Of a stretch of 64,000 nucleotides of DNA, positions 1 to 64,000 are shown piece after piece. The notes under the pieces are model-generated. The model was not told where the DNA came from. It made no database searches and saw only the letters and a program-made list of their open reading frames with translations. The stretch covers positions 295,897 to 359,896 of the forward strand of contig NZ_KI912404.1 in NCBI RefSeq assembly GCF_000518245.1, read 5' to 3'. This DNA comes from Brachyspira alvinipulli ATCC 51933 (GTDB lineage Bacteria > Spirochaetota > Brachyspiria > Brachyspirales > Brachyspiraceae). The position numbers and the translations under genes were made by a program. The number at the start of each line of letters is the position of its first letter. Position 1 is the stretch's first letter.

Positions 1-143
1 CATATAAAAGAGTCCAATTTTATAATTTATAATAAAATATCATAAAATTTAAATAAATCAACTATTAAAATTTTTAAAATATTTAGTGATTTTTTAAATT
101 TTCCGAAGATAATACAAAAATTATTGTTTTAGGATATTATAAA

Positions 144-896
144 GTGCTTTTTGGAAATGATGCTTATGAGCAGTTTTTAATACATTTACAGGAAAAAATT
201 AATTTTAGTTTTTTATCCCATATACCAGGTTCTGATGATGATGCAGAAACTCAAGGGCAGTCTATAATAAGATTAATAAAAAGCCTTAATAAGAATGAAG
301 CTTTTTTAGATTATATAGCATATACATACACTATATTGGAAAATGACATAATAAGACAGGTTATTTCTATATCATGGACTAAGCCAAATGGAATAGAAGA
401 AAAAATAATAAGCGATGATAAATTTGGGCTTACAAATGATGAATTAGTTAATTATATATCTGTACTTTTGATATTAAGGGATATAATGCATACAAGCTAT
501 ATTGCTTCCCTTCCAATATTTAATGAATATAAATATGATCAGAAAGAATTTTATGATAAAGCAAAAGATATGATAAATAATTCTATAGAAAATATTTCTA
601 CATTGGAGCATATAAATCCAATATTTATAGCAATAGCTGCTAAAAGTGTATTGCCTTATTCTATAACAAATGATGAGCTTTCAAGTTCATCAAAATTGAT
701 AGCTATACTTTTTAATCTTTCAAGAATAATGGCATCATATCCGTATACAGAAAAAATAATAGAAAATACTCAGCCTATATTTTTAAGTGCTATATATAAT
801 TTGGTGAATAATGCTTCATTTTTGGGTTTGGATTATAAGATGATTAAAGAAATATATGATAAAGCAAAAACAGGAGAAATAAAGTGGAGAAACTAG
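144..896 (+). CDS. Unrecognised protein, 250 aa
   Basis: I do not recognise this protein. It looks soluble: there is no signal peptide and no clear membrane helix, and it appears mostly alpha-helical with scattered acidic stretches. The chosen GTG start has an AGGA ribosome-binding site at 131-134, nine bases upstream. It ends inside the beginning of the next gene (13-base overlap), and that gene's AGGAG site lies within this coding sequence, so the two are probably translated together and may act together. Codon use matches the neighbours. No motif supports a function. Confidence 0.75.
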   Translation: MLFGNDAYEQFLIHLQEKINFSFLSHIPGSDDDAETQGQSIIRLIKSLNKNEAFLDYIAYTYTILENDIIRQVISISWTKPNGIEEKIISDDKFGLTNDELVNYISVLLILRDIMHTSYIASLPIFNEYKYDQKEFYDKAKDMINNSIENISTLEHINPIFIAIAAKSVLPYSITNDELSSSSKLIAILFNLSRIMASYPYTEKIIENTQPIFLSAIYNLVNNASFLGLDYKMIKEIYDKAKTGEIKWRN

Positions 897-1927
897 CAAA
901 ATATAATATCACTTTCATAGTGTCTGCTGTATCATCTTTAACTATAATATCAATGTGTGCTTATATGATAGTTAATGTAAATACGGCAATTATGAGAATA
1001 TTGATGTTTATAGAATTTTTATGTTCTTTCTATTTTGTTTCTGTGTTTTTTTATAAGATGAAAAAATATTCAAGAACTGAGATGTTTTTTTATCTCACAG
1101 TTTATCTGATACCTTTTATATTATCAATATTCGGACTTTTTTATATAACAAACTTTTTTTCTCTAAACAGGGTATTTCTTAGAGAAAATATTATATCTTC
1201 TTTTCTTACAAGAGGATATCATGTACTATTTATATTTTATATATCTCATATAATATATTTCTTTTATCTTTTTTCAGTAGAAAATAAAAATACTTTTTAC
1301 TCATTGATAACCTCACATTATATTATAGTTGTATCTGTACTTATAGCTATAATATTTGTTGTACTCTATGCTATAATAAACTGGGTTTTTGATAATAAAA
1401 TAGTTACTTCTTACGCAAATAAAAAAAATGATATAATATATGCAGCAGAAACTACATTCTCAAAAGAGGGAAATATTGATGAATTAGAATATGAGGGATT
1501 TGCCAAGAGCTATAATATGGCTATTCTTTATTATGATAATGAGCTTAAATACAGAAGCAATGATTGGGAAGATTTTGAAAGCAAGCATTTATTATTTGAA
1601 ACTGCAATTATGCAGGGAAATGGATTTTTCTTTATAGGAAGCGGAAAAGAGTTCACTTATCCTTATTATATGTTTATATTGATATATGTAATAGTTAATT
1701 CATTAATATTAACATGTTCTATATTATTCTTTAGATTTTTCTTGATGAAAAAATTTGATAATTATATAAACATTATGATAAAAGGATTTAAAGAAGACAG
1801 TTATATATATGCTATAGATACTGATAATATGGATGAAACTGAAATAAAGAGATTGGCAGAATTGTATAATAAAAAATTATTAGCCTATAAATATAGAGAA
1901 AGATTTATAAAACTATTTACTAGATAA
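884..1927 (+). CDS. Six-helix membrane protein ending in a HAMP-like segment, no output domain
   Basis: Seen: a GTG start with AGGAG at 872-876, seven bases upstream. Five hydrophobic helices fill roughly residues 8-170, then comes a polar loop of about 80 residues, a sixth helix near residues 258-286, and a C-terminal tail of about 60 residues. The tail contains a DETEIKRLAELYNKK stretch that resembles the second helix of HAMP linkers (acidic-E-I-x-x-L-A-x-x-x-N). In sensor kinases, cyclases and chemoreceptors such a linker leads into an output domain. Here the protein stops about 15 residues later. It overlaps the upstream gene by 13 bases, so the pair is likely one operon. A sensor or regulatory membrane subunit is inference; the HAMP assignment is weak. 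Confidence 0.75.
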   Translation: MEKLAKYNITFIVSAVSSLTIISMCAYMIVNVNTAIMRILMFIEFLCSFYFVSVFFYKMKKYSRTEMFFYLTVYLIPFILSIFGLFYITNFFSLNRVFLRENIISSFLTRGYHVLFIFYISHIIYFFYLFSVENKNTFYSLITSHYIIVVSVLIAIIFVVLYAIINWVFDNKIVTSYANKKNDIIYAAETTFSKEGNIDELEYEGFAKSYNMAILYYDNELKYRSNDWEDFESKHLLFETAIMQGNGFFFIGSGKEFTYPYYMFILIYVIVNSLILTCSILFFRFFLMKKFDNYINIMIKGFKEDSYIYAIDTDNMDETEIKRLAELYNKKLLAYKYRERFIKLFTR

Positions 1928-1953
1928 GAAATTTATTATGTATCATTGTTTGT

Positions 1954-1994
1954 AACATATAATAAAAAAATAATTTTTATTATATGTTATTTTT
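1954..1994 (+). terminator. AT-rich hairpin terminator
   Basis: A 15-bp perfect inverted repeat (arms 1954-1968 and 1974-1988, 5-base loop) is followed by ATTTTTT, 27 bases after the stop of the membrane-protein gene. It is almost free of G/C, so its strength as a terminator is uncertain. Confidence 0.5.
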
Positions 1995-2121
1995 TCATAA
2001 TGAATATATCTTTAAAATAATAAACTCTAATTATTGATTATAAGTTTAATAGAAGTAATTTTATTTTTAAATATTTTTTACATTTTGTCAGTATTAAATG
2101 GTGAAAATTTAAAACTTTTTT

Positions 2122-2153
2122 ACATATTATTCGTCTAACATGATATAATATGT
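2122..2153 (+). promoter_or_regulatory. Inverted repeat over the putative RND-pump promoter
   Basis: Nine-base arms ACATATTAT (2122-2130) and ATAATATGT (2145-2153) are exact inverted repeats separated by 14 bases. A TATAAT hexamer at 2144-2149 lies inside the right arm, with TTTACA 19 bases upstream as a poor -35. Inferred: a repressor operator over the promoter of the efflux gene that starts at 2225. The rest of the 1928-2224 gap holds only the hairpin at 1954-1994. Confidence 0.35.
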
Positions 2154-2224
2154 AATTAGCTTATGTTATAATTGATAAAAGCGTTTCATATTCAAAAATA
2201 ATAATTTTAAGAAAACGATGATTT

Positions 2225-5200
2225 ATGAATAGAATAATAGAATTAGTAGTAAAAAGACCAGTTACTATACTTATGGTTATAGTATCAATATTAATATTAG
2301 GGCTTATAAGTTTATCAAGACTTTCAATAGATTTTATGCCCAATATGCAGGTTCCTTATGTAAGCATATATACAAGATATAAAAACGCAGGTCCTGAAGA
2401 GATAGAAAAATCCGTTACAAAAATTATAGAGGGAGCTGTTGCTACAGTTAATAATATTAAAAATATCACATCAACATCAAGAGAGGATTCTTCAAATGTA
2501 TTAATAGAATTCAATTGGGGAGTAGATTTAACAGAGGCAACTGAAGATATAAGAGAGGCATTAGAGCAAGTATCTGATTCTCTTCCGGATAATTCGGATA
2601 AACCAACTGTAAGAAAATTTAATATGGATGATACTTCATTAATGGAAGTTGCTATTTACGGTATAGATGATCAAACTACATTATATAATATAGCCGATAA
2701 TCAAATAGCTCCTCAAATAAAACAGGCTAAAGGAGTAGCACAGGCTGAGGTATTAGGCGGATTAAAAACTCAAATAAAAATAGATGTTAATCTTAATAGA
2801 TTAAAAGCATATAATATTAATATCAATGATATAGCTTCTGCTCTTTCATGTGATAATAATAACTTGGTAGGAGGTCAGGCAGATCAGGGTTTTTATAAAT
2901 ATACTATAAGAACTATGGGAGAGATAACAAGTATTGATGATATAAAAAATACGGCTATTGCTTTAAAAACAGATGGAGACAACAGCACTGTAGTTAAAGT
3001 ACAAGATTTGGCAGAAGTTTATGAAGGATATGATGATGATGTTAATATAATAAGAGTTAATGGAGAGAATTCCATATCAATAGCAGTAAGTAAAGAATCA
3101 GGGGCGAATACAGTTGAAGTTTCAAAGAATGTTATAAAACAATTAGAAGAATATAATTTTCCAAACGGGGTAAAATATCAAATAATGTTTAATACTGCTG
3201 ACAGTATAAATGAGGCTATAAAAGGAGTTCTTGGAGCTGCTTGGCAGGGAGGACTTTTTGCTGTAATAGTATTGATGCTTTATATGTGGAATATTAGAAC
3301 AGTATCAATAATAGCAATATCAATACCGCTTTCTATAATAGTTACTTTTACACTTATGTATTTTATGAAAATAACTTTAAATGTAATATCTCTTTCAGGG
3401 TTAGTTCTTGGAATAGGAATGATGGTTGATAATTCTATTGTAGTGCTTGAGAATATATTTTATTATAGAAATAATGGTTTTGGAAAATATTCATCTGCTA
3501 TTAATGGTACTTCAAAAGTATCTCTTGCAATATCTGCTTCTACTTTTACAACAATAGCTGTGTTTTTGCCTTTTCTATATATTGAAGGAATGACAAGCCA
3601 AATTTTTAGAGATCTATGTATTACAGTTACAATATCTATGATAGCTTCTTTACTTGTTGCCCTTTTGATTGTACCGATGTTCGGTGCTAGACTTGTTACA
3701 AATAAAAGATTAAAATTACTTGGTAAATTAGAAATTTTAACTAATAAATATATACATAATAATATAAATTTAATATACTCAAAGATTTTATCATTTTCCA
3801 TTAAAAGAAAAAAAACAGTATTAATACCTTCTATAATATTAGTATTCGTTGTTATAATAATAGGCTTAAAATTTATAGGAAAAGAGGGTTTTCCAAAAAC
3901 TGATGAAGGACAGTTTATGGTGCAGGTAACTATGCCTATAGGTACTAAATATGAACAGACACAATCATTTATTAGTTTAATGGAAAATGATATAAAAGAA
4001 ATTATTAAAGATGATCTACAAAGAATTCAATCAAGAATAAGAAAAGGAAGTGAAGCGAATAGTGCTAATATAAGAATACAATTAAAGGCAAAGAATTCAG
4101 GAAGAGTAGGGGATATAAATGATTATGTTGAAAGAACTAGATCAAAACTGCAGTTATATCCTGCCAAAATAAATGTCAGACTATTAGGTTCGAGATCAAC
4201 TTCTACAGGAGGAGAGGCTATAAGGATTGAAATATTAGGTGATGATATAGTACAGGCAGAGGAGTTAGGAAACAGAATAGTATCTTCTATATCTAACATA
4301 GAAGGAATCAGAGGTGCTATGGTCGATATAGATGAATCTAACAGAGAACTTCAAGTTTATGTTAATAGAAATATTGCAGCAAAAATGGGTCTTAAAATTA
4401 ATGATGTGGCAAGAATAATAAATACTAGTTTTGCAGGAAGAACTGCTACTACAATTACTCCAGATAATTCAGATTATACAGATATAGATGTTAATGTGCA
4501 ATTAGAAAATATAGATAAAGTTACAATAGAAGATGTTGAAAAAATAAGCATACCTGTAAAGGGAGTATTAATACCATTATCATCAATAGCTGATATAGTA
4601 AAAAGCTATGGACCAACTAGGATAGAAAGAAAAGATAGGAAAAGATTTACAGTTGTAATAGCAAATACTTATGGAAGACCTTTAAATGAAATAATAGCAG
4701 ATGTAAGATTAAATATAGAAAAAGATGTATTTGTACCTAGCGGACTTATTATTAATTATGGCGGAGATTTTGAAGAAATGAATGAGGCTTTCATGCAGTT
4801 AATACAGGCATTGATATTAGCATTGGTTTTAGTTTATGCTATAATGGCAAGTCAATTTGAATCATTAATAGCACCTTTTGTTATAGCATTTGCAATACCT
4901 TTTGGTTTTGCAGGATCTCTTATTGCTTTATTCATTAGTAATACAACATTGAGTGCATATAGTGCAATAGGATGTATTGTTTTGATTGGTATTGTAGTTA
5001 ATAACGGAATAGTTTTAATTGATTATATGAATCAGCTTATGCATGAGAAGCATATAAACGGAGATGAAGCTGCTATAATTGCAGGTACAAGAAGATTAAG
5101 ACCTGTTCTTATGACAACACTTACAACTATATTGGGAATACTTCCAATGGCTCTTGGTATAGGAAGCGGAAATGAAATGTACAAGCCTCTTGCTATAGCA

Positions 5201-5353
5201 TTGCTTGGAGGTCTTTCTGTTTCTACTATGTTTACTTTAATAATAGTACCTACAATTTATGCTGCTATAAGAAATAAAATACCTCTTAAGGATTATGATA
5301 AAAAAGATAAAGACAGTGAAAATGATTTTGCTATGAATAATATAAACAGTTGA
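2225..5353 (+). CDS. RND-family (HAE1-like) inner-membrane efflux transporter
   Basis: A 1042-residue protein with the complete AcrB/MexB-type layout: first helix at residues 13-33, a first large periplasmic loop (about 35-335), a helix bundle around 340-490, a second periplasmic loop (about 560-860) and the final bundle to about residue 1020. Signature strings are visible: GIGMMVDNSIVVLENI in helix 4 (one Asp of the usual acidic pair is Asn, common in this group) and GIVVNNGIVLIDYMNQ in helix 10. These proteins expel drugs, detergents or lipids using the proton gradient and normally need a periplasmic adaptor and outer-membrane channel. Neither is encoded next to it, so partners must lie elsewhere. 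The start lacks an obvious ribosome-binding site. Substrate is unknown. Confidence 0.93.
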   Translation: MNRIIELVVKRPVTILMVIVSILILGLISLSRLSIDFMPNMQVPYVSIYTRYKNAGPEEIEKSVTKIIEGAVATVNNIKNITSTSREDSSNVLIEFNWGVDLTEATEDIREALEQVSDSLPDNSDKPTVRKFNMDDTSLMEVAIYGIDDQTTLYNIADNQIAPQIKQAKGVAQAEVLGGLKTQIKIDVNLNRLKAYNININDIASALSCDNNNLVGGQADQGFYKYTIRTMGEITSIDDIKNTAIALKTDGDNSTVVKVQDLAEVYEGYDDDVNIIRVNGENSISIAVSKESGANTVEVSKNVIKQLEEYNFPNGVKYQIMFNTADSINEAIKGVLGAAWQGGLFAVIVLMLYMWNIRTVSIIAISIPLSIIVTFTLMYFMKITLNVISLSGLVLGIGMMVDNSIVVLENIFYYRNNGFGKYSSAINGTSKVSLAISASTFTTIAVFLPFLYIEGMTSQIFRDLCITVTISMIASLLVALLIVPMFGARLVTNKRLKLLGKLEILTNKYIHNNINLIYSKILSFSIKRKKTVLIPSIILVFVVIIIGLKFIGKEGFPKTDEGQFMVQVTMPIGTKYEQTQSFISLMENDIKEIIKDDLQRIQSRIRKGSEANSANIRIQLKAKNSGRVGDINDYVERTRSKLQLYPAKINVRLLGSRSTSTGGEAIRIEILGDDIVQAEELGNRIVSSISNIEGIRGAMVDIDESNRELQVYVNRNIAAKMGLKINDVARIINTSFAGRTATTITPDNSDYTDIDVNVQLENIDKVTIEDVEKISIPVKGVLIPLSSIADIVKSYGPTRIERKDRKRFTVVIANTYGRPLNEIIADVRLNIEKDVFVPSGLIINYGGDFEEMNEAFMQLIQALILALVLVYAIMASQFESLIAPFVIAFAIPFGFAGSLIALFISNTTLSAYSAIGCIVLIGIVVNNGIVLIDYMNQLMHEKHINGDEAAIIAGTRRLRPVLMTTLTTILGILPMALGIGSGNEMYKPLAIALLGGLSVSTMFTLIIVPTIYAAIRNKIPLKDYDKKDKDSENDFAMNNINS

Positions 5354-5413
5354 CGAATATTCTAATTAATAATATAATTCCTAATTATACAAATAATTTT
5401 TGGGAGAAATACA

Positions 5414-6391
5414 ATGAAAAAGTTATCTTTACTTTTTATATTATTTTTTATCTTTATAATTTCATGCAGTAAAACTGAAACATCATCAACTCAAACAGAA
5501 ACATCTGTTCAGACAGCAGCACCTGTAGAAAAGAATAGAGTATATGTAAATGCTGATTGGGTTAAAAGTGTTATAGATGGTAATCAATCTCAATCATCAA
5601 ATTATGTCATTTTGGAAGCATCTTGGGGAGATCCTAGTGCTGATTATAAAAAGGCTCATATACCTGGTGCTTTGCATATTAACACTGATTTAATAGAAGA
5701 GCCTACTTATTGGAATGTAAGAACTCCTGAAGAAATAGAACAGGTTATGAAAGATTTTGGCATATCAAAAGATACTGCAGTTATAATATATGGAGAGCCT
5801 TCTCCTGCAGCAAGAGTTGCTGTTACTTTTTTATGGGCTGGTGTTGATGAAGTTCATATATTGGATGGTAATTTAAAAGCATGGACAGATATGGGATATG
5901 CTACTTCAAGCAATACTGAAAAAGCTGTGCCTATAGATAATGTTGGAGTTACAGTTCCTGCTCATCCTGAATATATTATATCATTGCCTGAACAAATAAT
6001 TGAAAAACAGAAAGATCCTAATTTTAAACTTGTTAGTATAAGAAGCTGGGGTGAGTTTATTGGTAAAGTAAGCGGTTATAGCTATATTGAGAGAGTAGGA
6101 GAGCCTAAAGGTGCTGTATGGGGAAAAGATGAATTTGATTATGTTGATGATAATGGAAAAATTATTAGTATAGAAGATGCACAAAAAATATGGAATGAAT
6201 GGGGTGTAACAAAAGATAATGAAATATCTTTCTATTGCGGAACAGGATGGAGAGCTGCTATACCGTTTTTAATAGCTTATCAGGAGGGATGGACTAATGT
6301 AACACTTTTTGACGGCGGATGGTATGTGTGGCAAATGAATCATGAATTGCCTGTTCAATTAGGGGATCCTAGAGAAAATACAAATAATTAA
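5414..6391 (+). CDS. Exported two-domain rhodanese (thiosulfate sulfurtransferase-like) lipoprotein
   Basis: The first 19 residues form a lipoprotein signal peptide ending in IISC, so the protein should be lipid-anchored outside the inner membrane. Two rhodanese domains follow. The first (about 45-165) has HIPGALHIN but its active-site loop reads YGEPSPAAR without cysteine, so it is a structural repeat. The second (about 185-315) carries YCGTGWRA with the catalytic Cys near residue 275. That arrangement is typical of SseA-type thiosulfate or mercaptopyruvate sulfurtransferases, which move sulfane sulfur to an acceptor. GGGAG lies eight bases before the ATG. A strong hairpin follows. Physiological donor and acceptor cannot be read from the sequence. 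Confidence 0.9.
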   Translation: MKKLSLLFILFFIFIISCSKTETSSTQTETSVQTAAPVEKNRVYVNADWVKSVIDGNQSQSSNYVILEASWGDPSADYKKAHIPGALHINTDLIEEPTYWNVRTPEEIEQVMKDFGISKDTAVIIYGEPSPAARVAVTFLWAGVDEVHILDGNLKAWTDMGYATSSNTEKAVPIDNVGVTVPAHPEYIISLPEQIIEKQKDPNFKLVSIRSWGEFIGKVSGYSYIERVGEPKGAVWGKDEFDYVDDNGKIISIEDAQKIWNEWGVTKDNEISFYCGTGWRAAIPFLIAYQEGWTNVTLFDGGWYVWQMNHELPVQLGDPRENTNN

Positions 6392-6406
6392 TATTATTAA
6401 TTTTTA

Positions 6407-6437
6407 AAGCGGGCAGTAAGTTTTTTACTGCCCGCTT
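6407..6437. terminator. Bidirectional terminator between convergent genes
   Basis: Thirteen-bp perfect stem (6407-6419 with 6425-6437) with core GCGGGCAG and a 5-base loop. T-rich flanks on both sides suit both the rhodanese gene and the minus-strand gene at 6444. Confidence 0.9.
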
Positions 6438-6443
6438 ATTATT

Positions 6444-6926
6444 TTATATATTTGTGACTGTGTTATTTTTTAGATCTGTCTTCTTTATTAAAAAGTAAAT
6501 GGATATTTTTATGAATTCAATTATATATACTATAAAAAATATTAAAGACATATAATAATACGATATTAATTTATTTACTGAAAATACTTTAATAAAAATC
6601 ATTAATAGTATGCCGAATAAAAATAATGAAGTATTTAATATATACAAATATCTGCTTGAGTAGATTCTAGGCATATTAAATCTTCTTCTGCTGTAAACCA
6701 TTCTAAAAAATAGAAGTATAGAAAATATTATAATTACTAAAACTATAAACAAAGCTATATTTATAATATTTTCCATATTGTGCATATTATTTAATTTATT
6801 ATTTGTGTATACAAAGTGTCTCATTACCCCCATTTTCTTTTTAGATAAAATATGTAATGTGAATGCAAGTATCATAAAAAGAATTTGTATTATAGTTGCT
6901 GGTATAAAGAATATTTTTTTCTCCAT
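6444..6926 (-). CDS. Small integral membrane protein, unrecognised
   Basis: A 160-residue protein with four predicted membrane helices (about residues 5-27, 52-75, 95-115 and 122-145) joined by short basic loops. Nothing resembles a known transporter or enzyme family. It is convergent with the rhodanese gene and shares its terminator. The start ATG follows GTGGAAAA, a weak ribosome-binding site. It is likely a real gene, since length, codon use and the unbroken hydrophobic pattern are coherent, but no function can be assigned. Confidence 0.7.
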   Translation of the reverse strand: MEKKIFFIPATIIQILFMILAFTLHILSKKKMGVMRHFVYTNNKLNNMHNMENIINIALFIVLVIIIFSILLFFRMVYSRRRFNMPRIYSSRYLYILNTSLFLFGILLMIFIKVFSVNKLISYYYMSLIFFIVYIIEFIKISIYFLIKKTDLKNNTVTNI

Positions 6927-6996
6927 TTTTCCACTCTAAGAATTATTTTTATTAATTATCGCAAACTAATCAATATTTTTTATCAAAAGTAATCTA

Positions 6997-7024
6997 TTGA
7001 CTTATTCACTTTTTTTAATATACT
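6997..7024 (+). promoter_or_regulatory. Promoter for the small gene at 7066
   Basis: TTGACT (6997-7002), 16-base spacer, TATACT (7019-7024); predicted start of transcription near 7031. Confidence 0.6.
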
Positions 7025-7065
7025 AAAAATCATATGGAAAATTAATAAAAAAGAGATTATTTTTT

Positions 7066-7293
7066 ATGAAAAAATATTTATTGATGCTGCCTTTTATATT
7101 TTTAGTTTTATTTTCTGAACAGGAATGCAAAGGTCCAGACGGAGACAGCAAGCCAACCCCTTTTAGAAAAGAAAATACAGCAATAGATATAGTATATAGT
7201 CATAAAATAGATTTACAGGGAATAGTTTACAGTGTTATATTATTTTCTGGTATTGCTTTGCCATGTTTGTATTTTATAAATAAAAAACTTTAA
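7066..7293 (+). CDS. Small exported or membrane protein, 75 aa
   Basis: Residues 1-20 are a hydrophobic signal-like segment followed by QECKGPDG, and residues 52-71 form a second hydrophobic helix before a KK end. The short loop between them is polar. The Cys does not sit in a good lipobox, so the protein is probably anchored by its two helices. A near-consensus promoter lies 42 bases upstream, supporting expression. The next gene starts 28 bases downstream, so the two may be co-transcribed. No family recognised. Confidence 0.6.
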   Translation: MKKYLLMLPFIFLVLFSEQECKGPDGDSKPTPFRKENTAIDIVYSHKIDLQGIVYSVILFSGIALPCLYFINKKL

Positions 7294-7320
7294 TTAAGTA
7301 AATTTTATGGAGATGATTTT

Positions 7321-7734
7321 ATGATAAGTAAAGAAGATTTATTTGATGTTGAAGAGGCAAATATATTAGAAGATGATTGGAAATTATATAAAGTTTTCAA
7401 ACCTATGAAAGTTTTTGGACAAAAATTGGAATCATTGTTTGATATAGGAGTTCATAAGGTTTTAAAACTAGATGATATAATTGATAAATTGAAAGAGCAT
7501 GTTGAAACATTATCTGATTCAAAAGAATCTTTAAAAAATGCTTACGGCGATTTTATGTTTAAAGATGTAGATGATAATTGGTATAACTCTATAGATATAT
7601 ATAAAGTTTTAATAAAAGTTAATGAAGATTCCAGTATAGAGTCTGTTATAGAATGCGGAGATGATGATACCGCATTTAATGTATATTTTTTTAATAATGA
7701 TATAGTTAATATTATCGAATCTGATATAAGATAA
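7321..7734 (+). CDS. Unrecognised acidic soluble protein, 137 aa
   Basis: A strongly acidic protein without signal peptide or membrane helices. GGAG lies upstream of the ATG at normal spacing. The gene follows a 75-codon gene by 28 bases and ends 3 bases before the convergent lrgB stop, with no hairpin between them. The sequence suggests a small mixed alpha/beta fold, but no motif supports a function. Confidence 0.7.
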   Translation: MISKEDLFDVEEANILEDDWKLYKVFKPMKVFGQKLESLFDIGVHKVLKLDDIIDKLKEHVETLSDSKESLKNAYGDFMFKDVDDNWYNSIDIYKVLIKVNEDSSIESVIECGDDDTAFNVYFFNNDIVNIIESDIR

Positions 7735-7737
7735 TAT

Positions 7738-8448
7738 TTAAGCCCATATCATTAGAAACAATTTGTAAAGGATAGGAAGTAGAACCACAGTTAATGCACC
7801 TGCTACTCCTATTGCAAGTCCTGACATAGCTCCTTCAGTTTCTCCAAGCTCAATTGCTTTACTTGTACCTACAGCATGAGAAGAAGTACCTATTGAAAGC
7901 CCTACAGCAAGCGGAGATTTTATTTTAAATACTTTGCATACAAATGGGGCAACTATAGCTCCTACAACCCCTGATATTATAACAGATAGAACAGTTATTG
8001 ACTTCATTCCGCCCATATTAGCAGTTATATCTACAGCAATTGCAGTTGTAACAGATTTTGTAAGAAGTGATGGAAACAATGCTTCAGATATACCTAATAG
8101 TTTAGCAGATATGAATATTCCTATTATTCCTATTGAGCTTCCTATTGCTATACTTATTAATATAACAGCAAGATTAGCTTTAAGTATTGGCAAATTTCTA
8201 TATATAGGTAACGCTAAAACAACTGTTGCAGGCCCTACCATAGCATTTATAAATTTTCCGCCGCTTTCATTATAAACATTGTAAGGCACATGCATAAAGT
8301 ATAGTGAAAAACCAACTAGTATTACACTTGTTACCAAAGGTGTTAAAACTGGAAATTTAGTTTTTATATAAATAGTATACGATATAATATAGGCTATTAA
8401 TGTTATTACTATTGGTATTATTGGGTTTTGTATAAATAAATCTTTCAT
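7738..8448 (-). CDS. lrgB: LrgB/CidB-family membrane protein
   Basis: A 236-residue, highly hydrophobic protein with about seven helices. The family's conserved C-terminal region is clear: KSVTTAIAVDI near the middle, then GTSSHAVGTSKAIELGE and a GAMSGLAIGVAGALT segment. LrgB works with the holin-like LrgA in controlling murein hydrolase export and lysis; in some bacteria and in plastids the pair has been linked to export of small organic acids. Its start overlaps the lrgA stop by four bases, so translation is coupled. No LytSR-type regulator lies beside it. Confidence 0.93.
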   Translation of the reverse strand: MKDLFIQNPIIPIVITLIAYIISYTIYIKTKFPVLTPLVTSVILVGFSLYFMHVPYNVYNESGGKFINAMVGPATVVLALPIYRNLPILKANLAVILISIAIGSSIGIIGIFISAKLLGISEALFPSLLTKSVTTAIAVDITANMGGMKSITVLSVIISGVVGAIVAPFVCKVFKIKSPLAVGLSIGTSSHAVGTSKAIELGETEGAMSGLAIGVAGALTVVLLPILYKLFLMIWA

Positions 8449-8822
8449 TTTGATTTCCTTAATTTTGAAAATAGTTTTTCAAAAAATTGTGCTGATAATC
8501 CGGTAGATGCCATAATTACTACTACCATAAATACACATATAATTACAAATGGTATAATTTCATCTTTAACATATTTATATTCATCCATTATAGCTAATGT
8601 TCCAGGTATGAATAATAAAGCCATATTATTTATCAATATATCACTTGCCTCATCTATATGATTTTCTTTTATTATTCCTGTTAAAAGCAGTATGAATAAA
8701 AGTATCATTCCTATAACGTTTCCTGGTATTGGTAATTTTAGCGATTTGCTTAATATATCAGCTATAGAGTATACAGAAAAAATAACCGCAAACTGTTTTA
8801 TTAGCTTCATTTTTATTTCCAT
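8445..8822 (-). CDS. lrgA: LrgA/CidA-family holin-like protein
   Basis: A 125-residue protein with four membrane helices and the family signature LPIPGNVIGMILLF near residue 30. It is proposed to form oligomeric holin-like complexes with LrgB. Two ATGs compete. The second, at 8810 (giving MKLIKQF), is preceded at good spacing by GGAAAT and may be the real start; the first, at 8822, has no site of its own. A near-consensus promoter lies at 8845-8873, divergent from the peptide-binding-protein gene. Confidence 0.9.
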   Translation of the reverse strand: MEIKMKLIKQFAVIFSVYSIADILSKSLKLPIPGNVIGMILLFILLLTGIIKENHIDEASDILINNMALLFIPGTLAIMDEYKYVKDEIIPFVIICVFMVVVIMASTGLSAQFFEKLFSKLRKSK

Positions 8823-8844
8823 TTATTTATTTTTTTTGCTATAG

Positions 8845-8873
8845 ATTATATATATTTATAATATGTTTTTCAA
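8845..8873 (-). promoter_or_regulatory. lrgAB promoter
   Basis: TTGAAA and TATAAT on the minus strand with a 17-base spacer. Confidence 0.6.
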
Positions 8874-8904
8874 TAGTATTATTAATAATAAAAATATTAT
8901 TTTA

Positions 8905-8933
8905 TTGCATTATATTTACTATTATAGTATTAT
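8905..8933 (+). promoter_or_regulatory. Promoter of the peptide-binding lipoprotein gene at 8964
   Basis: TTGCAT (8905-8910), 17-base spacer, TATTAT (8928-8933). Divergent from the lrgAB promoter, with about 30 bases between the two -35 boxes. Confidence 0.5.
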
Positions 8934-8963
8934 GATAACTAAAATATTTAAGAGGGTTTAATT

Positions 8964-10571
8964 ATGGTTAGAAAAATTTTATTAATTATATCTGCTTTAA
9001 TTTATGTTTTTTTAATTTCATGTTCTTCAAACAGCAAAGAACGCAGTACAAAAGAATTATTTATTAATGCAGGAGAAGAACCTAAAACTATAGATCCGAC
9101 TATTTCCGGAAATGATTTTGTATATCCTAGACATGCATTTGAAACTTTAATTATTAAAGGCAAGGATGGAAGTTTGCAAGGCGGTGCTGCTGAAAGTTGG
9201 GATATATCTGCAGACGGACTTACATATACATTCCATTTAAGAACAAATGCTAAATGGTCTGACGGTCAGAATGTAACAGCAAATGATTTTGTTTATGCAC
9301 TTCAAAGAGGCGTAAATCCTAATAGCGGTGCTGAATATACATCATTTTTAGAATATGTAAAGAATGCATCTAAAATAATGGCTAGCGAACTTTCAGCAGA
9401 TCAGCTTGCTGTGAGAGCTATTGATGATAATACATTGGAAATTGTTTTAGAATCTCCTACTGGTTATTTTTTGGATATACTTACATATCCGATATTTGCT
9501 CCTGTTAGAAAAGATATTATAGAAAAATATGGAGATGAATGGTCATTAAATCCTGAAAGTTATATTGGTAATGGTGCTTTTATAATGACAGAGAGAAACC
9601 CTGATGAAAAGATAGTAATGATTAAAAATACTAACTATTGGAACAAAGACAGCATAGTACCTGATAAAATTACATTTGTTATGATGAAAGATCCTACTTT
9701 AGCATTGGCAGGTATAAAAGATGGTTCTTTAGATTTTTCTGTGAATATTGTAGAGCAGGATTTAGATAAATTAAAATCTGACGGAATAGTTTATATAGCC
9801 CCTTATTTTTCTACAGTTGCTTTCGGAATTAATGCTACTAATGAAGTATTGAAAGATGTTAGAATAAGAAAGGCGTTGTCTTTGGCAATAGACAGAAATT
9901 ATATAGTAGAAAATGTTGTACCTACTGCTAAAGGTCCTACAAGTGCTTGGGTACCTGTTGGTGCTTATGATGTAAAAGGGGACTTTAGAGAAAATGGAGG
10001 AGAATATATAGATTTATCAAAAGATGCTTATTCTAATAATGTAGAGATGGCTAAGCAATTAATGGCTGAGGCTGGATATACTAATGGAGAAGGTTTTCCT
10101 GTATTAGAATATAAAACTACTTCTGATTTAATTTATATACAGGTTGCTGAAGCTGTGCAGCAGATGTGGAAATCAGCTTTAGGAGTAGATTTGCAAATAT
10201 CTTCTATGGAATGGGCAGCCTATCAGCAAATGAGAAGTGAGAAGAATTATCAGCTTATAAGGACATTATGGATTGGAGATTACAGCGATCCTATGACATT
10301 CTTAGAAAATTACTTGAGTTACAGATCTCAAAATTCTTCAAGCTATAGTAATGCTCAGTTTGATAAATATATTGAAACAGCTAGAAATACTTCCGATCAA
10401 AACGTTAGAATGAATGCTATGCATGAGGCAGAAAAACTTTTAATTGCTGAAGATAATTTATTAATACCTATATACAATCCTTCAAATCCTTTATTAGTAA
10501 GTAAAAGATTAAAAGATTATGTATTAACACCATTACTAGAGTTTCAATTTCATTATGCATATTTAGAATAA
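8964..10571 (+). CDS. Oligopeptide ABC transporter substrate-binding lipoprotein (OppA/SBP_bac_5), copy 1
   Basis: Signal peptide with lipobox FLISC (Cys about residue 21), then a 535-residue class C binding protein. Family landmarks: EPKTIDPTISGND at the mature N terminus, AESWDISADGLTYTF, LRTNAKWSDG, NPESYIGNGAF, VRIRKALSLAIDRNYI and the C-terminal LIAEDNLLIPIYN region. It should capture peptides and pass them to an Opp/Dpp permease. No permease or ATPase gene is adjacent, so it probably shares a remote transporter. It has its own promoter and a terminator at 10586. It is the most divergent of the five copies (VYPRHAFETL where most others have HAFEGLT). Confidence 0.93.
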   Translation: MVRKILLIISALIYVFLISCSSNSKERSTKELFINAGEEPKTIDPTISGNDFVYPRHAFETLIIKGKDGSLQGGAAESWDISADGLTYTFHLRTNAKWSDGQNVTANDFVYALQRGVNPNSGAEYTSFLEYVKNASKIMASELSADQLAVRAIDDNTLEIVLESPTGYFLDILTYPIFAPVRKDIIEKYGDEWSLNPESYIGNGAFIMTERNPDEKIVMIKNTNYWNKDSIVPDKITFVMMKDPTLALAGIKDGSLDFSVNIVEQDLDKLKSDGIVYIAPYFSTVAFGINATNEVLKDVRIRKALSLAIDRNYIVENVVPTAKGPTSAWVPVGAYDVKGDFRENGGEYIDLSKDAYSNNVEMAKQLMAEAGYTNGEGFPVLEYKTTSDLIYIQVAEAVQQMWKSALGVDLQISSMEWAAYQQMRSEKNYQLIRTLWIGDYSDPMTFLENYLSYRSQNSSSYSNAQFDKYIETARNTSDQNVRMNAMHEAEKLLIAEDNLLIPIYNPSNPLLVSKRLKDYVLTPLLEFQFHYAYLE

Positions 10572-10585
10572 ACTATAAAAATGAT

Positions 10586-10620
10586 AAAGCCTCGTCAAAA
10601 TAAAACGAGGCTTTTTATTT
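10586..10620. terminator. Terminator between convergent oppA-like and corC-like genes
   Basis: Ten-bp stem AAAGCCTCGT/ACGAGGCTTT (10586-10595, 10605-10614), then TTATTTTTT. A-rich sequence on the other side allows use in both directions. Confidence 0.85.
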
Positions 10621-10624
10621 TTTA

Positions 10625-11446
10625 TTATTCTTCATCGTTATTTTCAGTATTTTCTTCTTTATTATCTTTTTTTAATTTTTCTATTCTTATTTTAGTAACA
10701 ATATTGCCGCTTTTTCCAACTACTGTAAATGAATAATCTTTATATTCTATAGCTTCATTTCTTTTAGGAAGTCTTCCCAAATATGAAAATAAAAAACCTC
10801 CTACAGTATCCGCTTCATCATCAGGTATAGGAGGAAGTATTTCATATTTATTAAAGTCATCTATCCTAGTTCTAGCATCAACCAAATAAGTTCCGTCATC
10901 ATTACTTTTTACCTCTTCGTCTTCTTCATCATATTCATCTCTTATATCACCAATTATTTGCTCTAAAACATCTTCCATAGATACTATTCCAGAAAATCCT
11001 CCATATTCATCTACTACCATAGCAATATGAATTTGCTTTTCTCTGAAATTTTTTAATAATTCCATTAATGATATTGATATTGGAACAAATAATGGTTTAT
11101 GAAGCATCTTTTTTAAGCTGAAATTTTTTTCATCTGTTTCTACTAAATCTTTGACATATAAAACACCTACTATATCATCTATTCCATCTTTATATACAGG
11201 TATTCTTGAATTTCTATCTTTATTAAAAGTTTTTATCACTTTATCATAAGAAGATTCTATTGGTATCATGCATACATCTACTCTAGGAACCATTATTTCT
11301 CTTACATTTTTAGATTTTAATGCTATTGTATTTGTAATTATTTCTCTTTCTGCCGCACTTAATGTTGATAGATTTACATATTCATTTTGATTTTTTTCAG
11401 GTTCTTTCTTTTTTATTATTTTAGACATTATTTTTTTTATAGGCAT
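10625..11446 (-). CDS. CBS-domain CorC/HlyC-family protein
   Basis: 273 residues. Two CBS domains: the first (about 50-110) opens with the family motif VREIMVPRVDV, the second (about 115-175) has MVVDEYGGFSGIVSMEDVLEQIIGDI. A CorC_HlyC domain follows (about 190-262, with FNKYEILP and DEADTVGGFLFSYLGRLP). The N-terminal membrane domain of the longer hemolysin-like paralogues is absent, matching the short CorC/YbeX type linked to Mg/Co efflux and, through its usual ybeY linkage, to ribosome biology. It is the last gene of the phoH-pgpH-ybeY-corC operon, six bases after ybeY. Confidence 0.9.
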   Translation of the reverse strand: MPIKKIMSKIIKKKEPEKNQNEYVNLSTLSAAEREIITNTIALKSKNVREIMVPRVDVCMIPIESSYDKVIKTFNKDRNSRIPVYKDGIDDIVGVLYVKDLVETDEKNFSLKKMLHKPLFVPISISLMELLKNFREKQIHIAMVVDEYGGFSGIVSMEDVLEQIIGDIRDEYDEEDEEVKSNDDGTYLVDARTRIDDFNKYEILPPIPDDEADTVGGFLFSYLGRLPKRNEAIEYKDYSFTVVGKSGNIVTKIRIEKLKKDNKEENTENNDEE

Positions 11447-11452
11447 TTTTTA

Positions 11453-11890
11453 TCATTCCCTTAATTTATTTTTGTATGACTTTATATATTTTATAACTTC
11501 ATAATATAATTCTTTCATTTTTTTATTATTTTCAATTAATGATTTTTTACTGTAATTATGATGTATGCCTTTTAGATGCAAAATAGAATGAATAATAAGC
11601 TTCAATATAGTTTTTTCTATTTTTTCTTCTTTATATCTTTCTTTTACCCATTCATAAGAAATAACTATATCGCCTCCTTCATTAATATCTCCCATAGGAA
11701 AAGTTAATACATCGGTTGCTTTATTTTTATTTCTAAAATTATTATTAAGCATTTTTATGTATTCATCATTGCAAAAAACCAAATTAACATCACCATCAAT
11801 ACCGGCTACTTTTGATGAGCAGTATAAAAAATATTTATAATATTTTAAATTTATATCATAATCAGTTTCATTAAATACATTGACTTTCAT
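11453..11890 (-). CDS. ybeY: Endoribonuclease YbeY (rRNA maturation and ribosome quality control)
   Basis: 145 residues, the usual YbeY length. The N-terminal half contains NKATDVLTFPMG, and the C-terminal half has the zinc motif HSILHLKGIHH, which supplies three His ligands; the usual G-Y-D-H is here G-I-H-H. YbeY is a metal-dependent RNase involved in 16S 3-prime end processing and 70S quality control. It sits between pgpH and corC, the conserved neighbourhood seen in many bacteria (phoH, pgpH, ybeY). Confidence 0.95.
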   Translation of the reverse strand: MKVNVFNETDYDINLKYYKYFLYCSSKVAGIDGDVNLVFCNDEYIKMLNNNFRNKNKATDVLTFPMGDINEGGDIVISYEWVKERYKEEKIEKTILKLIIHSILHLKGIHHNYSKKSLIENNKKMKELYYEVIKYIKSYKNKLRE

Positions 11891-11899
11891 AAATAGTTA

Positions 11900-14320
11900 T
11901 TATTTTTTTACAGTATCCTTAGTATTATTATATTTTAATTCTTCTTTTTCATTTTTATGCTTTATTGGAATTTTTTTAGCAATTTTTTCTTTTATTTTTT
12001 CTTCATCTTTTTTATTTTCTTTTACAGCTTGTTTTTTCTTTTCTTTATGTTCCTTGTTTTCTTTATTTTCTTTTATTTCTTTAGTTTCTTTCTCTTCTTT
12101 TTCATTTTTCTCGTTTTTTTCATCCGGCAATTCAGGATATTTTATTCTTTCATGTAGAGAAACTATTATTTTTTGGAATGATATTCTTTTTATAATTTCT
12201 ATATCTTTTAATGTTAATCCGCTGTCATTTAATTCCCCATGAGCTATCTTATCATCTACAATATGCTCTATCATCATTTCTAAATCTTCTCTTTTTGGAG
12301 AATCTAAACTTCTGCTTGCTGCTTCTATGGAGTCTAATATCATTAAAATAGCAGTGATTTTAGACTGCGGGCGAGGACCTGGATATGTAAATAAATTTAT
12401 ATCAACTTCAGGATTTTCTTTTAGTGCTTCCACATAAAAATATTTTATCAAAGTTGTACCATGATGCTCTTTAATAGCTGCAATAACTTCTTTAGGCAGT
12501 CTATATTTTTTTGCTATTTCCACACCTAAACGAATATGTGCTTTTACTATTGAAGCAGATAATGTAGGTTTTAGTTTTTTATGTCTATTGTCATTTACAT
12601 TTGAATTTTCGATATAATATAATGGATTTTCCATTTTTCCTATATCATGGTAATATGCTGATACGCATGCAAGTCTTGCATCTTCTCCTATTTCTTCCGC
12701 TATAGTTTCAACTAGATTTGCCATACTAATAGAATGGTGATAAGTACCAGGAGCATTCATTTGTAATTGTCTTAAAAGCGGATTATTTAAGTCTGCTAAC
12801 TCCTGAAGTCTGAATATAGTTGCTGTTTCAAGCATGTATTCACATATAGGTAAAAATATCATAACTAATATTGCCTGAGTAAATCCGCTTGCAAATGCTA
12901 ATACAAAAGTTAAATAATTTATATTTACATTGCTGTCTAAAAGCATTCCTATTAAAGACATTACACTCAAATATATTCCTATATAAAATCCTATCCATAA
13001 AACAGCATTTCTGCTATTAATTTTTTTAGATAGTATTGATACACATATAGATATTATAAATAGAGCAGATGTTTCAAATATATTTGCTTGAGCAACATTT
13101 GCAGCTAATATAGTTATACATAATGTTATTAAAGAAGATATTCCTTTTCTTGCTCCAAGTAACGAATTAATCATTGCAAACATAGGTATAAATGTATATA
13201 TATAGAATGGTATATAATTATGTATTCTATATGATATATGATTATGAAATAAATATGTTATAGATAAAATTAATACATATTCTATAGAGAATAATATATA
13301 ATTTTTTAAATGTATATAAAAAGGAATTTTATATTTAAAAATAATACATCCAAGTGATATAAATATTAGAAGTATAAATAAAGCCTGACCCAATAGTATA
13401 TATATATTGTAGCTTTCAAAATTGTTTCCAAATAGAGATCTTATAAGTTCATATTTATCTTCTGTCACTTTTTCTCCTACTTTTAAAATAGGAAATCCTT
13501 TTTTAATTGTATTGTATACTGGCTGTATTGAAGATGAAACTTCATCCATTTTTTTTTTAGTTTTTGTAGAATTGTATATTAAATTATCTCTTAAAAATGC
13601 ATTAATTATAGAAGATATAGTATTTATATGGTTAATATTAAGATTTCTATATTTAGAACCTACTATGGAAGGCAATTCCATTCTTAAATCTTCTAAAAAG
13701 AACACTCTATTTTTTGGAAGTACTCTTTCTTCTACTATATAATTATCAAAACTATATAAAAATATTCCATTATCTAATATTAAGCTTAATGTATCAGAAT
13801 TCAAATTTTCTCTGGATATTATTCCTATATCAAATAGTTCTTTTATTGTTTCTATAACTTTATTTTCATATCCTATATTAAGATCATTAATTGCAGCATT
13901 TGAGAATACAGATTTATTTATAGGTTCATTATATTTAGCTAAAAATTCATTGTACATATCTTCTATTGGAACATTATTATCATGAGATATTCTAATAAAA
14001 GAAAACATATTGCTTATCTTAGATATAGTTTCATATTCTATATTCTTAGGCATATCAAAGATAGGTGTTACAGCTGATTTAGCATAATATATTATTTTTT
14101 CTGTTTCTGCTTTATTTTCATATCTTACATTACGTTTTATTATTAAAGGTTCAGTAACTATATTTCCAACAGGAGGTATATTTGCTTTTTGCATATAGTT
14201 TGGAAAAACCAAAAATAATGTAAATGCATACATTAATACAGCTATTGTTGCCTGCAAAATTCTTTCTATATTTGGTGTTTTATTTATAACAGATTTCATT
14301 ATTTTTTTATTTGTATTCAT
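11900..14320 (-). CDS. pgpH: 7TM-HD cyclic-di-AMP phosphodiesterase, PgpH/YqfF family
   Basis: About 806 residues. Order: one N-terminal helix, an extracytoplasmic 7TMR-HD region (about 45-310), a seven-helix membrane block (about 315-500), then a cytoplasmic HD domain with HHSISMANLVE and CVSAYYHDIGKME (the HD metal pair) and further HIRLGVEIAKK and IKEHHGTTL motifs. PgpH hydrolyses c-di-AMP. I prefer the ATG at 14320 (MNTNKK) because AAGGG precedes it by ten bases; an ATG 30 bases upstream would overlap phoH. The last 70 or so residues are an unusual Lys/Glu-only low-complexity tail. It follows phoH by 13 bases and precedes ybeY by nine. Confidence 0.92.
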   Translation of the reverse strand: MNTNKKIMKSVINKTPNIERILQATIAVLMYAFTLFLVFPNYMQKANIPPVGNIVTEPLIIKRNVRYENKAETEKIIYYAKSAVTPIFDMPKNIEYETISKISNMFSFIRISHDNNVPIEDMYNEFLAKYNEPINKSVFSNAAINDLNIGYENKVIETIKELFDIGIISRENLNSDTLSLILDNGIFLYSFDNYIVEERVLPKNRVFFLEDLRMELPSIVGSKYRNLNINHINTISSIINAFLRDNLIYNSTKTKKKMDEVSSSIQPVYNTIKKGFPILKVGEKVTEDKYELIRSLFGNNFESYNIYILLGQALFILLIFISLGCIIFKYKIPFYIHLKNYILFSIEYVLILSITYLFHNHISYRIHNYIPFYIYTFIPMFAMINSLLGARKGISSLITLCITILAANVAQANIFETSALFIISICVSILSKKINSRNAVLWIGFYIGIYLSVMSLIGMLLDSNVNINYLTFVLAFASGFTQAILVMIFLPICEYMLETATIFRLQELADLNNPLLRQLQMNAPGTYHHSISMANLVETIAEEIGEDARLACVSAYYHDIGKMENPLYYIENSNVNDNRHKKLKPTLSASIVKAHIRLGVEIAKKYRLPKEVIAAIKEHHGTTLIKYFYVEALKENPEVDINLFTYPGPRPQSKITAILMILDSIEAASRSLDSPKREDLEMMIEHIVDDKIAHGELNDSGLTLKDIEIIKRISFQKIIVSLHERIKYPELPDEKNEKNEKEEKETKEIKENKENKEHKEKKKQAVKENKKDEEKIKEKIAKKIPIKHKNEKEELKYNNTKDTVKK

Positions 14321-14333
14321 AATAAAAATACCC

Positions 14334-15284
14334 TTAATTATTATTTTCATAAGCTTCTAATATTTTAGAAACTAAATAATGTCTTATAACATCTTTTTTT
14401 TCAAAATGATGGAAACCGATACCTTTGATATTAGTTAATATTTTTAAGGCATGTTTAAGTCCTGATTCTACATCTTTAGGTAAATCGCTTTGTGAAATAT
14501 CTCCGGTAATAATTGCTTTTGATTTTTCCCCAATTCTGCTTAAGAACATTTTCATTTGTGATATAGTAGTATTTTGTGCTTCATCAAGAATTATGAAAGA
14601 CTTGCTTAAAGTTCGTCCTCTCATATATGCAAGCGGTGCAACTTCTATTTTTCCTTCTTCTGTATATCTTGATATCATATCATTGGATAAAAGGCTGTAT
14701 AAAGAATCATAAATCGGACGCATATACGGAGAAATTTTTTCTTTAAAATCTCCAGGCAAATAACCTAAACTTTCTCCAGCTTCTACAACAGGTCTTGTTA
14801 TGATTATTCTTTCTATTTTTCCTTCGGCCAATAAATTTATAGCATAAGCAACAGAAAGAAAAGTTTTACCAGTTCCAGCAGCCCCAGTGGAAAATACTAT
14901 ATCATTTCTCTGCATTTTATATAGATATTCTCCCTGCGATATAGTTTTCATTTCTATATTTCTGCCTAGATAAGGCAATTTTATACGCATTGAGATTAAT
15001 TGATTTTCTTTATCTTTATGTATATTATCTGCTATACTTGCTACTTTTTGCTCTGTTATTTCTGCAGATGAATTATATAAGTCTTTTAGAGTATATAAAA
15101 CTTTTAAAGTATCTTCTATTTTATTTGAATCGCCTTCTATAGTTAATTCATTTCCTTTGGGGAATATTGAAACATTAAATTTTTCCTCTAATATTTCAAG
15201 ATTTTTATCATTAATACCGCATATTGAAATAAAAGACTCATTATCTTTAAATTTAACTTTGTTATCTAAAATTTTTTTATTAAT
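14334..15284 (-). CDS. phoH: PhoH-family ATPase, probable noncanonical ATT start
   Basis: The ATPase core has Walker A GAAGTGKT, then RPVVEAGE, LGYLPGD, SFIILDEAQN (Walker B) and ITGDISQSDLP, typical of PhoH/YbeZ, an RNA-linked NTPase that works with YbeY. The first ATG (at 14990) would give only 218 residues. The reading frame stays open upstream to about 15290, and that stretch encodes the usual PhoH N-terminal domain (FISICGINDKNLEILEEKF, then a LTIEGD strand). It contains no ATG, GTG or TTG. The best start is ATT at 15284, ten bases after AGAGG (15295-15299), giving about 316 residues, the normal family length. A one-base error near 15290 is the alternative. Confidence 0.8.
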   Translation of the reverse strand: MNKKILDNKVKFKDNESFISICGINDKNLEILEEKFNVSIFPKGNELTIEGDSNKIEDTLKVLYTLKDLYNSSAEITEQKVASIADNIHKDKENQLISMRIKLPYLGRNIEMKTISQGEYLYKMQRNDIVFSTGAAGTGKTFLSVAYAINLLAEGKIERIIITRPVVEAGESLGYLPGDFKEKISPYMRPIYDSLYSLLSNDMISRYTEEGKIEVAPLAYMRGRTLSKSFIILDEAQNTTISQMKMFLSRIGEKSKAIITGDISQSDLPKDVESGLKHALKILTNIKGIGFHHFEKKDVIRHYLVSKILEAYENNN

Positions 15285-15458
15285 TTTATTTCATCCTCTT
15301 TAATATTAAGTATAAATTTTATATCTATAATAGTATACAAAATTATATGTATTGTCAATATATACAAGAAAAAATATAATATTTTTAATAATTAAATTTT
15401 ATTATGAAATTTTTGATATTTTTTCAAATAGTATTACTGTTAAAATGTGTAAATATTA

Positions 15459-15486
15459 TTGACAGTGATTATTTGTATTATATAAT
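15459..15486 (+). promoter_or_regulatory. Consensus promoter of the peptide-binding gene at 15518
   Basis: TTGACA (15459-15464), 16-base spacer, TATAAT (15481-15486): both hexamers perfect. It lies downstream of an in-frame ATG at 15404 and so supports the later start at 15518. Confidence 0.85.
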
Positions 15487-15517
15487 AGCAATAACTATAA
15501 TAATTGGAGTATACAAA

Positions 15518-17125
15518 ATGAATAAGCGTATATTTATACTATTTTTTATAGTAATGTCATTTATTATCATATCTTGTGGCGGAAGCAGCAGCAAAGATAA
15601 TAAAAATGTTATTACTATAAATGCAGGACCTCAGCCTAAGACAATAGATCCTAGCTTAAATACAGCTTTAGATGCATGTTATTATGTAATGCATGCATTT
15701 GAAGGTTTGACTACAAAATCTAAAGATGGGAAAATAGTAGGAGGTGCGGCAGAAAGCTGGGAAGAGTTTGATAATGGAGCCAGATATATATTCCATTTAA
15801 GAACAAATGCTAAATGGTCTGACGGCAAACCTGTAGTTGCTGAGGATTTTGTTTACAGCTGGCAGAGAGTTGTAGATCCTGCTGTTGGAAGTCAGTATAG
15901 TTTTCAGCATGAACCTGTAAAGAATGCTAAGGCAATAACAGCAGGAGAAATGCCTGTTGATTCTTTAGGTATTAAAGCTATTGATGATTATACATTAGAA
16001 GTAACTTTAGAGGCACCTACAGCTTATTTTTTAGATTTGGTTGCTTTTCCTACATTTTATCCTGTAAGAAAAGATATAGTTGATCAATATGGAGACAGCT
16101 GGAGTTTGAAAGCTGAAACTTATATAGGTAATGGTCCATTTGTTACAACTGAAATTAATCAGGATGAAAGCATTATAATGGTAAAGAATACAAATTATTG
16201 GAATGCTGCTGAAGTTGTTCCAGAACAGTTAAAATTTGTTCTTATGCAAAATGAAACAGCTTCTGTTGCAGGAATAAAAGAAGGTTCTATAGATTTTTCT
16301 AAAATATTGCCTACACAAGATATTCCTACTTTAAAAGAAGAAGGATTATTGCAAATTAAACCTATGCTTGCATCATATTTCTATTGTTTCAATACTACAA
16401 ATGAAGTATTAAAAGATGTTAGAGTTCGTAAGGCTTTAGCTTTAGCAATAGATAGAAATTATATAGTGGAACAGGTTACTAAAGGCGGAGAAACTCCTGC
16501 TAATGCTTTTGTACCTTATGGTGTAAATGATGCTGAAGGAAGTTTTAGAGAGAACGGCGGCGGATTTTTTGATATAAGTCCTGAAAATTATCAAAAAAAT
16601 GTAGAAGAAGCTAAAAAATTAATGGCAGAAGCCGGATATCCTGATGGAAAAGGTTTCCCTGTTTTTGAGTTTAAAGCAGATCCAGGATTCCATATTTCTA
16701 TATTTGAAGCAGTACAGCAGATGTGGAAAGAACATTTAGGAATAGATACTAAAATAGTTCAAGAAGAATGGGCTGTATTTTTGCAGACAAGATATGATAA
16801 AAATTTAACTATGTGCCGCGGAGGATGGTTTGGTGATTTTAATGATCCTGTAAACTTCTTAGCTTTATATACAAGTTATTCTCCAAATAATTATAGTTCT
16901 TATAGTAATGCTCAGTATGATGCTTATATTCAAACAGCTTTGACTACAGGCGATCAAAAAGTGAGAATGGAAGCTATGCATAAAGCAGAAGAACTTCTTG
17001 TGAATAGTTTTGCTGTAGTTCCTATGTATTTTTATACAGAGCCATTGCTAGTTTCACCTAAACTAAAAGATGTTTATTATGATGCTTTATCTATGCATAA
17101 ATTTACTTATGCTTATAAAGAATAA
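15518..17125 (+). CDS. Oligopeptide ABC transporter substrate-binding lipoprotein (OppA/SBP_bac_5), copy 2
   Basis: The start at 15518 is chosen over an in-frame ATG at 15404 because GGAG (15506-15509) precedes it and a perfect promoter lies between the two. From there a signal peptide ends in IIISC, followed by GGSSSK. The mature protein (535 codons in total) has all SBP_bac_5 landmarks: PQPKTIDPSLN, AESWEEFDNG, HLRTNAKWSDGKPV, YIGNGPFVTTE, VRVRKALALAIDRNYIV and the late EELLVNSFAVVPMY segment. It should bind extracytoplasmic peptides for an Opp-type transporter encoded elsewhere. A hairpin terminator follows at 17157. Confidence 0.94.
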   Translation: MNKRIFILFFIVMSFIIISCGGSSSKDNKNVITINAGPQPKTIDPSLNTALDACYYVMHAFEGLTTKSKDGKIVGGAAESWEEFDNGARYIFHLRTNAKWSDGKPVVAEDFVYSWQRVVDPAVGSQYSFQHEPVKNAKAITAGEMPVDSLGIKAIDDYTLEVTLEAPTAYFLDLVAFPTFYPVRKDIVDQYGDSWSLKAETYIGNGPFVTTEINQDESIIMVKNTNYWNAAEVVPEQLKFVLMQNETASVAGIKEGSIDFSKILPTQDIPTLKEEGLLQIKPMLASYFYCFNTTNEVLKDVRVRKALALAIDRNYIVEQVTKGGETPANAFVPYGVNDAEGSFRENGGGFFDISPENYQKNVEEAKKLMAEAGYPDGKGFPVFEFKADPGFHISIFEAVQQMWKEHLGIDTKIVQEEWAVFLQTRYDKNLTMCRGGWFGDFNDPVNFLALYTSYSPNNYSSYSNAQYDAYIQTALTTGDQKVRMEAMHKAEELLVNSFAVVPMYFYTEPLLVSPKLKDVYYDALSMHKFTYAYKE

Positions 17126-17156
17126 TTAAACAGATTTTTATTATAATACGTAATAG

Positions 17157-17192
17157 AGAGCATTGATTATTATATAATCTTTGCTCTTTTTT
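17157..17192 (+). terminator. Terminator after peptide-binding protein copy 2
   Basis: AGAGCA (17157-17162) pairs with TGCTCT (17182-17187); a GATTAT/ATAATC inner stem extends it, and TTTTTT follows. Confidence 0.7.
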
Positions 17193-17350
17193 ATTGAAAA
17201 TTAAATAATTTTATATTTTTATGATTTGTATATGTAAAAATAAAAAATAAAAAAATTATAAAAATATATAGACTATTTTTTTTATTTATAGTAGTATATA
17301 ATTGTTTAATTATAAAGTTCAATTAAGGATATTATTAAAATTATACTATT

Positions 17351-18541
17351 ATGAGAATCTTGCTTGCAATAACTAGTTCTATATCCGCATATAAAACTCC
17401 AATGTTAGTCAGTATGTTAAAGAAACAAGGACATGAAGTTATTTGTGCTGTTACAAAAAATGCTGAGAATATGGTTGGGGTAAAGGCTTTAGAAACTATG
17501 AGTGGCAATCATGTCATAACAGACTTATGGAAAGATGATGATGTTCTTGTACATATAAATATAAATAAAAAAACAGATATTATGCTTATAGCACCGGCAG
17601 ATGCCAATATGATAGGTAAAATAGCTAATGGTATATGCGATGATAGTATTAGCACTATAGCTTTAGCATATACAAATAAAAAATATTTTGCTCCTGCTAT
17701 GAATCCGTATATGTGGCTTAATAAAGCGACACAAAAAAATGTAAAATATATGATAGAAGATTTAGGGTATGAATTGATAGAACCTGAAAAAGGAAGTATG
17801 GCATGCAAGGATGACGGAGTAGGGAGACTAGCAAATATAGAAACAATAATAAAAAAGATAACAAATACTTCTAATGAATATGATAATATAAGATTTACAA
17901 TAACTTCCGGTGCTACTAAAGAATGGATAGATCCTATAAGATATATAACTAACAATTCAAGTGGTAAAATGGGAGCTTCTTTATATGAAGAGATATATAT
18001 GCATGGGGGAGTATCTACATATATAGAGGGTGAAGTAGATAATTATTTATCGGTATCATCTAAAGATAAAAAAATAAAAGTTGAAACTACAAAAGATTTG
18101 CAAGACAATGTATTAAATGAACTTCCTAATACAGATATACTTCTTATGGCAGCAGCTCCTTTGGATTTCAGACCATCTGCAGTTTATGATAAAAAAGTAA
18201 AAAAACAAAATATCAATAATATAGAATTAATTGCTAATGATGATATACTTGCATCTACTATTGATAAAAAAAGAAAAAATACATTAATAGTTTCTTTTGC
18301 TGCTGAAACTGCAGAAAATGAAGAGGAGTTAAAAAATTATGCTGTTGATAAGATGAATAGAAAGGGTGCTGATATGATAGTTGCCAATAATATAAATGAT
18401 GCTATAGGGAAGGATACAAATAAAATAACTATTATTTTTAAAGACGGAAGATGTAAAAACTTTCCTGTTTTAAGTAAAAAAGAATGTGCAAAAGAGATAG
18501 TAAGTATTGCTGTTGATGAATGGAAGAAAAAACAGCTATAA
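17351..18541 (+). CDS. coaBC: Bifunctional phosphopantothenoylcysteine decarboxylase / phosphopantothenate-cysteine ligase
   Basis: Coenzyme A pathway enzyme of 396 residues. The N-terminal flavoprotein half (CoaC, about 1-175) has ITSSISAYK at the FMN-binding start, APAMNPYMW (substrate motif P-x-M-N-x-x-M-W) and MACKDDGVGRL, whose Cys is the catalytic residue of the decarboxylation loop. The C-terminal half (CoaB, about 180-395) begins with ITSGATKEWIDPIRYITN, continues NSSGKMG and AAAPLDFRP, and keeps the KKQ lysine region used in the ligase step. An AAGGA lies about 20 bases upstream of the ATG, too far for a typical ribosome-binding site. A separate ABC transporter pair follows 41 bases later. 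Confidence 0.95.
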   Translation: MRILLAITSSISAYKTPMLVSMLKKQGHEVICAVTKNAENMVGVKALETMSGNHVITDLWKDDDVLVHININKKTDIMLIAPADANMIGKIANGICDDSISTIALAYTNKKYFAPAMNPYMWLNKATQKNVKYMIEDLGYELIEPEKGSMACKDDGVGRLANIETIIKKITNTSNEYDNIRFTITSGATKEWIDPIRYITNNSSGKMGASLYEEIYMHGGVSTYIEGEVDNYLSVSSKDKKIKVETTKDLQDNVLNELPNTDILLMAAAPLDFRPSAVYDKKVKKQNINNIELIANDDILASTIDKKRKNTLIVSFAAETAENEEELKNYAVDKMNRKGADMIVANNINDAIGKDTNKITIIFKDGRCKNFPVLSKKECAKEIVSIAVDEWKKKQL

Positions 18542-18582
18542 TATATAGTATAAAAAAGAATTTTTAATGGCGGGTTTGATTG

Positions 18583-19290
18583 ATGAGTTATCTTTATGAA
18601 ATAAAAGAAATTAGTAAGGTTTACGGACATGGAGGCGGTGCCACTCAGGCATTGAAATCAGTTAATCTTACAATAGAAGAAGGAAAACTTACAGCTATAC
18701 TAGGACCTAGCGGTTCAGGTAAGAGTACTTTGCTTAATATATTGGGCGCTTTGGATAAGCCAAGCAGCGGACAAGTATTGTTTTTAGGAGAGGATATCTC
18801 TCATTATAGCAATAAAGAGTTAGCTAAGTTCAGAAGGGAAAATATAGGTTTTGTTTTTCAAAGCTATAATTTGCTTCCGAATTTAACTGCTATAGAAAAT
18901 GTAGAGTTTTCAACAGAGATAACAGGGCTTTCACGTGATAATGCTGCGGAGGCTTTGAAATTATTAGGTCTTGAGAATAGGGTAAAACATTATCCTACAG
19001 AATTATCAGGAGGTGAACAGCAGAGGGTAAGTATTGCACGTGCTATAGCTAAGAAGCCTAAAGTTGTTTTATGCGATGAGCCTACGGGAGCATTGGATAA
19101 TAAAACAGGTGTTATGGCTTTAAAAATACTTAGAGATTTGAATATAAATTTAGGAACTAGTATTGTATTAATAACTCATAGTAAGGAAATAGCTAAAATG
19201 GCTGATACTGTTGTAAAAATACTAAGCGGAGAAGTTATTGATAGATATGATGTTGAAAATCCTCTAAATCCGGAAGATATAGAGTGGTAA
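18583..19290 (+). CDS. ABC transporter ATP-binding protein, MacB/LolD type
   Basis: 235 residues with Walker A GPSGSGKST, Q-loop FVFQSYNLLPNLTAIENV, signature LSGGEQQRVSIARAIA, Walker B VVLCDEPTGALD and H-loop LITHS. The NLTAIENV and EPTGALDNKTG strings are typical of the ATPases that pair with FtsX-like permeases (MacB, LolD, FtsE, bacitracin-type exporters). I start at the ATG at 18583; a TTG codon directly before it could extend the protein by one residue. The partner permease begins 32 bases downstream. Confidence 0.94.
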   Translation: MSYLYEIKEISKVYGHGGGATQALKSVNLTIEEGKLTAILGPSGSGKSTLLNILGALDKPSSGQVLFLGEDISHYSNKELAKFRRENIGFVFQSYNLLPNLTAIENVEFSTEITGLSRDNAAEALKLLGLENRVKHYPTELSGGEQQRVSIARAIAKKPKVVLCDEPTGALDNKTGVMALKILRDLNINLGTSIVLITHSKEIAKMADTVVKILSGEVIDRYDVENPLNPEDIEW

Positions 19291-19322
19291 TAATAATTAA
19301 ATAATGGATAAGATGATAAATA

Positions 19323-21644
19323 ATGGTAAATATAAAAACTAAACTTTTATTCAGAAAAATTAATAAGCAATTAGCTATATTTATGTCGGCTGTGTTTATA
19401 GTAACACTTGCAGTTCTTTTCTTTGTTGCTGTAAAGACAGTGTATAGAGATTTTAAATTATCAGCAGAAAATTATTTTGAAAATAATATACTTGATGATT
19501 TAGTTTTATTTGGAATGTTTAATACTAATGATATAGATACATTAGAAGAAATAAACGGTATTGCTAAAGTAGAGGCTAAGCATAGATTCCAAGGAAAAAT
19601 AAATAATATTGATGCTATTATTTATGGAACAGACAACAGTGATAATAGAATAAATAAGCCTTTTGTATATGAAGGAAGTACTGAATTAAAAACTAATGAA
19701 ATAGCTATAAATAAAAATTTTGCTATTGCTAATTCTTTAAAACTTGGGGATACTGTTGAATTAGTGTATAATGATAAGACTAATTCTTTTATTATAGCTG
19801 CATTAGTATCTTATCCTAATTATGTATTTCTTTTTAAAGATGGTGCAAGTACTGCTTCTGAGGCTAAAGATTTTGCTGTTATAGAAATTAATGAGGATAA
19901 TTTTAATTATATACCTTATAATTCTGTGTATATAAAATACAAGGAAGATGCTGATAAAAGCAATGTTGAAAACTTAATAAGAACTAAGTTAAAACAAAAA
20001 ATATTCTTCTTCACAGATAGAGAACAGTCTGTTAATTATGTGAATTATGAACAGACATTGCTTCAAATAGATTCTTTTTCTTATATATGTCCTTCAATAC
20101 TTTTATTTATGGCTATACTTTTACTTTATATAATTCAAAGAAGAAATGTTGCAGTTGAAAGAAAACAAATCGGTATAATGAAGGCTATAGGACTTACAGA
20201 TTTTTCTATAATGTTTATGTATATAAAATATTCTTTTTTAGTGTCTTTTTTTGGTATACTTTTAGCTTTTATAGCAAGTAAGTTTCTTTTACCTCCTATA
20301 TTTAAAGCTCTTGGAAATATATTTGATATGCCTAATTTCAAATATAATGTTTATATAGATTTGTGGATTATAGCTACTATAATAATATTGTTTGTATGTA
20401 TATTCTCAAATCTTTTAGCTGCTTTATCAATATTGAAGCTTAATCCTGCTCAGTCTATGAGAGGAGAACCTCCTAAAGGCGGTGGAAAAACATTAATAGA
20501 GAAATTAAAAATATGGAATAAATTTTCTTTTAATACAAGATATGCTATTAAAAATGCTTCAAGGAGCAAAACTAGATATTTAGCTTCTCTTTGGGGAATG
20601 TTTGCTGCCATTAGTATGACAGTGTTTGCACAAGGGTTTAATAATTCTTTTGATTATTTTTTATATACTCTTTATGAAAAATTTGCTTTATATGATGCTA
20701 CAGCAACGGTAAATCCTGTTAAATGGGAAAATAGTTCTGATATAGTGACAAACCGCTGCATACAATATTTTGATAAGGCTGCTATTTATCAATCTAGAAT
20801 TTACCCTGCATTTAGAGATGATGCTGATAGTTTGTATATACCTACTCTTATATATAAAGACAGTTTTTCTTCTCTTGATATACCTAATAATGAGAATATG
20901 GAAGATTCTGTTATGCTTCCTAAATATTTAGCTGATAAATTGAAAGTTAAAGAAAATGATTATATAGGTGTAGAATTATATACTCTTGGAAACAGCATAT
21001 CAAGACGTGTTAAAGTAAGTAAATTTGTGGATCAGCAGGGTATGTTCTATGTTTATATGAATAAAGATTTTGCTGAGGAAACATTTGATATTAATGATGT
21101 TTATAATACTTTATTCCTTACAACAACAAATAATACTCCTATTTCAAATTTAAAAGATATATTAGATGAGAGCAAAGAAGTATCTTATTATAGTTTTAGA
21201 AATGATGAATATGAGGCATATAAGAATCAAATAGCGACAATATACCTTCTTGTACAAATACTTATATTCATAGCATTTTTATTAGGTGCTACATCTCTTT
21301 ACGGTGTAGGTGTAATTACGCTTGCAACAAGAAGATACGAGTTCACATTGCTTAAGGTTATGGGATATACTACAAAAGAAATAATGATAGCTTCATTGAA
21401 AGAAACTATTACTCAGGTTATAGTAGCCATACCTTTAGGAATAGCTGCTGGATATGGAATATTATATTTAGTAAAAGGACCATTTTCTAGTAAATTATTC
21501 TCATTTGTTCCTCATGTATATGAATCAAGTTATGCTCTTGCTATAATTTTATTGATTACTGTAATATTATTGGTGTCTATTATGAGTTCGCATTATATCA
21601 ATAAATTGGATATGGTTGAGGGATTAAAAGACAGAGAAGAATAA
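19323..21644 (+). CDS. FtsX-like ABC transporter permease with two FtsX domains
   Basis: A 773-residue protein with helix 1 at residues 15-40, a large extracytoplasmic region (about 45-240), three helices (about 250-385) forming the first FtsX domain, a connecting segment with NTRYAIKNASRSKTRY, a second helix and extracytoplasmic region (about 420-625), and a final three-helix FtsX block (about 635-765). The ERKQIGIMKAIGLT and RRYEFTLLKVMGYTTKE strings are the coupling sites that contact the ATPase. This ten-helix arrangement matches putative exporters of the FtsX/DUF214 class that act on lipoproteins or peptides. Substrate unknown. Forms a unit with the ATPase gene just upstream. Confidence 0.92.
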   Translation: MVNIKTKLLFRKINKQLAIFMSAVFIVTLAVLFFVAVKTVYRDFKLSAENYFENNILDDLVLFGMFNTNDIDTLEEINGIAKVEAKHRFQGKINNIDAIIYGTDNSDNRINKPFVYEGSTELKTNEIAINKNFAIANSLKLGDTVELVYNDKTNSFIIAALVSYPNYVFLFKDGASTASEAKDFAVIEINEDNFNYIPYNSVYIKYKEDADKSNVENLIRTKLKQKIFFFTDREQSVNYVNYEQTLLQIDSFSYICPSILLFMAILLLYIIQRRNVAVERKQIGIMKAIGLTDFSIMFMYIKYSFLVSFFGILLAFIASKFLLPPIFKALGNIFDMPNFKYNVYIDLWIIATIIILFVCIFSNLLAALSILKLNPAQSMRGEPPKGGGKTLIEKLKIWNKFSFNTRYAIKNASRSKTRYLASLWGMFAAISMTVFAQGFNNSFDYFLYTLYEKFALYDATATVNPVKWENSSDIVTNRCIQYFDKAAIYQSRIYPAFRDDADSLYIPTLIYKDSFSSLDIPNNENMEDSVMLPKYLADKLKVKENDYIGVELYTLGNSISRRVKVSKFVDQQGMFYVYMNKDFAEETFDINDVYNTLFLTTTNNTPISNLKDILDESKEVSYYSFRNDEYEAYKNQIATIYLLVQILIFIAFLLGATSLYGVGVITLATRRYEFTLLKVMGYTTKEIMIASLKETITQVIVAIPLGIAAGYGILYLVKGPFSSKLFSFVPHVYESSYALAIILLITVILLVSIMSSHYINKLDMVEGLKDREE

Positions 21645-21675
21645 TATTTGATTTTACTTTGTTCTTGTATAAAAA

Positions 21676-21707
21676 ACTAGCCGCTTATAAAATTGTAAGC
21701 GGCTAGT
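21676..21707. terminator. Bidirectional terminator
   Basis: Twelve-bp perfect stem (21676-21687 with 21696-21707; core CTAGCCGCTTA), 8-base loop, between the convergent permease and NUDIX-kinase genes. Confidence 0.85.
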
Positions 21708-21724
21708 ATAATTTTAATATAAAA

Positions 21725-23293
21725 TTAATTTTTTGCAGGTATTCCGAAAGGCATTCTTAATTTTACTATAGTACCTGCACCTTCAGAACTATCTATATTT
21801 ATAGCCCCTTGCATAGTATCAAGCAAATCTTTTACAACAGAAAGTCCTATTCCTATACCGCCATACTCTCTTTCAAATCTTGAATCACCTTGATAAAATG
21901 GTATAAATATCTTTTTTAATTGGCTTTGTTTTATTCCTTTTCCGGTATCTTTTACCATTATTTCTATTTCATTTGGTATGATGTTTTGCATTGTATGATA
22001 GTTAAATAAATCTGGAGAGAAATCCAAAGCCTTTTTTTCTATTGTGTCAAGAGTTCTAACATTAATAGATATAGTACCTGATTTTGTGAATTTAAATGCA
22101 TTTGATATAATACCTTCCATGATAAGTCTAAATCTTTCATGGTATCCTATTAGAACAGAACAATTTTTTTCTACATTTATTTCAATTTTGATGTCTTTAG
22201 GATATATGAATTTGTATCCTTCAACTATTATATTAATTTCATCTTCTACATTAAATTCTGATACATATTTTGAATTTTCATCATCTTTAAGTGCAATTTG
22301 TATTAAGTTATTATTAGTATCATACAATTTTTTTACACTTCTTGAAACAATGTTAAAAGCCTCTTCTCTTCTTTCTTCTGTTATATTATTCTTTTTTAAT
22401 AAATTAATGTATCCCATAATTTCAGTAAAAGGATGTCTAAGTTCATGCGAAACAGTAGCTTTAAATTCTCTTATAAGTTTATTATAATGTTCAGCACTTT
22501 TTTTAAGTGAGTTAATTTCATTTAAAAGCGTATGAAGCCTTTTTTGAAGTATTAAATTGTGATTTTTTTGATGTTCATATAGTATTGAAAAATAAAGCCT
22601 ATTAAGTCCTATTTCAGTTCCAGCATTTTTTATTATACCTTCTTTGCACCATTCTATAGCTTTATTAAAAGGAACAAAAAAAGATTCTATAGTCTCTTCC
22701 ATAACAGAACCGTCAGTTTTTATATGTTTTTTTGGAACTATGCCTGTTATATCACATGTGGCAATATTTATTCTCTCTGTGATGATTCCTGATGAACTAT
22801 AATATCTATGCCCAAGTACATTAATATTTTTTAAAGGCACAGAATATCCAGTTTCTTCCTCAAGTTCTCTTTGAGCACATTTTTTTATGCCTTGATTTTG
22901 ATTTTTATCATTCATTTCTTCTTCTTCAAGCATTCCTGCAGGAAACTCTAAGAATTTCATTATATGCTCATCTATATCCTCAGGATTTTTTTCTGTCATT
23001 ACCTTTTCTCTATAATAAACAACGGGTCTGAATGTGCTAATCATAAGTACATGTATTTGATTATCTATATATGCATACGGTACTATTATTACAGCGTCAC
23101 GGCCTTTTCTATTAATTATATCGCAATTATATTCTCTTGAAAAACTGCCGTCATCGTATTCATTTATAGCAACAAATCTTTCTAAATTAACAAATCCCGT
23201 ATCCAATTTAATTGGAGGGGATTTATGGAAAAATTTTGTATCTTTTACAGTTTTGGTATTCTTTTTAAGATTTTTATTGTCATTGTTATCCAT
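21725..23293 (-). CDS. NUDIX hydrolase-histidine kinase fusion protein
   Basis: A soluble 522-residue protein with two parts. Residues about 35-235 are a NUDIX domain of the ADP-ribose/nucleoside-diphosphate-sugar pyrophosphatase type: FLEFPAGMLEEEE starting near 114, the catalytic RELEEETGY at 142-150, and YYSSSGIITERI near 165. Eight extra residues interrupt the NUDIX box between its first Glu and the REUxEE part. A helical linker (240-280) leads to a HisKA H-box SHELRHPFTE with phospho-acceptor His283. A complete HATPase follows: N-box with Asn398, DTGKGI at 449-454, FIPFYQGD, and GGIGIGLS at 478-485. No membrane helix, no receiver domain and no response regulator gene nearby. It follows the RsbW-like gene by 11 bases. 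Ligand-gated kinase activity is inference. Confidence 0.9.
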   Translation of the reverse strand: MDNNDNKNLKKNTKTVKDTKFFHKSPPIKLDTGFVNLERFVAINEYDDGSFSREYNCDIINRKGRDAVIIVPYAYIDNQIHVLMISTFRPVVYYREKVMTEKNPEDIDEHIMKFLEFPAGMLEEEEMNDKNQNQGIKKCAQRELEEETGYSVPLKNINVLGHRYYSSSGIITERINIATCDITGIVPKKHIKTDGSVMEETIESFFVPFNKAIEWCKEGIIKNAGTEIGLNRLYFSILYEHQKNHNLILQKRLHTLLNEINSLKKSAEHYNKLIREFKATVSHELRHPFTEIMGYINLLKKNNITEERREEAFNIVSRSVKKLYDTNNNLIQIALKDDENSKYVSEFNVEDEINIIVEGYKFIYPKDIKIEINVEKNCSVLIGYHERFRLIMEGIISNAFKFTKSGTISINVRTLDTIEKKALDFSPDLFNYHTMQNIIPNEIEIMVKDTGKGIKQSQLKKIFIPFYQGDSRFEREYGGIGIGLSVVKDLLDTMQGAINIDSSEGAGTIVKLRMPFGIPAKN

Positions 23294-23304
23294 AATATAG
23301 ACTC

Positions 23305-23784
23305 TTATTCGTTTTTTAGATATTTTGTTAATGTTACAGAATTGCCTTTTTTATTATATTTAACAGCATCAAAATATGATTTAACCATCATCATTCCTCT
23401 TCCGTTTTCTCTGGCAAATCCTTCATTACTTATTTTTTTCATTTCTTTTTTAGGTTTGAAACCGCAACCTTGATCTTTTACATTTATGATTATTTCATTT
23501 TTAGCAATTTCTAATGAAATTTCTACATGTGTTTGTTTTGCTCTATCTGTTTTTAAAAGTTCTTTTAATTTTTTATTGTATATATTTTTTTTTAACCATT
23601 CCTTTTTCATTTCATATAATATATTTAAATTCCCGTGCTCTATTGCATTCATTATAACTTCATATAGTGCTGCGGCAAATAGGTCTATTTCATCATTTTT
23701 AATATATTTTTTTATTTCATGGCATATATTTTCTATGATAGGAGGTATATCTTCTAATCTATTTTTAAGAATATATTCTTTCAC
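23305..23784 (-). CDS. RsbW-like anti-sigma factor / serine-protein kinase ATPase
   Basis: 159 residues forming one GHKL ATPase domain: VIMNAIEHGN (N-box), VKDQGCGFKP (G1), ENGRGMMMVKSYFD (G2) and a closing GNSVTLTKYL strand. This is the RsbW/SpoIIAB-type pattern of kinases that bind a sigma factor and phosphorylate an anti-anti-sigma protein. An insertion of about 20 basic residues after the N-box (KKEWLKKNIYNKKLK) is longer than usual. The start is GTG with AGG upstream. It is first in the two-gene operon with the NUDIX-kinase, behind a promoter that is itself a perfect palindrome. No sigma or STAS-domain gene is adjacent. Confidence 0.85.
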   Translation of the reverse strand: MKEYILKNRLEDIPPIIENICHEIKKYIKNDEIDLFAAALYEVIMNAIEHGNLNILYEMKKEWLKKNIYNKKLKELLKTDRAKQTHVEISLEIAKNEIIINVKDQGCGFKPKKEMKKISNEGFARENGRGMMMVKSYFDAVKYNKKGNSVTLTKYLKNE

Positions 23785-23807
23785 AATTTTACCTAAAATT
23801 TTTCTAG

Positions 23808-23837
23808 TATTATATCATTATAATGATATAATATCAA
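23808..23837 (-). promoter_or_regulatory. Promoter embedded in a 26-bp perfect palindrome
   Basis: Minus-strand TTGATA (23832-23837), 17-base spacer and TATAAT (23809-23814). Bases 23808-23833 form a 26-bp perfect palindrome centred on TTATAA, covering the whole interval from the -10 box to the end of the -35 box. A dimeric regulator binding here would block RNA polymerase. Drives the RsbW-like and NUDIX-kinase genes. Confidence 0.65.
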
Positions 23838-23931
23838 ATTTATAATTTTATCTTGCTTAGTATTAATCAGTTTTATATGTAAAAATATATAAAATAATAG
23901 TTTACTAATAAATACTAAGTTTATTATGTAC

Positions 23932-23960
23932 TTGACAAAAGAATTATTATGAAGTACAAT
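23932..23960 (+). promoter_or_regulatory. rpmH operon promoter
   Basis: TTGACA (23932-23937), 17-base spacer, TACAAT (23955-23960). The leader to rpmH is about 60 bases. Confidence 0.75.
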
Positions 23961-24027
23961 GAAAACAATACATTTGCATTTAAAATTTTTTTAATAAAGA
24001 TAAAATACAAATCTTTAAGGAGACAAA

Positions 24028-24171
24028 ATGAAACGAACTTATCAGCCAAGTAAGTTGCTTCGTGCAAGAAAATTCGGATTTTTCAAACGTATGGCAACTA
24101 AACATGGACGTGATGTCTTGAAACGCAGAAGAAGAAAAGGCAGATATCGCTTAACCGCTGCCGATGAGTAA
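24028..24171 (+). CDS. rpmH: 50S ribosomal protein L34
   Basis: A 47-residue, highly basic protein beginning [10 protein letters not shown], with [17 protein letters not shown] in the middle and KGRYRLT near the end: textbook L34. AAGGAG lies seven bases before the ATG. It is the first gene of the rpmH-rnpA-yidD-yidC-jag operon, a very conserved order that is often found near oriC. No dnaA or oriC-like DnaA-box cluster is visible in this window. Confidence 0.98.
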
Positions 24172-24199
24172 AATAATTAAGCAATGACAAGCAGTACTT

Positions 24200-24571
24200 A
24201 TGGAAAACTGTGATAAGGAATACTCATTAAAATTATATAATAAAGAACGATTAAAACTTAGAAATGATATATCAGTATTCTTTAATAAAAAATATAGTAT
24301 TAGGAGATTAAGTAATTTCTATTATACTATTTTTCTATTAAAGAATAATCGTTCATATTCTAGATTTGCTGTGACCATTAAAAAGAATAAAGCTAATGCT
24401 GTGTATAGAAATAAAGCTAAAAGAATTGTAAGAGAAGTATACAGATTAGAAAAGAGTAAAATTCCAGTTGGATATGATTATTTTATTATTATAAATAGAT
24501 TTGATGACAGTCATTCCTATTCATTTAATAATTGCAGAAGGGGTTTACTTAAACTCTTTCAGAAGGTTTAA
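24200..24571 (+). CDS. rnpA: Ribonuclease P protein component
   Basis: 123 residues, basic. The family RNR motif is present as YRNKAKRIVREVYR (about residues 73-86), following SRFAVTIKKNKANA. It binds RNase P RNA and helps mature tRNA 5-prime ends. It starts 28 bases after rpmH, and yidD starts four bases after its stop, so translation is tightly coupled. Confidence 0.96.
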   Translation: MENCDKEYSLKLYNKERLKLRNDISVFFNKKYSIRRLSNFYYTIFLLKNNRSYSRFAVTIKKNKANAVYRNKAKRIVREVYRLEKSKIPVGYDYFIIINRFDDSHSYSFNNCRRGLLKLFQKV

Positions 24572-24574
24572 ATT

Positions 24575-24784
24575 ATGAAAAGTGTTCTTTTATTCTTAAT
24601 TTTTATCTATCAAAAGGCTATTTCTCCTTATTTAAGGCCTTCTTGCAGATTTATACCTTCATGTTCGGAATATGCTAAACAAGCGGTTATAAAACACGGA
24701 GCTATAAAAGGCAGTTTTCTTGCGGTTGCCAGAGTACTTAGATGTAATCCTCTAGCAAAAAAAATCTATGACCCTGTGCCATGA
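24575..24784 (+). CDS. yidD: Membrane protein insertion efficiency factor YidD
   Basis: 69 residues with the complete family signature: IYQKAISPYL, CRFIPSCSEYAKQAVIKHG and RVLRCNPLA. The short N-terminal amphipathic helix is membrane-associated; the three conserved Cys residues are kept. YidD aids insertion of proteins by YidC, whose gene follows 88 bases downstream. Confidence 0.96.
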   Translation: MKSVLLFLIFIYQKAISPYLRPSCRFIPSCSEYAKQAVIKHGAIKGSFLAVARVLRCNPLAKKIYDPVP

Positions 24785-24872
24785 TTTTTTTATATGCTAG
24801 CCATATTCATTTTTTAATTGCTTATTATGGAGTTATTGTATTTTATAATTGATTAAGGAGCTTAAATAGTTT

Positions 24873-26726
24873 ATGAGCAATAATAAAAGAATGGTTATAG
24901 CAATAGGGCTTTCGGCTATAATATTGTTTCTATACATGTTCTATCAGGCTAAGACAATTAAGCCTGTATATAATTCAAATGCTAATACGAATTCAAATGC
25001 TGTGAATAATACAAATACGGCTAATAATGTAAATCCATTGTTAAATACTGACCAAATGCAGAAAGTTGTTCAAATAGAAAATACAAATGCTATATCAGAT
25101 ACAAAAAAAGTTTTAGAAAATGAATATGTTATAGCAACTTTTGAAAATGGTTCATTATATTCTTATAAATTGAAAAATTATTATCCTCAGGATTTAGGAA
25201 GAGATTATACTAATGAAATTATTGATATGGTTGAACAGGTTTATGAAGATATATATCCTTTTACTGTAACATTCCAAAATCTTTCTAATTCTATTGCTGT
25301 ACCAGAAAATTTGAGATATGAATTAGTTTCTGAAAATGATAAATCTGTTAGCTATGCTGCTGAAACTATTATTGATGGTACTGCTGTTAGAATTACTAAA
25401 ACTTTTAATTTTGGAGAAGATCCTTATCAATTAAAAAATTCTGTAAAAATAGAAAATATTGGTGAAAAAGATTTGAATATGTTTTATTCATACTTTTTGG
25501 GTACAGGTATAGGTCCATATAGAACAGATAAAAATTCTATTAGAGAAGATGCTACCAGAGCTCAGTATTTAATAAAAGGAAATGGAAAAGCTAAAATACT
25601 TCTTACAGGCGATATAGTAAAAGATAATATTTTTACAAGATTATTCGGTTCTTCAAGCAGGGGAATTAAAACTAATCAAATGCGATACAATGTATATGAG
25701 GGTGAAGATAAATGGGTAGCATTAAATAACAGATATTTTGCTATAATTTCATCTCCAGCAGATTCTAATAATACAGTTTTTGAAACTATGACTTTTTCTA
25801 AGCCTTCTAGTAATGAATATAGAAATGATTTTCATCTAGCTAATTTAGTTTCTAAGCATAATATTCAAAAAGGTTCTTCTATAACAGATGAGTATTCTGT
25901 GTATATGGGACCTAAGGTTAGAAGTATTTTTTCTGATTATTATGCTGCTGAATCTTATGAGTCAATATTTGGTGAATATATTTTAAGACCATTTATATAT
26001 GTATTGAATATTATTTTGAATGCTTTATACCATGTAACTAATAATTATGCTTGGGCTATAATATTATTTACATTGATATTTAAGATAGTAACTTTCCCAT
26101 TAAACAATGCTTCTTATAAATCTATGAAAAAAATGCAATTGGTTAATCCGAAGATAGAGCATATAAGAGAGCAGTATAAAGATAATCCGGAAAAACTAAA
26201 TGCGGAGATAATGGCTATATACAAAAAAGAGAAAATAAATCCATTAGGTGGATGTCTTCCTATGCTTTTACCATTCCCTCTTCTTATAGCATTTTTCTAT
26301 CTCATGCAGTCTATGGTGGAATTGAGGAATACTCCGTTTTTATGGATAACAGACCTTTCTTCCCCGGATAAATTATTCGTATTTCCAGCAAGCATACCTA
26401 TATTGGGAGGATTTAACTTTAACCTATTCCCTATAGTTATGGCTGTAACAAGTTATTTAAGTATGAAACTTCAGCCTTCATCTTCATCAGGAACTACAGG
26501 AGCTGCTGCTACCCAGATGAAAATGATGACAACTATTTTTCCTCTTATGATGTTGTTTATGTTCTATAACTTTGCAAGCGGACTTGCATTATATTGGACA
26601 GCACAAAATATATTCGGTGTTATTCAGCAGTTTATAACATCCAAATTGGATAAAACTAAAGCTAATAATACAGTTGAAGAGGAAGTAAAAGTGAATGTGA
26701 AAAAGAAAAAAAGAAAAAAGAAATGA
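24873..26726 (+). CDS. yidC: Membrane protein insertase YidC, Gram-negative type
   Basis: 617 residues: N-terminal signal-anchor helix (about 8-26), an Asn/Thr-rich linker (about 30-65), the large periplasmic beta-sandwich domain (about 75-350), and the conserved 60KD_IMP core of five helices (about 375-595) with WAIILFTLIFKIVTFPL, a cytoplasmic loop with MKKMQLVNPKIEHIREQY, and GLALYWTAQNIFGVIQQ. The tail is Lys-rich. The presence of the periplasmic domain shows a didermal cell. YidC inserts inner-membrane proteins, alone or with SecYEG. Confidence 0.96.
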   Translation: MSNNKRMVIAIGLSAIILFLYMFYQAKTIKPVYNSNANTNSNAVNNTNTANNVNPLLNTDQMQKVVQIENTNAISDTKKVLENEYVIATFENGSLYSYKLKNYYPQDLGRDYTNEIIDMVEQVYEDIYPFTVTFQNLSNSIAVPENLRYELVSENDKSVSYAAETIIDGTAVRITKTFNFGEDPYQLKNSVKIENIGEKDLNMFYSYFLGTGIGPYRTDKNSIREDATRAQYLIKGNGKAKILLTGDIVKDNIFTRLFGSSSRGIKTNQMRYNVYEGEDKWVALNNRYFAIISSPADSNNTVFETMTFSKPSSNEYRNDFHLANLVSKHNIQKGSSITDEYSVYMGPKVRSIFSDYYAAESYESIFGEYILRPFIYVLNIILNALYHVTNNYAWAIILFTLIFKIVTFPLNNASYKSMKKMQLVNPKIEHIREQYKDNPEKLNAEIMAIYKKEKINPLGGCLPMLLPFPLLIAFFYLMQSMVELRNTPFLWITDLSSPDKLFVFPASIPILGGFNFNLFPIVMAVTSYLSMKLQPSSSSGTTGAAATQMKMMTTIFPLMMLFMFYNFASGLALYWTAQNIFGVIQQFITSKLDKTKANNTVEEEVKVNVKKKKRKKK

Positions 26727-26788
26727 TTTTTAACAAATTAAGAATAATATGAAAATATTATTCTATCATATAGATAAGGAGTTATACT

Positions 26789-27493
26789 ATGTTAGTAAAA
26801 GAGTTTAGCGGTAAATCAGAAAAAGAAGCTATTAGTAAGGCACTTGAAGAACTTAATCTTACAGAGGATCAGGTTAGAATTGAGGTAATAGATAAGGGTA
26901 AGCGTAATTTATTTGGATTAGGTGAGGAATCACCTACTATTATACGTGTTTATTATGAAGAGATTTCTACAAATTTAGGTGAGTTTCAGTCTATAGTATC
27001 TAATATATTAAAATATATTGGTGTTGATGCAGAAGTTACTGCTAAGGAAGAAAGTGAAAAAAGAATATATATCAATATTTCTACAGAAGATTCTGGCGTA
27101 TTAATAGGTAAAAAAGGTGCTACTTTAGAGGCTTTACAATTTATTATATCATTAATAGCTTCAAAAAAATTCAGCGATGATAATGAAAGACATATTATAT
27201 TAGATGTTGATGGTTATAGAGAGAGAAGAGAAGAGACTTTAAAGCATATAGCACGTCAGGCTGCTCAGCAGGCTAAAAAAACTAGAAGAGTTGTTGCTTT
27301 AGATCCAATGTCTCCTTATGAAAGAAGAATTATACATCTAGAATTACAAAATGATCAGGATGTTGAAACTAAAAGCGACGGAGAGCCTCCATATAGAAGT
27401 GTAAAAGTTTATTCAAAAAGAAAAGGCGGATATAATAAAAGATATAATGACAGAGGCGGATATCATAAATCATCATATTATAAAAATAGATAA
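26789..27493 (+). CDS. jag: Jag/KhpB-type RNA-binding protein
   Basis: 234 residues: Jag_N domain (about 1-50, with FSGKSEKEAISKALEEL and GKRNLFGLG), KH domain (about 70-150, with the GKKGATLEALQFIISL loop) and R3H domain (about 150-210, with MSPYERRIIHLELQND). The last 25 residues are rich in Arg, Gly and Tyr, a likely unstructured RNA-binding tail. The yidC-jag pair is a conserved arrangement; KhpB with KhpA binds RNAs that affect cell division in Gram-positive bacteria. The operon ends at the hairpin at 27517. Confidence 0.94.
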   Translation: MLVKEFSGKSEKEAISKALEELNLTEDQVRIEVIDKGKRNLFGLGEESPTIIRVYYEEISTNLGEFQSIVSNILKYIGVDAEVTAKEESEKRIYINISTEDSGVLIGKKGATLEALQFIISLIASKKFSDDNERHIILDVDGYRERREETLKHIARQAAQQAKKTRRVVALDPMSPYERRIIHLELQNDQDVETKSDGEPPYRSVKVYSKRKGGYNKRYNDRGGYHKSSYYKNR

Positions 27494-27516
27494 TATGTGT
27501 AAAAAATAATATTTTT

Positions 27517-27546
27517 AAGGAGGCTGCACAAAGCCTCCTTTTTTTG
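27517..27546 (+). terminator. Terminator of the rpmH-jag operon
   Basis: Nine-bp stem AAGGAGGCT/AGCCTCCTT, 6-base loop, then TTTTTT. Confidence 0.92.
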
Positions 27547-27625
27547 TAAGAAATAAATTCTCTAATAGCATTCTCTTTTTTATCGATAATAATAAATAGT
27601 ACATAATTCTTTGGAGTGTGATAAA

Positions 27626-29260
27626 GTGCCAAGATACGAGCAGTTAAAAGCTAAATCTAAAGGTATAACGTATACAAGACAAATAAGAAATGAAAGTAAA
27701 GAAATAAATTTAAAAAAACCATTAATTATTTCTATTGCTTTTATTGTTGTAGTAGCTGTTATATTTTCTGTTGTAAAAAAATATTCTCCTATGGTTAATA
27801 TAGCTGTAAAAGATTTTTTCAGCATTAATCACAGGGAAGCTTTAGCTTTAGAAAGCGACGGTATGCAGGAAGATACTGATAAAATGACTTTTTTAAATAA
27901 AATACCTTTATTTAACTTTTTTATAAAAACTGATACCAATGAAACTTTATCTATTATGACTTATGAAACTAATTCAAAAATAGAAGCTGCATTAGATAAT
28001 TTAGATAGTAGTATTCCTACTAATTCAAATATAATAACTAGAGAATCTCTGCTTCCATTCTTTAATAATAGCGGAAGTAATAATTCTATTTTGTATGACA
28101 GCGATTATATAGATTATGGTGATAATCATGATTCAGTTTTGTTTTCAAATAGCAATAATGCTGATGATAAAGCAACTAATAATGAATATACTAAACCCCA
28201 GAATTATTTAGAACAGATGATATTAGAAAATAGAAGTGCCGAAGATAAAAAAAATAATACAGAAAATACTGCAGATGTTTCTAATAATACACAAAAAGAA
28301 AATAGAATATTTAGTGATATTTTAAAGCCAAAGCAGAATACTAAAAGAGAAGTTACAACAATGAAGCCTTCTTCAACCACTACTTATAGCAGTAAACCTC
28401 CAAGTTATATAAATACAGATAAACAAAATGATTATAAAGAAAATGATAATAGTAAAGAATATGATTTTAATATAAACGATTATTTGAAAGAAAATACTAC
28501 AGAAAGAGTAATAAATAATCAGGTTAAAAGAAGTGATAATAATAATGTAGTAAGTGATAGAAAACAAGTAATTCAAGGTTCTGTTTATACTATTACAAAT
28601 TCTTTGGATAAATCTAATATTGATTATGACAGAGTAATAAACGATATGGTTAATCCTTCATCAAAGGTAAATAATATAAAACGTGAAGATAATAATAATA
28701 ATTTAGTAAAAGAAAATACTAGAATAATAAATAATGTAGATAAAAAAGATATTATGCAGAAGGCTCAAAATGATATATACAATTATAATATAAGAAAAGC
28801 CAATAATAGCATAACTAGAGATTTAAACGAAAGAGAATTAAAATCTAATGATGAAGGAATATATTTAGTTGAATATAATGAGAATACAGGTTCTATAACA
28901 TTGATATTTAGAGAGAGAAAATTTAATAATAGTTCATCTATTGAAGAGGCTATAAGAGAACTGCTTAATGGTGCTACTGATGATGAAAATAGAAGAAATA
29001 TTATAAGCTGCATACCTAAAGGTACTGAATTATTGGATATATTTGTAGAAGGAAATACCGTGTATTTAAACTTTAATGAAGATTTTGAATTTAATCCTTT
29101 AGGCAATGACGGTACTATGGTGCAGATTTATCAATTTGTATACACTGCTACTCAATTTAAAGATATAGATAATGTTATATTTTTAATAAATGGACAGCTA
29201 AATGAAACCATAGGTGCAGAAGGTGCTATAGAGAATATGCCTTTCGGAAGATTCCAATAA
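27626..29260 (+). CDS. Membrane-anchored GerMN-domain protein
   Basis: I prefer the GTG at 27626 (giving MPRYEQLK), with GGAG nine bases upstream, over a TTG 15 bases earlier that overlaps that site. Layout: a short basic cytoplasmic end, one membrane helix (about 32-55), about 350 residues dominated by Asn, Asp, Ser and Lys that look disordered, and a C-terminal GerMN domain (about 400-540). The domain has YLVEYNENTGSITLIFRER, IEEAIRELLNG, TVYLNFNEDF and VIFLINGQ. GerMN domains occur in GerM and in lipoproteins outside sporulating bacteria, where they are thought to act in the cell envelope. Function here unknown. Confidence 0.8.
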   Translation: MPRYEQLKAKSKGITYTRQIRNESKEINLKKPLIISIAFIVVVAVIFSVVKKYSPMVNIAVKDFFSINHREALALESDGMQEDTDKMTFLNKIPLFNFFIKTDTNETLSIMTYETNSKIEAALDNLDSSIPTNSNIITRESLLPFFNNSGSNNSILYDSDYIDYGDNHDSVLFSNSNNADDKATNNEYTKPQNYLEQMILENRSAEDKKNNTENTADVSNNTQKENRIFSDILKPKQNTKREVTTMKPSSTTTYSSKPPSYINTDKQNDYKENDNSKEYDFNINDYLKENTTERVINNQVKRSDNNNVVSDRKQVIQGSVYTITNSLDKSNIDYDRVINDMVNPSSKVNNIKREDNNNNLVKENTRIINNVDKKDIMQKAQNDIYNYNIRKANNSITRDLNERELKSNDEGIYLVEYNENTGSITLIFRERKFNNSSSIEEAIRELLNGATDDENRRNIISCIPKGTELLDIFVEGNTVYLNFNEDFEFNPLGNDGTMVQIYQFVYTATQFKDIDNVIFLINGQLNETIGAEGAIENMPFGRFQ

Positions 29261-29265
29261 TTTTA

Positions 29266-29293
29266 TTGATATTTATTTTTATTGTGATATAAT
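29266..29293 (+). promoter_or_regulatory. Promoter of the small rhodanese gene
   Basis: TTGATA (29266-29271), 16-base spacer, TATAAT (29288-29293), just after the GerMN gene stop. Confidence 0.65.
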
Positions 29294-29328
29294 CCTCAGT
29301 CACATATACAAATAAAGGATAAATTCAA

Positions 29329-29652
29329 ATGTTGAAATCAGTTAACCTTAAAGAAGCTATGGAATTGATAAAATCTAATGATGATATTCAATTATTAGAT
29401 ACAAGAAGCGACATGGAAGTAGAAATGACAGGCACTATAGATGGAAGCATAGTAGTAGATATAGTAAATAATTCTAATTTTGATGAAATAATATTAAAAT
29501 TGGATAAAGAAAAAAAATATTTACTTTATTGTGCAAGCGGAGAGAGATCCGGACTTCTTGCTATGTATATGGATAAAAACGGATTTTTAAAAATTTATAA
29601 TTTAAAGAATGCAGGTTATAGTCAGTTGGCTATGGCTCTAAAAAATAGTTAA
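29329..29652 (+). CDS. Single-domain cytoplasmic rhodanese-like protein
   Basis: 107 residues, one rhodanese domain without signal peptide: LLDTRSDMEVEMTGTIDGS at the N terminus and the active-site loop YCASGERSG, a C-x5-R type loop with the catalytic Cys near residue 66, followed by YNLKNAGY. Related to GlpE/PspE-type sulfurtransferases that handle persulfide sulfur. It has its own promoter and terminator, so it is a monocistronic gene. AAAGGA precedes the ATG. The sulfur acceptor is not evident from context. Confidence 0.9.
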   Translation: MLKSVNLKEAMELIKSNDDIQLLDTRSDMEVEMTGTIDGSIVVDIVNNSNFDEIILKLDKEKKYLLYCASGERSGLLAMYMDKNGFLKIYNLKNAGYSQLAMALKNS

Positions 29653-29686
29653 AAGCTAGTATTCATAAAATTAAATACTAGCTTTT
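29651..29686. terminator. Bidirectional terminator
   Basis: Thirteen-bp stem (29651-29663 with 29674-29686; core AAGCTAGTATT) between the rhodanese gene and the convergent peptide-binding gene at 29694. Confidence 0.88.
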
Positions 29687-29693
29687 ATATTTT

Positions 29694-31277
29694 TTATTCT
29701 ACATATGAATAGAAAAATCTTCTTATTTCTAAAGTATCAACAGCAACATCTTTAAGTTTAGGATTTTGCATAGAAGGAGAAGTATAATGATAGATTGGTA
29801 TAAAAGCCATATCTTCCCCTATAAGCATATCCTCAGCTTTATGCATATTGCTCATTCTTATATTGTTGTCCATAGTATTTTTAGCTTCTGATATAAGTTT
29901 GTCATAATTAGGATTATTATATCCAACTCTGTTTCCTGCACTGCTGCTTGCAAAAATTTCAGCAAAAGTCATAGGGTCAAGATAATCTCCTATCCAATCG
30001 GCTCTGCAAATTACATATTGCTTTGTTTGTCTATTTTTCTGGAATACAGACCATTCCTCTTGAGTAATAGTCATGTCTATATTCAAATTTTCTTTCCACA
30101 TCTGCTGAATAGCTTCTGCTATTGTTATTCCGGCACCGGGATTAGTTTTAAACTCTAATACAGGAAAATTATTTCCATTACTGTATCCTGCTTCAGATAA
30201 AAGTTTTTTTGCCTCTTCTATATTTGAAGCATAGTCTTCCTTCTTTATACTATAATATCCGCCGCCATTTTCTCTAAAATCACCTTCAACATCTTTTAAT
30301 CCATAAGGTATAAATGCAGCTGCTGGTATTTCTCCTCCCTTTGTAATTTTTTCTACAATATAATTTCTATCTATTGCTAATGCTAAAGCTCTTCTTACTC
30401 TTTTATCTTTTAAGACTTGATTTGTATTATTTAAAGCATAATAAGCAGTTCCAAGAGAAGGTGTAATAACTAAATATCCTTCTTCTTTTAAAAGCTCCAT
30501 ATCAGCATTTGGTATTCTATATGAATATAATATTGAACCTTCTTTTAATGCCGCATAGGCTGTAGATACATCAGAAAACATTACAAAGTCTATTTTTTTT
30601 GCTACTATAGCATCTTTATCCCAATAGTTTGTATTTATTTCTAATGATATAATTTCATCAGGTTTTCTATCAGTCATTTTATAAGGCCCATTGCCTATAT
30701 ATGTATCAGGAGAAAAAGTCCAATTATCACTTATAAACTCTTCACGCAAAGGTGAAAATATAGGTATAGATGCTAATTCTAAAAAATATGCAGTAGGTGC
30801 TTCAAAATTAACAATTAATGTTTTTTCATCAATAGCTTCAACTCCTAATTCTTCTATTGGAAGTTCTCCTTTCATTATTTTACTTGCATTCTTTATAGGA
30901 GTAATTAAAAAACTATATGAAGATGCTGTTTTAGGATCTGCAAGTCTTCTAAATGAATATACAAATTCTTTTGCTTCTACATTCTTACCGTCAGACCATT
31001 TGGCATTATCTCTAATATGAAAAGTAATACTAAGTCCGTCTTCCGATATTTCCCAGCTTTCAGCAGCTCCTCCTACAATATTATTATCTTTATCCTTTGT
31101 AGTAAGTCCTTCAAATACATGCACAGCATAAATCATACTGTCAATAGCAGATAAAAATGAAGGGTCTATGCTTTGAGGTTCTGCTCCTATACTAACTATT
31201 ATACTGTCATTTGACTTCTTATTTCCGCAAGATATTAATACGATAGTTATTAGTAATAAATAGATTATTTTTTTCAT
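29694..31277 (-). CDS. Oligopeptide ABC transporter substrate-binding lipoprotein (OppA/SBP_bac_5), copy 3
   Basis: 527 residues. Signal peptide ending VLISC, then GNKKS. Landmarks: AEPQSIDPSFLS, HVFEGLTTKDKDN, AESWEISEDGLSITFHIR, AKWSDGKNV, YIGNGPYKMTDRKPDE, VRRALALAIDRNYIVEKIT and the late IGEDMAFIPIYHY. Closest in style to copy 2 (shared VEKITKGGEIPAAAFIPYG-like segment). It has its own promoter (31316-31344) just beyond the terminator of the copy 4 gene. It should deliver peptides to a transporter encoded elsewhere. Confidence 0.94.
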   Translation of the reverse strand: MKKIIYLLLITIVLISCGNKKSNDSIIVSIGAEPQSIDPSFLSAIDSMIYAVHVFEGLTTKDKDNNIVGGAAESWEISEDGLSITFHIRDNAKWSDGKNVEAKEFVYSFRRLADPKTASSYSFLITPIKNASKIMKGELPIEELGVEAIDEKTLIVNFEAPTAYFLELASIPIFSPLREEFISDNWTFSPDTYIGNGPYKMTDRKPDEIISLEINTNYWDKDAIVAKKIDFVMFSDVSTAYAALKEGSILYSYRIPNADMELLKEEGYLVITPSLGTAYYALNNTNQVLKDKRVRRALALAIDRNYIVEKITKGGEIPAAAFIPYGLKDVEGDFRENGGGYYSIKKEDYASNIEEAKKLLSEAGYSNGNNFPVLEFKTNPGAGITIAEAIQQMWKENLNIDMTITQEEWSVFQKNRQTKQYVICRADWIGDYLDPMTFAEIFASSSAGNRVGYNNPNYDKLISEAKNTMDNNIRMSNMHKAEDMLIGEDMAFIPIYHYTSPSMQNPKLKDVAVDTLEIRRFFYSYVE

Positions 31278-31315
31278 ACACTTATCCGTTATAAAATTAT
31301 TATGTTAACATTTAA

Positions 31316-31344
31316 TTTATATATACAATATGAATATTTGTCAA
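31316..31344 (-). promoter_or_regulatory. Promoter of peptide-binding protein copy 3
   Basis: Minus-strand TTGACA (31339-31344), 17-base spacer, TATAAA (31316-31321). Confidence 0.65.
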
Positions 31345-31353
31345 TAAATTAAA

Positions 31354-31384
31354 TAAAAAAAGAGAGGCTTTAATTAAGCCCCTC
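31354..31384 (-). terminator. Terminator after peptide-binding copies 5 and 4
   Basis: On the minus strand AGAGGGGCTT pairs with AAGCCTCTCT (one G-T pair, 4-base loop) and is followed by seven T. It ends the copy 5-copy 4 unit. Confidence 0.85.
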
Positions 31385-31409
31385 TTTATATGTTTTTTAG
31401 TATTATATA

Positions 31410-33002
31410 TTATTCTACATAGCAATAATTAAACTTATGTTTTCCTAAAGCATTATATACAATACCTTTTAATTTCGGACTAACCATCAAAGTAAATGAT
31501 CTATGATATAAAGGAATGAAAGGCATATCATCTATTAATATTTTTTCAGCATCTATCATATAATTCATTCTAACAGCAGCATCAGCAGTTTTTTTAGCAT
31601 TGTTTACTAATAAATCGTAACTTGGATTTGAGTATAAGCCATAATTAAATGAATTTCCTGTAAGCATTATATCAAGCATAGTCATAGGATCTCTATAATC
31701 AGCATTCCAAGCCATAGAACCCATATCAAAATTCTTTTCTACTAAATATTGTAAAACTAAAGGATATTCATCATTTTTCAATGTTACATCAATATTTAAA
31801 TTTGCTTTCCACATTTGCTGTATAGCTTCAGCAACTATTATATGAAGTCCAGGTGAAACTCTTATTTCTAATACAGGGAAACCTTCTCCATTAGTATATC
31901 CTGCTTCAGCCATTAATGCTTTAGCTTTTTCAACATTATCTTTGTAATTATCAGTATCTATTAATATTCCGGCTTCAGCTCTATAGGAATCATTAATACC
32001 GTCAATAGTAGGCGGAACAAAACCTTGAGCAGGTGCTTGTCCTCCCATAGTAACATTTGATACTATGTAGTTTCTATCTATTGCAAGTGATAATGCATGT
32101 CTTACTCTTTTGTCTTTTAAAGCATTGTTTGTGATGTTAAGCGATAAATAAAAAGTACCTACACCATCTTTGAGTACAATATAATTTTCTTCTTTCAATT
32201 TTGCTATTTCACTAGAAGGCGGTTCTAATGCAGAGAAATGTATAGTGCCTCCTCTTATTCCTGCAATAGCAGTATTAGGATCACTCATAGATAGGAAAGT
32301 TAATTTTTTAGCAACTGTTTCATCTGCTTTATAATAATTTGTTCTTGCCTCAAATACTATGTATTGATCCATTACTCTTTCAGTCATTTGATAAGGACCA
32401 TTTCCTATAAAAGTTTCAGGAGATAAAGTCCAATCATCTCCGTATTTTTCTATAATATCCTGTCTTATAGGAGAGAATACTCCAACAGTAGCCATAAATT
32501 CCAAGAAATAGGCAGCAGGATCTACTAAAGTAACTTCAAAAGTATAATCATCTATTGCTTTTACTCCAAGTTCATTGTAGTCCATTTGTCCTGCATTAAT
32601 TTCTTTAGCATTTTTTATTATCTCTAATAAAGAAGCATACTGAGCAGCTGTTGCTGGATTAACAACTCTTTTCCATCCATATTCAAAATCATGTGCAGTT
32701 ACAGGTTTGCCGTCTGACCATAATGCATTTGTTCTTAAATGGAAAGTATATACTTTACCATCTTCAGAAACATCCCAACTTTCTGCCATTCCAGCAGTTA
32801 ATTTTCCGTCAGGACCTATAGTAGTTAAACTTTCAAAAGCATGGAAAAGCATAGCTGATACAACATTCAATGTGTTTAAGCTAGGATCTATAGTCCTTGG
32901 TTCTGCTCCCATATTAATAATTATACCGTCAGATGTTTTTTTACCGCATGACATAAAAAACGCTGATAAAATAATTAGTAATATAGCTGTTATTTTTTTC
33001 AT
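31410..33002 (-). CDS. Oligopeptide ABC transporter substrate-binding lipoprotein (OppA/SBP_bac_5), copy 4
   Basis: 530 residues. Signal peptide ending FFMSC, then GKKTSD. Landmarks: AEPRTIDPSLNTLN, FHAFESLTTIG, AESWDVSEDGKVYTFHLR, FIGNGPYQMTER, VRHALSLAIDRNYIV. It shares long identical stretches with copy 5 just upstream (GIRGG, FSALEPPS, EKAKALMAEAGY-type segments), so the two arose by tandem duplication and form a subgroup apart from copies 1-3. TAGGAG precedes the ATG. Only 32 bases separate it from copy 5 and no promoter is visible there, so they are probably one operon. Confidence 0.94.
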   Translation of the reverse strand: MKKITAILLIILSAFFMSCGKKTSDGIIINMGAEPRTIDPSLNTLNVVSAMLFHAFESLTTIGPDGKLTAGMAESWDVSEDGKVYTFHLRTNALWSDGKPVTAHDFEYGWKRVVNPATAAQYASLLEIIKNAKEINAGQMDYNELGVKAIDDYTFEVTLVDPAAYFLEFMATVGVFSPIRQDIIEKYGDDWTLSPETFIGNGPYQMTERVMDQYIVFEARTNYYKADETVAKKLTFLSMSDPNTAIAGIRGGTIHFSALEPPSSEIAKLKEENYIVLKDGVGTFYLSLNITNNALKDKRVRHALSLAIDRNYIVSNVTMGGQAPAQGFVPPTIDGINDSYRAEAGILIDTDNYKDNVEKAKALMAEAGYTNGEGFPVLEIRVSPGLHIIVAEAIQQMWKANLNIDVTLKNDEYPLVLQYLVEKNFDMGSMAWNADYRDPMTMLDIMLTGNSFNYGLYSNPSYDLLVNNAKKTADAAVRMNYMIDAEKILIDDMPFIPLYHRSFTLMVSPKLKGIVYNALGKHKFNYCYVE

Positions 33003-33034
33003 AATGTACTCCTAATACTTTATTTTATATATTT

Positions 33035-34642
33035 TTATTTTTCTATATAAGCATAATTAAATCTATGTCTTCCTAATGGATTTAATACCACACCTTTTAA
33101 TTTAGGATCTTTAACAAAAGAGTCTGTTCTGTAATAAAGAGGTATAATAGGCATTTCATCCAAAAGTATGGCTTCTGCCTCTTTCATATAATTCATTCTA
33201 AGATGGTTATCTTTATTTTGTTTTGCAGATAAAATTAAATTATCATATTTAGCATTGTGGAATCCTGTATGATTTACCCCGCCGTAACTTATCATTACAT
33301 CAAGCATAGTCATAGGATCATTATAATCTCCAGTCCATCCCATTCTAGCCATTTGATAATCTTTTTCTATTAAAGACTGCAATGTTATAGGGAATTCTTC
33401 TTGAACTAATGATACATTAACATTTAAATTTTCTTTCCACATTTGCTGTATTGCCTCTCCAACTAAAACATAAATACCAGGTGAAACTTTTAATTCTATT
33501 ACAGGGTAATTTTGTCCGTTGCTGTAACCTGCTTCAGCCATTAATGCTTTTGCTTTTTCCACATTAGCAGCATAATTGTCAATATCTATATAGTTTTTAC
33601 TTTCTTCTCTAAAGCTTTTTTCTTCACCTTTAACAGCAGGAGGTACAAAAGCACCGGCAGGTATCTGTCCGCCTTTTGTAACATTATCTACTATGTATTT
33701 TCTGTCTATTGCAAGTGCTAATGCCTGTCTAACTCTTTTATCTTTAAATGCTTCATTTGTAATATTTATTTCTATATAAAAAGTACCTATGGCATTATTA
33801 TTAGTGATATATCCGCCTTCTTTTAGTGTTTCTATTTCAGCAGAAGGAGGTTCTAAAGCAGAGAAATTTATATTACCTCCTCTTATTCCTGCAATAGCAG
33901 TGTTAGGATCTCCCATAATTATAAAATTAATTTCTTTAGCAACTTGTTCATTTTTAGCATAATAATTAGTATTAACATCAAAAACTATTCTTTCATCTGT
34001 TAATCTTTCTTTCATTTTATAAGCACCATTTCCAATGTAAGTTTCTGGTTTTAAAGTCCAATCATCTCCGTATTTTTCTATGATATCTTTTCTAACAGGA
34101 AAAAATACTCCGGTAGAAGCTATAAAGTCTAAAAAGTAATTTGCCGGATTAGCTAATGTTACTTCAAATGTGTAATCATTAATTGCTTTAACAGCTAAGC
34201 TATCATAATTCATAGTGCCTCTGTTTATTTCTTTTGCATTTTTTACAATTTCCATCATATAAGAATATTCAGCAGCTGTTTCAGGATTAACCGCTCTTTT
34301 CCATGCATATTCAAAATCATGAGCTGTTACTGGTTTTCCATCAGACCATTTAGTATTTTTTCTTATACTAAAAGTATAAGTAAGTCCGTCATCTGAAATA
34401 GTCCAACTTTCTGCCATGCCTGCTTTTACATTATTATTAGAATCTATTTTTGTAAGACCTTCAAAAGCATGGTGTATATAACATGATGCAATATTTAGAG
34501 AATTTAATGTTGGATCTATTGTTTTAGGTTCTGGTCCTAAATTTACATATATTGATGAATTTTCTACGGTATCAGTTGTCATTTTACCGCATGATATTAT
34601 CATCAATATAGCCGCAGATAGAATAATTAATAATCTTTTCAT
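33035..34642 (-). CDS. Oligopeptide ABC transporter substrate-binding lipoprotein (OppA/SBP_bac_5), copy 5
   Basis: 535 residues. Signal peptide ending MIISC, then GKMTTD. Landmarks: PEPKTIDPTLNSLN, HHAFEGLTKID, AESWTISDDGLTYTF, YIGNGAYKMKERL, VRQALALAIDRKYIVDNVT. Nearest relative in the window is copy 4. AAGGAAG lies before the ATG, and a TTGACA/TAATAT promoter at 34676-34704 is divergent from the promoter of the lipoprotein gene at 34817. First gene of the copy 5-copy 4 operon. Substrate preference cannot be told. Confidence 0.94.
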   Translation of the reverse strand: MKRLLIILSAAILMIISCGKMTTDTVENSSIYVNLGPEPKTIDPTLNSLNIASCYIHHAFEGLTKIDSNNNVKAGMAESWTISDDGLTYTFSIRKNTKWSDGKPVTAHDFEYAWKRAVNPETAAEYSYMMEIVKNAKEINRGTMNYDSLAVKAINDYTFEVTLANPANYFLDFIASTGVFFPVRKDIIEKYGDDWTLKPETYIGNGAYKMKERLTDERIVFDVNTNYYAKNEQVAKEINFIIMGDPNTAIAGIRGGNINFSALEPPSAEIETLKEGGYITNNNAIGTFYIEINITNEAFKDKRVRQALALAIDRKYIVDNVTKGGQIPAGAFVPPAVKGEEKSFREESKNYIDIDNYAANVEKAKALMAEAGYSNGQNYPVIELKVSPGIYVLVGEAIQQMWKENLNVNVSLVQEEFPITLQSLIEKDYQMARMGWTGDYNDPMTMLDVMISYGGVNHTGFHNAKYDNLILSAKQNKDNHLRMNYMKEAEAILLDEMPIIPLYYRTDSFVKDPKLKGVVLNPLGRHRFNYAYIEK

Positions 34643-34675
34643 ATTGCTGCTTCCTTTTTATATAATTTTATTTTC

Positions 34676-34704
34676 ATATTATATTATATTTTTTTTTGTG
34701 TCAA
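34676..34704 (-). promoter_or_regulatory. Promoter of the copy 5-copy 4 operon
   Basis: Minus-strand TTGACA (34699-34704), 17-base spacer, TAATAT (34676-34681). A TATAAT two bases closer to the -35 box, leaving a 15-base spacer, is an alternative -10. Confidence 0.6.
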
Positions 34705-34751
34705 TAAAATAATTCTTTATATAGTAATATAATTACACAATTTTTTACATG

Positions 34752-34779
34752 TTGACAAAAAGCAAAAATAATATATTAT
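34752..34779 (+). promoter_or_regulatory. Promoter of the DUF3298-like lipoprotein gene
   Basis: TTGACA (34752-34757), 16-base spacer, TATTAT (34774-34779). Confidence 0.7.
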
Positions 34780-34816
34780 GTTTACTTGATGATTTTTAGA
34801 TTCAAGGAAATGGTTT

Positions 34817-36046
34817 ATGATGAAAAAAAACATATTATCAATAGTATTAATAATATTTATAACGATATCATGTTCAAATAAAGAAAATAATAATACTGAA
34901 AATACACAGACAAATACTGATTTAATAGAAAATCAAACTAATGAAACAGAAACAATTAAAAATGAATCTATATCAAATGTGTCTAAAAGTGCAGAATGGA
35001 TATCTCATCACTATTATATAAAAAACTATGAAGGAGATTTCTTTTCTGTATATTTAAATGATAGATGGCCTGATTATATAAATAGCGATTCTGAATTAAT
35101 GCCGAATTATGAAAAAGTAAAGGCAGCTTTTAATTATAAAAATTTAAATGATATAAATCAATTTTATGATAAAAACAGCATTCTTGATATAACAAATAAT
35201 AGAATATATGCAGAAGCTCAAAATGGTGATAGTATAGAAAGTACATATTCAAATATTACATCATTTAAAATGACTTCCAAATCATTAAATAGTTCATCAA
35301 AAGATATAAATACAACTTCATCATTAAAAGCAGCAGTATATAACTATGCATATTCAGATGTTTCTGAAACTAATGAATATGGAAGTGCATCAACATTCTC
35401 ATATAAAGATTCTATATTTTTGATTATACCTGATGATACAAATAAATTAGAAGTATATGATAAAATTTCTTTTGATATAAATGAAGGTTTCAATCTAAAT
35501 AATATAAAAAGAAATGAAAATTTAGAATTTGAGGATAAAAAGGGGAGCATATCAAAATTATTTGAAAATAATATGACTGAACCTTATGAAGAGTGGGTAA
35601 CAAATTCAGTTAACAGTTATGAATCAAGTAAATCTATCAGCATAACTTATTTTAATGAAAAGACTATATCAATAAGAACAACTTCATCTCTATATCTAGG
35701 AGGAGCACATGGAGTATACAATAATCATAATTCAGTATATTCATTAGAAACAGGTGAAAAAATAGAAGTTACTAATTTGATAAAAGATTTTGATGATGGT
35801 GAATTAAAAAGTATTGTAGGAGGTTGGCTTTTATCAATAGATAATAGAACAGAAGAAGATTATTTAGTTCCATTAGATGAAATAACTTTAGCTGATACAT
35901 CTTTTTACATCTATGCTGATGGGGTTCATTTTGTATGGCCTATATATACTATAACTCCTTATGTTTTAGGTGAAACAGAAATAGTTTTGAGCTTTAATCA
36001 AATTAGACCATTCATAAAAGATGAATATTTATATATATTAGAATAA
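34817..36046 (+). CDS. Lipoprotein with DUF4163/DUF3298 (RsiV/PdaC-like) region
   Basis: 409 residues. Signal peptide ending ITISC, then an Asn/Thr/Glu-rich linker to about residue 55. The C-terminal half resembles the paired DUF4163-DUF3298 domains: SLYLGGAHGVYNNHNSVYSL followed by ETGEKIEVTNLI, and the closing GVHFVWPIYTITPYVLGE. That region is shared by the anti-sigma factor RsiV, which binds lysozyme, and by peptidoglycan deacetylase PdaC. No anti-sigma or deacetylase domain is present here, so it may be a surface ligand-binding or inhibitor protein; this is inference. AAGGA lies eight bases before the first of two adjacent ATGs. It ends two bases from the convergent TPR gene, with no hairpin between. 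Confidence 0.8.
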   Translation: MMKKNILSIVLIIFITISCSNKENNNTENTQTNTDLIENQTNETETIKNESISNVSKSAEWISHHYYIKNYEGDFFSVYLNDRWPDYINSDSELMPNYEKVKAAFNYKNLNDINQFYDKNSILDITNNRIYAEAQNGDSIESTYSNITSFKMTSKSLNSSSKDINTTSSLKAAVYNYAYSDVSETNEYGSASTFSYKDSIFLIIPDDTNKLEVYDKISFDINEGFNLNNIKRNENLEFEDKKGSISKLFENNMTEPYEEWVTNSVNSYESSKSISITYFNEKTISIRTTSSLYLGGAHGVYNNHNSVYSLETGEKIEVTNLIKDFDDGELKSIVGGWLLSIDNRTEEDYLVPLDEITLADTSFYIYADGVHFVWPIYTITPYVLGETEIVLSFNQIRPFIKDEYLYILE

Positions 36047-36048
36047 TA

Positions 36049-36915
36049 TTATAAACATTTAAATGAATTATCAGAGATTTTCAATTTCTGCAGTTTCCTT
36101 ATTTGCTTTATTGTATAATAATAATTGCTATAATCTTTTAATTCATAATAGCAAATAGATAAGCAGCATAAGGTGTTTATAAAAGGTTCTTTTGATATAT
36201 TTATCTGGGCATTAAAATTTTCTATAGCATTAAAATAATCTTTTACAGACATATATGAAAGTCCAAGATAATAATATATATCAGTATCTTTTTTATTTAC
36301 TTCTTTTGCTTCTATAAGATTTTTTAATGCATCTTTATATTTAAATATTCTGTAATACGATATTCCAAGCCATAGCTTTGAATAATAATCATTATTGTTT
36401 AATTCTATTGATTTTTCTAAATATTCTATAGATTCTTCATATTTGCCTAATTTATTTAAACATATTCCTGCTAATTTTAGATTTTCAGAATCCTCGCTAT
36501 TTATATTCAAAGCATTTAAAAAATATTTCAATGCTTTTTGATATTCAAATAGATTATAATAAGAAAAAGCAATCCATCTATGTATATTATGATTAGCTGG
36601 GGATAATTCCAATGCCATTTTTAGATATTTTATCGCATTATTATATTGTCCTAAATTATGATAAGAGGCTCCTAAATAGAAGAAATAATAATAATGTATA
36701 TCTGTTTTATTTTTTATAGCTATATTAAATGCTTCTTCAAAATATTTAATAGCTTCTTCATATTTTTCGAGCATATATAAAGAAATTCCTGCTCTGAAAT
36801 AGTATTTTGAATTTTCTTCTATTTCTATTAATTTTATATATACTTCAAAAAGGCTTTGATAGTCTTTACTTTTATAAAATTCTTCTGCTTTAGTTAAATA
36901 GTATTCTTTATCCAT
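36049..36915 (-). CDS. Tetratricopeptide-repeat protein
   Basis: 288 residues consisting almost wholly of about seven to eight TPR units (e.g. YEEAIKYFEEAFNIA, YNNAIKYLKMALELSP, YEESIEYLEKSIELN, YFNAIENFNAQINIS). No signal peptide or membrane helix, so cytoplasmic; a scaffold for protein contacts. The ATG at 36915 has no ribosome-binding site, and a strong promoter lies so close that the mRNA leader would be only about eight bases. Partner unknown. Confidence 0.88.
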   Translation of the reverse strand: MDKEYYLTKAEEFYKSKDYQSLFEVYIKLIEIEENSKYYFRAGISLYMLEKYEEAIKYFEEAFNIAIKNKTDIHYYYFFYLGASYHNLGQYNNAIKYLKMALELSPANHNIHRWIAFSYYNLFEYQKALKYFLNALNINSEDSENLKLAGICLNKLGKYEESIEYLEKSIELNNNDYYSKLWLGISYYRIFKYKDALKNLIEAKEVNKKDTDIYYYLGLSYMSVKDYFNAIENFNAQINISKEPFINTLCCLSICYYELKDYSNYYYTIKQIRKLQKLKISDNSFKCL

Positions 36916-36929
36916 ATAATTTGTATTTT

Positions 36930-36957
36930 ATTATACCGAACTGTATTAAATTGTCAA
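36930..36957 (-). promoter_or_regulatory. Promoter of the TPR gene, near-leaderless
   Basis: Minus-strand TTGACA (36952-36957), 16-base spacer, TATAAT (36930-36935). Expected start of transcription near 36923, eight bases before the ATG. Confidence 0.75.
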
Positions 36958-37043
36958 AATATTTTTACTATACTAATTAAAAATTAAACCTTTATATTCC
37001 GAATATATAAATACATATAAAAATTTATTATTAGAAGAATAAT

Positions 37044-38195
37044 ATGGCTATAATAGAATTTAACATACCAACAAAAATAACATTCGGAGTCGATTCTCTT
37101 GATTGTTTGGCTGACACAGTGAAAAAATACGGTGGAAGAACTGTATTAGTTACGGATGGAGGTTCATTCAATCAAACGGGATTGGTAGATCAAATAGTTA
37201 ATAAATTAAATGATAATTTTATTAATGTAATGGTCTATTCTGATATAAATTCAACAAGTACAAGCGATGCTGCGGATATTATCGCTAATTTAGTTAGATA
37301 TAGCAAAGCAGAATCAATAGTGGCTGTTGGAGGTTTCAAAATACAAAATACTGCTAAAGGTGCTGCTGTAGTTGTAACTAATAGCGGAGAGGCTTCTGAT
37401 TATATAAACGGACAGCCTGTATATCATAAACCTTTGCCTGTTATAGCTATACCTACAATTTTGGGTTCTTTATCAGAAATATCTACTGGTATGTGTTTGT
37501 ATGATAAATATGATGAGGTTAATAAACAGAATAATGAGCCTAATGTATATACTACAAATTGTATAATAGATCCTAGTCTTTATGCTACTGTTCCTGTAAA
37601 ATATACTATAAGCAGTGCATTATCTGTATTTGCTTTATCTTTTGATATATATATGAGTAGTACGCTTACAGGAATAACAGAACCTTTGATAATTCATTCT
37701 ATGAAAACAAGTATGCAGGGTTTGAATAAACTCATAGCAGATAGTAATAATATAGATAATATAAGTATTTTAGCCAATGCTAATATGTTATGCGGAGTAT
37801 CTGCTTGTCATAGTAATTTAGGAGCTATAAGATCTTTATCTATAGCTGTTAATAGCGTATATGCTGTTAATAAATCAATGATATGTTCAATACTGCTTCC
37901 TCATATAATGGAGTATTATATTACGGTTGCGGCAGATAAATATACTGTACTAGCTAACTTTATAGAAGGTATAGACCCAGAAATGACACCTTTTGAGATA
38001 GCAAGCCAAAGTGCTCAGTATATAAAGAAATTCCTACATAATATTAATTTACCTACAAGATTGAATGAAATAAATGTTGATAGAAGTAAATTTGATAAAG
38101 TTGCAGAATTGGCATTGCAATATCAAGGTATGGATAAACTTCCTAGAGCAATGAACCATGATTCTATTATGACTATATTAGAGCAGGCATATTAA
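37044..38195 (+). CDS. Iron-type alcohol dehydrogenase homologue lacking the metal ligands
   Basis: 383 residues with the whole fold of group III (iron-dependent) alcohol/glycerol dehydrogenases: ITFGVDSLDCL, VLVTDGG, PVIAIPTILGSLSEIS, CIIDPSLYATVP, SILLPHIMEYY. However, judged by eye against E. coli FucO, the four metal ligands (Asp, His, His, His) fall on Ser194, Leu198, Arg263 and Lys277. The cofactor motif GGGSxxD reads GGFKIQN (96-102). Either it is a pseudoenzyme with a binding or structural role, or it uses another chemistry. The fold is certain; the loss of catalysis is inference. Overlaps the convergent exonuclease gene by four bases. Confidence 0.85.
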   Translation: MAIIEFNIPTKITFGVDSLDCLADTVKKYGGRTVLVTDGGSFNQTGLVDQIVNKLNDNFINVMVYSDINSTSTSDAADIIANLVRYSKAESIVAVGGFKIQNTAKGAAVVVTNSGEASDYINGQPVYHKPLPVIAIPTILGSLSEISTGMCLYDKYDEVNKQNNEPNVYTTNCIIDPSLYATVPVKYTISSALSVFALSFDIYMSSTLTGITEPLIIHSMKTSMQGLNKLIADSNNIDNISILANANMLCGVSACHSNLGAIRSLSIAVNSVYAVNKSMICSILLPHIMEYYITVAADKYTVLANFIEGIDPEMTPFEIASQSAQYIKKFLHNINLPTRLNEINVDRSKFDKVAELALQYQGMDKLPRAMNHDSIMTILEQAY

Positions 38196-39055
38196 TTTTC
38201 GCTTTTTGGGGCATATTTATAGGGATTCTTATGTAATGCATCTATGAGCTTTTTATTAGGCTTGTAATCTGTTATAGTAGGAAGTGTTTTATACGGTAAA
38301 AGAGGGGAGTTATAGTTTTCAGCATATTTATTATATGCTAAGCGTAATAAATGTTCCAAATTGATAGTATCAAGCAGATTATAATGTATAAGCGAATCTA
38401 TTGCTGTTTCATCTTTAGTATCTAAATAATAATTCCATAATAAAACAGCAGTATATCCTGTAACACCTTCCATGTCATCTCCGCGTGAAATTCCAACATC
38501 TTGTTCTATTTTTTTTAATCCGCCCGTATATCCTAAATCTTTGAGCAAAAAACGTAAATCTATTTGGGCACATTTTATTGTTGTGGCAAAATACCTTTCT
38601 AAAAATGGTATATCAAAACAAGATCCATTAAATGTAACAACTATAGAATAATTTTTTATATAATCTAAAAAATCATTCTCATTTCTTCCATGTACAAATA
38701 CTTTAACTTCTTTTCCGTCATAGCATCCTATTACTGTAATATTTGCTTTAGACGGTTTTATTCCTGTTGTTTCTATGTCTAAAAATACAGTTTTATCCAT
38801 AAAGAAGGGATATAATCTATACAATATAGATGCAGGAAATCTTTTTAAAAAATAACTGTAGTTTTTAGATTTATAATTATAAATAGATCTAGGCAATTCA
38901 TCTTTTAAAGCATCTCTTATACTTTTAGGCATTGCATAATAATCTATATTTTGTAATGTATCTTCCCAGTCTACAGCACCTTCTTCCCATAATAAACTTT
39001 CTTTTTTTGGGCCAATTCCTTCTATATGCTGATATGTTATTTTTAATAAATCCAC
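38192..39055 (-). CDS. YprB-like RNase H-fold 3-prime-5-prime exonuclease
   Basis: 287 residues. An N-terminal helical segment of about 80 residues (TYQHIEGIGPKKESLLWEEG, like a helix-hairpin-helix) precedes a DEDD-type exonuclease domain: VFLDIETTG (first acidic pair), VTFNGSCFDIPFLERYF (third Asp) and IHYNLLDTINL (last Asp). This is the ribonuclease_H_2 family typified by Bacillus YprB; substrate unproven. It follows cysS by 36 bases and is probably expressed from the cysS promoter. Confidence 0.87.
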   Translation of the reverse strand: MDLLKITYQHIEGIGPKKESLLWEEGAVDWEDTLQNIDYYAMPKSIRDALKDELPRSIYNYKSKNYSYFLKRFPASILYRLYPFFMDKTVFLDIETTGIKPSKANITVIGCYDGKEVKVFVHGRNENDFLDYIKNYSIVVTFNGSCFDIPFLERYFATTIKCAQIDLRFLLKDLGYTGGLKKIEQDVGISRGDDMEGVTGYTAVLLWNYYLDTKDETAIDSLIHYNLLDTINLEHLLRLAYNKYAENYNSPLLPYKTLPTITDYKPNKKLIDALHKNPYKYAPKSEN

Positions 39056-39091
39056 ATAATTACCTTTAATGTTTTTGCTTTATTTATACTA

Positions 39092-40504
39092 TTATTTTCT
39101 TTTCCATTTTACACCTTGCGGAGTATCCATTATCTCTATTCCCATAGATAATAATTCATTTCTTATTTCATCAGCCTTTTGATAGTTTTTTTCTTTTTTC
39201 GCAAGTGTGCGTTCTTCTATTAATTTGTTTATTTTATCTTCATCTTCATTTTTATTATCATTCATTTTAAAACAATTTATTATATTGTTTACTCTTTCTA
39301 TAAATTTCAATATCGTATCTCTAGTATCATTGTTTATAGAATCGAAAGATGTGTTTACAGTTTTTACAAGAGTAAATAATACTCCCAATGCTTCTGATAT
39401 ATTCAAATCATTATAAATAGATTCTGAAAACTTTTCATTAGCATTTTCTACTTCTTTTAATACATTATCATTAATTTCATTTGACTGAGTATTATTTATA
39501 TCTTTCAATCTGAATATTAAATCATTAACTCTGTCAATAGCACTTTGAGATTGTTTAATACCTTCTATTGTGAAATTTAATTGTTTTCTATAATGAGAGT
39601 TTATAAGCGAATATCTTATAGCCTCTGGAGAAAGTCCTTTATCAAGTAAATCTCTTAAAGTATAGAAATTTCCTTTAGATTTAGACATCTTTTCACCATC
39701 AACTATTAAATGTTCACAATGAAGCCAATAATTAACAAATTTTTCATTAAAAGCAGCTTCATTTTGTGCAATTTCATTTTCATGATGAGGGAATTTATTA
39801 TCAACTCCTCCTGTATGTATATCGAAATGTTTTCCTAAATATTTGCAGCTCATAGCAGAACATTCTATATGCCATCCAGGTCTTCCTTTACCAAAAGGAG
39901 AATCCCAATATACATCACCGTCACCTTCTGTATATGCTTTCCAAAGTACAAAATCGCTTGCATTTTCTTTATCATACTCATCATTTAAAACGCGTCCTGA
40001 AGCTCCTTCCAACAATTCCTGTTTATCTAAATTGGCAAGCTCTCCGTATTGAGGAAAAGTACTTATCTTGAAATAAACAGAACCGTCAGCTTCATAAGTA
40101 TGACCATTCTTTTTTAATAATTCTATAATATCAATCATTTCTTTTATATGATCTGTAGCAGCAGGATTAACAGTTGCTTTTTTTATACCCAATTTTTGTA
40201 TATCTTCAAAAAAAGCCTCTTTATATTTTTTAGTATATTCATTTAATGAAATATTATTTTCTTTAGAATTTTTTATAGTTTTATCATCAACGTCAGTTAA
40301 ATTCATTATCAATTTAACATTGTATCCGTAATCTTCTAATACTCTTCTAAGTAAATCGCTAAATACATAAGCTCTAAAGTTTCCTATATGTGCATAATTA
40401 TATACAGTAGGTCCGCATGAATACATACCAACTTCATTAGAATTAATAGGTTTAAATACTTCTTTTTCTCTAGTTAATGAATTATAAAATATTATCTCTT
40501 TCAT
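39092..40504 (-). CDS. cysS: Cysteinyl-tRNA synthetase
   Basis: 470 residues, a class I synthetase. MYSCGPTVYNYAHIGNFRAY contains the HIGH-type motif and the first zinc Cys (about residue 30). WHIECSAMS and GVDNKFPHHENEIAQ supply the other zinc and active-site residues, and EKMSKSKGN is the KMSKS loop (about 266). The C-terminal helical anticodon-binding region ends with LLSMGIEIMDTPQGVKWK, the usual CysS ending. Attaches cysteine to tRNA-Cys. Its own promoter lies at 40536-40563. Confidence 0.98.
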   Translation of the reverse strand: MKEIIFYNSLTREKEVFKPINSNEVGMYSCGPTVYNYAHIGNFRAYVFSDLLRRVLEDYGYNVKLIMNLTDVDDKTIKNSKENNISLNEYTKKYKEAFFEDIQKLGIKKATVNPAATDHIKEMIDIIELLKKNGHTYEADGSVYFKISTFPQYGELANLDKQELLEGASGRVLNDEYDKENASDFVLWKAYTEGDGDVYWDSPFGKGRPGWHIECSAMSCKYLGKHFDIHTGGVDNKFPHHENEIAQNEAAFNEKFVNYWLHCEHLIVDGEKMSKSKGNFYTLRDLLDKGLSPEAIRYSLINSHYRKQLNFTIEGIKQSQSAIDRVNDLIFRLKDINNTQSNEINDNVLKEVENANEKFSESIYNDLNISEALGVLFTLVKTVNTSFDSINNDTRDTILKFIERVNNIINCFKMNDNKNEDEDKINKLIEERTLAKKEKNYQKADEIRNELLSMGIEIMDTPQGVKWKRK

Positions 40505-40535
40505 ATATAAAATTATTCCTTAAAATATTATTAAC

Positions 40536-40563
40536 ATTTTACTTAAAAGACTTTATTTGTCAA
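40536..40563 (-). promoter_or_regulatory. cysS promoter
   Basis: Minus-strand TTGACA (40558-40563), 16-base spacer, TAAAAT (40536-40541). Confidence 0.65.
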
Positions 40564-40598
40564 GATTGAATATGTATTTTTTGTACATATAAAAAATG

Positions 40599-40628
40599 AA
40601 AATCCCTCTTAAATTAAAGAGGGATTTT
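40599..40628. terminator. Terminator after the 33-codon gene
   Basis: Twelve-bp perfect stem AAAATCCCTCTT/AAGAGGGATTTT (40599-40610, 40617-40628), with a 6-base loop and T-rich flanks on the minus strand. Confidence 0.88.
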
Positions 40629-40672
40629 AAAATAAAATTATTTTCTAAATATAATACTTAATAATAAAAAAA

Positions 40673-40774
40673 TTATATATTTTTATTTTTTCTTATTACA
40701 ACAGTAGCCTGACTTTTATATTTAGATATTAAGCTTTTCAGGTCTTTTTTCTCCTTTTCTTCTGTTTTTGCCAT
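40673..40774 (-). CDS. Small basic protein, 33 aa
   Basis: An open frame of 34 codons starting MAKTEEKEKKDLKSLIS and ending RKNKNI. It is preceded by AAGGAGG, one of the best ribosome-binding sites in the window, nine bases before the ATG, and followed by a strong terminator at 40599-40628. It lies 31 bases downstream of the gene at 40806 on the same strand, so it may be the last gene of that unit. The sequence is charged at the N terminus with a short helix and a basic end. No family recognised; it could be a small RNA- or protein-binding factor. Confidence 0.6.
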   Translation of the reverse strand: MAKTEEKEKKDLKSLISKYKSQATVVIRKNKNI

Positions 40775-40805
40775 TATTTAATTCCTCCTTGAATAATGAA
40801 TAATG

Positions 40806-41390
40806 TTAGAAGTCGCCGTCTCTCCATACTTTAAAGTCAGGATAGTCCAGCTTTTGGGATTTATCTTCATACCATTTGCAAACAGCAGCTGACATGTTAA
40901 TAACATAGAAGTTAAATTCAGTTTTCCATCCGTCGTTTTTAAATTGTGCGAAAGATGGTATAAATTTATTGTAAATAGATTCATATATATTTTTTTGTTC
41001 TTTTTCTGTAGGTATATTATTGTCTTTTATTGCTATTCTTAATACTAAATGAATAGACATGCATGATAGGGTAGAGGTTACTTTACTGTATTCATTGAAT
41101 ATTTGATCATTACTAAAATTTGATGATAAAGTATCCATCCACATTTTAATAATATTTCCAAGTGCTTCCAACTGTTCCGGTGTAGCATTTTTATCTGTAA
41201 CTATTTTTGCATAATTTTCTGCTAATTGCATAAAAGTCATAGTAGAATTATCGTCTGATATAGATAAGTCGCCTATATCATCTATTTGCATAGATTGAAC
41301 CATTGTTTTATAGTCAGTTTGAGCATTAACTTCAATGTTAATTAAAAAAATAAACATTACAGATAATAAAAGATAAAAATATTTTTTCAT
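40806..41390 (-). CDS. Secreted protein, unrecognised, 194 aa
   Basis: A classical signal peptide (residues 1-23, ending NIEVNAQ) with probable cleavage after Ala22, then a mostly helical mature domain. There are three Cys residues in the mature part (near 124, 172 and 177). I do not recognise the family. It ends 31 bases before the 33-codon gene on the same strand. Likely periplasmic. Confidence 0.72.
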   Translation of the reverse strand: MKKYFYLLLSVMFIFLINIEVNAQTDYKTMVQSMQIDDIGDLSISDDNSTMTFMQLAENYAKIVTDKNATPEQLEALGNIIKMWMDTLSSNFSNDQIFNEYSKVTSTLSCMSIHLVLRIAIKDNNIPTEKEQKNIYESIYNKFIPSFAQFKNDGWKTEFNFYVINMSAAVCKWYEDKSQKLDYPDFKVWRDGDF

Positions 41391-41565
41391 AATAAATATT
41401 CCATACTAATTTTCTCTATTTATTATCGTCATTAATCATTTTGTCAATACACTTTATTTTTTTCATAAAGCTATAATTATACTTTTTTATTTACATGTAT
41501 ATTTAATTATAAATTATTACTTTTATGAAAGATGTATTTTTTTATTATATATAATAATGTTTTAT

Positions 41566-42441
41566 CTAATTAATTTTATCAGAATCTAATTTTTCGATCC
41601 ATTCAAATACTCGCTGCAGTATATTCTCACTGTCCATATCCTCAAAGAATATACCATTAACTAAATCATTATGATATATTTTTTTATTATGGAAAATGAT
41701 ACATTGTGCTAAATTGTTATTGAAACTATTAATTTTATTAGAGAAATTAATAGCATTTTCTACTTCACATACAGGATCGATTTCAGAATGCACACATAAT
41801 ACTTTTGTTTTTTCTGTTCCATCAACATGCCAATAGGGGTTAGCCAATTCTCTGTTATAGTCTTGTTCAAATAATTTATCAAGCATAGGAGATATTCTTT
41901 TATTAGTGCATACATTTAAGTCTATAGGTCCGCCTAAAGATACATATCCTTTGAATATATTTGAATCTATATTATACTTTTTATGCATTTCTTTATTATA
42001 TACTAATAAAGCCCCTAAATGAGCACCAGCAGATGAACCCATTACTATAATATTTGAATAATTAATATTTTTTTCTTTTAATGCATTTAATCCCTTACTA
42101 AAACCTTCAAATACATCTTCTATTTGGCATGGATATTTATATTTTGGAGCTAGTCTATAACCTAAAGATATACAGTTAAAACCTTCTTTTGCTATACGTC
42201 TTCCTACAAATCTGTATAAATCTGCATTACCTTCTTTCCAGCCTCCTCCATGTATATAAACTATTATATCTTTTGATAGTTCCGTTTTTTTAGGAAAAAA
42301 CAATATATACTGTCCTTTAAATTTTCCATATTTAGTTTTTTCAGGTTTTATATTTTTATCGGCTTTAAGAAAATTTATTGCTATACTAGGATAAGTTAAA
42401 TATTCACCTATCATATTTTTAGATCTTTTTTTCTCATCCAT
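41566..42441 (-). CDS. Alpha/beta hydrolase, carboxylesterase (HSL-like)
   Basis: 291 residues, cytoplasmic. The oxyanion motif YIHGGGWKEGN (about 70), YRLAPKYKYPCQIEDV, the nucleophile elbow GSSAGAH (Ser near 136), an acid in HSEIDPVCEV and a late His in IYHNDL complete a catalytic triad typical of the hormone-sensitive-lipase/esterase group (alpha/beta hydrolase_3). Likely acts on short acyl esters; natural substrate unknown. AAGGA precedes the ATG, and a consensus promoter at 42474-42502 supports strong independent expression. Confidence 0.9.
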   Translation of the reverse strand: MDEKKRSKNMIGEYLTYPSIAINFLKADKNIKPEKTKYGKFKGQYILFFPKKTELSKDIIVYIHGGGWKEGNADLYRFVGRRIAKEGFNCISLGYRLAPKYKYPCQIEDVFEGFSKGLNALKEKNINYSNIIVMGSSAGAHLGALLVYNKEMHKKYNIDSNIFKGYVSLGGPIDLNVCTNKRISPMLDKLFEQDYNRELANPYWHVDGTEKTKVLCVHSEIDPVCEVENAINFSNKINSFNNNLAQCIIFHNKKIYHNDLVNGIFFEDMDSENILQRVFEWIEKLDSDKIN

Positions 42442-42473
42442 AATAGATTCCTTACAAAGAGTATGTACTATAA

Positions 42474-42502
42474 ATTATAGTAAAATAATATTCGTTTGTC
42501 AA
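42474..42502 (-). promoter_or_regulatory. Consensus promoter of the esterase gene
   Basis: Minus-strand TTGACA (42497-42502), 17-base spacer, TATAAT (42474-42479): perfect hexamers and spacing. Confidence 0.85.
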
Positions 42503-42525
42503 AATATTAATTTATTTAAAAATAA

Positions 42526-42559
42526 AAATGCTGCAGTATAGATAAACACTGCAGCATTT
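42526..42559 (-). terminator. Terminator after ftsH
   Basis: Twelve-bp stem AAATGCTGCAGT/ACTGCAGCATTT (42526-42537, 42548-42559); T-rich sequence follows on the minus strand. Confidence 0.8.
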
Positions 42560-42580
42560 ACTTTTTATAAATATTATTTT

Positions 42581-44710
42581 TTATTCTTCTGTATTTTTTC
42601 TTTTTCTAGGAGAAGCAGATTTTTTTACAGCATTCTTTTTGCTTGTTTTTTCTTCTTCCTCATTATTTGTATCATCTTTTAGATTAAATTCTTTTTTAAG
42701 AGGCTTAATAGGAGTATTAAATACTTCTTCTTTAACACTTTTTACTTCGCCTTCTTGATAAGCTGAAGGATCTTCAAGTTCATCAGTACCTCTTTTAGGA
42801 TCTTTACCAGCGTAAACTAATTTATCTTTAACTTTATCTAATTTAACTTCGCATATTCTTTCAATATCTTCTATATCAAGAGATTCTTTTTCAAATAATT
42901 CTCTTGATAAAGCCTCAAATTTATCAGCATTCTCAGCTATTAATTTTTGAGTTCTTGCATATGCTTTCATTACGAATTTATGAACTTCTTCATCTATCTT
43001 CTGAGCTGTTTCTTCACTATAATCTTTATGTCTTGCAATCTCTTTTCCTAAGAAAATAGGCTGTTCTTTTTGTCCAAAAGATATAGGTCCTAGTCTGCTC
43101 ATTCCCCATTCGCATACCATTCTTCTAGCAAGTTCTGTAACTCTTTCTATATCATTAGAAGCACCTGTAGTAACAGAATCTTCTCCGAATTTAAACTCTT
43201 CCGCAACACGTCCTCCAAGAAGCAAAGACATTTCATCAATGGCCTTTTTTCTTTGAAGTGTATATCTTCCGTCAGAAGGCAAAGTCCAAGTAGCACCTAA
43301 ACTTCTTCCTCTAGGAACTATAGTTACCTTATGTAAGGCATCAGTATTTTGAAGAAGTACAGCCATTAAAGTATGGCCTGCCTCATGATATGCAGTATTA
43401 AGTTTTTCTTTTTCACTTATTAATATGCTTCTTCTTTCAGGCCCCATCATAACCTTATCACGGGCTTCTTCAAAATCAGAAAGTTCAACTCTTGATTTAT
43501 CATTTCTAGCAGCTATTAAAGCAGCTTCATTAACCATATTAGCAATATCAGCTCCAGAGAAACCAGGAGTAGCTCTTGCTAAATGGTACAAATCTATAGA
43601 AGGATCATGCTGTATTTTAGAAACATGAACTTTAAATATCCCCTCTCTTCCTTTAACATCAGGCAAATCAACTACAACTTGTCTGTCGAATCTTCCAGGA
43701 CGAAGTAGGGCAGGGTCTAATACATCTGGTCTGTTAGTAGCAGCGAATATTATAATTCTAGTATCAGTATTAAAACCGTCCATTTCAACAAGCATTTGGT
43801 TTAAAGTTTGCTCTCTTTCATCATGTCCGCCGCCGTATCCAGCACCTCTAGTTCTACCAACAGCATCAAGCTCATCTATAAATATGATACAAGGAGCAGA
43901 TCTTTTTCCCTGTTCAAACAAGTCTCTTACTCTTGAAGCACCAACACCTACAAACATTTCAACAAACTCAGAACCTGACATACTAAAGAAAGGTACATTA
44001 GCCTCTCCGGCAACAGCCTTAGCAAGTAAAGTTTTACCAGTACCAGGAGGGCCTACTAATAATACACCTTTAGGTATTTTAGCACCAAGTTTTGTAAATT
44101 TGCTTGCATCTTTTAAGAATTGTACAACTTCCTGTAATTCTTCTTTGGCTTCTTTACATCCTTCAATATCTTTAAATGTTACTTTTACATCTTCTTTGGT
44201 TAAAAGTCTTGCTCTGCTTTTTCCAAAACTCATAGCTCTGTTATTAGAACCTTGAACTTGTCTGAACATGAAAAACCAAAGTAAGAAGCCTATTAAAAGT
44301 ATAGGAAGTAAATTAACAAGTATTATACTAAAATAACTAGGCTTTTCTGCTTCTCCTCTTACAGTAACATTATTATCTATAAGGAAATTAACAAATCCTG
44401 TTGCTGTAAATGGAATATAAGAATAGAAGTTTATTATTGTTTCTTTACCATTAACAACTTCTCTAGCTATACCATCTTTTATATTTTGATCTACAATAGT
44501 TACTTCTTTTACTATACCTTCTTTAACTTTTTGTACTACAGTAGAATAATCCCATTCCTGTGCCTTTACTTGCGGTGATTTTTGGAAATACATTATAGCC
44601 ATGAATACAACCATAACTAAAAGCAGTATTATTATTATCTGATTTCCAACCCCGCCTCCGCTTGACTGCGGCATTGATGATTTTCTATTATTTTTACCTT
44701 TTTTACTCAT
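42581..44710 (-). CDS. ftsH: ATP-dependent zinc metalloprotease FtsH
   Basis: 709 residues. Two membrane helices (about 24-43 and 128-150) flank a small periplasmic domain. The AAA module has GPPGTGKT (Walker A), [11 protein letters not shown] (Walker B) and a second region of homology ending RPGRFDRQ. The protease domain has the zinc motif HEAGH, then LLGGRVAEE and [17 protein letters not shown] charged C-terminal tail of about 75 residues rich in Lys, Glu and Ser follows the protease. FtsH degrades misassembled membrane proteins and selected regulators. GGAG precedes the ATG. It starts 43 bases after the NlpC/P60-like gene, so the two may be co-transcribed. Confidence 0.98.
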
Positions 44711-44753
44711 ATAATGCTATTCTCCAAATTTTAAATTGTCTTTATTTTATTTG

Positions 44754-45437
44754 TTAATTTTTAGGTATATCTAAAATAGTTCCATAACTATTAAAACATT
44801 GAGAAGCAAGAGCATTGACTCCTCCTCCTCTTTTTAAATAGCTATTTATTATTTTACCGTCTTTTTTTGCTACATTAGGATATTTTAAATTCATATAACC
44901 TAATATAAGTCCTTTACTTGTAGAAGAATGAATATAGGTTATAGTATCATCTTCTTTATCAATGTCTACAACTATACCAGCATGTGTAAGTTTTTTACTA
45001 TCTGATGTAGTTCTGTCAAACATAATAATATCGCCAACATTCGGCAATGTTTCATTATACACCTTTTTATATTTAGATAAAGTTGCATATATAATTTTTA
45101 CACCTCCTGAATCCATAACAGCTTGTTTTTCAAATACAGCTATATTAGAAGTCCAATAAACAGCAGCTATAAATCCAGAACAGTCAAACTTAAAAATTTT
45201 TTTCTCCTTTGAAATAGGATGAGTTAATGTAACTTTTTCATTGTATTTGTATTGCTTATCCAAATAAAAATTAGCCCATTTTATTATATCTTTTCGAACT
45301 TGTTTTTTCTGTCTATCTGTTATTTCAACTCCGCTTTCTCTTAATTTTGATTGATATTCCTTGTCATATCCATAAGTTTGGGCAAATATAAATGAAGATG
45401 TAAATATTGTTAATAATATAGTAATACAAAAACGCAT
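44754..45437 (-). CDS. Secreted NlpC/P60-like peptidase, copy A
   Basis: 227 residues. Signal peptide with probable cleavage after IFAQ (residue 20). The catalytic region has FKFDCSGFIAAVYW (Cys near 85) and LTHAGIVVDID (His near 151), with a further His in ITYIHSSTSKG (near 165): the Cys-His-polar pattern of NlpC/P60 cell-wall peptidases, which cut peptide cross-links in peptidoglycan. About 60 percent similar by eye to copy B directly upstream (shared SYLKRG/SYLRRG and CFNSYGT endings). A TTGACT/TAAAAT promoter lies at 45462-45489. Confidence 0.85.
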   Translation of the reverse strand: MRFCITILLTIFTSSFIFAQTYGYDKEYQSKLRESGVEITDRQKKQVRKDIIKWANFYLDKQYKYNEKVTLTHPISKEKKIFKFDCSGFIAAVYWTSNIAVFEKQAVMDSGGVKIIYATLSKYKKVYNETLPNVGDIIMFDRTTSDSKKLTHAGIVVDIDKEDDTITYIHSSTSKGLILGYMNLKYPNVAKKDGKIINSYLKRGGGVNALASQCFNSYGTILDIPKN

Positions 45438-45461
45438 AAAACACTCTTACAATAGAAAATT

Positions 45462-45489
45462 ATTTTATAAGATATCAGCAAAAAGTCAA
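45462..45489 (-). promoter_or_regulatory. Promoter of NlpC/P60-like copy A
   Basis: Minus-strand TTGACT (45484-45489), 16-base spacer, TAAAAT (45462-45467). Confidence 0.55.
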
Positions 45490-45514
45490 GACGATTTACA
45501 ATATTCTTATTTTA

Positions 45515-46114
45515 TTAATTTGGCTTTTCAAAAAGAGTACCGTAACTATTAAAACAGTATGATGCAAGCGAATCTTTACCGCTTCCTCTTCTTAAATAAC
45601 TGTTTATTATCTTACCGTCTTTACTTGCTAAATCAGGATATTTTAAATTCATATATCCAAGTATAGTACCTTTGCTTGTAGTGGCATGTGCATATGTAAT
45701 AGTTTCATTTTCATCAATATCTATTATTATACCAGAATGAGTAAGTTTTTTATTTGGATTAGTAGTTCCGTCAAAAAATATTATATCCCCTATATTTGGA
45801 AGAGTATTTTTATATGTTCTGTTTTGTTTAGATAATATGTAGTATATGTTTTCAGTTGAACCGCTTAATTTTATAGTTGGATTTTTAAAAGATGTCCAAT
45901 AAACTGCTGCTACAAAACCAGAACAGTCAAAATTAACTTTCTTTTTTTCTTTTGTAAATGGATTAGTAATTGTATCGCTTTGATTATATTTATAGTGTTT
46001 ATTCATATAAAAGTTAGCCCATTTTACTACTTCATCTCTTGTATTTGCTTTAGGGAATAACTGCTGTGAAAATGATAATAATATTATAAATAAAACGGCA
46101 ATATAAAAACGCAT
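45515..46114 (-). CDS. Secreted NlpC/P60-like peptidase, copy B
   Basis: 199 residues, shorter than copy A because the N-terminal linker lacks about 15 residues. Signal peptide (about 1-20), then VNFDCSGFVAAVYW (catalytic Cys near 60), LTHSGIIIDID (His near 126) and ITYAHATTSKG (third polar position). Like copy A, likely a periplasmic peptidoglycan peptidase. The tandem arrangement indicates duplication. GGAGG lies six bases before the start. Confidence 0.85.
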   Translation of the reverse strand: MRFYIAVLFIILLSFSQQLFPKANTRDEVVKWANFYMNKHYKYNQSDTITNPFTKEKKKVNFDCSGFVAAVYWTSFKNPTIKLSGSTENIYYILSKQNRTYKNTLPNIGDIIFFDGTTNPNKKLTHSGIIIDIDENETITYAHATTSKGTILGYMNLKYPDLASKDGKIINSYLRRGSGKDSLASYCFNSYGTLFEKPN

Positions 46115-46182
46115 TATATGACCTCCAAGATTTCATAAAATCAATTTTTAATATAAATCGGATTTTTAATTATAAATAATAG

Positions 46183-46752
46183 TTACATGTTATTATAATA
46201 TAATTCTTTTATACTGAATTCTTTTGATTTAAGCCATTTTATTCTATATTGTATTGGAGTTATTATATTAAAGAATACAGATAAATAAGGATAGGCATTT
46301 TGAAACTGTATAGATAATCTAGTTTTAAATATATATTTATTATTATCATTTAGCCTATTGGCATTGACTATTTCTATTTTATTTATGTGATAAATATTTT
46401 TCATTAAATTATTAAGATTTGTATTCCTTGTTTCACGCATTGTTTCTGAATTTAGTACTACATATTCCTTTGTGAAAAAATCATAATATATCTTTCTATA
46501 TAGATAAATCTCTTTTACGTTTTCATTGATTAATAAATTTTTCTTTACCAAATCTACTCTGAAATTAAAAAATACTATAATACCATTGTCTATATATTTT
46601 TCTATATTCTCATATAGGGAATTATTTAGTTCTGTATAAACATCAGCATATAAAATATCATCATATATATATCCTCTTAAAAAATGAAGCCTTAATTCAT
46701 AAGAATATAATGATGATGATATAATTATAAATATAATTAATATATGTTTCAT
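46183..46752 (-). CDS. Small secreted protein, possibly DUF4390-like
   Basis: 189 residues with a signal peptide (about 1-17, ending SLYSYE). The mature part alternates short beta strands. The order of features (ILYADVYTEL early, IDNGIIVFFNFRV, a YRKIYYDFFTKEYVVLN core, a closing TRLSIQF strand and final IQYRIKWLKSKEF) resembles the DUF4390 family of periplasmic proteins, but I hold this weakly. Possibly expressed with the NlpC/P60-like genes, which start 68 bases downstream on the same strand. Confidence 0.6.
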   Translation of the reverse strand: MKHILIIFIIISSSLYSYELRLHFLRGYIYDDILYADVYTELNNSLYENIEKYIDNGIIVFFNFRVDLVKKNLLINENVKEIYLYRKIYYDFFTKEYVVLNSETMRETRNTNLNNLMKNIYHINKIEIVNANRLNDNNKYIFKTRLSIQFQNAYPYLSVFFNIITPIQYRIKWLKSKEFSIKELYYNNM

Positions 46753-46819
46753 AATTTTTATTTAATTACATTATTTTATTTATAAATAAGTATATATTTC
46801 TAAATTAATAAGTCAATAA

Positions 46820-47830
46820 TTATAAATATAAACTTATATCCATTCCTATTTTACTTTCCATTTTTTTATAGGAATATAATTGTTTTGAAGCATAATAATC
46901 ATATTTTAATCCTATTATAATTCTATATATTTCAAATCCAATACCTACAGATATAGATGGACTAACTCTATTATAGCTATTTTTTATAGTGTAACTTCCA
47001 TCATACATATTTCTAACTACATCATTTATTTTGTCATAATTCAATCCAAAATATAATCCAGTTATAAAACTAATTTCTCCCCATATAGGTACTCTGAAAT
47101 CTGTACCAGCAAATATATTAAATAAATTTACAATATTAGATTTATCAAACCCAGTTATAGCAAAAGTAACTCCTCCATAAAATGTGAACCATCCATATTT
47201 ATAATATGCTGAAGCATGCATTTGCTCAAAACCGGAATCCATAAAATCTTCTTTTTCTTTATCATATAAAGACGAATCTCCAAGTATATCTCCGCTTATA
47301 TGTGAACATATATGTCTTAATGGAGTAAACCTTAATTTAAATTGATTATTATATATATAATCAAAGAACACTTCCACTTGCATATATGTTCCATACATCA
47401 AACTTTGTCCATAATATTGATAATAACCTTTTTTATACTTTGAAAGAAAGAAATGAGTTAAATACCCAACACCTATTTTAAATCTGTGTTTATCTTTATA
47501 TTTAAATGCTATAGGAGTTACTTCCGTTGCAAGGGTAGGGTTATAAAAAAAATCAATTTTGTCAAAATTGAAATTTGGATTTGGATACATTTCTTTTGCA
47601 TTTAACACTTCTCCTATCCAAAATCTAGTGCTGTACGAATTTGGATCAGTCCAACCTGAAAAATATCTGTCTGTTTTATAATTTTTCAGGGGATTAAATT
47701 CCCATTGAGTTTTAACAGTTTCTGTATAATTATCCATTTTTTCTTTTAATGTATTGTTATTCGTATTCTGTGAATATACAGTAATACTATACAGTATTAA
47801 TATTATTATTGTTTTTAACACAAAAATCAT
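46820..47830 (-). CDS. Exported protein of a tandem 336-residue family, intact copy
   Basis: 336 residues with a signal peptide (about 1-20, ending TVYSQ). The mature protein is rich in aromatic residues in alternating strands and ends in DISLYL, which suggests an outer-membrane beta-barrel or periplasmic beta protein. The RHICSHISGDILGD segment near the middle recalls the H-x-S-S-H-x-G-D pattern of DUF1207 proteins; this is a weak match. Its paralogue directly upstream (47897-48906) shares the same layout, including PNPNFN, RFTPLRHICS and the C-terminal S-x-IG-D ending, but is frameshifted. Role unknown. Confidence 0.75.
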   Translation of the reverse strand: MIFVLKTIIILILYSITVYSQNTNNNTLKEKMDNYTETVKTQWEFNPLKNYKTDRYFSGWTDPNSYSTRFWIGEVLNAKEMYPNPNFNFDKIDFFYNPTLATEVTPIAFKYKDKHRFKIGVGYLTHFFLSKYKKGYYQYYGQSLMYGTYMQVEVFFDYIYNNQFKLRFTPLRHICSHISGDILGDSSLYDKEKEDFMDSGFEQMHASAYYKYGWFTFYGGVTFAITGFDKSNIVNLFNIFAGTDFRVPIWGEISFITGLYFGLNYDKINDVVRNMYDGSYTIKNSYNRVSPSISVGIGFEIYRIIIGLKYDYYASKQLYSYKKMESKIGMDISLYL

Positions 47831-47896
47831 AAACCTTATTCCTTAATAGATATCAGGACATAATACATTTATATTTTTTTATGTCAATAACAACTT

Positions 47897-48906
47897 TTAA
47901 AATATTAAACTTGCATCTAAACCAATTCTGCTTTCTATTTGTCTATATGAATATAATTGTTTTGATCTTGCATATTCGTATTTTACTCCGATTACGAATC
48001 TGTAAATTTCAAATCCTAAGCCTACGCTTATAGAAGGAGTCCATTCTTGATGTGTTTCATGTATTGGGTAACCTACCCCTTTTTTATCTCTTTTTATCTC
48101 ACTTAATTCATCTAGGAAAGCACCTATATATACACCTGTTATCAAACTAATTTCTCCCCATATAGGAAATCTAGCCTCGGTTCCAGTAAAAATATTAAAT
48201 ACGTTAACTATATTTGATTTTTTATATCCTGTTATAGCAAAAGATGTTCCTCCAAAAAAACTAAACCAGCCCCATCTATAATATGCAGATAAATGTATCT
48301 GTTCAAATCCAACATCTCTAAATTCTTCTTTCTTTTTATCATAAAGTGTTTCATCTCCAAGTATATCTCCGCTTATTTGTGAGCATATATGTCTTAAAGG
48401 AGAAAATCTAATTTTTAATTTATTATCAAATATATAGTCAAAATATGCTTTTACCTGCATATATGTTCCATGTAGAAAAGTTGCTCCATATAATTGATCT
48501 TCTCCTTTTCCATAGCTGCTGAAAAATAATTTTAATGAATAAGCTACACCTATTCTAAACCTGTGTTTATCTCCGTTTAAATTAAATGCAATAGGTGCCA
48601 AATCTACAGCAAGTTTTGGGTTAAAATATAAGACTACATTATTTAAATTAAAATTGGGATTTGGATACAGATTTTTTATGTTAATAATATCTCCAAACCA
48701 GAAACTAGTATTATAATTTTCTGGATCTACCCATGGTGAAAAATATTTATCGGTTTCATATATTCTAAGAGGATTATATTGCCATTTTATTTTTACCTTT
48801 TTTTGTAGGTATTCATTTTATTTTCTAATGAATCATTATTATTTTGAGAATATAAATGTATATTGCATAGGAGTATTATAAATACTAAAAAAAAGATTTG
48901 TTTCAT
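47897..48906 (-). pseudogene. Frameshifted (or phase-variable) paralogue of the exported 336-residue protein
   Basis: The frame opens at ATG 48906 with a signal peptide (MKQIFFLVFIILL, ending LYSQ), runs to a seven-A run on the mRNA strand (seven T at 48798-48804) and then hits TAA. From the same run, the frame one base over continues without a stop to 47897. Its first residues (VKIKWQYNPL, ETDKYFSPW, YPNPNFN) match the intact copy position for position. Adding one A restores a 336-codon protein, exactly the length of the intact neighbour. A downstream fragment of 234 codons could start at TTG 48601, but this would lack the signal peptide. Decay, phase variation, slippage or a sequencing error are all possible. 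Confidence 0.8.
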
Positions 48907-48980
48907 TTTTTATCCAATATGTTTTTATTTATATATGTTTATATTATTTTAATATGAAATAATGATATTTTCAATACAGT

Positions 48981-49532
48981 TTATATTTTCTTTGAAAGAA
49001 GGTTTATATAGGCTTCTGTTTCTATATCATTTTCTGATATGCCTATATCATTCAAGATGCATTTTAATTGATATACTTGATTATCTATTGTTTCATTTGA
49101 ATTTAAGAATTCTATTTCTATAAAATTATCTAGTTTTTTTATTTTTGATACTTCTACTAAAGCATTTTTATATATAAAAGCATAGCCTTTTTTTTCTTTT
49201 CGTACATACTCTTTATATTTTTGTAGCTGTGATAAAAAATTAATTATAAATCTTGCTTTTTTCTTTGTTACTTTTATTTCTATTTCATCATTAACTTCAA
49301 CACCATCAATTAATTTTCTATCTTTTGAACAAAAAGTATATTTTCCATGTTCTACTCTAAGTCTTATGCATTCGCTTGTTTTGATATTTCCACTTTTTAT
49401 ACTGCTTTCTTTGGCATAGTATATATCTTTTTTAAAATATTTTTTTTTGAATTTTGCATTTTGATACAAAAAATTTAGTACAGAATCAAAATCTTTTACA
49501 TAAGCTTTTATTTCTATTTCCGCATTACCCAT
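48981..49532 (-). CDS. CYTH-domain protein (class IV adenylate cyclase/triphosphatase fold)
   Basis: 183 residues. It begins with the ExExK signature as MGNAEIEIKAYV, followed by conserved Arg/Lys/Glu strands (SECIRLRVE, EVNDEIEIKV, VEVSKIKKLDNFIEIEFL), the tunnel fold that binds triphosphates. Members are class IV adenylate cyclases, thiamine triphosphatases or inorganic triphosphatases; this one cannot be assigned further. Start at ATG 49532: a perfect promoter (49539-49567) places the transcription start on the A of this ATG, so the mRNA appears leaderless. A TTG 15 bases upstream is less likely since it lies inside the promoter. Confidence 0.87.
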   Translation of the reverse strand: MGNAEIEIKAYVKDFDSVLNFLYQNAKFKKKYFKKDIYYAKESSIKSGNIKTSECIRLRVEHGKYTFCSKDRKLIDGVEVNDEIEIKVTKKKARFIINFLSQLQKYKEYVRKEKKGYAFIYKNALVEVSKIKKLDNFIEIEFLNSNETIDNQVYQLKCILNDIGISENDIETEAYINLLSKKI

Positions 49533-49538
49533 TGTTTT

Positions 49539-49567
49539 AATATACAAGAAAATTAAAAAATTGTCAA
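49539..49567 (-). promoter_or_regulatory. Promoter giving a leaderless mRNA
   Basis: Minus-strand TTGACA (49562-49567), 17-base spacer, TATATT (49539-49544), then six bases and ATG at 49532. With a standard spacing of seven, transcription begins at the start codon. Confidence 0.75.
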
Positions 49568-49574
49568 AATAAAA

Positions 49575-50114
49575 TTACTCACTAAAAGTTTTAGTACTGT
49601 CATCAACATGTATTTTTTGTTTATCATAGATTAATGGAGCAACCTTTTCAAATACTATAAATAATGGTGATGATAATATAACTGTTAATGGAAGCCCTAC
49701 AAGCAATTCGGCTCTTATTAATACAGCAACATTTGAAAGATCAGAATATATTGAACTTACTAAAAATAATGCTATAACTTTTATTAAATATCCAATTAAA
49801 GTTACAAATATTCCTGCTGCTATTTGTTTTATAAATATTCTGCTGTTGAAAAATCCTACAAAGAAACCAATATTTAAAAAGATCATAGCATAAGAACCAA
49901 ATGTTGCACTAGATACTATATCCTGAAGTAAACCTATTACAAATCCATAAATCATTCCATCAAAAGAACCGTATCTAAAAGCTATAAAAGATAAGAAAAT
50001 TAAAAGTAAGTCCGGTTTTGCACCAAGAGATATTCTTATCAAATCATAAGCAGGAGATGATTGTATTAAAAGCAAAATAAGCGAAGTTATAATAACAGTA
50101 ATAGCTCTTTTCAT
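49575..50114 (-). CDS. mreD: Rod shape-determining protein MreD
   Basis: 179 residues with about five membrane helices, and the family-typical cluster SLGAKPDLLLIFLSFIAFRYG (here split: PDLLLIFLSF) followed by GFVIGLLQDIVSS, the best-conserved MreD segment. MreD is an inner-membrane part of the elongasome. It starts 10 bases after mreC and is the last gene of the operon; the CYTH gene promoter lies in the space after its stop. Confidence 0.93.
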   Translation of the reverse strand: MKRAITVIITSLILLLIQSSPAYDLIRISLGAKPDLLLIFLSFIAFRYGSFDGMIYGFVIGLLQDIVSSATFGSYAMIFLNIGFFVGFFNSRIFIKQIAAGIFVTLIGYLIKVIALFLVSSIYSDLSNVAVLIRAELLVGLPLTVILSSPLFIVFEKVAPLIYDKQKIHVDDSTKTFSE

Positions 50115-50124
50115 TCATAAACTC

Positions 50125-51024
50125 CTATTGATTATTCTGCTCATTAGTATATTGTTCATCTTCATTTTCTTCATTAGCAAGCATAATAATTTCTTGATCT
50201 GGTATTTTCTTTATTACATAAACATTTTCTAAAGTTGAAAAGTCAACAGAAGGTTCAACATAAAGATCATGGAAAAGACCATAATTCTTTTTTTCAACTT
50301 TGAATATTGTACCTACTAATATACCTTTTGGGAATACTCCGCCCATACCGCTTGTAACTACTCTTTCTCCTTCTTCAACATCCATTTGTAAATCAATATA
50401 TTGCAAGTGTGTTTGTGTAGATTTAGGGCTTTGACCAACCATAATACCAGTAGTTCTTGAACTTTCCAACATAACGGATATTTGGGATCTTTGGTCAACA
50501 AGAGATAGTATTCTGCTGTTATATCTTCTTACTTCAACAACTTTTCCAACAAGTCCTTTATAACCATTTTGATATGATATAACAGGCATTCCTACAACTA
50601 TTCCATGGGCACTTCCCTTATTTATAACTATTGTAGTATAGAAGTTTTGAGGGTCTTTTGAAACTATTTCAGCGTATTCTAAAGGATATTCATCTGTAGG
50701 AGCTTCATTAAGTAATCCTCTAAGCCTTTCATTTTCAGCACTTAATTGTTCATATTCTAATGCAGCACCGCTTAATTCTGCTATTCTGTCTTTCAATATT
50801 TGCACCTGACTTTGTAGTGTAAATATATCAGTAATGCTTGTATAAAGATATACAAAAGCCCTTGAAATACTTTTTGTGGCACTTTGTATTGGATATACTC
50901 CAAGAGCATAAATAGATTTTATATCAAATACAAAATTACTTCTATTAAGCACCATAAACATCGCTGCTACTAGATTCAGCGTTATATATAATATAAGAAT
51001 TTTATGTTTTATAAAAGTTTTCAC
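50125..51024 (-). CDS. mreC: Rod shape-determining protein MreC
   Basis: 299 residues: one N-terminal helix (about 8-26), a coiled-coil region (about 65-100, ILKDRIAELSGAALEYEQL) and a beta-rich periplasmic domain with VINKGSAHGIVVGMPVI, GLVGKVVEV, RSQISVMLES and GGVFPKGILVGTI, all standard MreC elements. It spans from the inner membrane to penicillin-binding proteins. The tail is acidic. It follows mreB by 46 bases. Confidence 0.95.
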   Translation of the reverse strand: MKTFIKHKILILYITLNLVAAMFMVLNRSNFVFDIKSIYALGVYPIQSATKSISRAFVYLYTSITDIFTLQSQVQILKDRIAELSGAALEYEQLSAENERLRGLLNEAPTDEYPLEYAEIVSKDPQNFYTTIVINKGSAHGIVVGMPVISYQNGYKGLVGKVVEVRRYNSRILSLVDQRSQISVMLESSRTTGIMVGQSPKSTQTHLQYIDLQMDVEEGERVVTSGMGGVFPKGILVGTIFKVEKKNYGLFHDLYVEPSVDFSTLENVYVIKKIPDQEIIMLANEENEDEQYTNEQNNQ

Positions 51025-51070
51025 ATTATGAGTATCGGATATATTAATAAAATTTTAATATTTTTTCCGA

Positions 51071-52096
51071 TTATGAATATCTTCTATAATTCTTTAAATT
51101 TTTAGTTTCTTCTATAAATTTTCCGCATCCTATAGCTACGCAAGTAAGAGGGCTCTCAGCAAGAATTACAGGCACTCCAGTTTCCATGGATATTAAATCT
51201 GTAAAACCTGGAAGCAGTGAAGTACCGCCGCTCATAACAATACCGCGTTCTACTATATCAGCAGAAATTTCAGGCGGAGTTTGATTAAGTACAGATTTAA
51301 CCGCCTCTAATATCTCTAACAATATATCAGATATAGCATCTTTTATTTCAGCACTATTTATTGTTAATGTTTTAGGAAGTCCTGATACAGAGTCTCTTCC
51401 TCTAATGTCCATAGTTTTAGATATATCGCCTTTGTAAGCATGTCCTATATTAATTTTTATTTCTTCAGCAGTTTTTTCACCTATATATAAGTTGTGAGTT
51501 CTTTGCATGTATTTTATAATAGCATCATCAAGCTCATCGCCGCCTACACGTATAGACGCACTTCTTACCATACTTCCAAGTGAAAGTACAGCTACCTCTG
51601 TAGTACCTCCTCCTATTTCTATAATCATATTTCCATGAGGTTCATTAATAGGCATATCGGCCCCAATAGCTGCTGCTCTTGCCTGTTCTATCAAAAATAT
51701 TGTTCTAGCTCCAGCCTGCTCGCAGCTTTCTCTAACCGCACGTCTTTCTACTTCTGTAATACCTGTAGGAATACCTATAGCTATTCTAGGTTTAACTAAA
51801 GTTCTTTTATTATGCACTTTATTAATAAAGTATCTTATCATTTTTTCTACAGTTTCAAAATCAGCAATAACTCCATCTCTCATAGGTCTTATTGCTGCTA
51901 TAGAGTTAGGAACTTTACCTAACATTTTTTTAGCGTCATTACCAACCGCTATGACATTTCCAGTGCTTTTTTCTATAGCAACTACTGAAGGTTCTGCTAA
52001 AACTATACCTTCTCCTTTTACATATACTAAAGTATTTGCTGTTCCTAAATCAATTCCCATATCACTTGAGAACATATTATATAACCAATTAAACAT
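51071..52096 (-). CDS. mreB: Rod shape-determining actin homologue MreB
   Basis: 341 residues: [18 protein letters not shown] (phosphate 1), [34 protein letters not shown] (phosphate 2), and [13 protein letters not shown] (adenosine motif), the full actin-fold set. Polymerises beneath the inner membrane and directs wall synthesis. Starts four bases after the TPR gene. In this spirochaete it lies in an operon with chemotaxis-type genes rather than with only mreCD and pbp2/rodA. Confidence 0.97.
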
Positions 52097-52100
52097 ATTG

Positions 52101-53042
52101 TTATAATCTCCTTAATGCTTCCATCGCTGGTTTATAAGAATTATCTATTTTTATAGCTTCTCTAAACATTTTTATAGCTTCAGTTTTTCTATTAGTTTCT
52201 CTATATAATGTTCCTATACTATAATATAAATCTGGATTTTTGTCATCTATCTCTAATGCCTTTTTATAAAAAAATTCACTTTCTTTAAAAAGACCTTGTC
52301 TGAAGTATAAATTTCCTAATTTTGAATAGCTTTTTACTTCTAAAACCTTATTATCATTAAATTTTCCATCCATTGATGATAATATTTGTATAGCTTTAGT
52401 ATAGTCTTTATTTCCTTCATAGGCATTTGCAAGTTCATAATATAGTTCGGGATTAATAAACTTTCCATCACTTACATTTATCTCTCTGTCTATAGAATCT
52501 TCCAAATATTTAATTGCATCTTCATATAATCCTATTTCATAACAAATTTTAGAAAGTTCTATAGTAGTTGATGTTCTGCTGTCTCCATTATTTATAGCTT
52601 CTATATAAGAATTGTATGAGTCAATATAATATGATTTTCCTAAACTTTTATATCCGTATCCTAATCTTTGATATATAGCATATTTATTTTTAATAAAATT
52701 TCCTGTTAATAATAATTGTTTTGCATAGCGTATTATATTTTCGCTTGAAGATTTGATAATATCATCTTTATCAGCCCTTATAAGTATATCATAATATAAA
52801 TCTATTCCAGTAGTAAGTATGTTTTTATCTAAAGGACTTTTTCCATATAGTTCATTAAAAATAAAAGATGCATTGTTATAATCTTCTAAAGCCATATAAT
52901 CATATACATATTTTAAACGTTTTTTTTGTATATAGTTATTTATAAATAGATAAGTAAGTGTAACAAAGCTAAGGACAGCTATTAATGTTATTACAATAAT
53001 ATGTAAACTAATTCTTTTTTCAACATTATATAGATAAGGCAT
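52101..53042 (-). CDS. Membrane-anchored TPR protein
   Basis: 313 residues. One N-terminal membrane helix (about 13-34), then about 270 residues of TPR units ([58 protein letters not shown]). It lies between the bactofilin and mreB genes, four bases from mreB, so a role in organising the shape machinery at the membrane is likely but inferred. Confidence 0.88.
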
Positions 53043-53068
53043 TATTTATTATACTATCCATTTAATAA

Positions 53069-53488
53069 TTAATTATTATTTTCAACATTATTAGTAGTAT
53101 TATTATTGTATAAAGAGAGTATTGTTTCTTTAGGATTAGTTAGAGGATCCGGAGATACTATGCATAAACCTTCTAATATTACACCATTTTGTATTATAAG
53201 TTCAGGTGTTCTGATTTCTCCTAATACTCTGCTAGTAGGCATAAGCATAACTCTATTTTTAGCCTCTATGTTTCCAATTATTATACCCTCTATTACAGCT
53301 GATGCTGTTTTTATGTTAGATTTAACTTTACCAGTTTGACCTACAAATACATTATCAACTTCAAGCTTTTCACCCTCATAGCAGCCATCTACTCTTAAAG
53401 TTCCGTTTAATGTAAATTCGCCTTTAAAATATGAGCCTTCACCTATAATAGAGTTAGACTCTGCATTTTCATTTTTTCTATTAAACAT
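53069..53488 (-). CDS. Bactofilin
   Basis: 139 residues. The DUF583/polymer-forming region (about 15-120) shows the regular short-strand pattern of a right-handed beta helix: GSYFKGEFTLNGTLRVDG, GQTGKVKSNIKTASAVIEG, GNIEAKNRV and GEIRTPELIIQNGVILEG. Ends are short and polar, with Asn-rich C terminus. Bactofilins form nucleotide-free filaments on the membrane and influence cell shape; in Leptospira and Treponema they matter for cell form and motility. Its place next to cheR and mreB fits that. Confidence 0.93.
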   Translation of the reverse strand: MFNRKNENAESNSIIGEGSYFKGEFTLNGTLRVDGCYEGEKLEVDNVFVGQTGKVKSNIKTASAVIEGIIIGNIEAKNRVMLMPTSRVLGEIRTPELIIQNGVILEGLCIVSPDPLTNPKETILSLYNNNTTNNVENNN

Positions 53489-53499
53489 TAACTAAACTC

Positions 53500-54315
53500 C
53501 TAATTTTTAGTATATACTATGGAATTATTTATATTATTAAATTTGAATTTTGTATCAAGCCCAAACAACGATTCACTGTGTCCTATAAATAAAAAACCAT
53601 GATCATTTAATATATCATAAAATCTGTTAACTGTAAGTTTAACAGATTCATTATCAAAATATATAAGCACATTCCTACAAAAAATAACATCCATATTAGA
53701 CTGACTTCCTCTATGTCTCAAATTATGATAGTCAAAAGTAATAAGTTTTTTTATGTTATTTTTAACAGAATATTCACCAGAAGCTAGCTTATCAAAATAT
53801 TTTTTTAAGTATTCTTCTGGTACATTTTCTACTTTATGTGCCTCATATCTTCCTTCTTTGGCGGCAACAAGAGAGTTCAATGATAAATCGCTAGCAAAAA
53901 TCTTTATATCCGACTCTCTTAGCCCGGGAGTTTCCAAACAAGTAATTGCTATAGAGTATGGTTCTTCTCCTGTAGAACATCCGGCACTCCAAATTCTTAT
54001 CTGTTCGCCTGTTTTTTTGTATTTTAAAACTTCTGGTAAAACATAAGTTTTTAACAAATTAAAATTAGGTTCATTTCTAAAGAATTTAGTTAGATTTGTT
54101 GTAATGTTATCTAAAAATTTTTTTAATTCTTCTTTGTCAGAAGATACAAGTTTATAAAAGTCCTCTACTTGTTCTATATTTTTCTCTTTCATAGAAGAAG
54201 CTATTCTGGACTCTAATATAACTTTATTTATAACACTAAAACAAATCCCGCTTTCTCTATATACAAAATCTTTAAATAGATCAAATTGTCTTTCTGTTAG
54301 TTTTAGTTCATTCAA
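53500..54315 (-). CDS. cheR: CheR-type protein methyltransferase
   Basis: 271 residues. An N-terminal helical CheR domain (about 8-65) precedes the SAM-binding domain with RIWSAGCSTGEEPYSIAI (motif I, near 103-120), FASDLSLNSLVAAKEGRY, DVIFCRNVLIYFDNES and HGFLFIGHSES near the end. These are full CheR features. It methylates Glu residues in chemoreceptors. No CheB or receptor gene is in the window. Operon position before bactofilin by 11 bases. Confidence 0.95.
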   Translation of the reverse strand: MNELKLTERQFDLFKDFVYRESGICFSVINKVILESRIASSMKEKNIEQVEDFYKLVSSDKEELKKFLDNITTNLTKFFRNEPNFNLLKTYVLPEVLKYKKTGEQIRIWSAGCSTGEEPYSIAITCLETPGLRESDIKIFASDLSLNSLVAAKEGRYEAHKVENVPEEYLKKYFDKLASGEYSVKNNIKKLITFDYHNLRHRGSQSNMDVIFCRNVLIYFDNESVKLTVNRFYDILNDHGFLFIGHSESLFGLDTKFKFNNINNSIVYTKN

Positions 54316-54359
54316 AATAAATTATTCCAAATAAATTAATGAACATTATATAAATTATC

Positions 54360-54776
54360 TTACTTTTTTGTAAGAACCATTTTAATACGTTCAAGTACTT
54401 TTTTTCTATCTAAAGGTTTAGTAATATAGTTTTTAGCACCAGCTAAAAGAGCTTTTTTTACCATATCCTCTTTACCTAAAGCACTAACCATAACAACTTT
54501 GGCGTTTTTATCATATTCTATTATCTTAGTTAAAGCTGTAATACCATCCATTTTAGGCATTGTAATATCCATAGTTACTAGGTCAGGTTTGTATTCTTTA
54601 TACATAAGTACGCCTTCCTCACCATTTTCAGCAGTACCAACTACATTATATTGTTCTGATACAAAAATTTGTTGTAACTGTTTAACTACAAATGCAGAGT
54701 CATCTACTATTAGAACTTTGAATGGTTTTCCAAATTCATTTATACCATCAGCTTCTTTTGTATTAATATCAGACAT
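54360..54776 (-). CDS. cheY: CheY-type response regulator
   Basis: 138 residues, a receiver domain preceded by about 15 residues. VLIVDDSAFVVKQLQ holds the acid pair, VTMDITMPKMDG the phospho-accepting Asp (near 71), VMVSALG the Thr/Ser position and AGAKNYITKPLD the Lys. No output domain, so a CheY-like signal protein. It lies next to cheX, whose product dephosphorylates CheY in spirochaetes. Start is six bases after the cheX stop. Confidence 0.95.
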   Translation of the reverse strand: MSDINTKEADGINEFGKPFKVLIVDDSAFVVKQLQQIFVSEQYNVVGTAENGEEGVLMYKEYKPDLVTMDITMPKMDGITALTKIIEYDKNAKVVMVSALGKEDMVKKALLAGAKNYITKPLDRKKVLERIKMVLTKK

Positions 54777-54782
54777 ATTTAA

Positions 54783-55250
54783 TTACTCCTTTTCTGATTC
54801 TACGGCAACTAATATATTAAAATCGCCAATAGAGGTATCTAGTTTTATATGCAGAAATTCCGAATCACTTATCGAAACTTCTAAATTCTTGCTTTTCATA
54901 ATAACCGGCGGAGATATATCAACATCATACCCGTCAGCTTCTAATTTAGTAACTGAAAGACCTGCTATCAAGTTTACCAATTCTTGTAATGTAGATAGTG
55001 ATAATTTATCAATATCTTTTATTTCTCTATCATTCATTAAGGAAACCATTTTTTTTGCTGTTTCCTCTTCCATATCAATTAAAAAGTGACCAATTATATC
55101 TTTTGATAAAGCTACTATGGCTATTAATCCAGATGTATTTAAAAAGTCTCCTTTTAATGTTATGTCACTTGTTTTTATACCATCTTTTATATAATTTGCT
55201 AGTATTTCATTAGATGCATCTGTAAATGGTCTTATATAGTCAAGTCTCAT
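54783..55250 (-). CDS. cheX: CheX-type CheY-phosphate phosphatase
   Basis: 155 residues: the CheX/CheC fold with the single catalytic ExxN helix seen as STLQELVNLIAGLS (Glu and Asn three apart, near 90), and an N-terminal RPFTDASNEILANY that matches CheX rather than CheC. CheX is the main CheY phosphatase of spirochaetes. First gene of the cheX-cheY-cheR-bactofilin-TPR-mreBCD operon, with a recognisable promoter upstream. Confidence 0.92.
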   Translation of the reverse strand: MRLDYIRPFTDASNEILANYIKDGIKTSDITLKGDFLNTSGLIAIVALSKDIIGHFLIDMEEETAKKMVSLMNDREIKDIDKLSLSTLQELVNLIAGLSVTKLEADGYDVDISPPVIMKSKNLEVSISDSEFLHIKLDTSIGDFNILVAVESEKE

Positions 55251-55286
55251 TTTTATACTCTTTTTATATACTAATTACTTGCGTAT

Positions 55287-55315
55287 ATTCTAACAATTTA
55301 TCACTTTTTTTGCAA
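55287..55315 (-). promoter_or_regulatory. Promoter of the cheX-mreD operon
   Basis: Minus-strand TTGCAA (55310-55315), 17-base spacer, TAGAAT (55287-55292). Confidence 0.6.
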
Positions 55316-55685
55316 GTATACTTATAAAAGAAGTATTAAGATGCTTACCTTAAATATCGAAAAAAAAATAATTTACTTTATTACAATATTTTATTTGGTG
55401 TTTCTTGTAATATTTTTATGTTAGATATCTATTTTAAGCAACAAATAAAACTTATGATAATTGATATAATATCAGTAATATAACAATTTTTATTAATAAA
55501 ATCTAATATGACTATTATATTATGTATTTTACACCATATTGGGAAAATTTAAAAAATGATTAGTTTTATATTTAGTTATGTAATTTTAAATACTAATTCT
55601 TAATTTTTTGTATAGAGTTTTATAAAAAATAATAAAAAGAAATATTTTTTATATATCAGTATTGTAATTTTATTAGGGAATAAAA
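55316..55685. other. AT-rich intergenic gap with no gene seen
   Basis: About 370 bases between the cheX promoter and the terminator at 55686. I see no open frame with a ribosome-binding site, no tRNA and no strong hairpin; only long A/T runs. Confidence 0.6.
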
Positions 55686-55727
55686 AAAGAGCTTGAAAAT
55701 AATTGTGAATATTTTCAAACTCTTTTT
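55686..55727 (-). terminator. Terminator after the cNMP-binding protein gene
   Basis: Stem of AAAGAG plus TTGAAAAT pairing with ATTTTCAA plus CTCTTT, one C/A mismatch between the two parts, with T-rich sequence on both strands. Confidence 0.7.
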
Positions 55728-55752
55728 ATTATCTAAAAAACCAGTAATTATT

Positions 55753-58257
55753 TTACATTTCTTTATAGAAATCTATATGACGCTGTAATTCATCAGGTAA
55801 AGGATTTCCAGTTTTTGTAAATTTGAAATATCTATTTTCTAATTCTGTAGCTCTTTTTGCTCTAATGTTTTTAAATCTGTTTGCTATTTCAGTAAACATA
55901 GGTTGTTTTGAAAGCTCTTCTCTTATGTTTTTAGCAAAAGGTACTTGTCTATACAATATTCCTCTAGCAACTCTGTTAAGTCTCATAATACCTTTGCTTT
56001 CATACCTTATCCATAAATTATAATCTGAAACAAATACTTCTCTTAAATTGTTTCTACACTTTTTAATTTGTATTTTTAATTTCTCTTTAGCTTCATCTGA
56101 TAAGTTTCTATTCTTTCTGTAGAACTGAACATAATCACTATATTCAGAAGTTATAGACATTTGAGTAATATCATTCCAAGCAGGTCCTAACATAGTTTTA
56201 CATAATTCCCATCTAAATGCCCCTATAGTAGGTATTAATAAAGTATCTATATCTTCAGAAGTAAAGATAGGGAATAAGAATCTTCCGGTACTATTTTTTT
56301 GTCTGCTTGAAAGTTCTTCCCACATTATAGCTCTTGAACCGAATGTAGGCATAAGTATTATATTAGGCAATACTTCTTGCATAACAAGTTCTTTTTCTAT
56401 GTTTAGCTCTTTATTTTTGTATAATACTTCTCTATAGAAAGCTGAAAAATCTATATCTATTATTTCTTTTATAGATTTTTCCATGAAATCTCTTCGTATT
56501 AATGCTTTCTCAAAGTCTTTTGTTATCATATCTTTATGAAGTATAGGGAAATATATACTTACTTGTCCGTAACATAATCTGTGAGTGGTTTCAATCATAT
56601 TTTCTACTTCGTATTCTAATCTTTTTGAAGAACTTTCCCAATGCTCTTCAAGTTGTTTGTCATTTATAGTACCACGTTTTTTTAATTCTCTTAATGCTTC
56701 TCTATAATCCTGTCCAAATCCATTAACAGAAGGAGGTTCATCTCTGTCATATATTTTTTTAAGCCACTCATCTATATAAAATATATTAATTTTTTTAGAC
56801 TTACTCCTATCTTTTATTTCATAAAGATCCATTATTTGATTTGGTGTAAGTAGCTGATCATCCATGTATCCAAAATTTAAAAACATTTTTACAAGTTTAT
56901 TACTTTCTCCGTCTATTATGACTCTTTTTGCCACTTCTTTATATATTTCAAAAAATACGTTTGTAACACCTCTTCTTATTTTTCTTACATCATCTTCAGT
57001 GCTGAATTTATCTCTTAATTTTCTAAATGCCTGTAAAGATTTCATAAAGTTTCTAGCTTTATCTTCATCAATAGATGACATTTCTATTAATTTTTTTGTA
57101 GGATTTTTTACTTCTTCAGGTAATGCCTCGAATCCTAAAGTAACTTTTATGTTGTCAGCTGACTCATTCATAGCATTTTGTTCATCTGGAGACAAGACTA
57201 AATTTTTAGATATTCTTTTTATTATTGAGTCAATTTCTTCTATGTCTATATTTAGATCATAATCATATTCTGCTTTAATTTTTTGATATATATCTTTTAT
57301 AATATTTGACATATATTTAGAATATTTTACCCACACTTCATTATCTTTACCTTGTTTATCTAAATCCATAGCTATTTTAGTATATTCATTGAATAAAGAT
57401 TCAGATTCATTTGAATATAAAAATAATATATTTTCTATTCCTTCTACAATTTCTGTTTTTAATAATGATACCATTTTTTTAAGACTTTCATAAAGCATAT
57501 GAGAAGCATCTAAACTCATATTGGTATCATAAGTGAAAAATTGGGCTTTGATATTTTTTGGCATAGTTAAAAATCTTCTAACATAATCAATTTCAAATTC
57601 TAATTTTTCATAATTTTCTATTAATTGATTTTTATTATGCATATATATTTCACTATGATCTGTTCTTATAAAGTCAACATCGAAAGAAGTAGGAAAATTA
57701 AATCCTGAATTTATAGAATCTTCGTATATTTCTTTATAATTTTTAAATAACTCAGATTTTACAGGTTTTGTTTTTCCTTGCTGCAGATTGAAGTATATAA
57801 CAGCAAGGTTTGAAGAATTTATTTTAACTTCTTCGTTTATTTTTTTTATTTTTATGTATTCATCATAACATCTCAAGATTAAATATGCTATAGAATGATA
57901 TAAATTTGTAAGATAAGCTTTATTAGTATCAAAAAAAGTTTTAACTTGTTCTTTATTAGGTGTTTTTACAACGTATGCCTCGGTATTTTCTTTTGATTTA
58001 AAAGAAAACATATATTTTGAGTTTGTTTTATAACTTCCAATACCAATAATAATATTTTTAGGTATTGTAAATAGTTTGCAGCTGTACCTCATAATTTCGC
58101 TTTCATCTTCTATACCAAGAATTTCCTTTGATGATATGTAAACATCAATATCTCCATTAGTAATAATTGAAATATTTTGTACTGTCTGCCCTTCATGAAA
58201 TAATATGCTGTTTGGTTTTAATTTTAAATTTCCATTTTCTTCAATATTTACACTCAT
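55753..58257 (-). CDS. Large protein with N-terminal cyclic-nucleotide-binding domain
   Basis: 834 residues. Residues about 8-140 form a cNMP-binding (Crp-like) domain: ILFHEGQTVQNISIITNGDIDVYI and FTIPKNIIIGIGSYKT. The usual PRTATVRA-type phosphate-binding stretch is not clear, so ligand binding is uncertain. The remaining 690 residues are mostly helical, soluble and highly charged with no domain I recognise; strings such as LMPTFGSRAIMWEELSSR, FLFPIFTSEDIDTLLIPT and GAFRWELCKTMLGPAWND look like a conserved globular core. No DNA-binding helix-turn-helix is seen. Similar giant CNB proteins occur in other spirochaetes (from memory, not checked). Its promoter gives a leader of about six bases. 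Confidence 0.82.
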   Translation of the reverse strand: MSVNIEENGNLKLKPNSILFHEGQTVQNISIITNGDIDVYISSKEILGIEDESEIMRYSCKLFTIPKNIIIGIGSYKTNSKYMFSFKSKENTEAYVVKTPNKEQVKTFFDTNKAYLTNLYHSIAYLILRCYDEYIKIKKINEEVKINSSNLAVIYFNLQQGKTKPVKSELFKNYKEIYEDSINSGFNFPTSFDVDFIRTDHSEIYMHNKNQLIENYEKLEFEIDYVRRFLTMPKNIKAQFFTYDTNMSLDASHMLYESLKKMVSLLKTEIVEGIENILFLYSNESESLFNEYTKIAMDLDKQGKDNEVWVKYSKYMSNIIKDIYQKIKAEYDYDLNIDIEEIDSIIKRISKNLVLSPDEQNAMNESADNIKVTLGFEALPEEVKNPTKKLIEMSSIDEDKARNFMKSLQAFRKLRDKFSTEDDVRKIRRGVTNVFFEIYKEVAKRVIIDGESNKLVKMFLNFGYMDDQLLTPNQIMDLYEIKDRSKSKKINIFYIDEWLKKIYDRDEPPSVNGFGQDYREALRELKKRGTINDKQLEEHWESSSKRLEYEVENMIETTHRLCYGQVSIYFPILHKDMITKDFEKALIRRDFMEKSIKEIIDIDFSAFYREVLYKNKELNIEKELVMQEVLPNIILMPTFGSRAIMWEELSSRQKNSTGRFLFPIFTSEDIDTLLIPTIGAFRWELCKTMLGPAWNDITQMSITSEYSDYVQFYRKNRNLSDEAKEKLKIQIKKCRNNLREVFVSDYNLWIRYESKGIMRLNRVARGILYRQVPFAKNIREELSKQPMFTEIANRFKNIRAKRATELENRYFKFTKTGNPLPDELQRHIDFYKEM

Positions 58258-58269
58258 AATTAATTACTC

Positions 58270-58297
58270 ACTATATTTTTTATAATAATATTATCAA
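58270..58297 (-). promoter_or_regulatory. Promoter of the cNMP-binding gene, very short leader
   Basis: Minus-strand TTGATA (58292-58297), 16-base spacer, TATAGT (58270-58275); predicted start near 58263, six bases before the ATG at 58257. Confidence 0.5.
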
Positions 58298-58499
58298 AAT
58301 TATATATTATTTTTAAAAAATATACTAGTTTTTTAGTTTTTTCAAGGTTTTTTTGATTAAATCTCATCTTTTTTGGCGTCAAAAACATGTTTTTTTAAGC
58401 TCGAAATTAATAGTTTTTATTTTTTTGTATAAAACGTGTTATAATTATATTGAAACTAAGAAAATATATATTTTTTTTATAAAATTAGCTTTACAGGTA

Positions 58500-58527
58500 T
58501 TGCGTTTTTTTAGCTTCATGCTATACT
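58500..58527 (+). promoter_or_regulatory. Probable 23S-5S promoter
   Basis: TTGCGT (58500-58505), 16-base spacer, TATACT (58522-58527), about 300 bases before mature 23S. A second TATAAT at about 58439-58444 could mark another start but has no clear -35. Confidence 0.5.
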
Positions 58528-58534
58528 AATAAAA

Positions 58535-58585
58535 CATTGATGATAAATAAAAAACATCAATGAGAAACACAAAGGTTCTTTGACA
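58535..58585 (+). promoter_or_regulatory. boxB hairpin and boxA of rRNA antitermination
   Basis: CATTGATG and CATCAATG (8-bp stem, roughly 58535-58562) form a hairpin. Twelve bases later comes GGTTCTTTGACA (58574-58585), close to the rRNA boxA consensus TGCTCTTTAACA. The order hairpin then boxA matches rRNA leaders where NusB/S10 load onto RNA. Confidence 0.6.
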
Positions 58586-58605
58586 GATATATAAGAGCGT
58601 AGATT
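58575..58605 (+). other. 5-prime arm of the 23S processing stem
   Basis: Complementary at about 27 of 31 positions to 61870-61902, on the far side of 23S. Such long stems are RNase III cleavage sites. It overlaps boxA. The rest of the leader to 58814 shows no gene. Confidence 0.75.
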
Positions 58606-58814
58606 TTTAGAAAGTAATTTCCAACATAAAGACGGAAATCAGCATTGATAAAAATCTTCACTAGATAAAGAAAACACAATTAGATTGTGTGTCTTAGAGT
58701 AGAAACAATTAAGCGGAGCGTTACTAAAGAATTAGATAAGAAACAGCTTTAATTAGCTAAGTCTCATTCATGATATATTAAACTCTTTCTTTAATTAAAG
58801 AAGAAAAGGATAAT

Positions 58815-61808
<2,994 letters not shown>

Positions 61809-61869
61809 TATCGTTTTCTTCTTACATTCTTAAATATAAAAAGAAATCATAATTAGGCAGAATGAGACA

Positions 61870-61902
61870 AATCTACGCTTCTATATATCTGGCAAAGATA
61901 AC
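61870..61902 (+). other. 3-prime arm of the 23S processing stem
   Basis: Pairs with 58575-58605; begins AATCTACGCT and ends GCAAAGATAAC. Lies between 23S and 5S, so cleavage here frees both RNAs. Confidence 0.75.
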
Positions 61903-61934
61903 TTAAAACTTAGTTCTTTAATTTGCTAATATTA

Positions 61935-62051
61935 TTTCGGTGACCATAGAGAAAGTGATACACCCGTTCCCATTCCGAACACGGCAGTTAAGCCTTTCAT
62001 CGTCGATGGTACTGTAAGGGTAGCTTTACGGGAGAGTAGAACGTTGCCGGG
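61935..62051 (+). rRNA. rrf: 5S ribosomal RNA
   Basis: About 117 bases. Conserved CCCGTTCCCATTCCGAACAC (loop B/C region) at about 61963-61982, AGTTAAGCC, and a closing stem CGGTGAC with GTTGCCG. Follows 23S by about 125 bases and shares its transcript; a terminator stands 18 bases downstream. Confidence 0.95.
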
Positions 62052-62068
62052 TATATATTATATATTTT

Positions 62069-62105
62069 ATCCCAATAGATTGATTTCTGTTGGGATTTTT
62101 TATAT
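62069..62105 (+). terminator. Terminator of the 23S-5S operon
   Basis: Ten-bp stem ATCCCAATAG/CTGTTGGGAT (one G-T pair), 8-base loop, then TTTTTTATA. Confidence 0.92.
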
Positions 62106-62157
62106 TTATAATTGTTTATACATATTAATTTTATTATTAATTCAGATCGATTTTAAA

Positions 62158-62185
62158 TTGACTAGCAAATAAATGATATTATAAC
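62158..62185 (+). promoter_or_regulatory. Promoter of the small membrane protein gene
   Basis: TTGACT (62158-62163), 16-base spacer, TATAAC (62180-62185). Confidence 0.5.
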
Positions 62186-62243
62186 AGTTATTTGTACATA
62201 TTGTGCAAATAATAAAATATTTTTCTTTTAAGAAGAGAGTTTT

Positions 62244-62474
62244 ATGAATAGCAAAGAAAGAATTATAAAGATTATTAAACTTATAGCATATATATTTTCT
62301 TATATGATGGTTACTGTAGTTGCTTTCAATTACGGATATATGTTTTATGCTGTCAAATTTGCTGGTGCTTCTGCTCCTCCAAGTGTTTCTTTTATTTTTG
62401 CTATACCTTTTATTATCGCTATATTGGTATGTGTTATACTAATAAAAATTATAAAAAAGAAAATGAAATATTAA
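62244..62474 (+). CDS. Small two-helix membrane protein, 76 aa
   Basis: Two hydrophobic helices (about residues 10-34 and 48-68) joined by a short loop containing GASAPPSVS, with a Lys-rich C terminus (KIIKKKMKY). Basic ends indicate both termini inside the cell. GAGAG precedes the ATG and a promoter lies upstream. No family recognised. It is followed by a long hairpin shared with the convergent ridA-like gene. Confidence 0.65.
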   Translation: MNSKERIIKIIKLIAYIFSYMMVTVVAFNYGYMFYAVKFAGASAPPSVSFIFAIPFIIAILVCVILIKIIKKKMKY

Positions 62475-62535
62475 TATTAATAGCAATTGAAAAATTATAA
62501 AAAATGAAAATTGATGATTTATTTTTTTATAAATT

Positions 62536-62587
62536 AATTTAAATGTTAAATGAGAACATTCTCGATTTAACATTTAAATTATATTTT
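62536..62587. terminator. Long AT-rich hairpin between convergent genes
   Basis: Arms of 21 and 22 bases (62536-62556 and 62559-62580) are complementary except for one bulged C; T-rich sequence follows on the plus strand. Unusually long for a terminator; may serve both genes. Confidence 0.7.
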
Positions 62588-63061
62588 TTATTTTATTTCT
62601 AATAGAACTTCTATTTCACAAGATATTTTTCCTGGCAATGAATTTGTACCTATAGCACTTCTTGCACTTAATCCTATTTCTTCACCAAAAATACTAATTA
62701 GTAAATTAGATGCTTCATTTATTATTTTAGGTTGTTCTGAAAAATCGTCTGTTGAGTTTACAAAAGCTAATATTTTGACAAATTTTTTAATTTTATTTAA
62801 ATCTCCTAATTCTCTATTTAAAACAGCCAATATGTTTAACATACAATTATATGATGCTCTTTGACCATCTTCTATAGACAAATTATCTCCTAGCTTTCCT
62901 ATAAGATTAATGTTTTTAGTTTCATCATCTAATATAGGGCCGCATCCAGAACAGTAACAAAATTTATCCCCAAAAAATACTACCTGAGAATAAACACCTC
63001 CTTTGCTTGGAGGATTTGGTAAAGTTATTTTTAGTTCTTCAAGTTTTTTATATACATCCAT
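62588..63061 (-). CDS. RidA/YjgF/UK114-family protein
   Basis: 157 residues. I start at ATG 63061 (MDVYKK), six bases after AAAGGA; upstream in-frame ATG at 63091 has no such site. Family features: GVYSQVVFFGDKFCYCSG early, LNILAVLNRELGDLNKIKKFVKI and the C-terminal LSARSAIGTNSLPGKISCEIEVL (Arg of the A-R-S motif retained). RidA proteins hydrolyse reactive enamine/imine intermediates. Divergent from an M20 peptidase gene; the region between holds repeated operator-like elements. Confidence 0.9.
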   Translation of the reverse strand: MDVYKKLEELKITLPNPPSKGGVYSQVVFFGDKFCYCSGCGPILDDETKNINLIGKLGDNLSIEDGQRASYNCMLNILAVLNRELGDLNKIKKFVKILAFVNSTDDFSEQPKIINEASNLLISIFGEEIGLSARSAIGTNSLPGKISCEIEVLLEIK

Positions 63062-63113
63062 TTTTATTCCTTTATAATTTATTTTAAACAAAAAGTTGAA
63101 TATTTATATTTTT

Positions 63114-63141
63114 ATAATAACATAAATATTCATAAAATCAA
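63114..63141 (-). promoter_or_regulatory. Promoter of the ridA-like gene
   Basis: Minus-strand TTGATT (63136-63141), 16-base spacer, TATTAT (63114-63119). A repeat copy at 63084-63092 lies just downstream of the predicted start. Confidence 0.5.
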
Positions 63142-63209
63142 TATTTTTTATCATTAAAAGTATATTTTTTTACAATTTGTTTAAAAAATATAAAAAAATC
63201 ATTATTTAC

Positions 63210-63238
63210 TTGACAATTTGTTTAATTTTTATTAGACT
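63210..63238 (+). promoter_or_regulatory. Promoter of the M20 peptidase gene
   Basis: TTGACA (63210-63215), 17-base spacer, TAGACT (63233-63238). One TTTGTTTAA copy fills the spacer and another lies just downstream of the start. Confidence 0.6.
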
Positions 63239-63284
63239 GTTTTTAAACAAAAAGTTGAAATTAATTTGTGTTTTAGGATTGAAT

Positions 63285-64000
63285 ATGAATAAAGAACTTA
63301 AAAAAACTATTGAATTATTAGATGAGCTAATAAAATTTGATACTTCCAATCCAGTTGGTAATGAAAAAGAATGCGCTTTATATTTAGAAAATGTGCTAAA
63401 ATCTTTTGGATTTACAACATCAGTACAAATTATTGATGGATATCCTAATAGAGCTAATTTAGTTGCTTCTATAGGCAGTAAGTTTGGTAAAAAATTAATG
63501 TATAATGGACATTTAGATGTCGTGCCTCCTGGAGATAATTGGAAAACCTCTCCATTTAATATTACTTTAAAAGATAATAAAATATATGGAAGAGGAACAT
63601 GTGATATGAAAGGCGGAATAGCATCTATGGTTAGTGCTGCTTTACAGCTTGTAGAAGATGGTTTTAATTTTGATAATGGAGAACTTATTTTAGTTTTTGT
63701 TGCTGATGAAGAACTTAATAATTTGGGAATGAAACATTATCTTAAATCTTCTGAATTTGTGAAAGCTGATTATGCTATTATTTCAGAACCTACTAATGGG
63801 GAGTTTTGTATCGCTCATAGAGGAGTTGCTAGATATGAAATATCTATTAAAGGGGTAAGTTGTCATGCTGGAGTACCTGCAAATGGTATAAATGCCATAG
63901 TCAATGCTTCGCATGCTGTAATTAAATTGGATGAATTAAATAATAAACTTTCATTAAAAAAACATGAAATTCTTCCGCCTCCAACTTTAGTACCAACAAT
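63285..64000 (+). CDS. M20-family metallopeptidase (ArgE/DapE/CPG2 type), cut by window end
   Basis: The first 238 codons of a gene that runs off the window. ATG 63285 has AGGA six bases upstream. Zinc-site motifs are present: MYNGHLDVVPPGD (His and Asp), GRGTCDMKGGIA (bridging Asp) and VADEE (catalytic Glu pair), then SEPTNGEFCIAHRG and SCHAGVPANGINAI of the start of the lid domain. M20 enzymes cleave N-acyl-amino acids or small peptides (acetylornithine, succinyl-diaminopimelate and others). Specificity cannot be chosen from this part. Divergent from the ridA-like gene. Confidence 0.93.
   Translation, partial: MNKELKKTIELLDELIKFDTSNPVGNEKECALYLENVLKSFGFTTSVQIIDGYPNRANLVASIGSKFGKKLMYNGHLDVVPPGDNWKTSPFNITLKDNKIYGRGTCDMKGGIASMVSAALQLVEDGFNFDNGELILVFVADEELNNLGMKHYLKSSEFVKADYAIISEPTNGEFCIAHRGVARYEISIKGVSCHAGVPANGINAIVNASHAVIKLDELNNKLSLKKHEILPPPTLVPT

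What the first reader, a model, noticed from the sequence alone, without database searches (positions are those of the whole stretch)
21725..23293. NUDIX hydrolase fused to a histidine kinase
One soluble protein combines a NUDIX domain of ADP-ribose-pyrophosphatase type with a complete HisKA-HATPase module (His283, Asn398, DTGKGI, GGIGIGLS). I know of no described system with this architecture. It could sense a nucleotide such as ADP-ribose, NAD breakdown products or a nucleotide alarmone by binding or hydrolysing it and then pass phosphate to a response regulator. This is the best candidate here for an undescribed system.
Basis: partly seen in the sequence, partly recalled or inferred. Interest (0 to 1): 0.8.

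Follow-up and report, generated by a model that had tools for sequence, protein, structure and literature searches.

The report
Cytosolic Nudix-gated histidine kinase of Brachyspirales
In a whole order of spirochaetes a single protein joins an apparently intact ADP-ribose-type nucleotide-cleaving domain to a bacterial signalling kinase, so these bacteria may sense a nucleotide made when NAD is broken down; the joined gene is real and anciently conserved, but what it senses and what it switches have not been tested.

Summary
ORF 21725-23293 (-) encodes one 522-aa soluble protein with a Nudix domain (aa ~17-240), a long helix, HisKA (His283) and HATPase_c. The fusion is not chance. It is present as one uninterrupted frame in 31/31 Brachyspirales genomes (down to 41% identity), and its Nudix subfamily is absent from 362 other Spirochaetota genomes. 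Catalytic residues of both halves are invariant. The nearest Nudix relatives elsewhere (Planctomycetota, Deltaproteobacteria) stand alone. All 27 of these carry the Asp-x-Lys motif of NDP-sugar hydrolases; all fused ones have lost it. An AlphaFold model runs the last Nudix helix without a break into DHp helix 1 (residues 224-299). An RsbW-like gene lies 11 nt upstream and stays with the kinase in three genera although surrounding genes differ; one reduced genome lacks it. The kinase has no adjacent response regulator and an unusual His (not Thr/Asn) at His+4. Best reading: a cytosolic histidine kinase gated by an ADP-ribose-like ligand that the Nudix domain may also hydrolyse. Ligand, hydrolysis, direction of control and partner are inferred. 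I found no description in the open literature searched. New variant of a known kind (sensor kinase with an unusual input domain).

The parts
21725..23293 (-). Nudix-histidine kinase gene, 522 aa, ATG start
   Evidence: orthologue in 31/31 Brachyspirales genomes
22574..23245 (-). Nudix domain (aa 17-240), including the N-terminal beta domain that is swapped in dimeric ADPRases/NDPSases
   Evidence: model vs PDB, Z ~18.8 to 3o61/5c7t over 14-241; profile match E=2.9e-14 to NudK
22844..22936 (-). Nudix box (aa 120-150) with inserted loop; Glu143, Glu146, Glu147 invariant in fused and standalone relatives
22694..22714 (-). DGSVMEE loop (aa 194-200), invariant; aligns with loop L9 that carries the catalytic acid in NudK/AdpP/Bd-NDPSase
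   Evidence: loop role from PMC4629899
22397..22624 (-). single continuous helix aa 224-299 joining the last Nudix helix to DHp helix 1
   Evidence: AlphaFold model, mean pLDDT 80.2, about 65-71 within the linker; one gapped column in aa 236-340 across the order
22274..22471 (-). HisKA/DHp domain (aa 275-340); phospho-accepting His283 at 22445-22447; His287 at H+4 instead of Thr/Asn
21743..22261 (-). HATPase_c catalytic domain (aa 345-517) with intact N, G1 and G2 boxes
21971..22051 (-). insertion in the ATPase domain (aa 415-441) containing PDLFNYH, invariant in all orthologues aligned
   Evidence: low model confidence there
23305..23784 (-). RsbW-like GHKL kinase/anti-sigma-type gene, 159 aa, 11 nt upstream of the Nudix-kinase gene, probable operon partner

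Best explanation
It is a cytosolic two-component sensor kinase whose input domain is a Nudix domain of the AdpP/NudK (ADP-ribose / NDP-sugar pyrophosphatase) branch. Proposed mechanism: two subunits pair through a domain-swapped Nudix dimer and the DHp bundle. A nucleoside-diphosphate-X ligand, most likely ADP-ribose or a close relative such as O-acetyl-ADP-ribose, binds the Nudix site. Binding or turnover shifts the last Nudix helix, which runs straight into DHp helix 1 and so controls autophosphorylation of His283. The phosphoryl group then goes to an unlinked response regulator. Because the Nudix active site looks complete, the domain probably also cleaves its ligand, which would make the signal self-limiting. 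Shown here: the architecture, its conservation, intact motifs, absence of membrane segments, the RsbW-like partner gene. Predicted: fold and continuous helix. Inferred: dimer arrangement, ligand, hydrolysis, direction of signalling, kinase output, target regulator.
For: All three domains in one frame. 31/31 Brachyspirales genomes carry the full-length fusion, and 0/362 other Spirochaetota carry a Nudix of this subfamily: other phylum hits are at most 48.5 bits against at least 243. Metal-binding glutamates, the DGSxMEE loop, His283 and N/G boxes are invariant in 17 orthologues down to 41% identity. Nudix and kinase halves are under similar purifying selection (dN/dS ~0.05-0.08 and 0.04-0.07; Ks near saturation). 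Helix 224-299 is continuous in the model, and from aa 236 to 340 only one column is gapped across the order, as expected if helix length and register matter. Homologous Nudix enzymes are domain-swapped dimers with shared active sites (PMC4629899), which fits the dimeric DHp. All 27 standalone relatives carry the Asp-x-Lys of GDP-mannose-type enzymes; all 16 fused sequences in A3 carry Asn-(Ala/Gly)-x there, similar to the Asn-Ala of Klebsiella ADPRase. It is the only Nudix of this branch among four in the genome. A Sir2 and a macrodomain protein are encoded, plausible ADP-ribose sources. Precedents for Nudix domains as ADP-ribose sensors: NrtR (cited in PMC9503650) and TRPM2 (PMC11479946).
Against: No ligand, hydrolysis or phosphorylation data. 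The ADPRase marker proline is Ser168 in all Brachyspira sequences in A3 (it is Pro in other genera), so ADP-ribose specificity is uncertain. The linker is modelled at pLDDT only 65-71 and as a monomer. No cognate response regulator is adjacent. Fully conserved catalytic residues also fit a plain enzyme.
Confidence: 0.55

Rival explanations
1. Control runs the other way: the protein is mainly the cell's ADP-ribose/NDP-sugar pyrophosphatase, and the kinase half regulates or localises the hydrolase.
For: Nudix active site fully conserved; the only AdpP-branch Nudix in the genome; no adjacent response regulator.
Against: Kinase motifs including the phospho-accepting His are just as invariant; the N-terminal-sensor, coiled-coil, DHp order is the usual input-to-output layout (PMC1592074).
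Confidence: 0.15
2. It feeds a partner-switching (RsbW/STAS/PP2C) pathway: the Nudix-kinase phosphorylates the orphan REC-PP2C regulator, which acts with STAS proteins and the co-encoded RsbW-like protein on a sigma factor or other target. (Compatible with the best explanation; it names the output.)
For: RsbW-like gene co-directional and close by in three Brachyspiraceae genera although neighbouring genes differ. A REC-PP2C orthologue is present in all Brachyspirales genomes searched for it, including both of the second family. The genome has at least five STAS proteins.
Against: The RsbW-like gene is missing from one near-complete genome of the genus (G010) and is not adjacent in the second family, both of which keep the Nudix-kinase. 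REC-PP2C sits with ftsI/ftsW-like genes, not with the kinase. Other orphan regulators exist. Being core genes, a shared distribution is weak evidence.
Confidence: 0.2
3. The Nudix domain senses a different ligand, such as an NDP-sugar, CoA-like or alarmone nucleotide, with little or no hydrolysis.
For: Below the TIGR00052 cut-off; marker proline replaced by Ser in Brachyspira; unusual inserted loop in the Nudix box; standalone relatives sit with a GFO/IDH/MocA-family oxidoreductase and a radical SAM enzyme, suggesting a special substrate.
Against: Loss of Asp-x-Lys argues against GDP-mannose-type substrates; best structural matches are ADP-ribose and NDP-sugar enzymes.
Confidence: 0.25
4. Chance fusion, frameshift or assembly artefact.
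For: None found.
Against: Uninterrupted in 31 genomes, two families, with purifying selection across all domains.
Confidence: 0.01

Closest known systems
NrtR / Nudix-HTH transcription regulators
   Same: Nudix domain used as an ADP-ribose-responsive sensor (literature).
   Different: Output there is DNA binding, not a histidine kinase; here the full set of Nudix metal-binding glutamates is retained.
TRPM2 channel with NUDT9-H domain
   Same: Nudix hydrolase domain fused to a signalling effector; in an early-branching form it also consumes ADP-ribose (PMC11479946).
   Different: Eukaryotic ion channel; unrelated effector.
E. coli NudK (GDP-mannose hydrolase), AdpP (ADP-ribose pyrophosphatase), Bdellovibrio Bd3179 NDPSase
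   Same: Closest solved structures of the Nudix domain, Z ~18-19.
   Different: Free-standing enzymes; the Brachyspirales domain lacks Asp-x-Lys, carries an inserted loop in the Nudix box, and continues into a kinase.
Soluble HisKA-family sensor kinases
   Same: HisKA plus HATPase_c with all catalytic boxes; N-terminal sensor followed by a coiled-coil helix.
   Different: Nudix input; His instead of Thr/Asn at His+4; PDLFNYH insertion in the ATPase domain.

Membership tests
HisKA-type histidine kinase | Phospho-accepting His in the DHp helix (Pfam HisKA) | tested here: met
   E=3.5e-8, His283 invariant
HisKA-type histidine kinase | HATPase_c with N, G1 and G2 boxes | tested here: met
   E=3.4e-19; Asn398, DTGKGI, GxGxGL
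HisKA-type histidine kinase | E/DxxT/N phosphatase motif of bifunctional HisKA kinases | tested here: not met
   His287 at H+4, invariant; the other three HisKA-type kinases of the genome have T or N (motif role PMC5727384). Lowers the claim of phosphatase activity, not of kinase activity.
HisKA-type histidine kinase | Cognate response regulator | tested here: inconclusive
   None adjacent; several orphan receivers in the genome
Nudix hydrolase | RExxEExG core of the Nudix box | tested here: met
   R142-E143, E146-E147, G149 invariant in orthologues
Nudix hydrolase | Canonical spacing G-x5-E-x7-R-E | tested here: not met
   inserted loop makes the spacing longer
ADP-ribose pyrophosphatase (AdpP/TIGR00052) | Curated family cut-off | tested here: not met
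   63.1 bits vs 79.55
ADP-ribose pyrophosphatase (AdpP/TIGR00052) | Marker proline downstream of the Nudix box | tested here: not met
   aligned position is Ser168 in Brachyspira, Pro in the other Brachyspirales genera aligned and in all standalone relatives (criterion PMC4629899)
ADP-ribose pyrophosphatase (AdpP/TIGR00052) | Hydrolysis of ADP-ribose | not testable with these tools
   needs an assay
NDP-sugar hydrolase (NDPSase) | Asp-x-Lys at the N-terminus of the last Nudix helix | tested here: not met
   Asn-(Ala/Gly)-x in all 16 fused sequences; Asp-x-Lys in all 27 standalone relatives
NDP-sugar hydrolase (NDPSase) | Domain-swapped N-terminal dimer | tested here: inconclusive
   the N-terminal beta domain is present in the model; dimer not modelled
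RsbW anti-sigma factor (neighbour gene) | Curated RsbW/SpoIIAB cut-off | tested here: not met
   32 bits vs 145; HATPase_c_2 domain clearly present, so RsbW-like only

The most novel reading that the evidence does not exclude
A two-component system that directly senses ADP-ribose (NAD breakdown or sirtuin/macrodomain flux) through a catalytically active Nudix domain, so that the receptor destroys its own signal, analogous to the TRPM 'chanzyme' but with a histidine kinase output, and coupled to an RsbW-type switch.
Probability: 0.25. Interest if true: 0.78.

Novelty: new variant of a known kind. Interest (0 to 1): 0.56.

Why it matters
Bacterial ADP-ribose sensing by Nudix domains is known mainly through Nudix-HTH regulators. 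An order-wide, core histidine kinase with an apparently intact Nudix input would add a phosphorylation route from nucleotide metabolism to regulation. It occurs in spirochaetes with few kinases (three other HisKA-type kinases besides CheA-like ones in this genome), in a genus that includes the agents of swine dysentery and intestinal spirochaetosis. The soluble single-chain protein makes the question directly testable in vitro.

Tried and rejected
Chance fusion: rejected by 31/31 conservation. Membrane receptor: no transmembrane segment. Degenerate Nudix kept only as a binding fold: not supported, since the metal-binding glutamates and the loop DGSVMEE are invariant. NDP-sugar (GDP-mannose-type) specificity: made less likely by loss of Asp-x-Lys. 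Conserved gene context as a guide to the regulator: only the RsbW-like gene travels with the kinase; the ECF sigma/anti-sigma pair downstream in some genomes is convergent and not universal. Co-distribution of REC-PP2C: present in all genomes searched for it but uninformative because both are core genes. Independent Nudix-kinase fusions outside this family could not be searched for: the collection scan used two family-specific peptide patterns. Literature searches found no paper describing a Nudix-histidine kinase, but the three papers were not opened and most subscription papers are missing from the library.

Full report
OBSERVATION. Pfam finds NUDIX (5.8e-6), HisKA (3.5e-8) and HATPase_c (3.4e-19), all over the curated cut-offs. 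A model of the full protein (mean pLDDT 80.2) places a Nudix fold at about 14-241, with best matches E. coli GDP-mannose hydrolase 3o61 (Z 18.9, rmsd 2.5, 187 aligned) and Bdellovibrio NDP-sugar hydrolase with ADP-ribose 5c7t (Z 18.8), and a kinase catalytic domain at 339-519 (ETR1 4pl9, Z 20.0). The protein has no hydrophobic stretch long enough for a membrane helix.

THE FUSION IS ANCIENT AND CONSERVED. The window lies in a Brachyspira genome (the same-genus loci are named Brachyspira). Every one of 31 Brachyspirales genomes, 29 of the same family and two of a second family, has the full-length fusion without internal stops, the 30 others at 41-98% identity. Repeating the search with the Nudix part alone over 393 Spirochaetota genomes gave the same 31 genomes at 243 bits or more in frames of 512-546 aa; the other hits are at most 48.5 bits in frames of 175-232 aa and look like ordinary short Nudix enzymes. 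A scan of one genome per species of 84,980 prokaryotes with two family-specific peptide patterns found the fusion only in this order; the other 29 hits, in Planctomycetota, Deltaproteobacteria and unassigned bacteria, match the Nudix part only, and the frame ends after the Nudix domain without a kinase. So the parts are separate genes only in distant phyla, and one fusion at the base of the order is the simplest history. Both halves are under similar purifying selection within the genus (Ks is near saturation, so the ratios are rough).

ANATOMY. In the orthologue alignment Glu143, Glu146 and Glu147 of the Nudix box, the loop DGSxMEE, Arg89, Glu116, His283, Asn398, Asp449 and the glycines of the G boxes are invariant. 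The Nudix box carries an inserted loop. The loop DGSVMEE aligns with the loop of NudK and AdpP that holds the catalytic acid. The last Nudix helix continues without a break into the DHp helix in the model (residues 224-299; confidence drops to 65-71 in the linker). From residue 236 to 340 only one alignment column is gapped, as expected for a signalling helix whose register matters (compare PMC1592074). The residue four after the phospho-accepting His is His287 in all orthologues, whereas the three other HisKA-type kinases of the genome have Thr or Asn; Thr at this place is needed for phosphatase activity in HK853 (PMC5727384). I infer reduced phosphatase activity. A 27-residue insertion in the ATPase domain contains PDLFNYH, invariant throughout; its role is unknown.

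LIKELY LIGAND. The nearest curated family is YffH/AdpP (63 bits, below its cut-off of 79.55). Published sequence criteria separate NDP-sugar from ADP-ribose enzymes (PMC4629899). All 27 standalone relatives in the alignment carry Asp-x-Lys, the mark of NDP-sugar hydrolases; all 16 fused sequences carry Asn-(Ala/Gly)-x instead, resembling the Asn-Ala of Klebsiella ADP-ribose diphosphatase. This points away from GDP-mannose and towards ADP-ribose, but the ADPRase marker proline is replaced by serine in Brachyspira, so it is an inference. The genome has three other Nudix proteins, none of this branch, and encodes a Sir2 and a macrodomain protein.

NEIGHBOURHOOD AND PARTNERS. An RsbW-like gene starts the presumed operon, 11 nt upstream. 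It keeps this position (11-119 nt) in the three Brachyspiraceae genera examined, while the surrounding genes differ between them. It is absent from one 2.0-Mb genome of the genus and not adjacent in the second family. No response regulator is adjacent. The genome has 14 receiver proteins; two kinases are paired with a neighbouring regulator, and unpaired regulators include a REC-PP2C protein, a REC-GGDEF protein, a HTH-REC protein and single receivers. A REC-PP2C orthologue is present in all Brachyspirales genomes searched for it, beside ftsW/ftsI-like genes where read. A pathway from Nudix-kinase to REC-PP2C to STAS and RsbW-like proteins is attractive but untested.

MECHANISM AND NOVELTY. 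Most likely the Nudix dimer senses, and perhaps cleaves, an ADP-ribose-like nucleotide and controls His283 phosphorylation through the continuous helix (0.55 for this general reading). Nudix domains as ADP-ribose sensors are known in NrtR repressors and TRPM2; as input of a histidine kinase I found none described, with the limits stated under Tried and rejected. I therefore rate it a new variant of a known kind: a standard sensor kinase with an unusual, apparently active enzyme as its sensor.

Noticed in passing
L052-L080 (Planctomycetota, Deltaproteobacteria and unassigned bacteria): Standalone relatives of this Nudix subfamily usually lie beside a GFO/IDH/MocA-family oxidoreductase gene (24 of 27 loci in the neighbour clustering) and a radical SAM gene (23 of 27). 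The three-gene set may be an undescribed pathway.
   Followed up: partly
L082:502-1833 (G000:C2): A receiver domain fused to LpxC (lipid A biosynthesis deacetylase), 444 aa, in the same genome: Response_reg at 24-131, LpxC at 167-440. An unusual link between phosphorelay and lipid A synthesis.
   Followed up: no
L045, L046, L047, L048, downstream of the kinase gene: A convergent ECF sigma factor with a zf-HC2-type anti-sigma protein (Pfam-checked in L045 and L048) and a small probably exported protein follow the kinase gene in several genomes, not in this window.
   Followed up: partly
L090:528-1676 (G000:C1) and orthologues: A REC-PP2C protein next to ftsW-like and penicillin-binding-protein-like genes in the Brachyspirales loci examined, including two of the second family.
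   Followed up: partly
window 21971-22051: Invariant PDLFNYH insertion in the kinase ATPase domain, function unknown, useful as a family marker.
   Followed up: no
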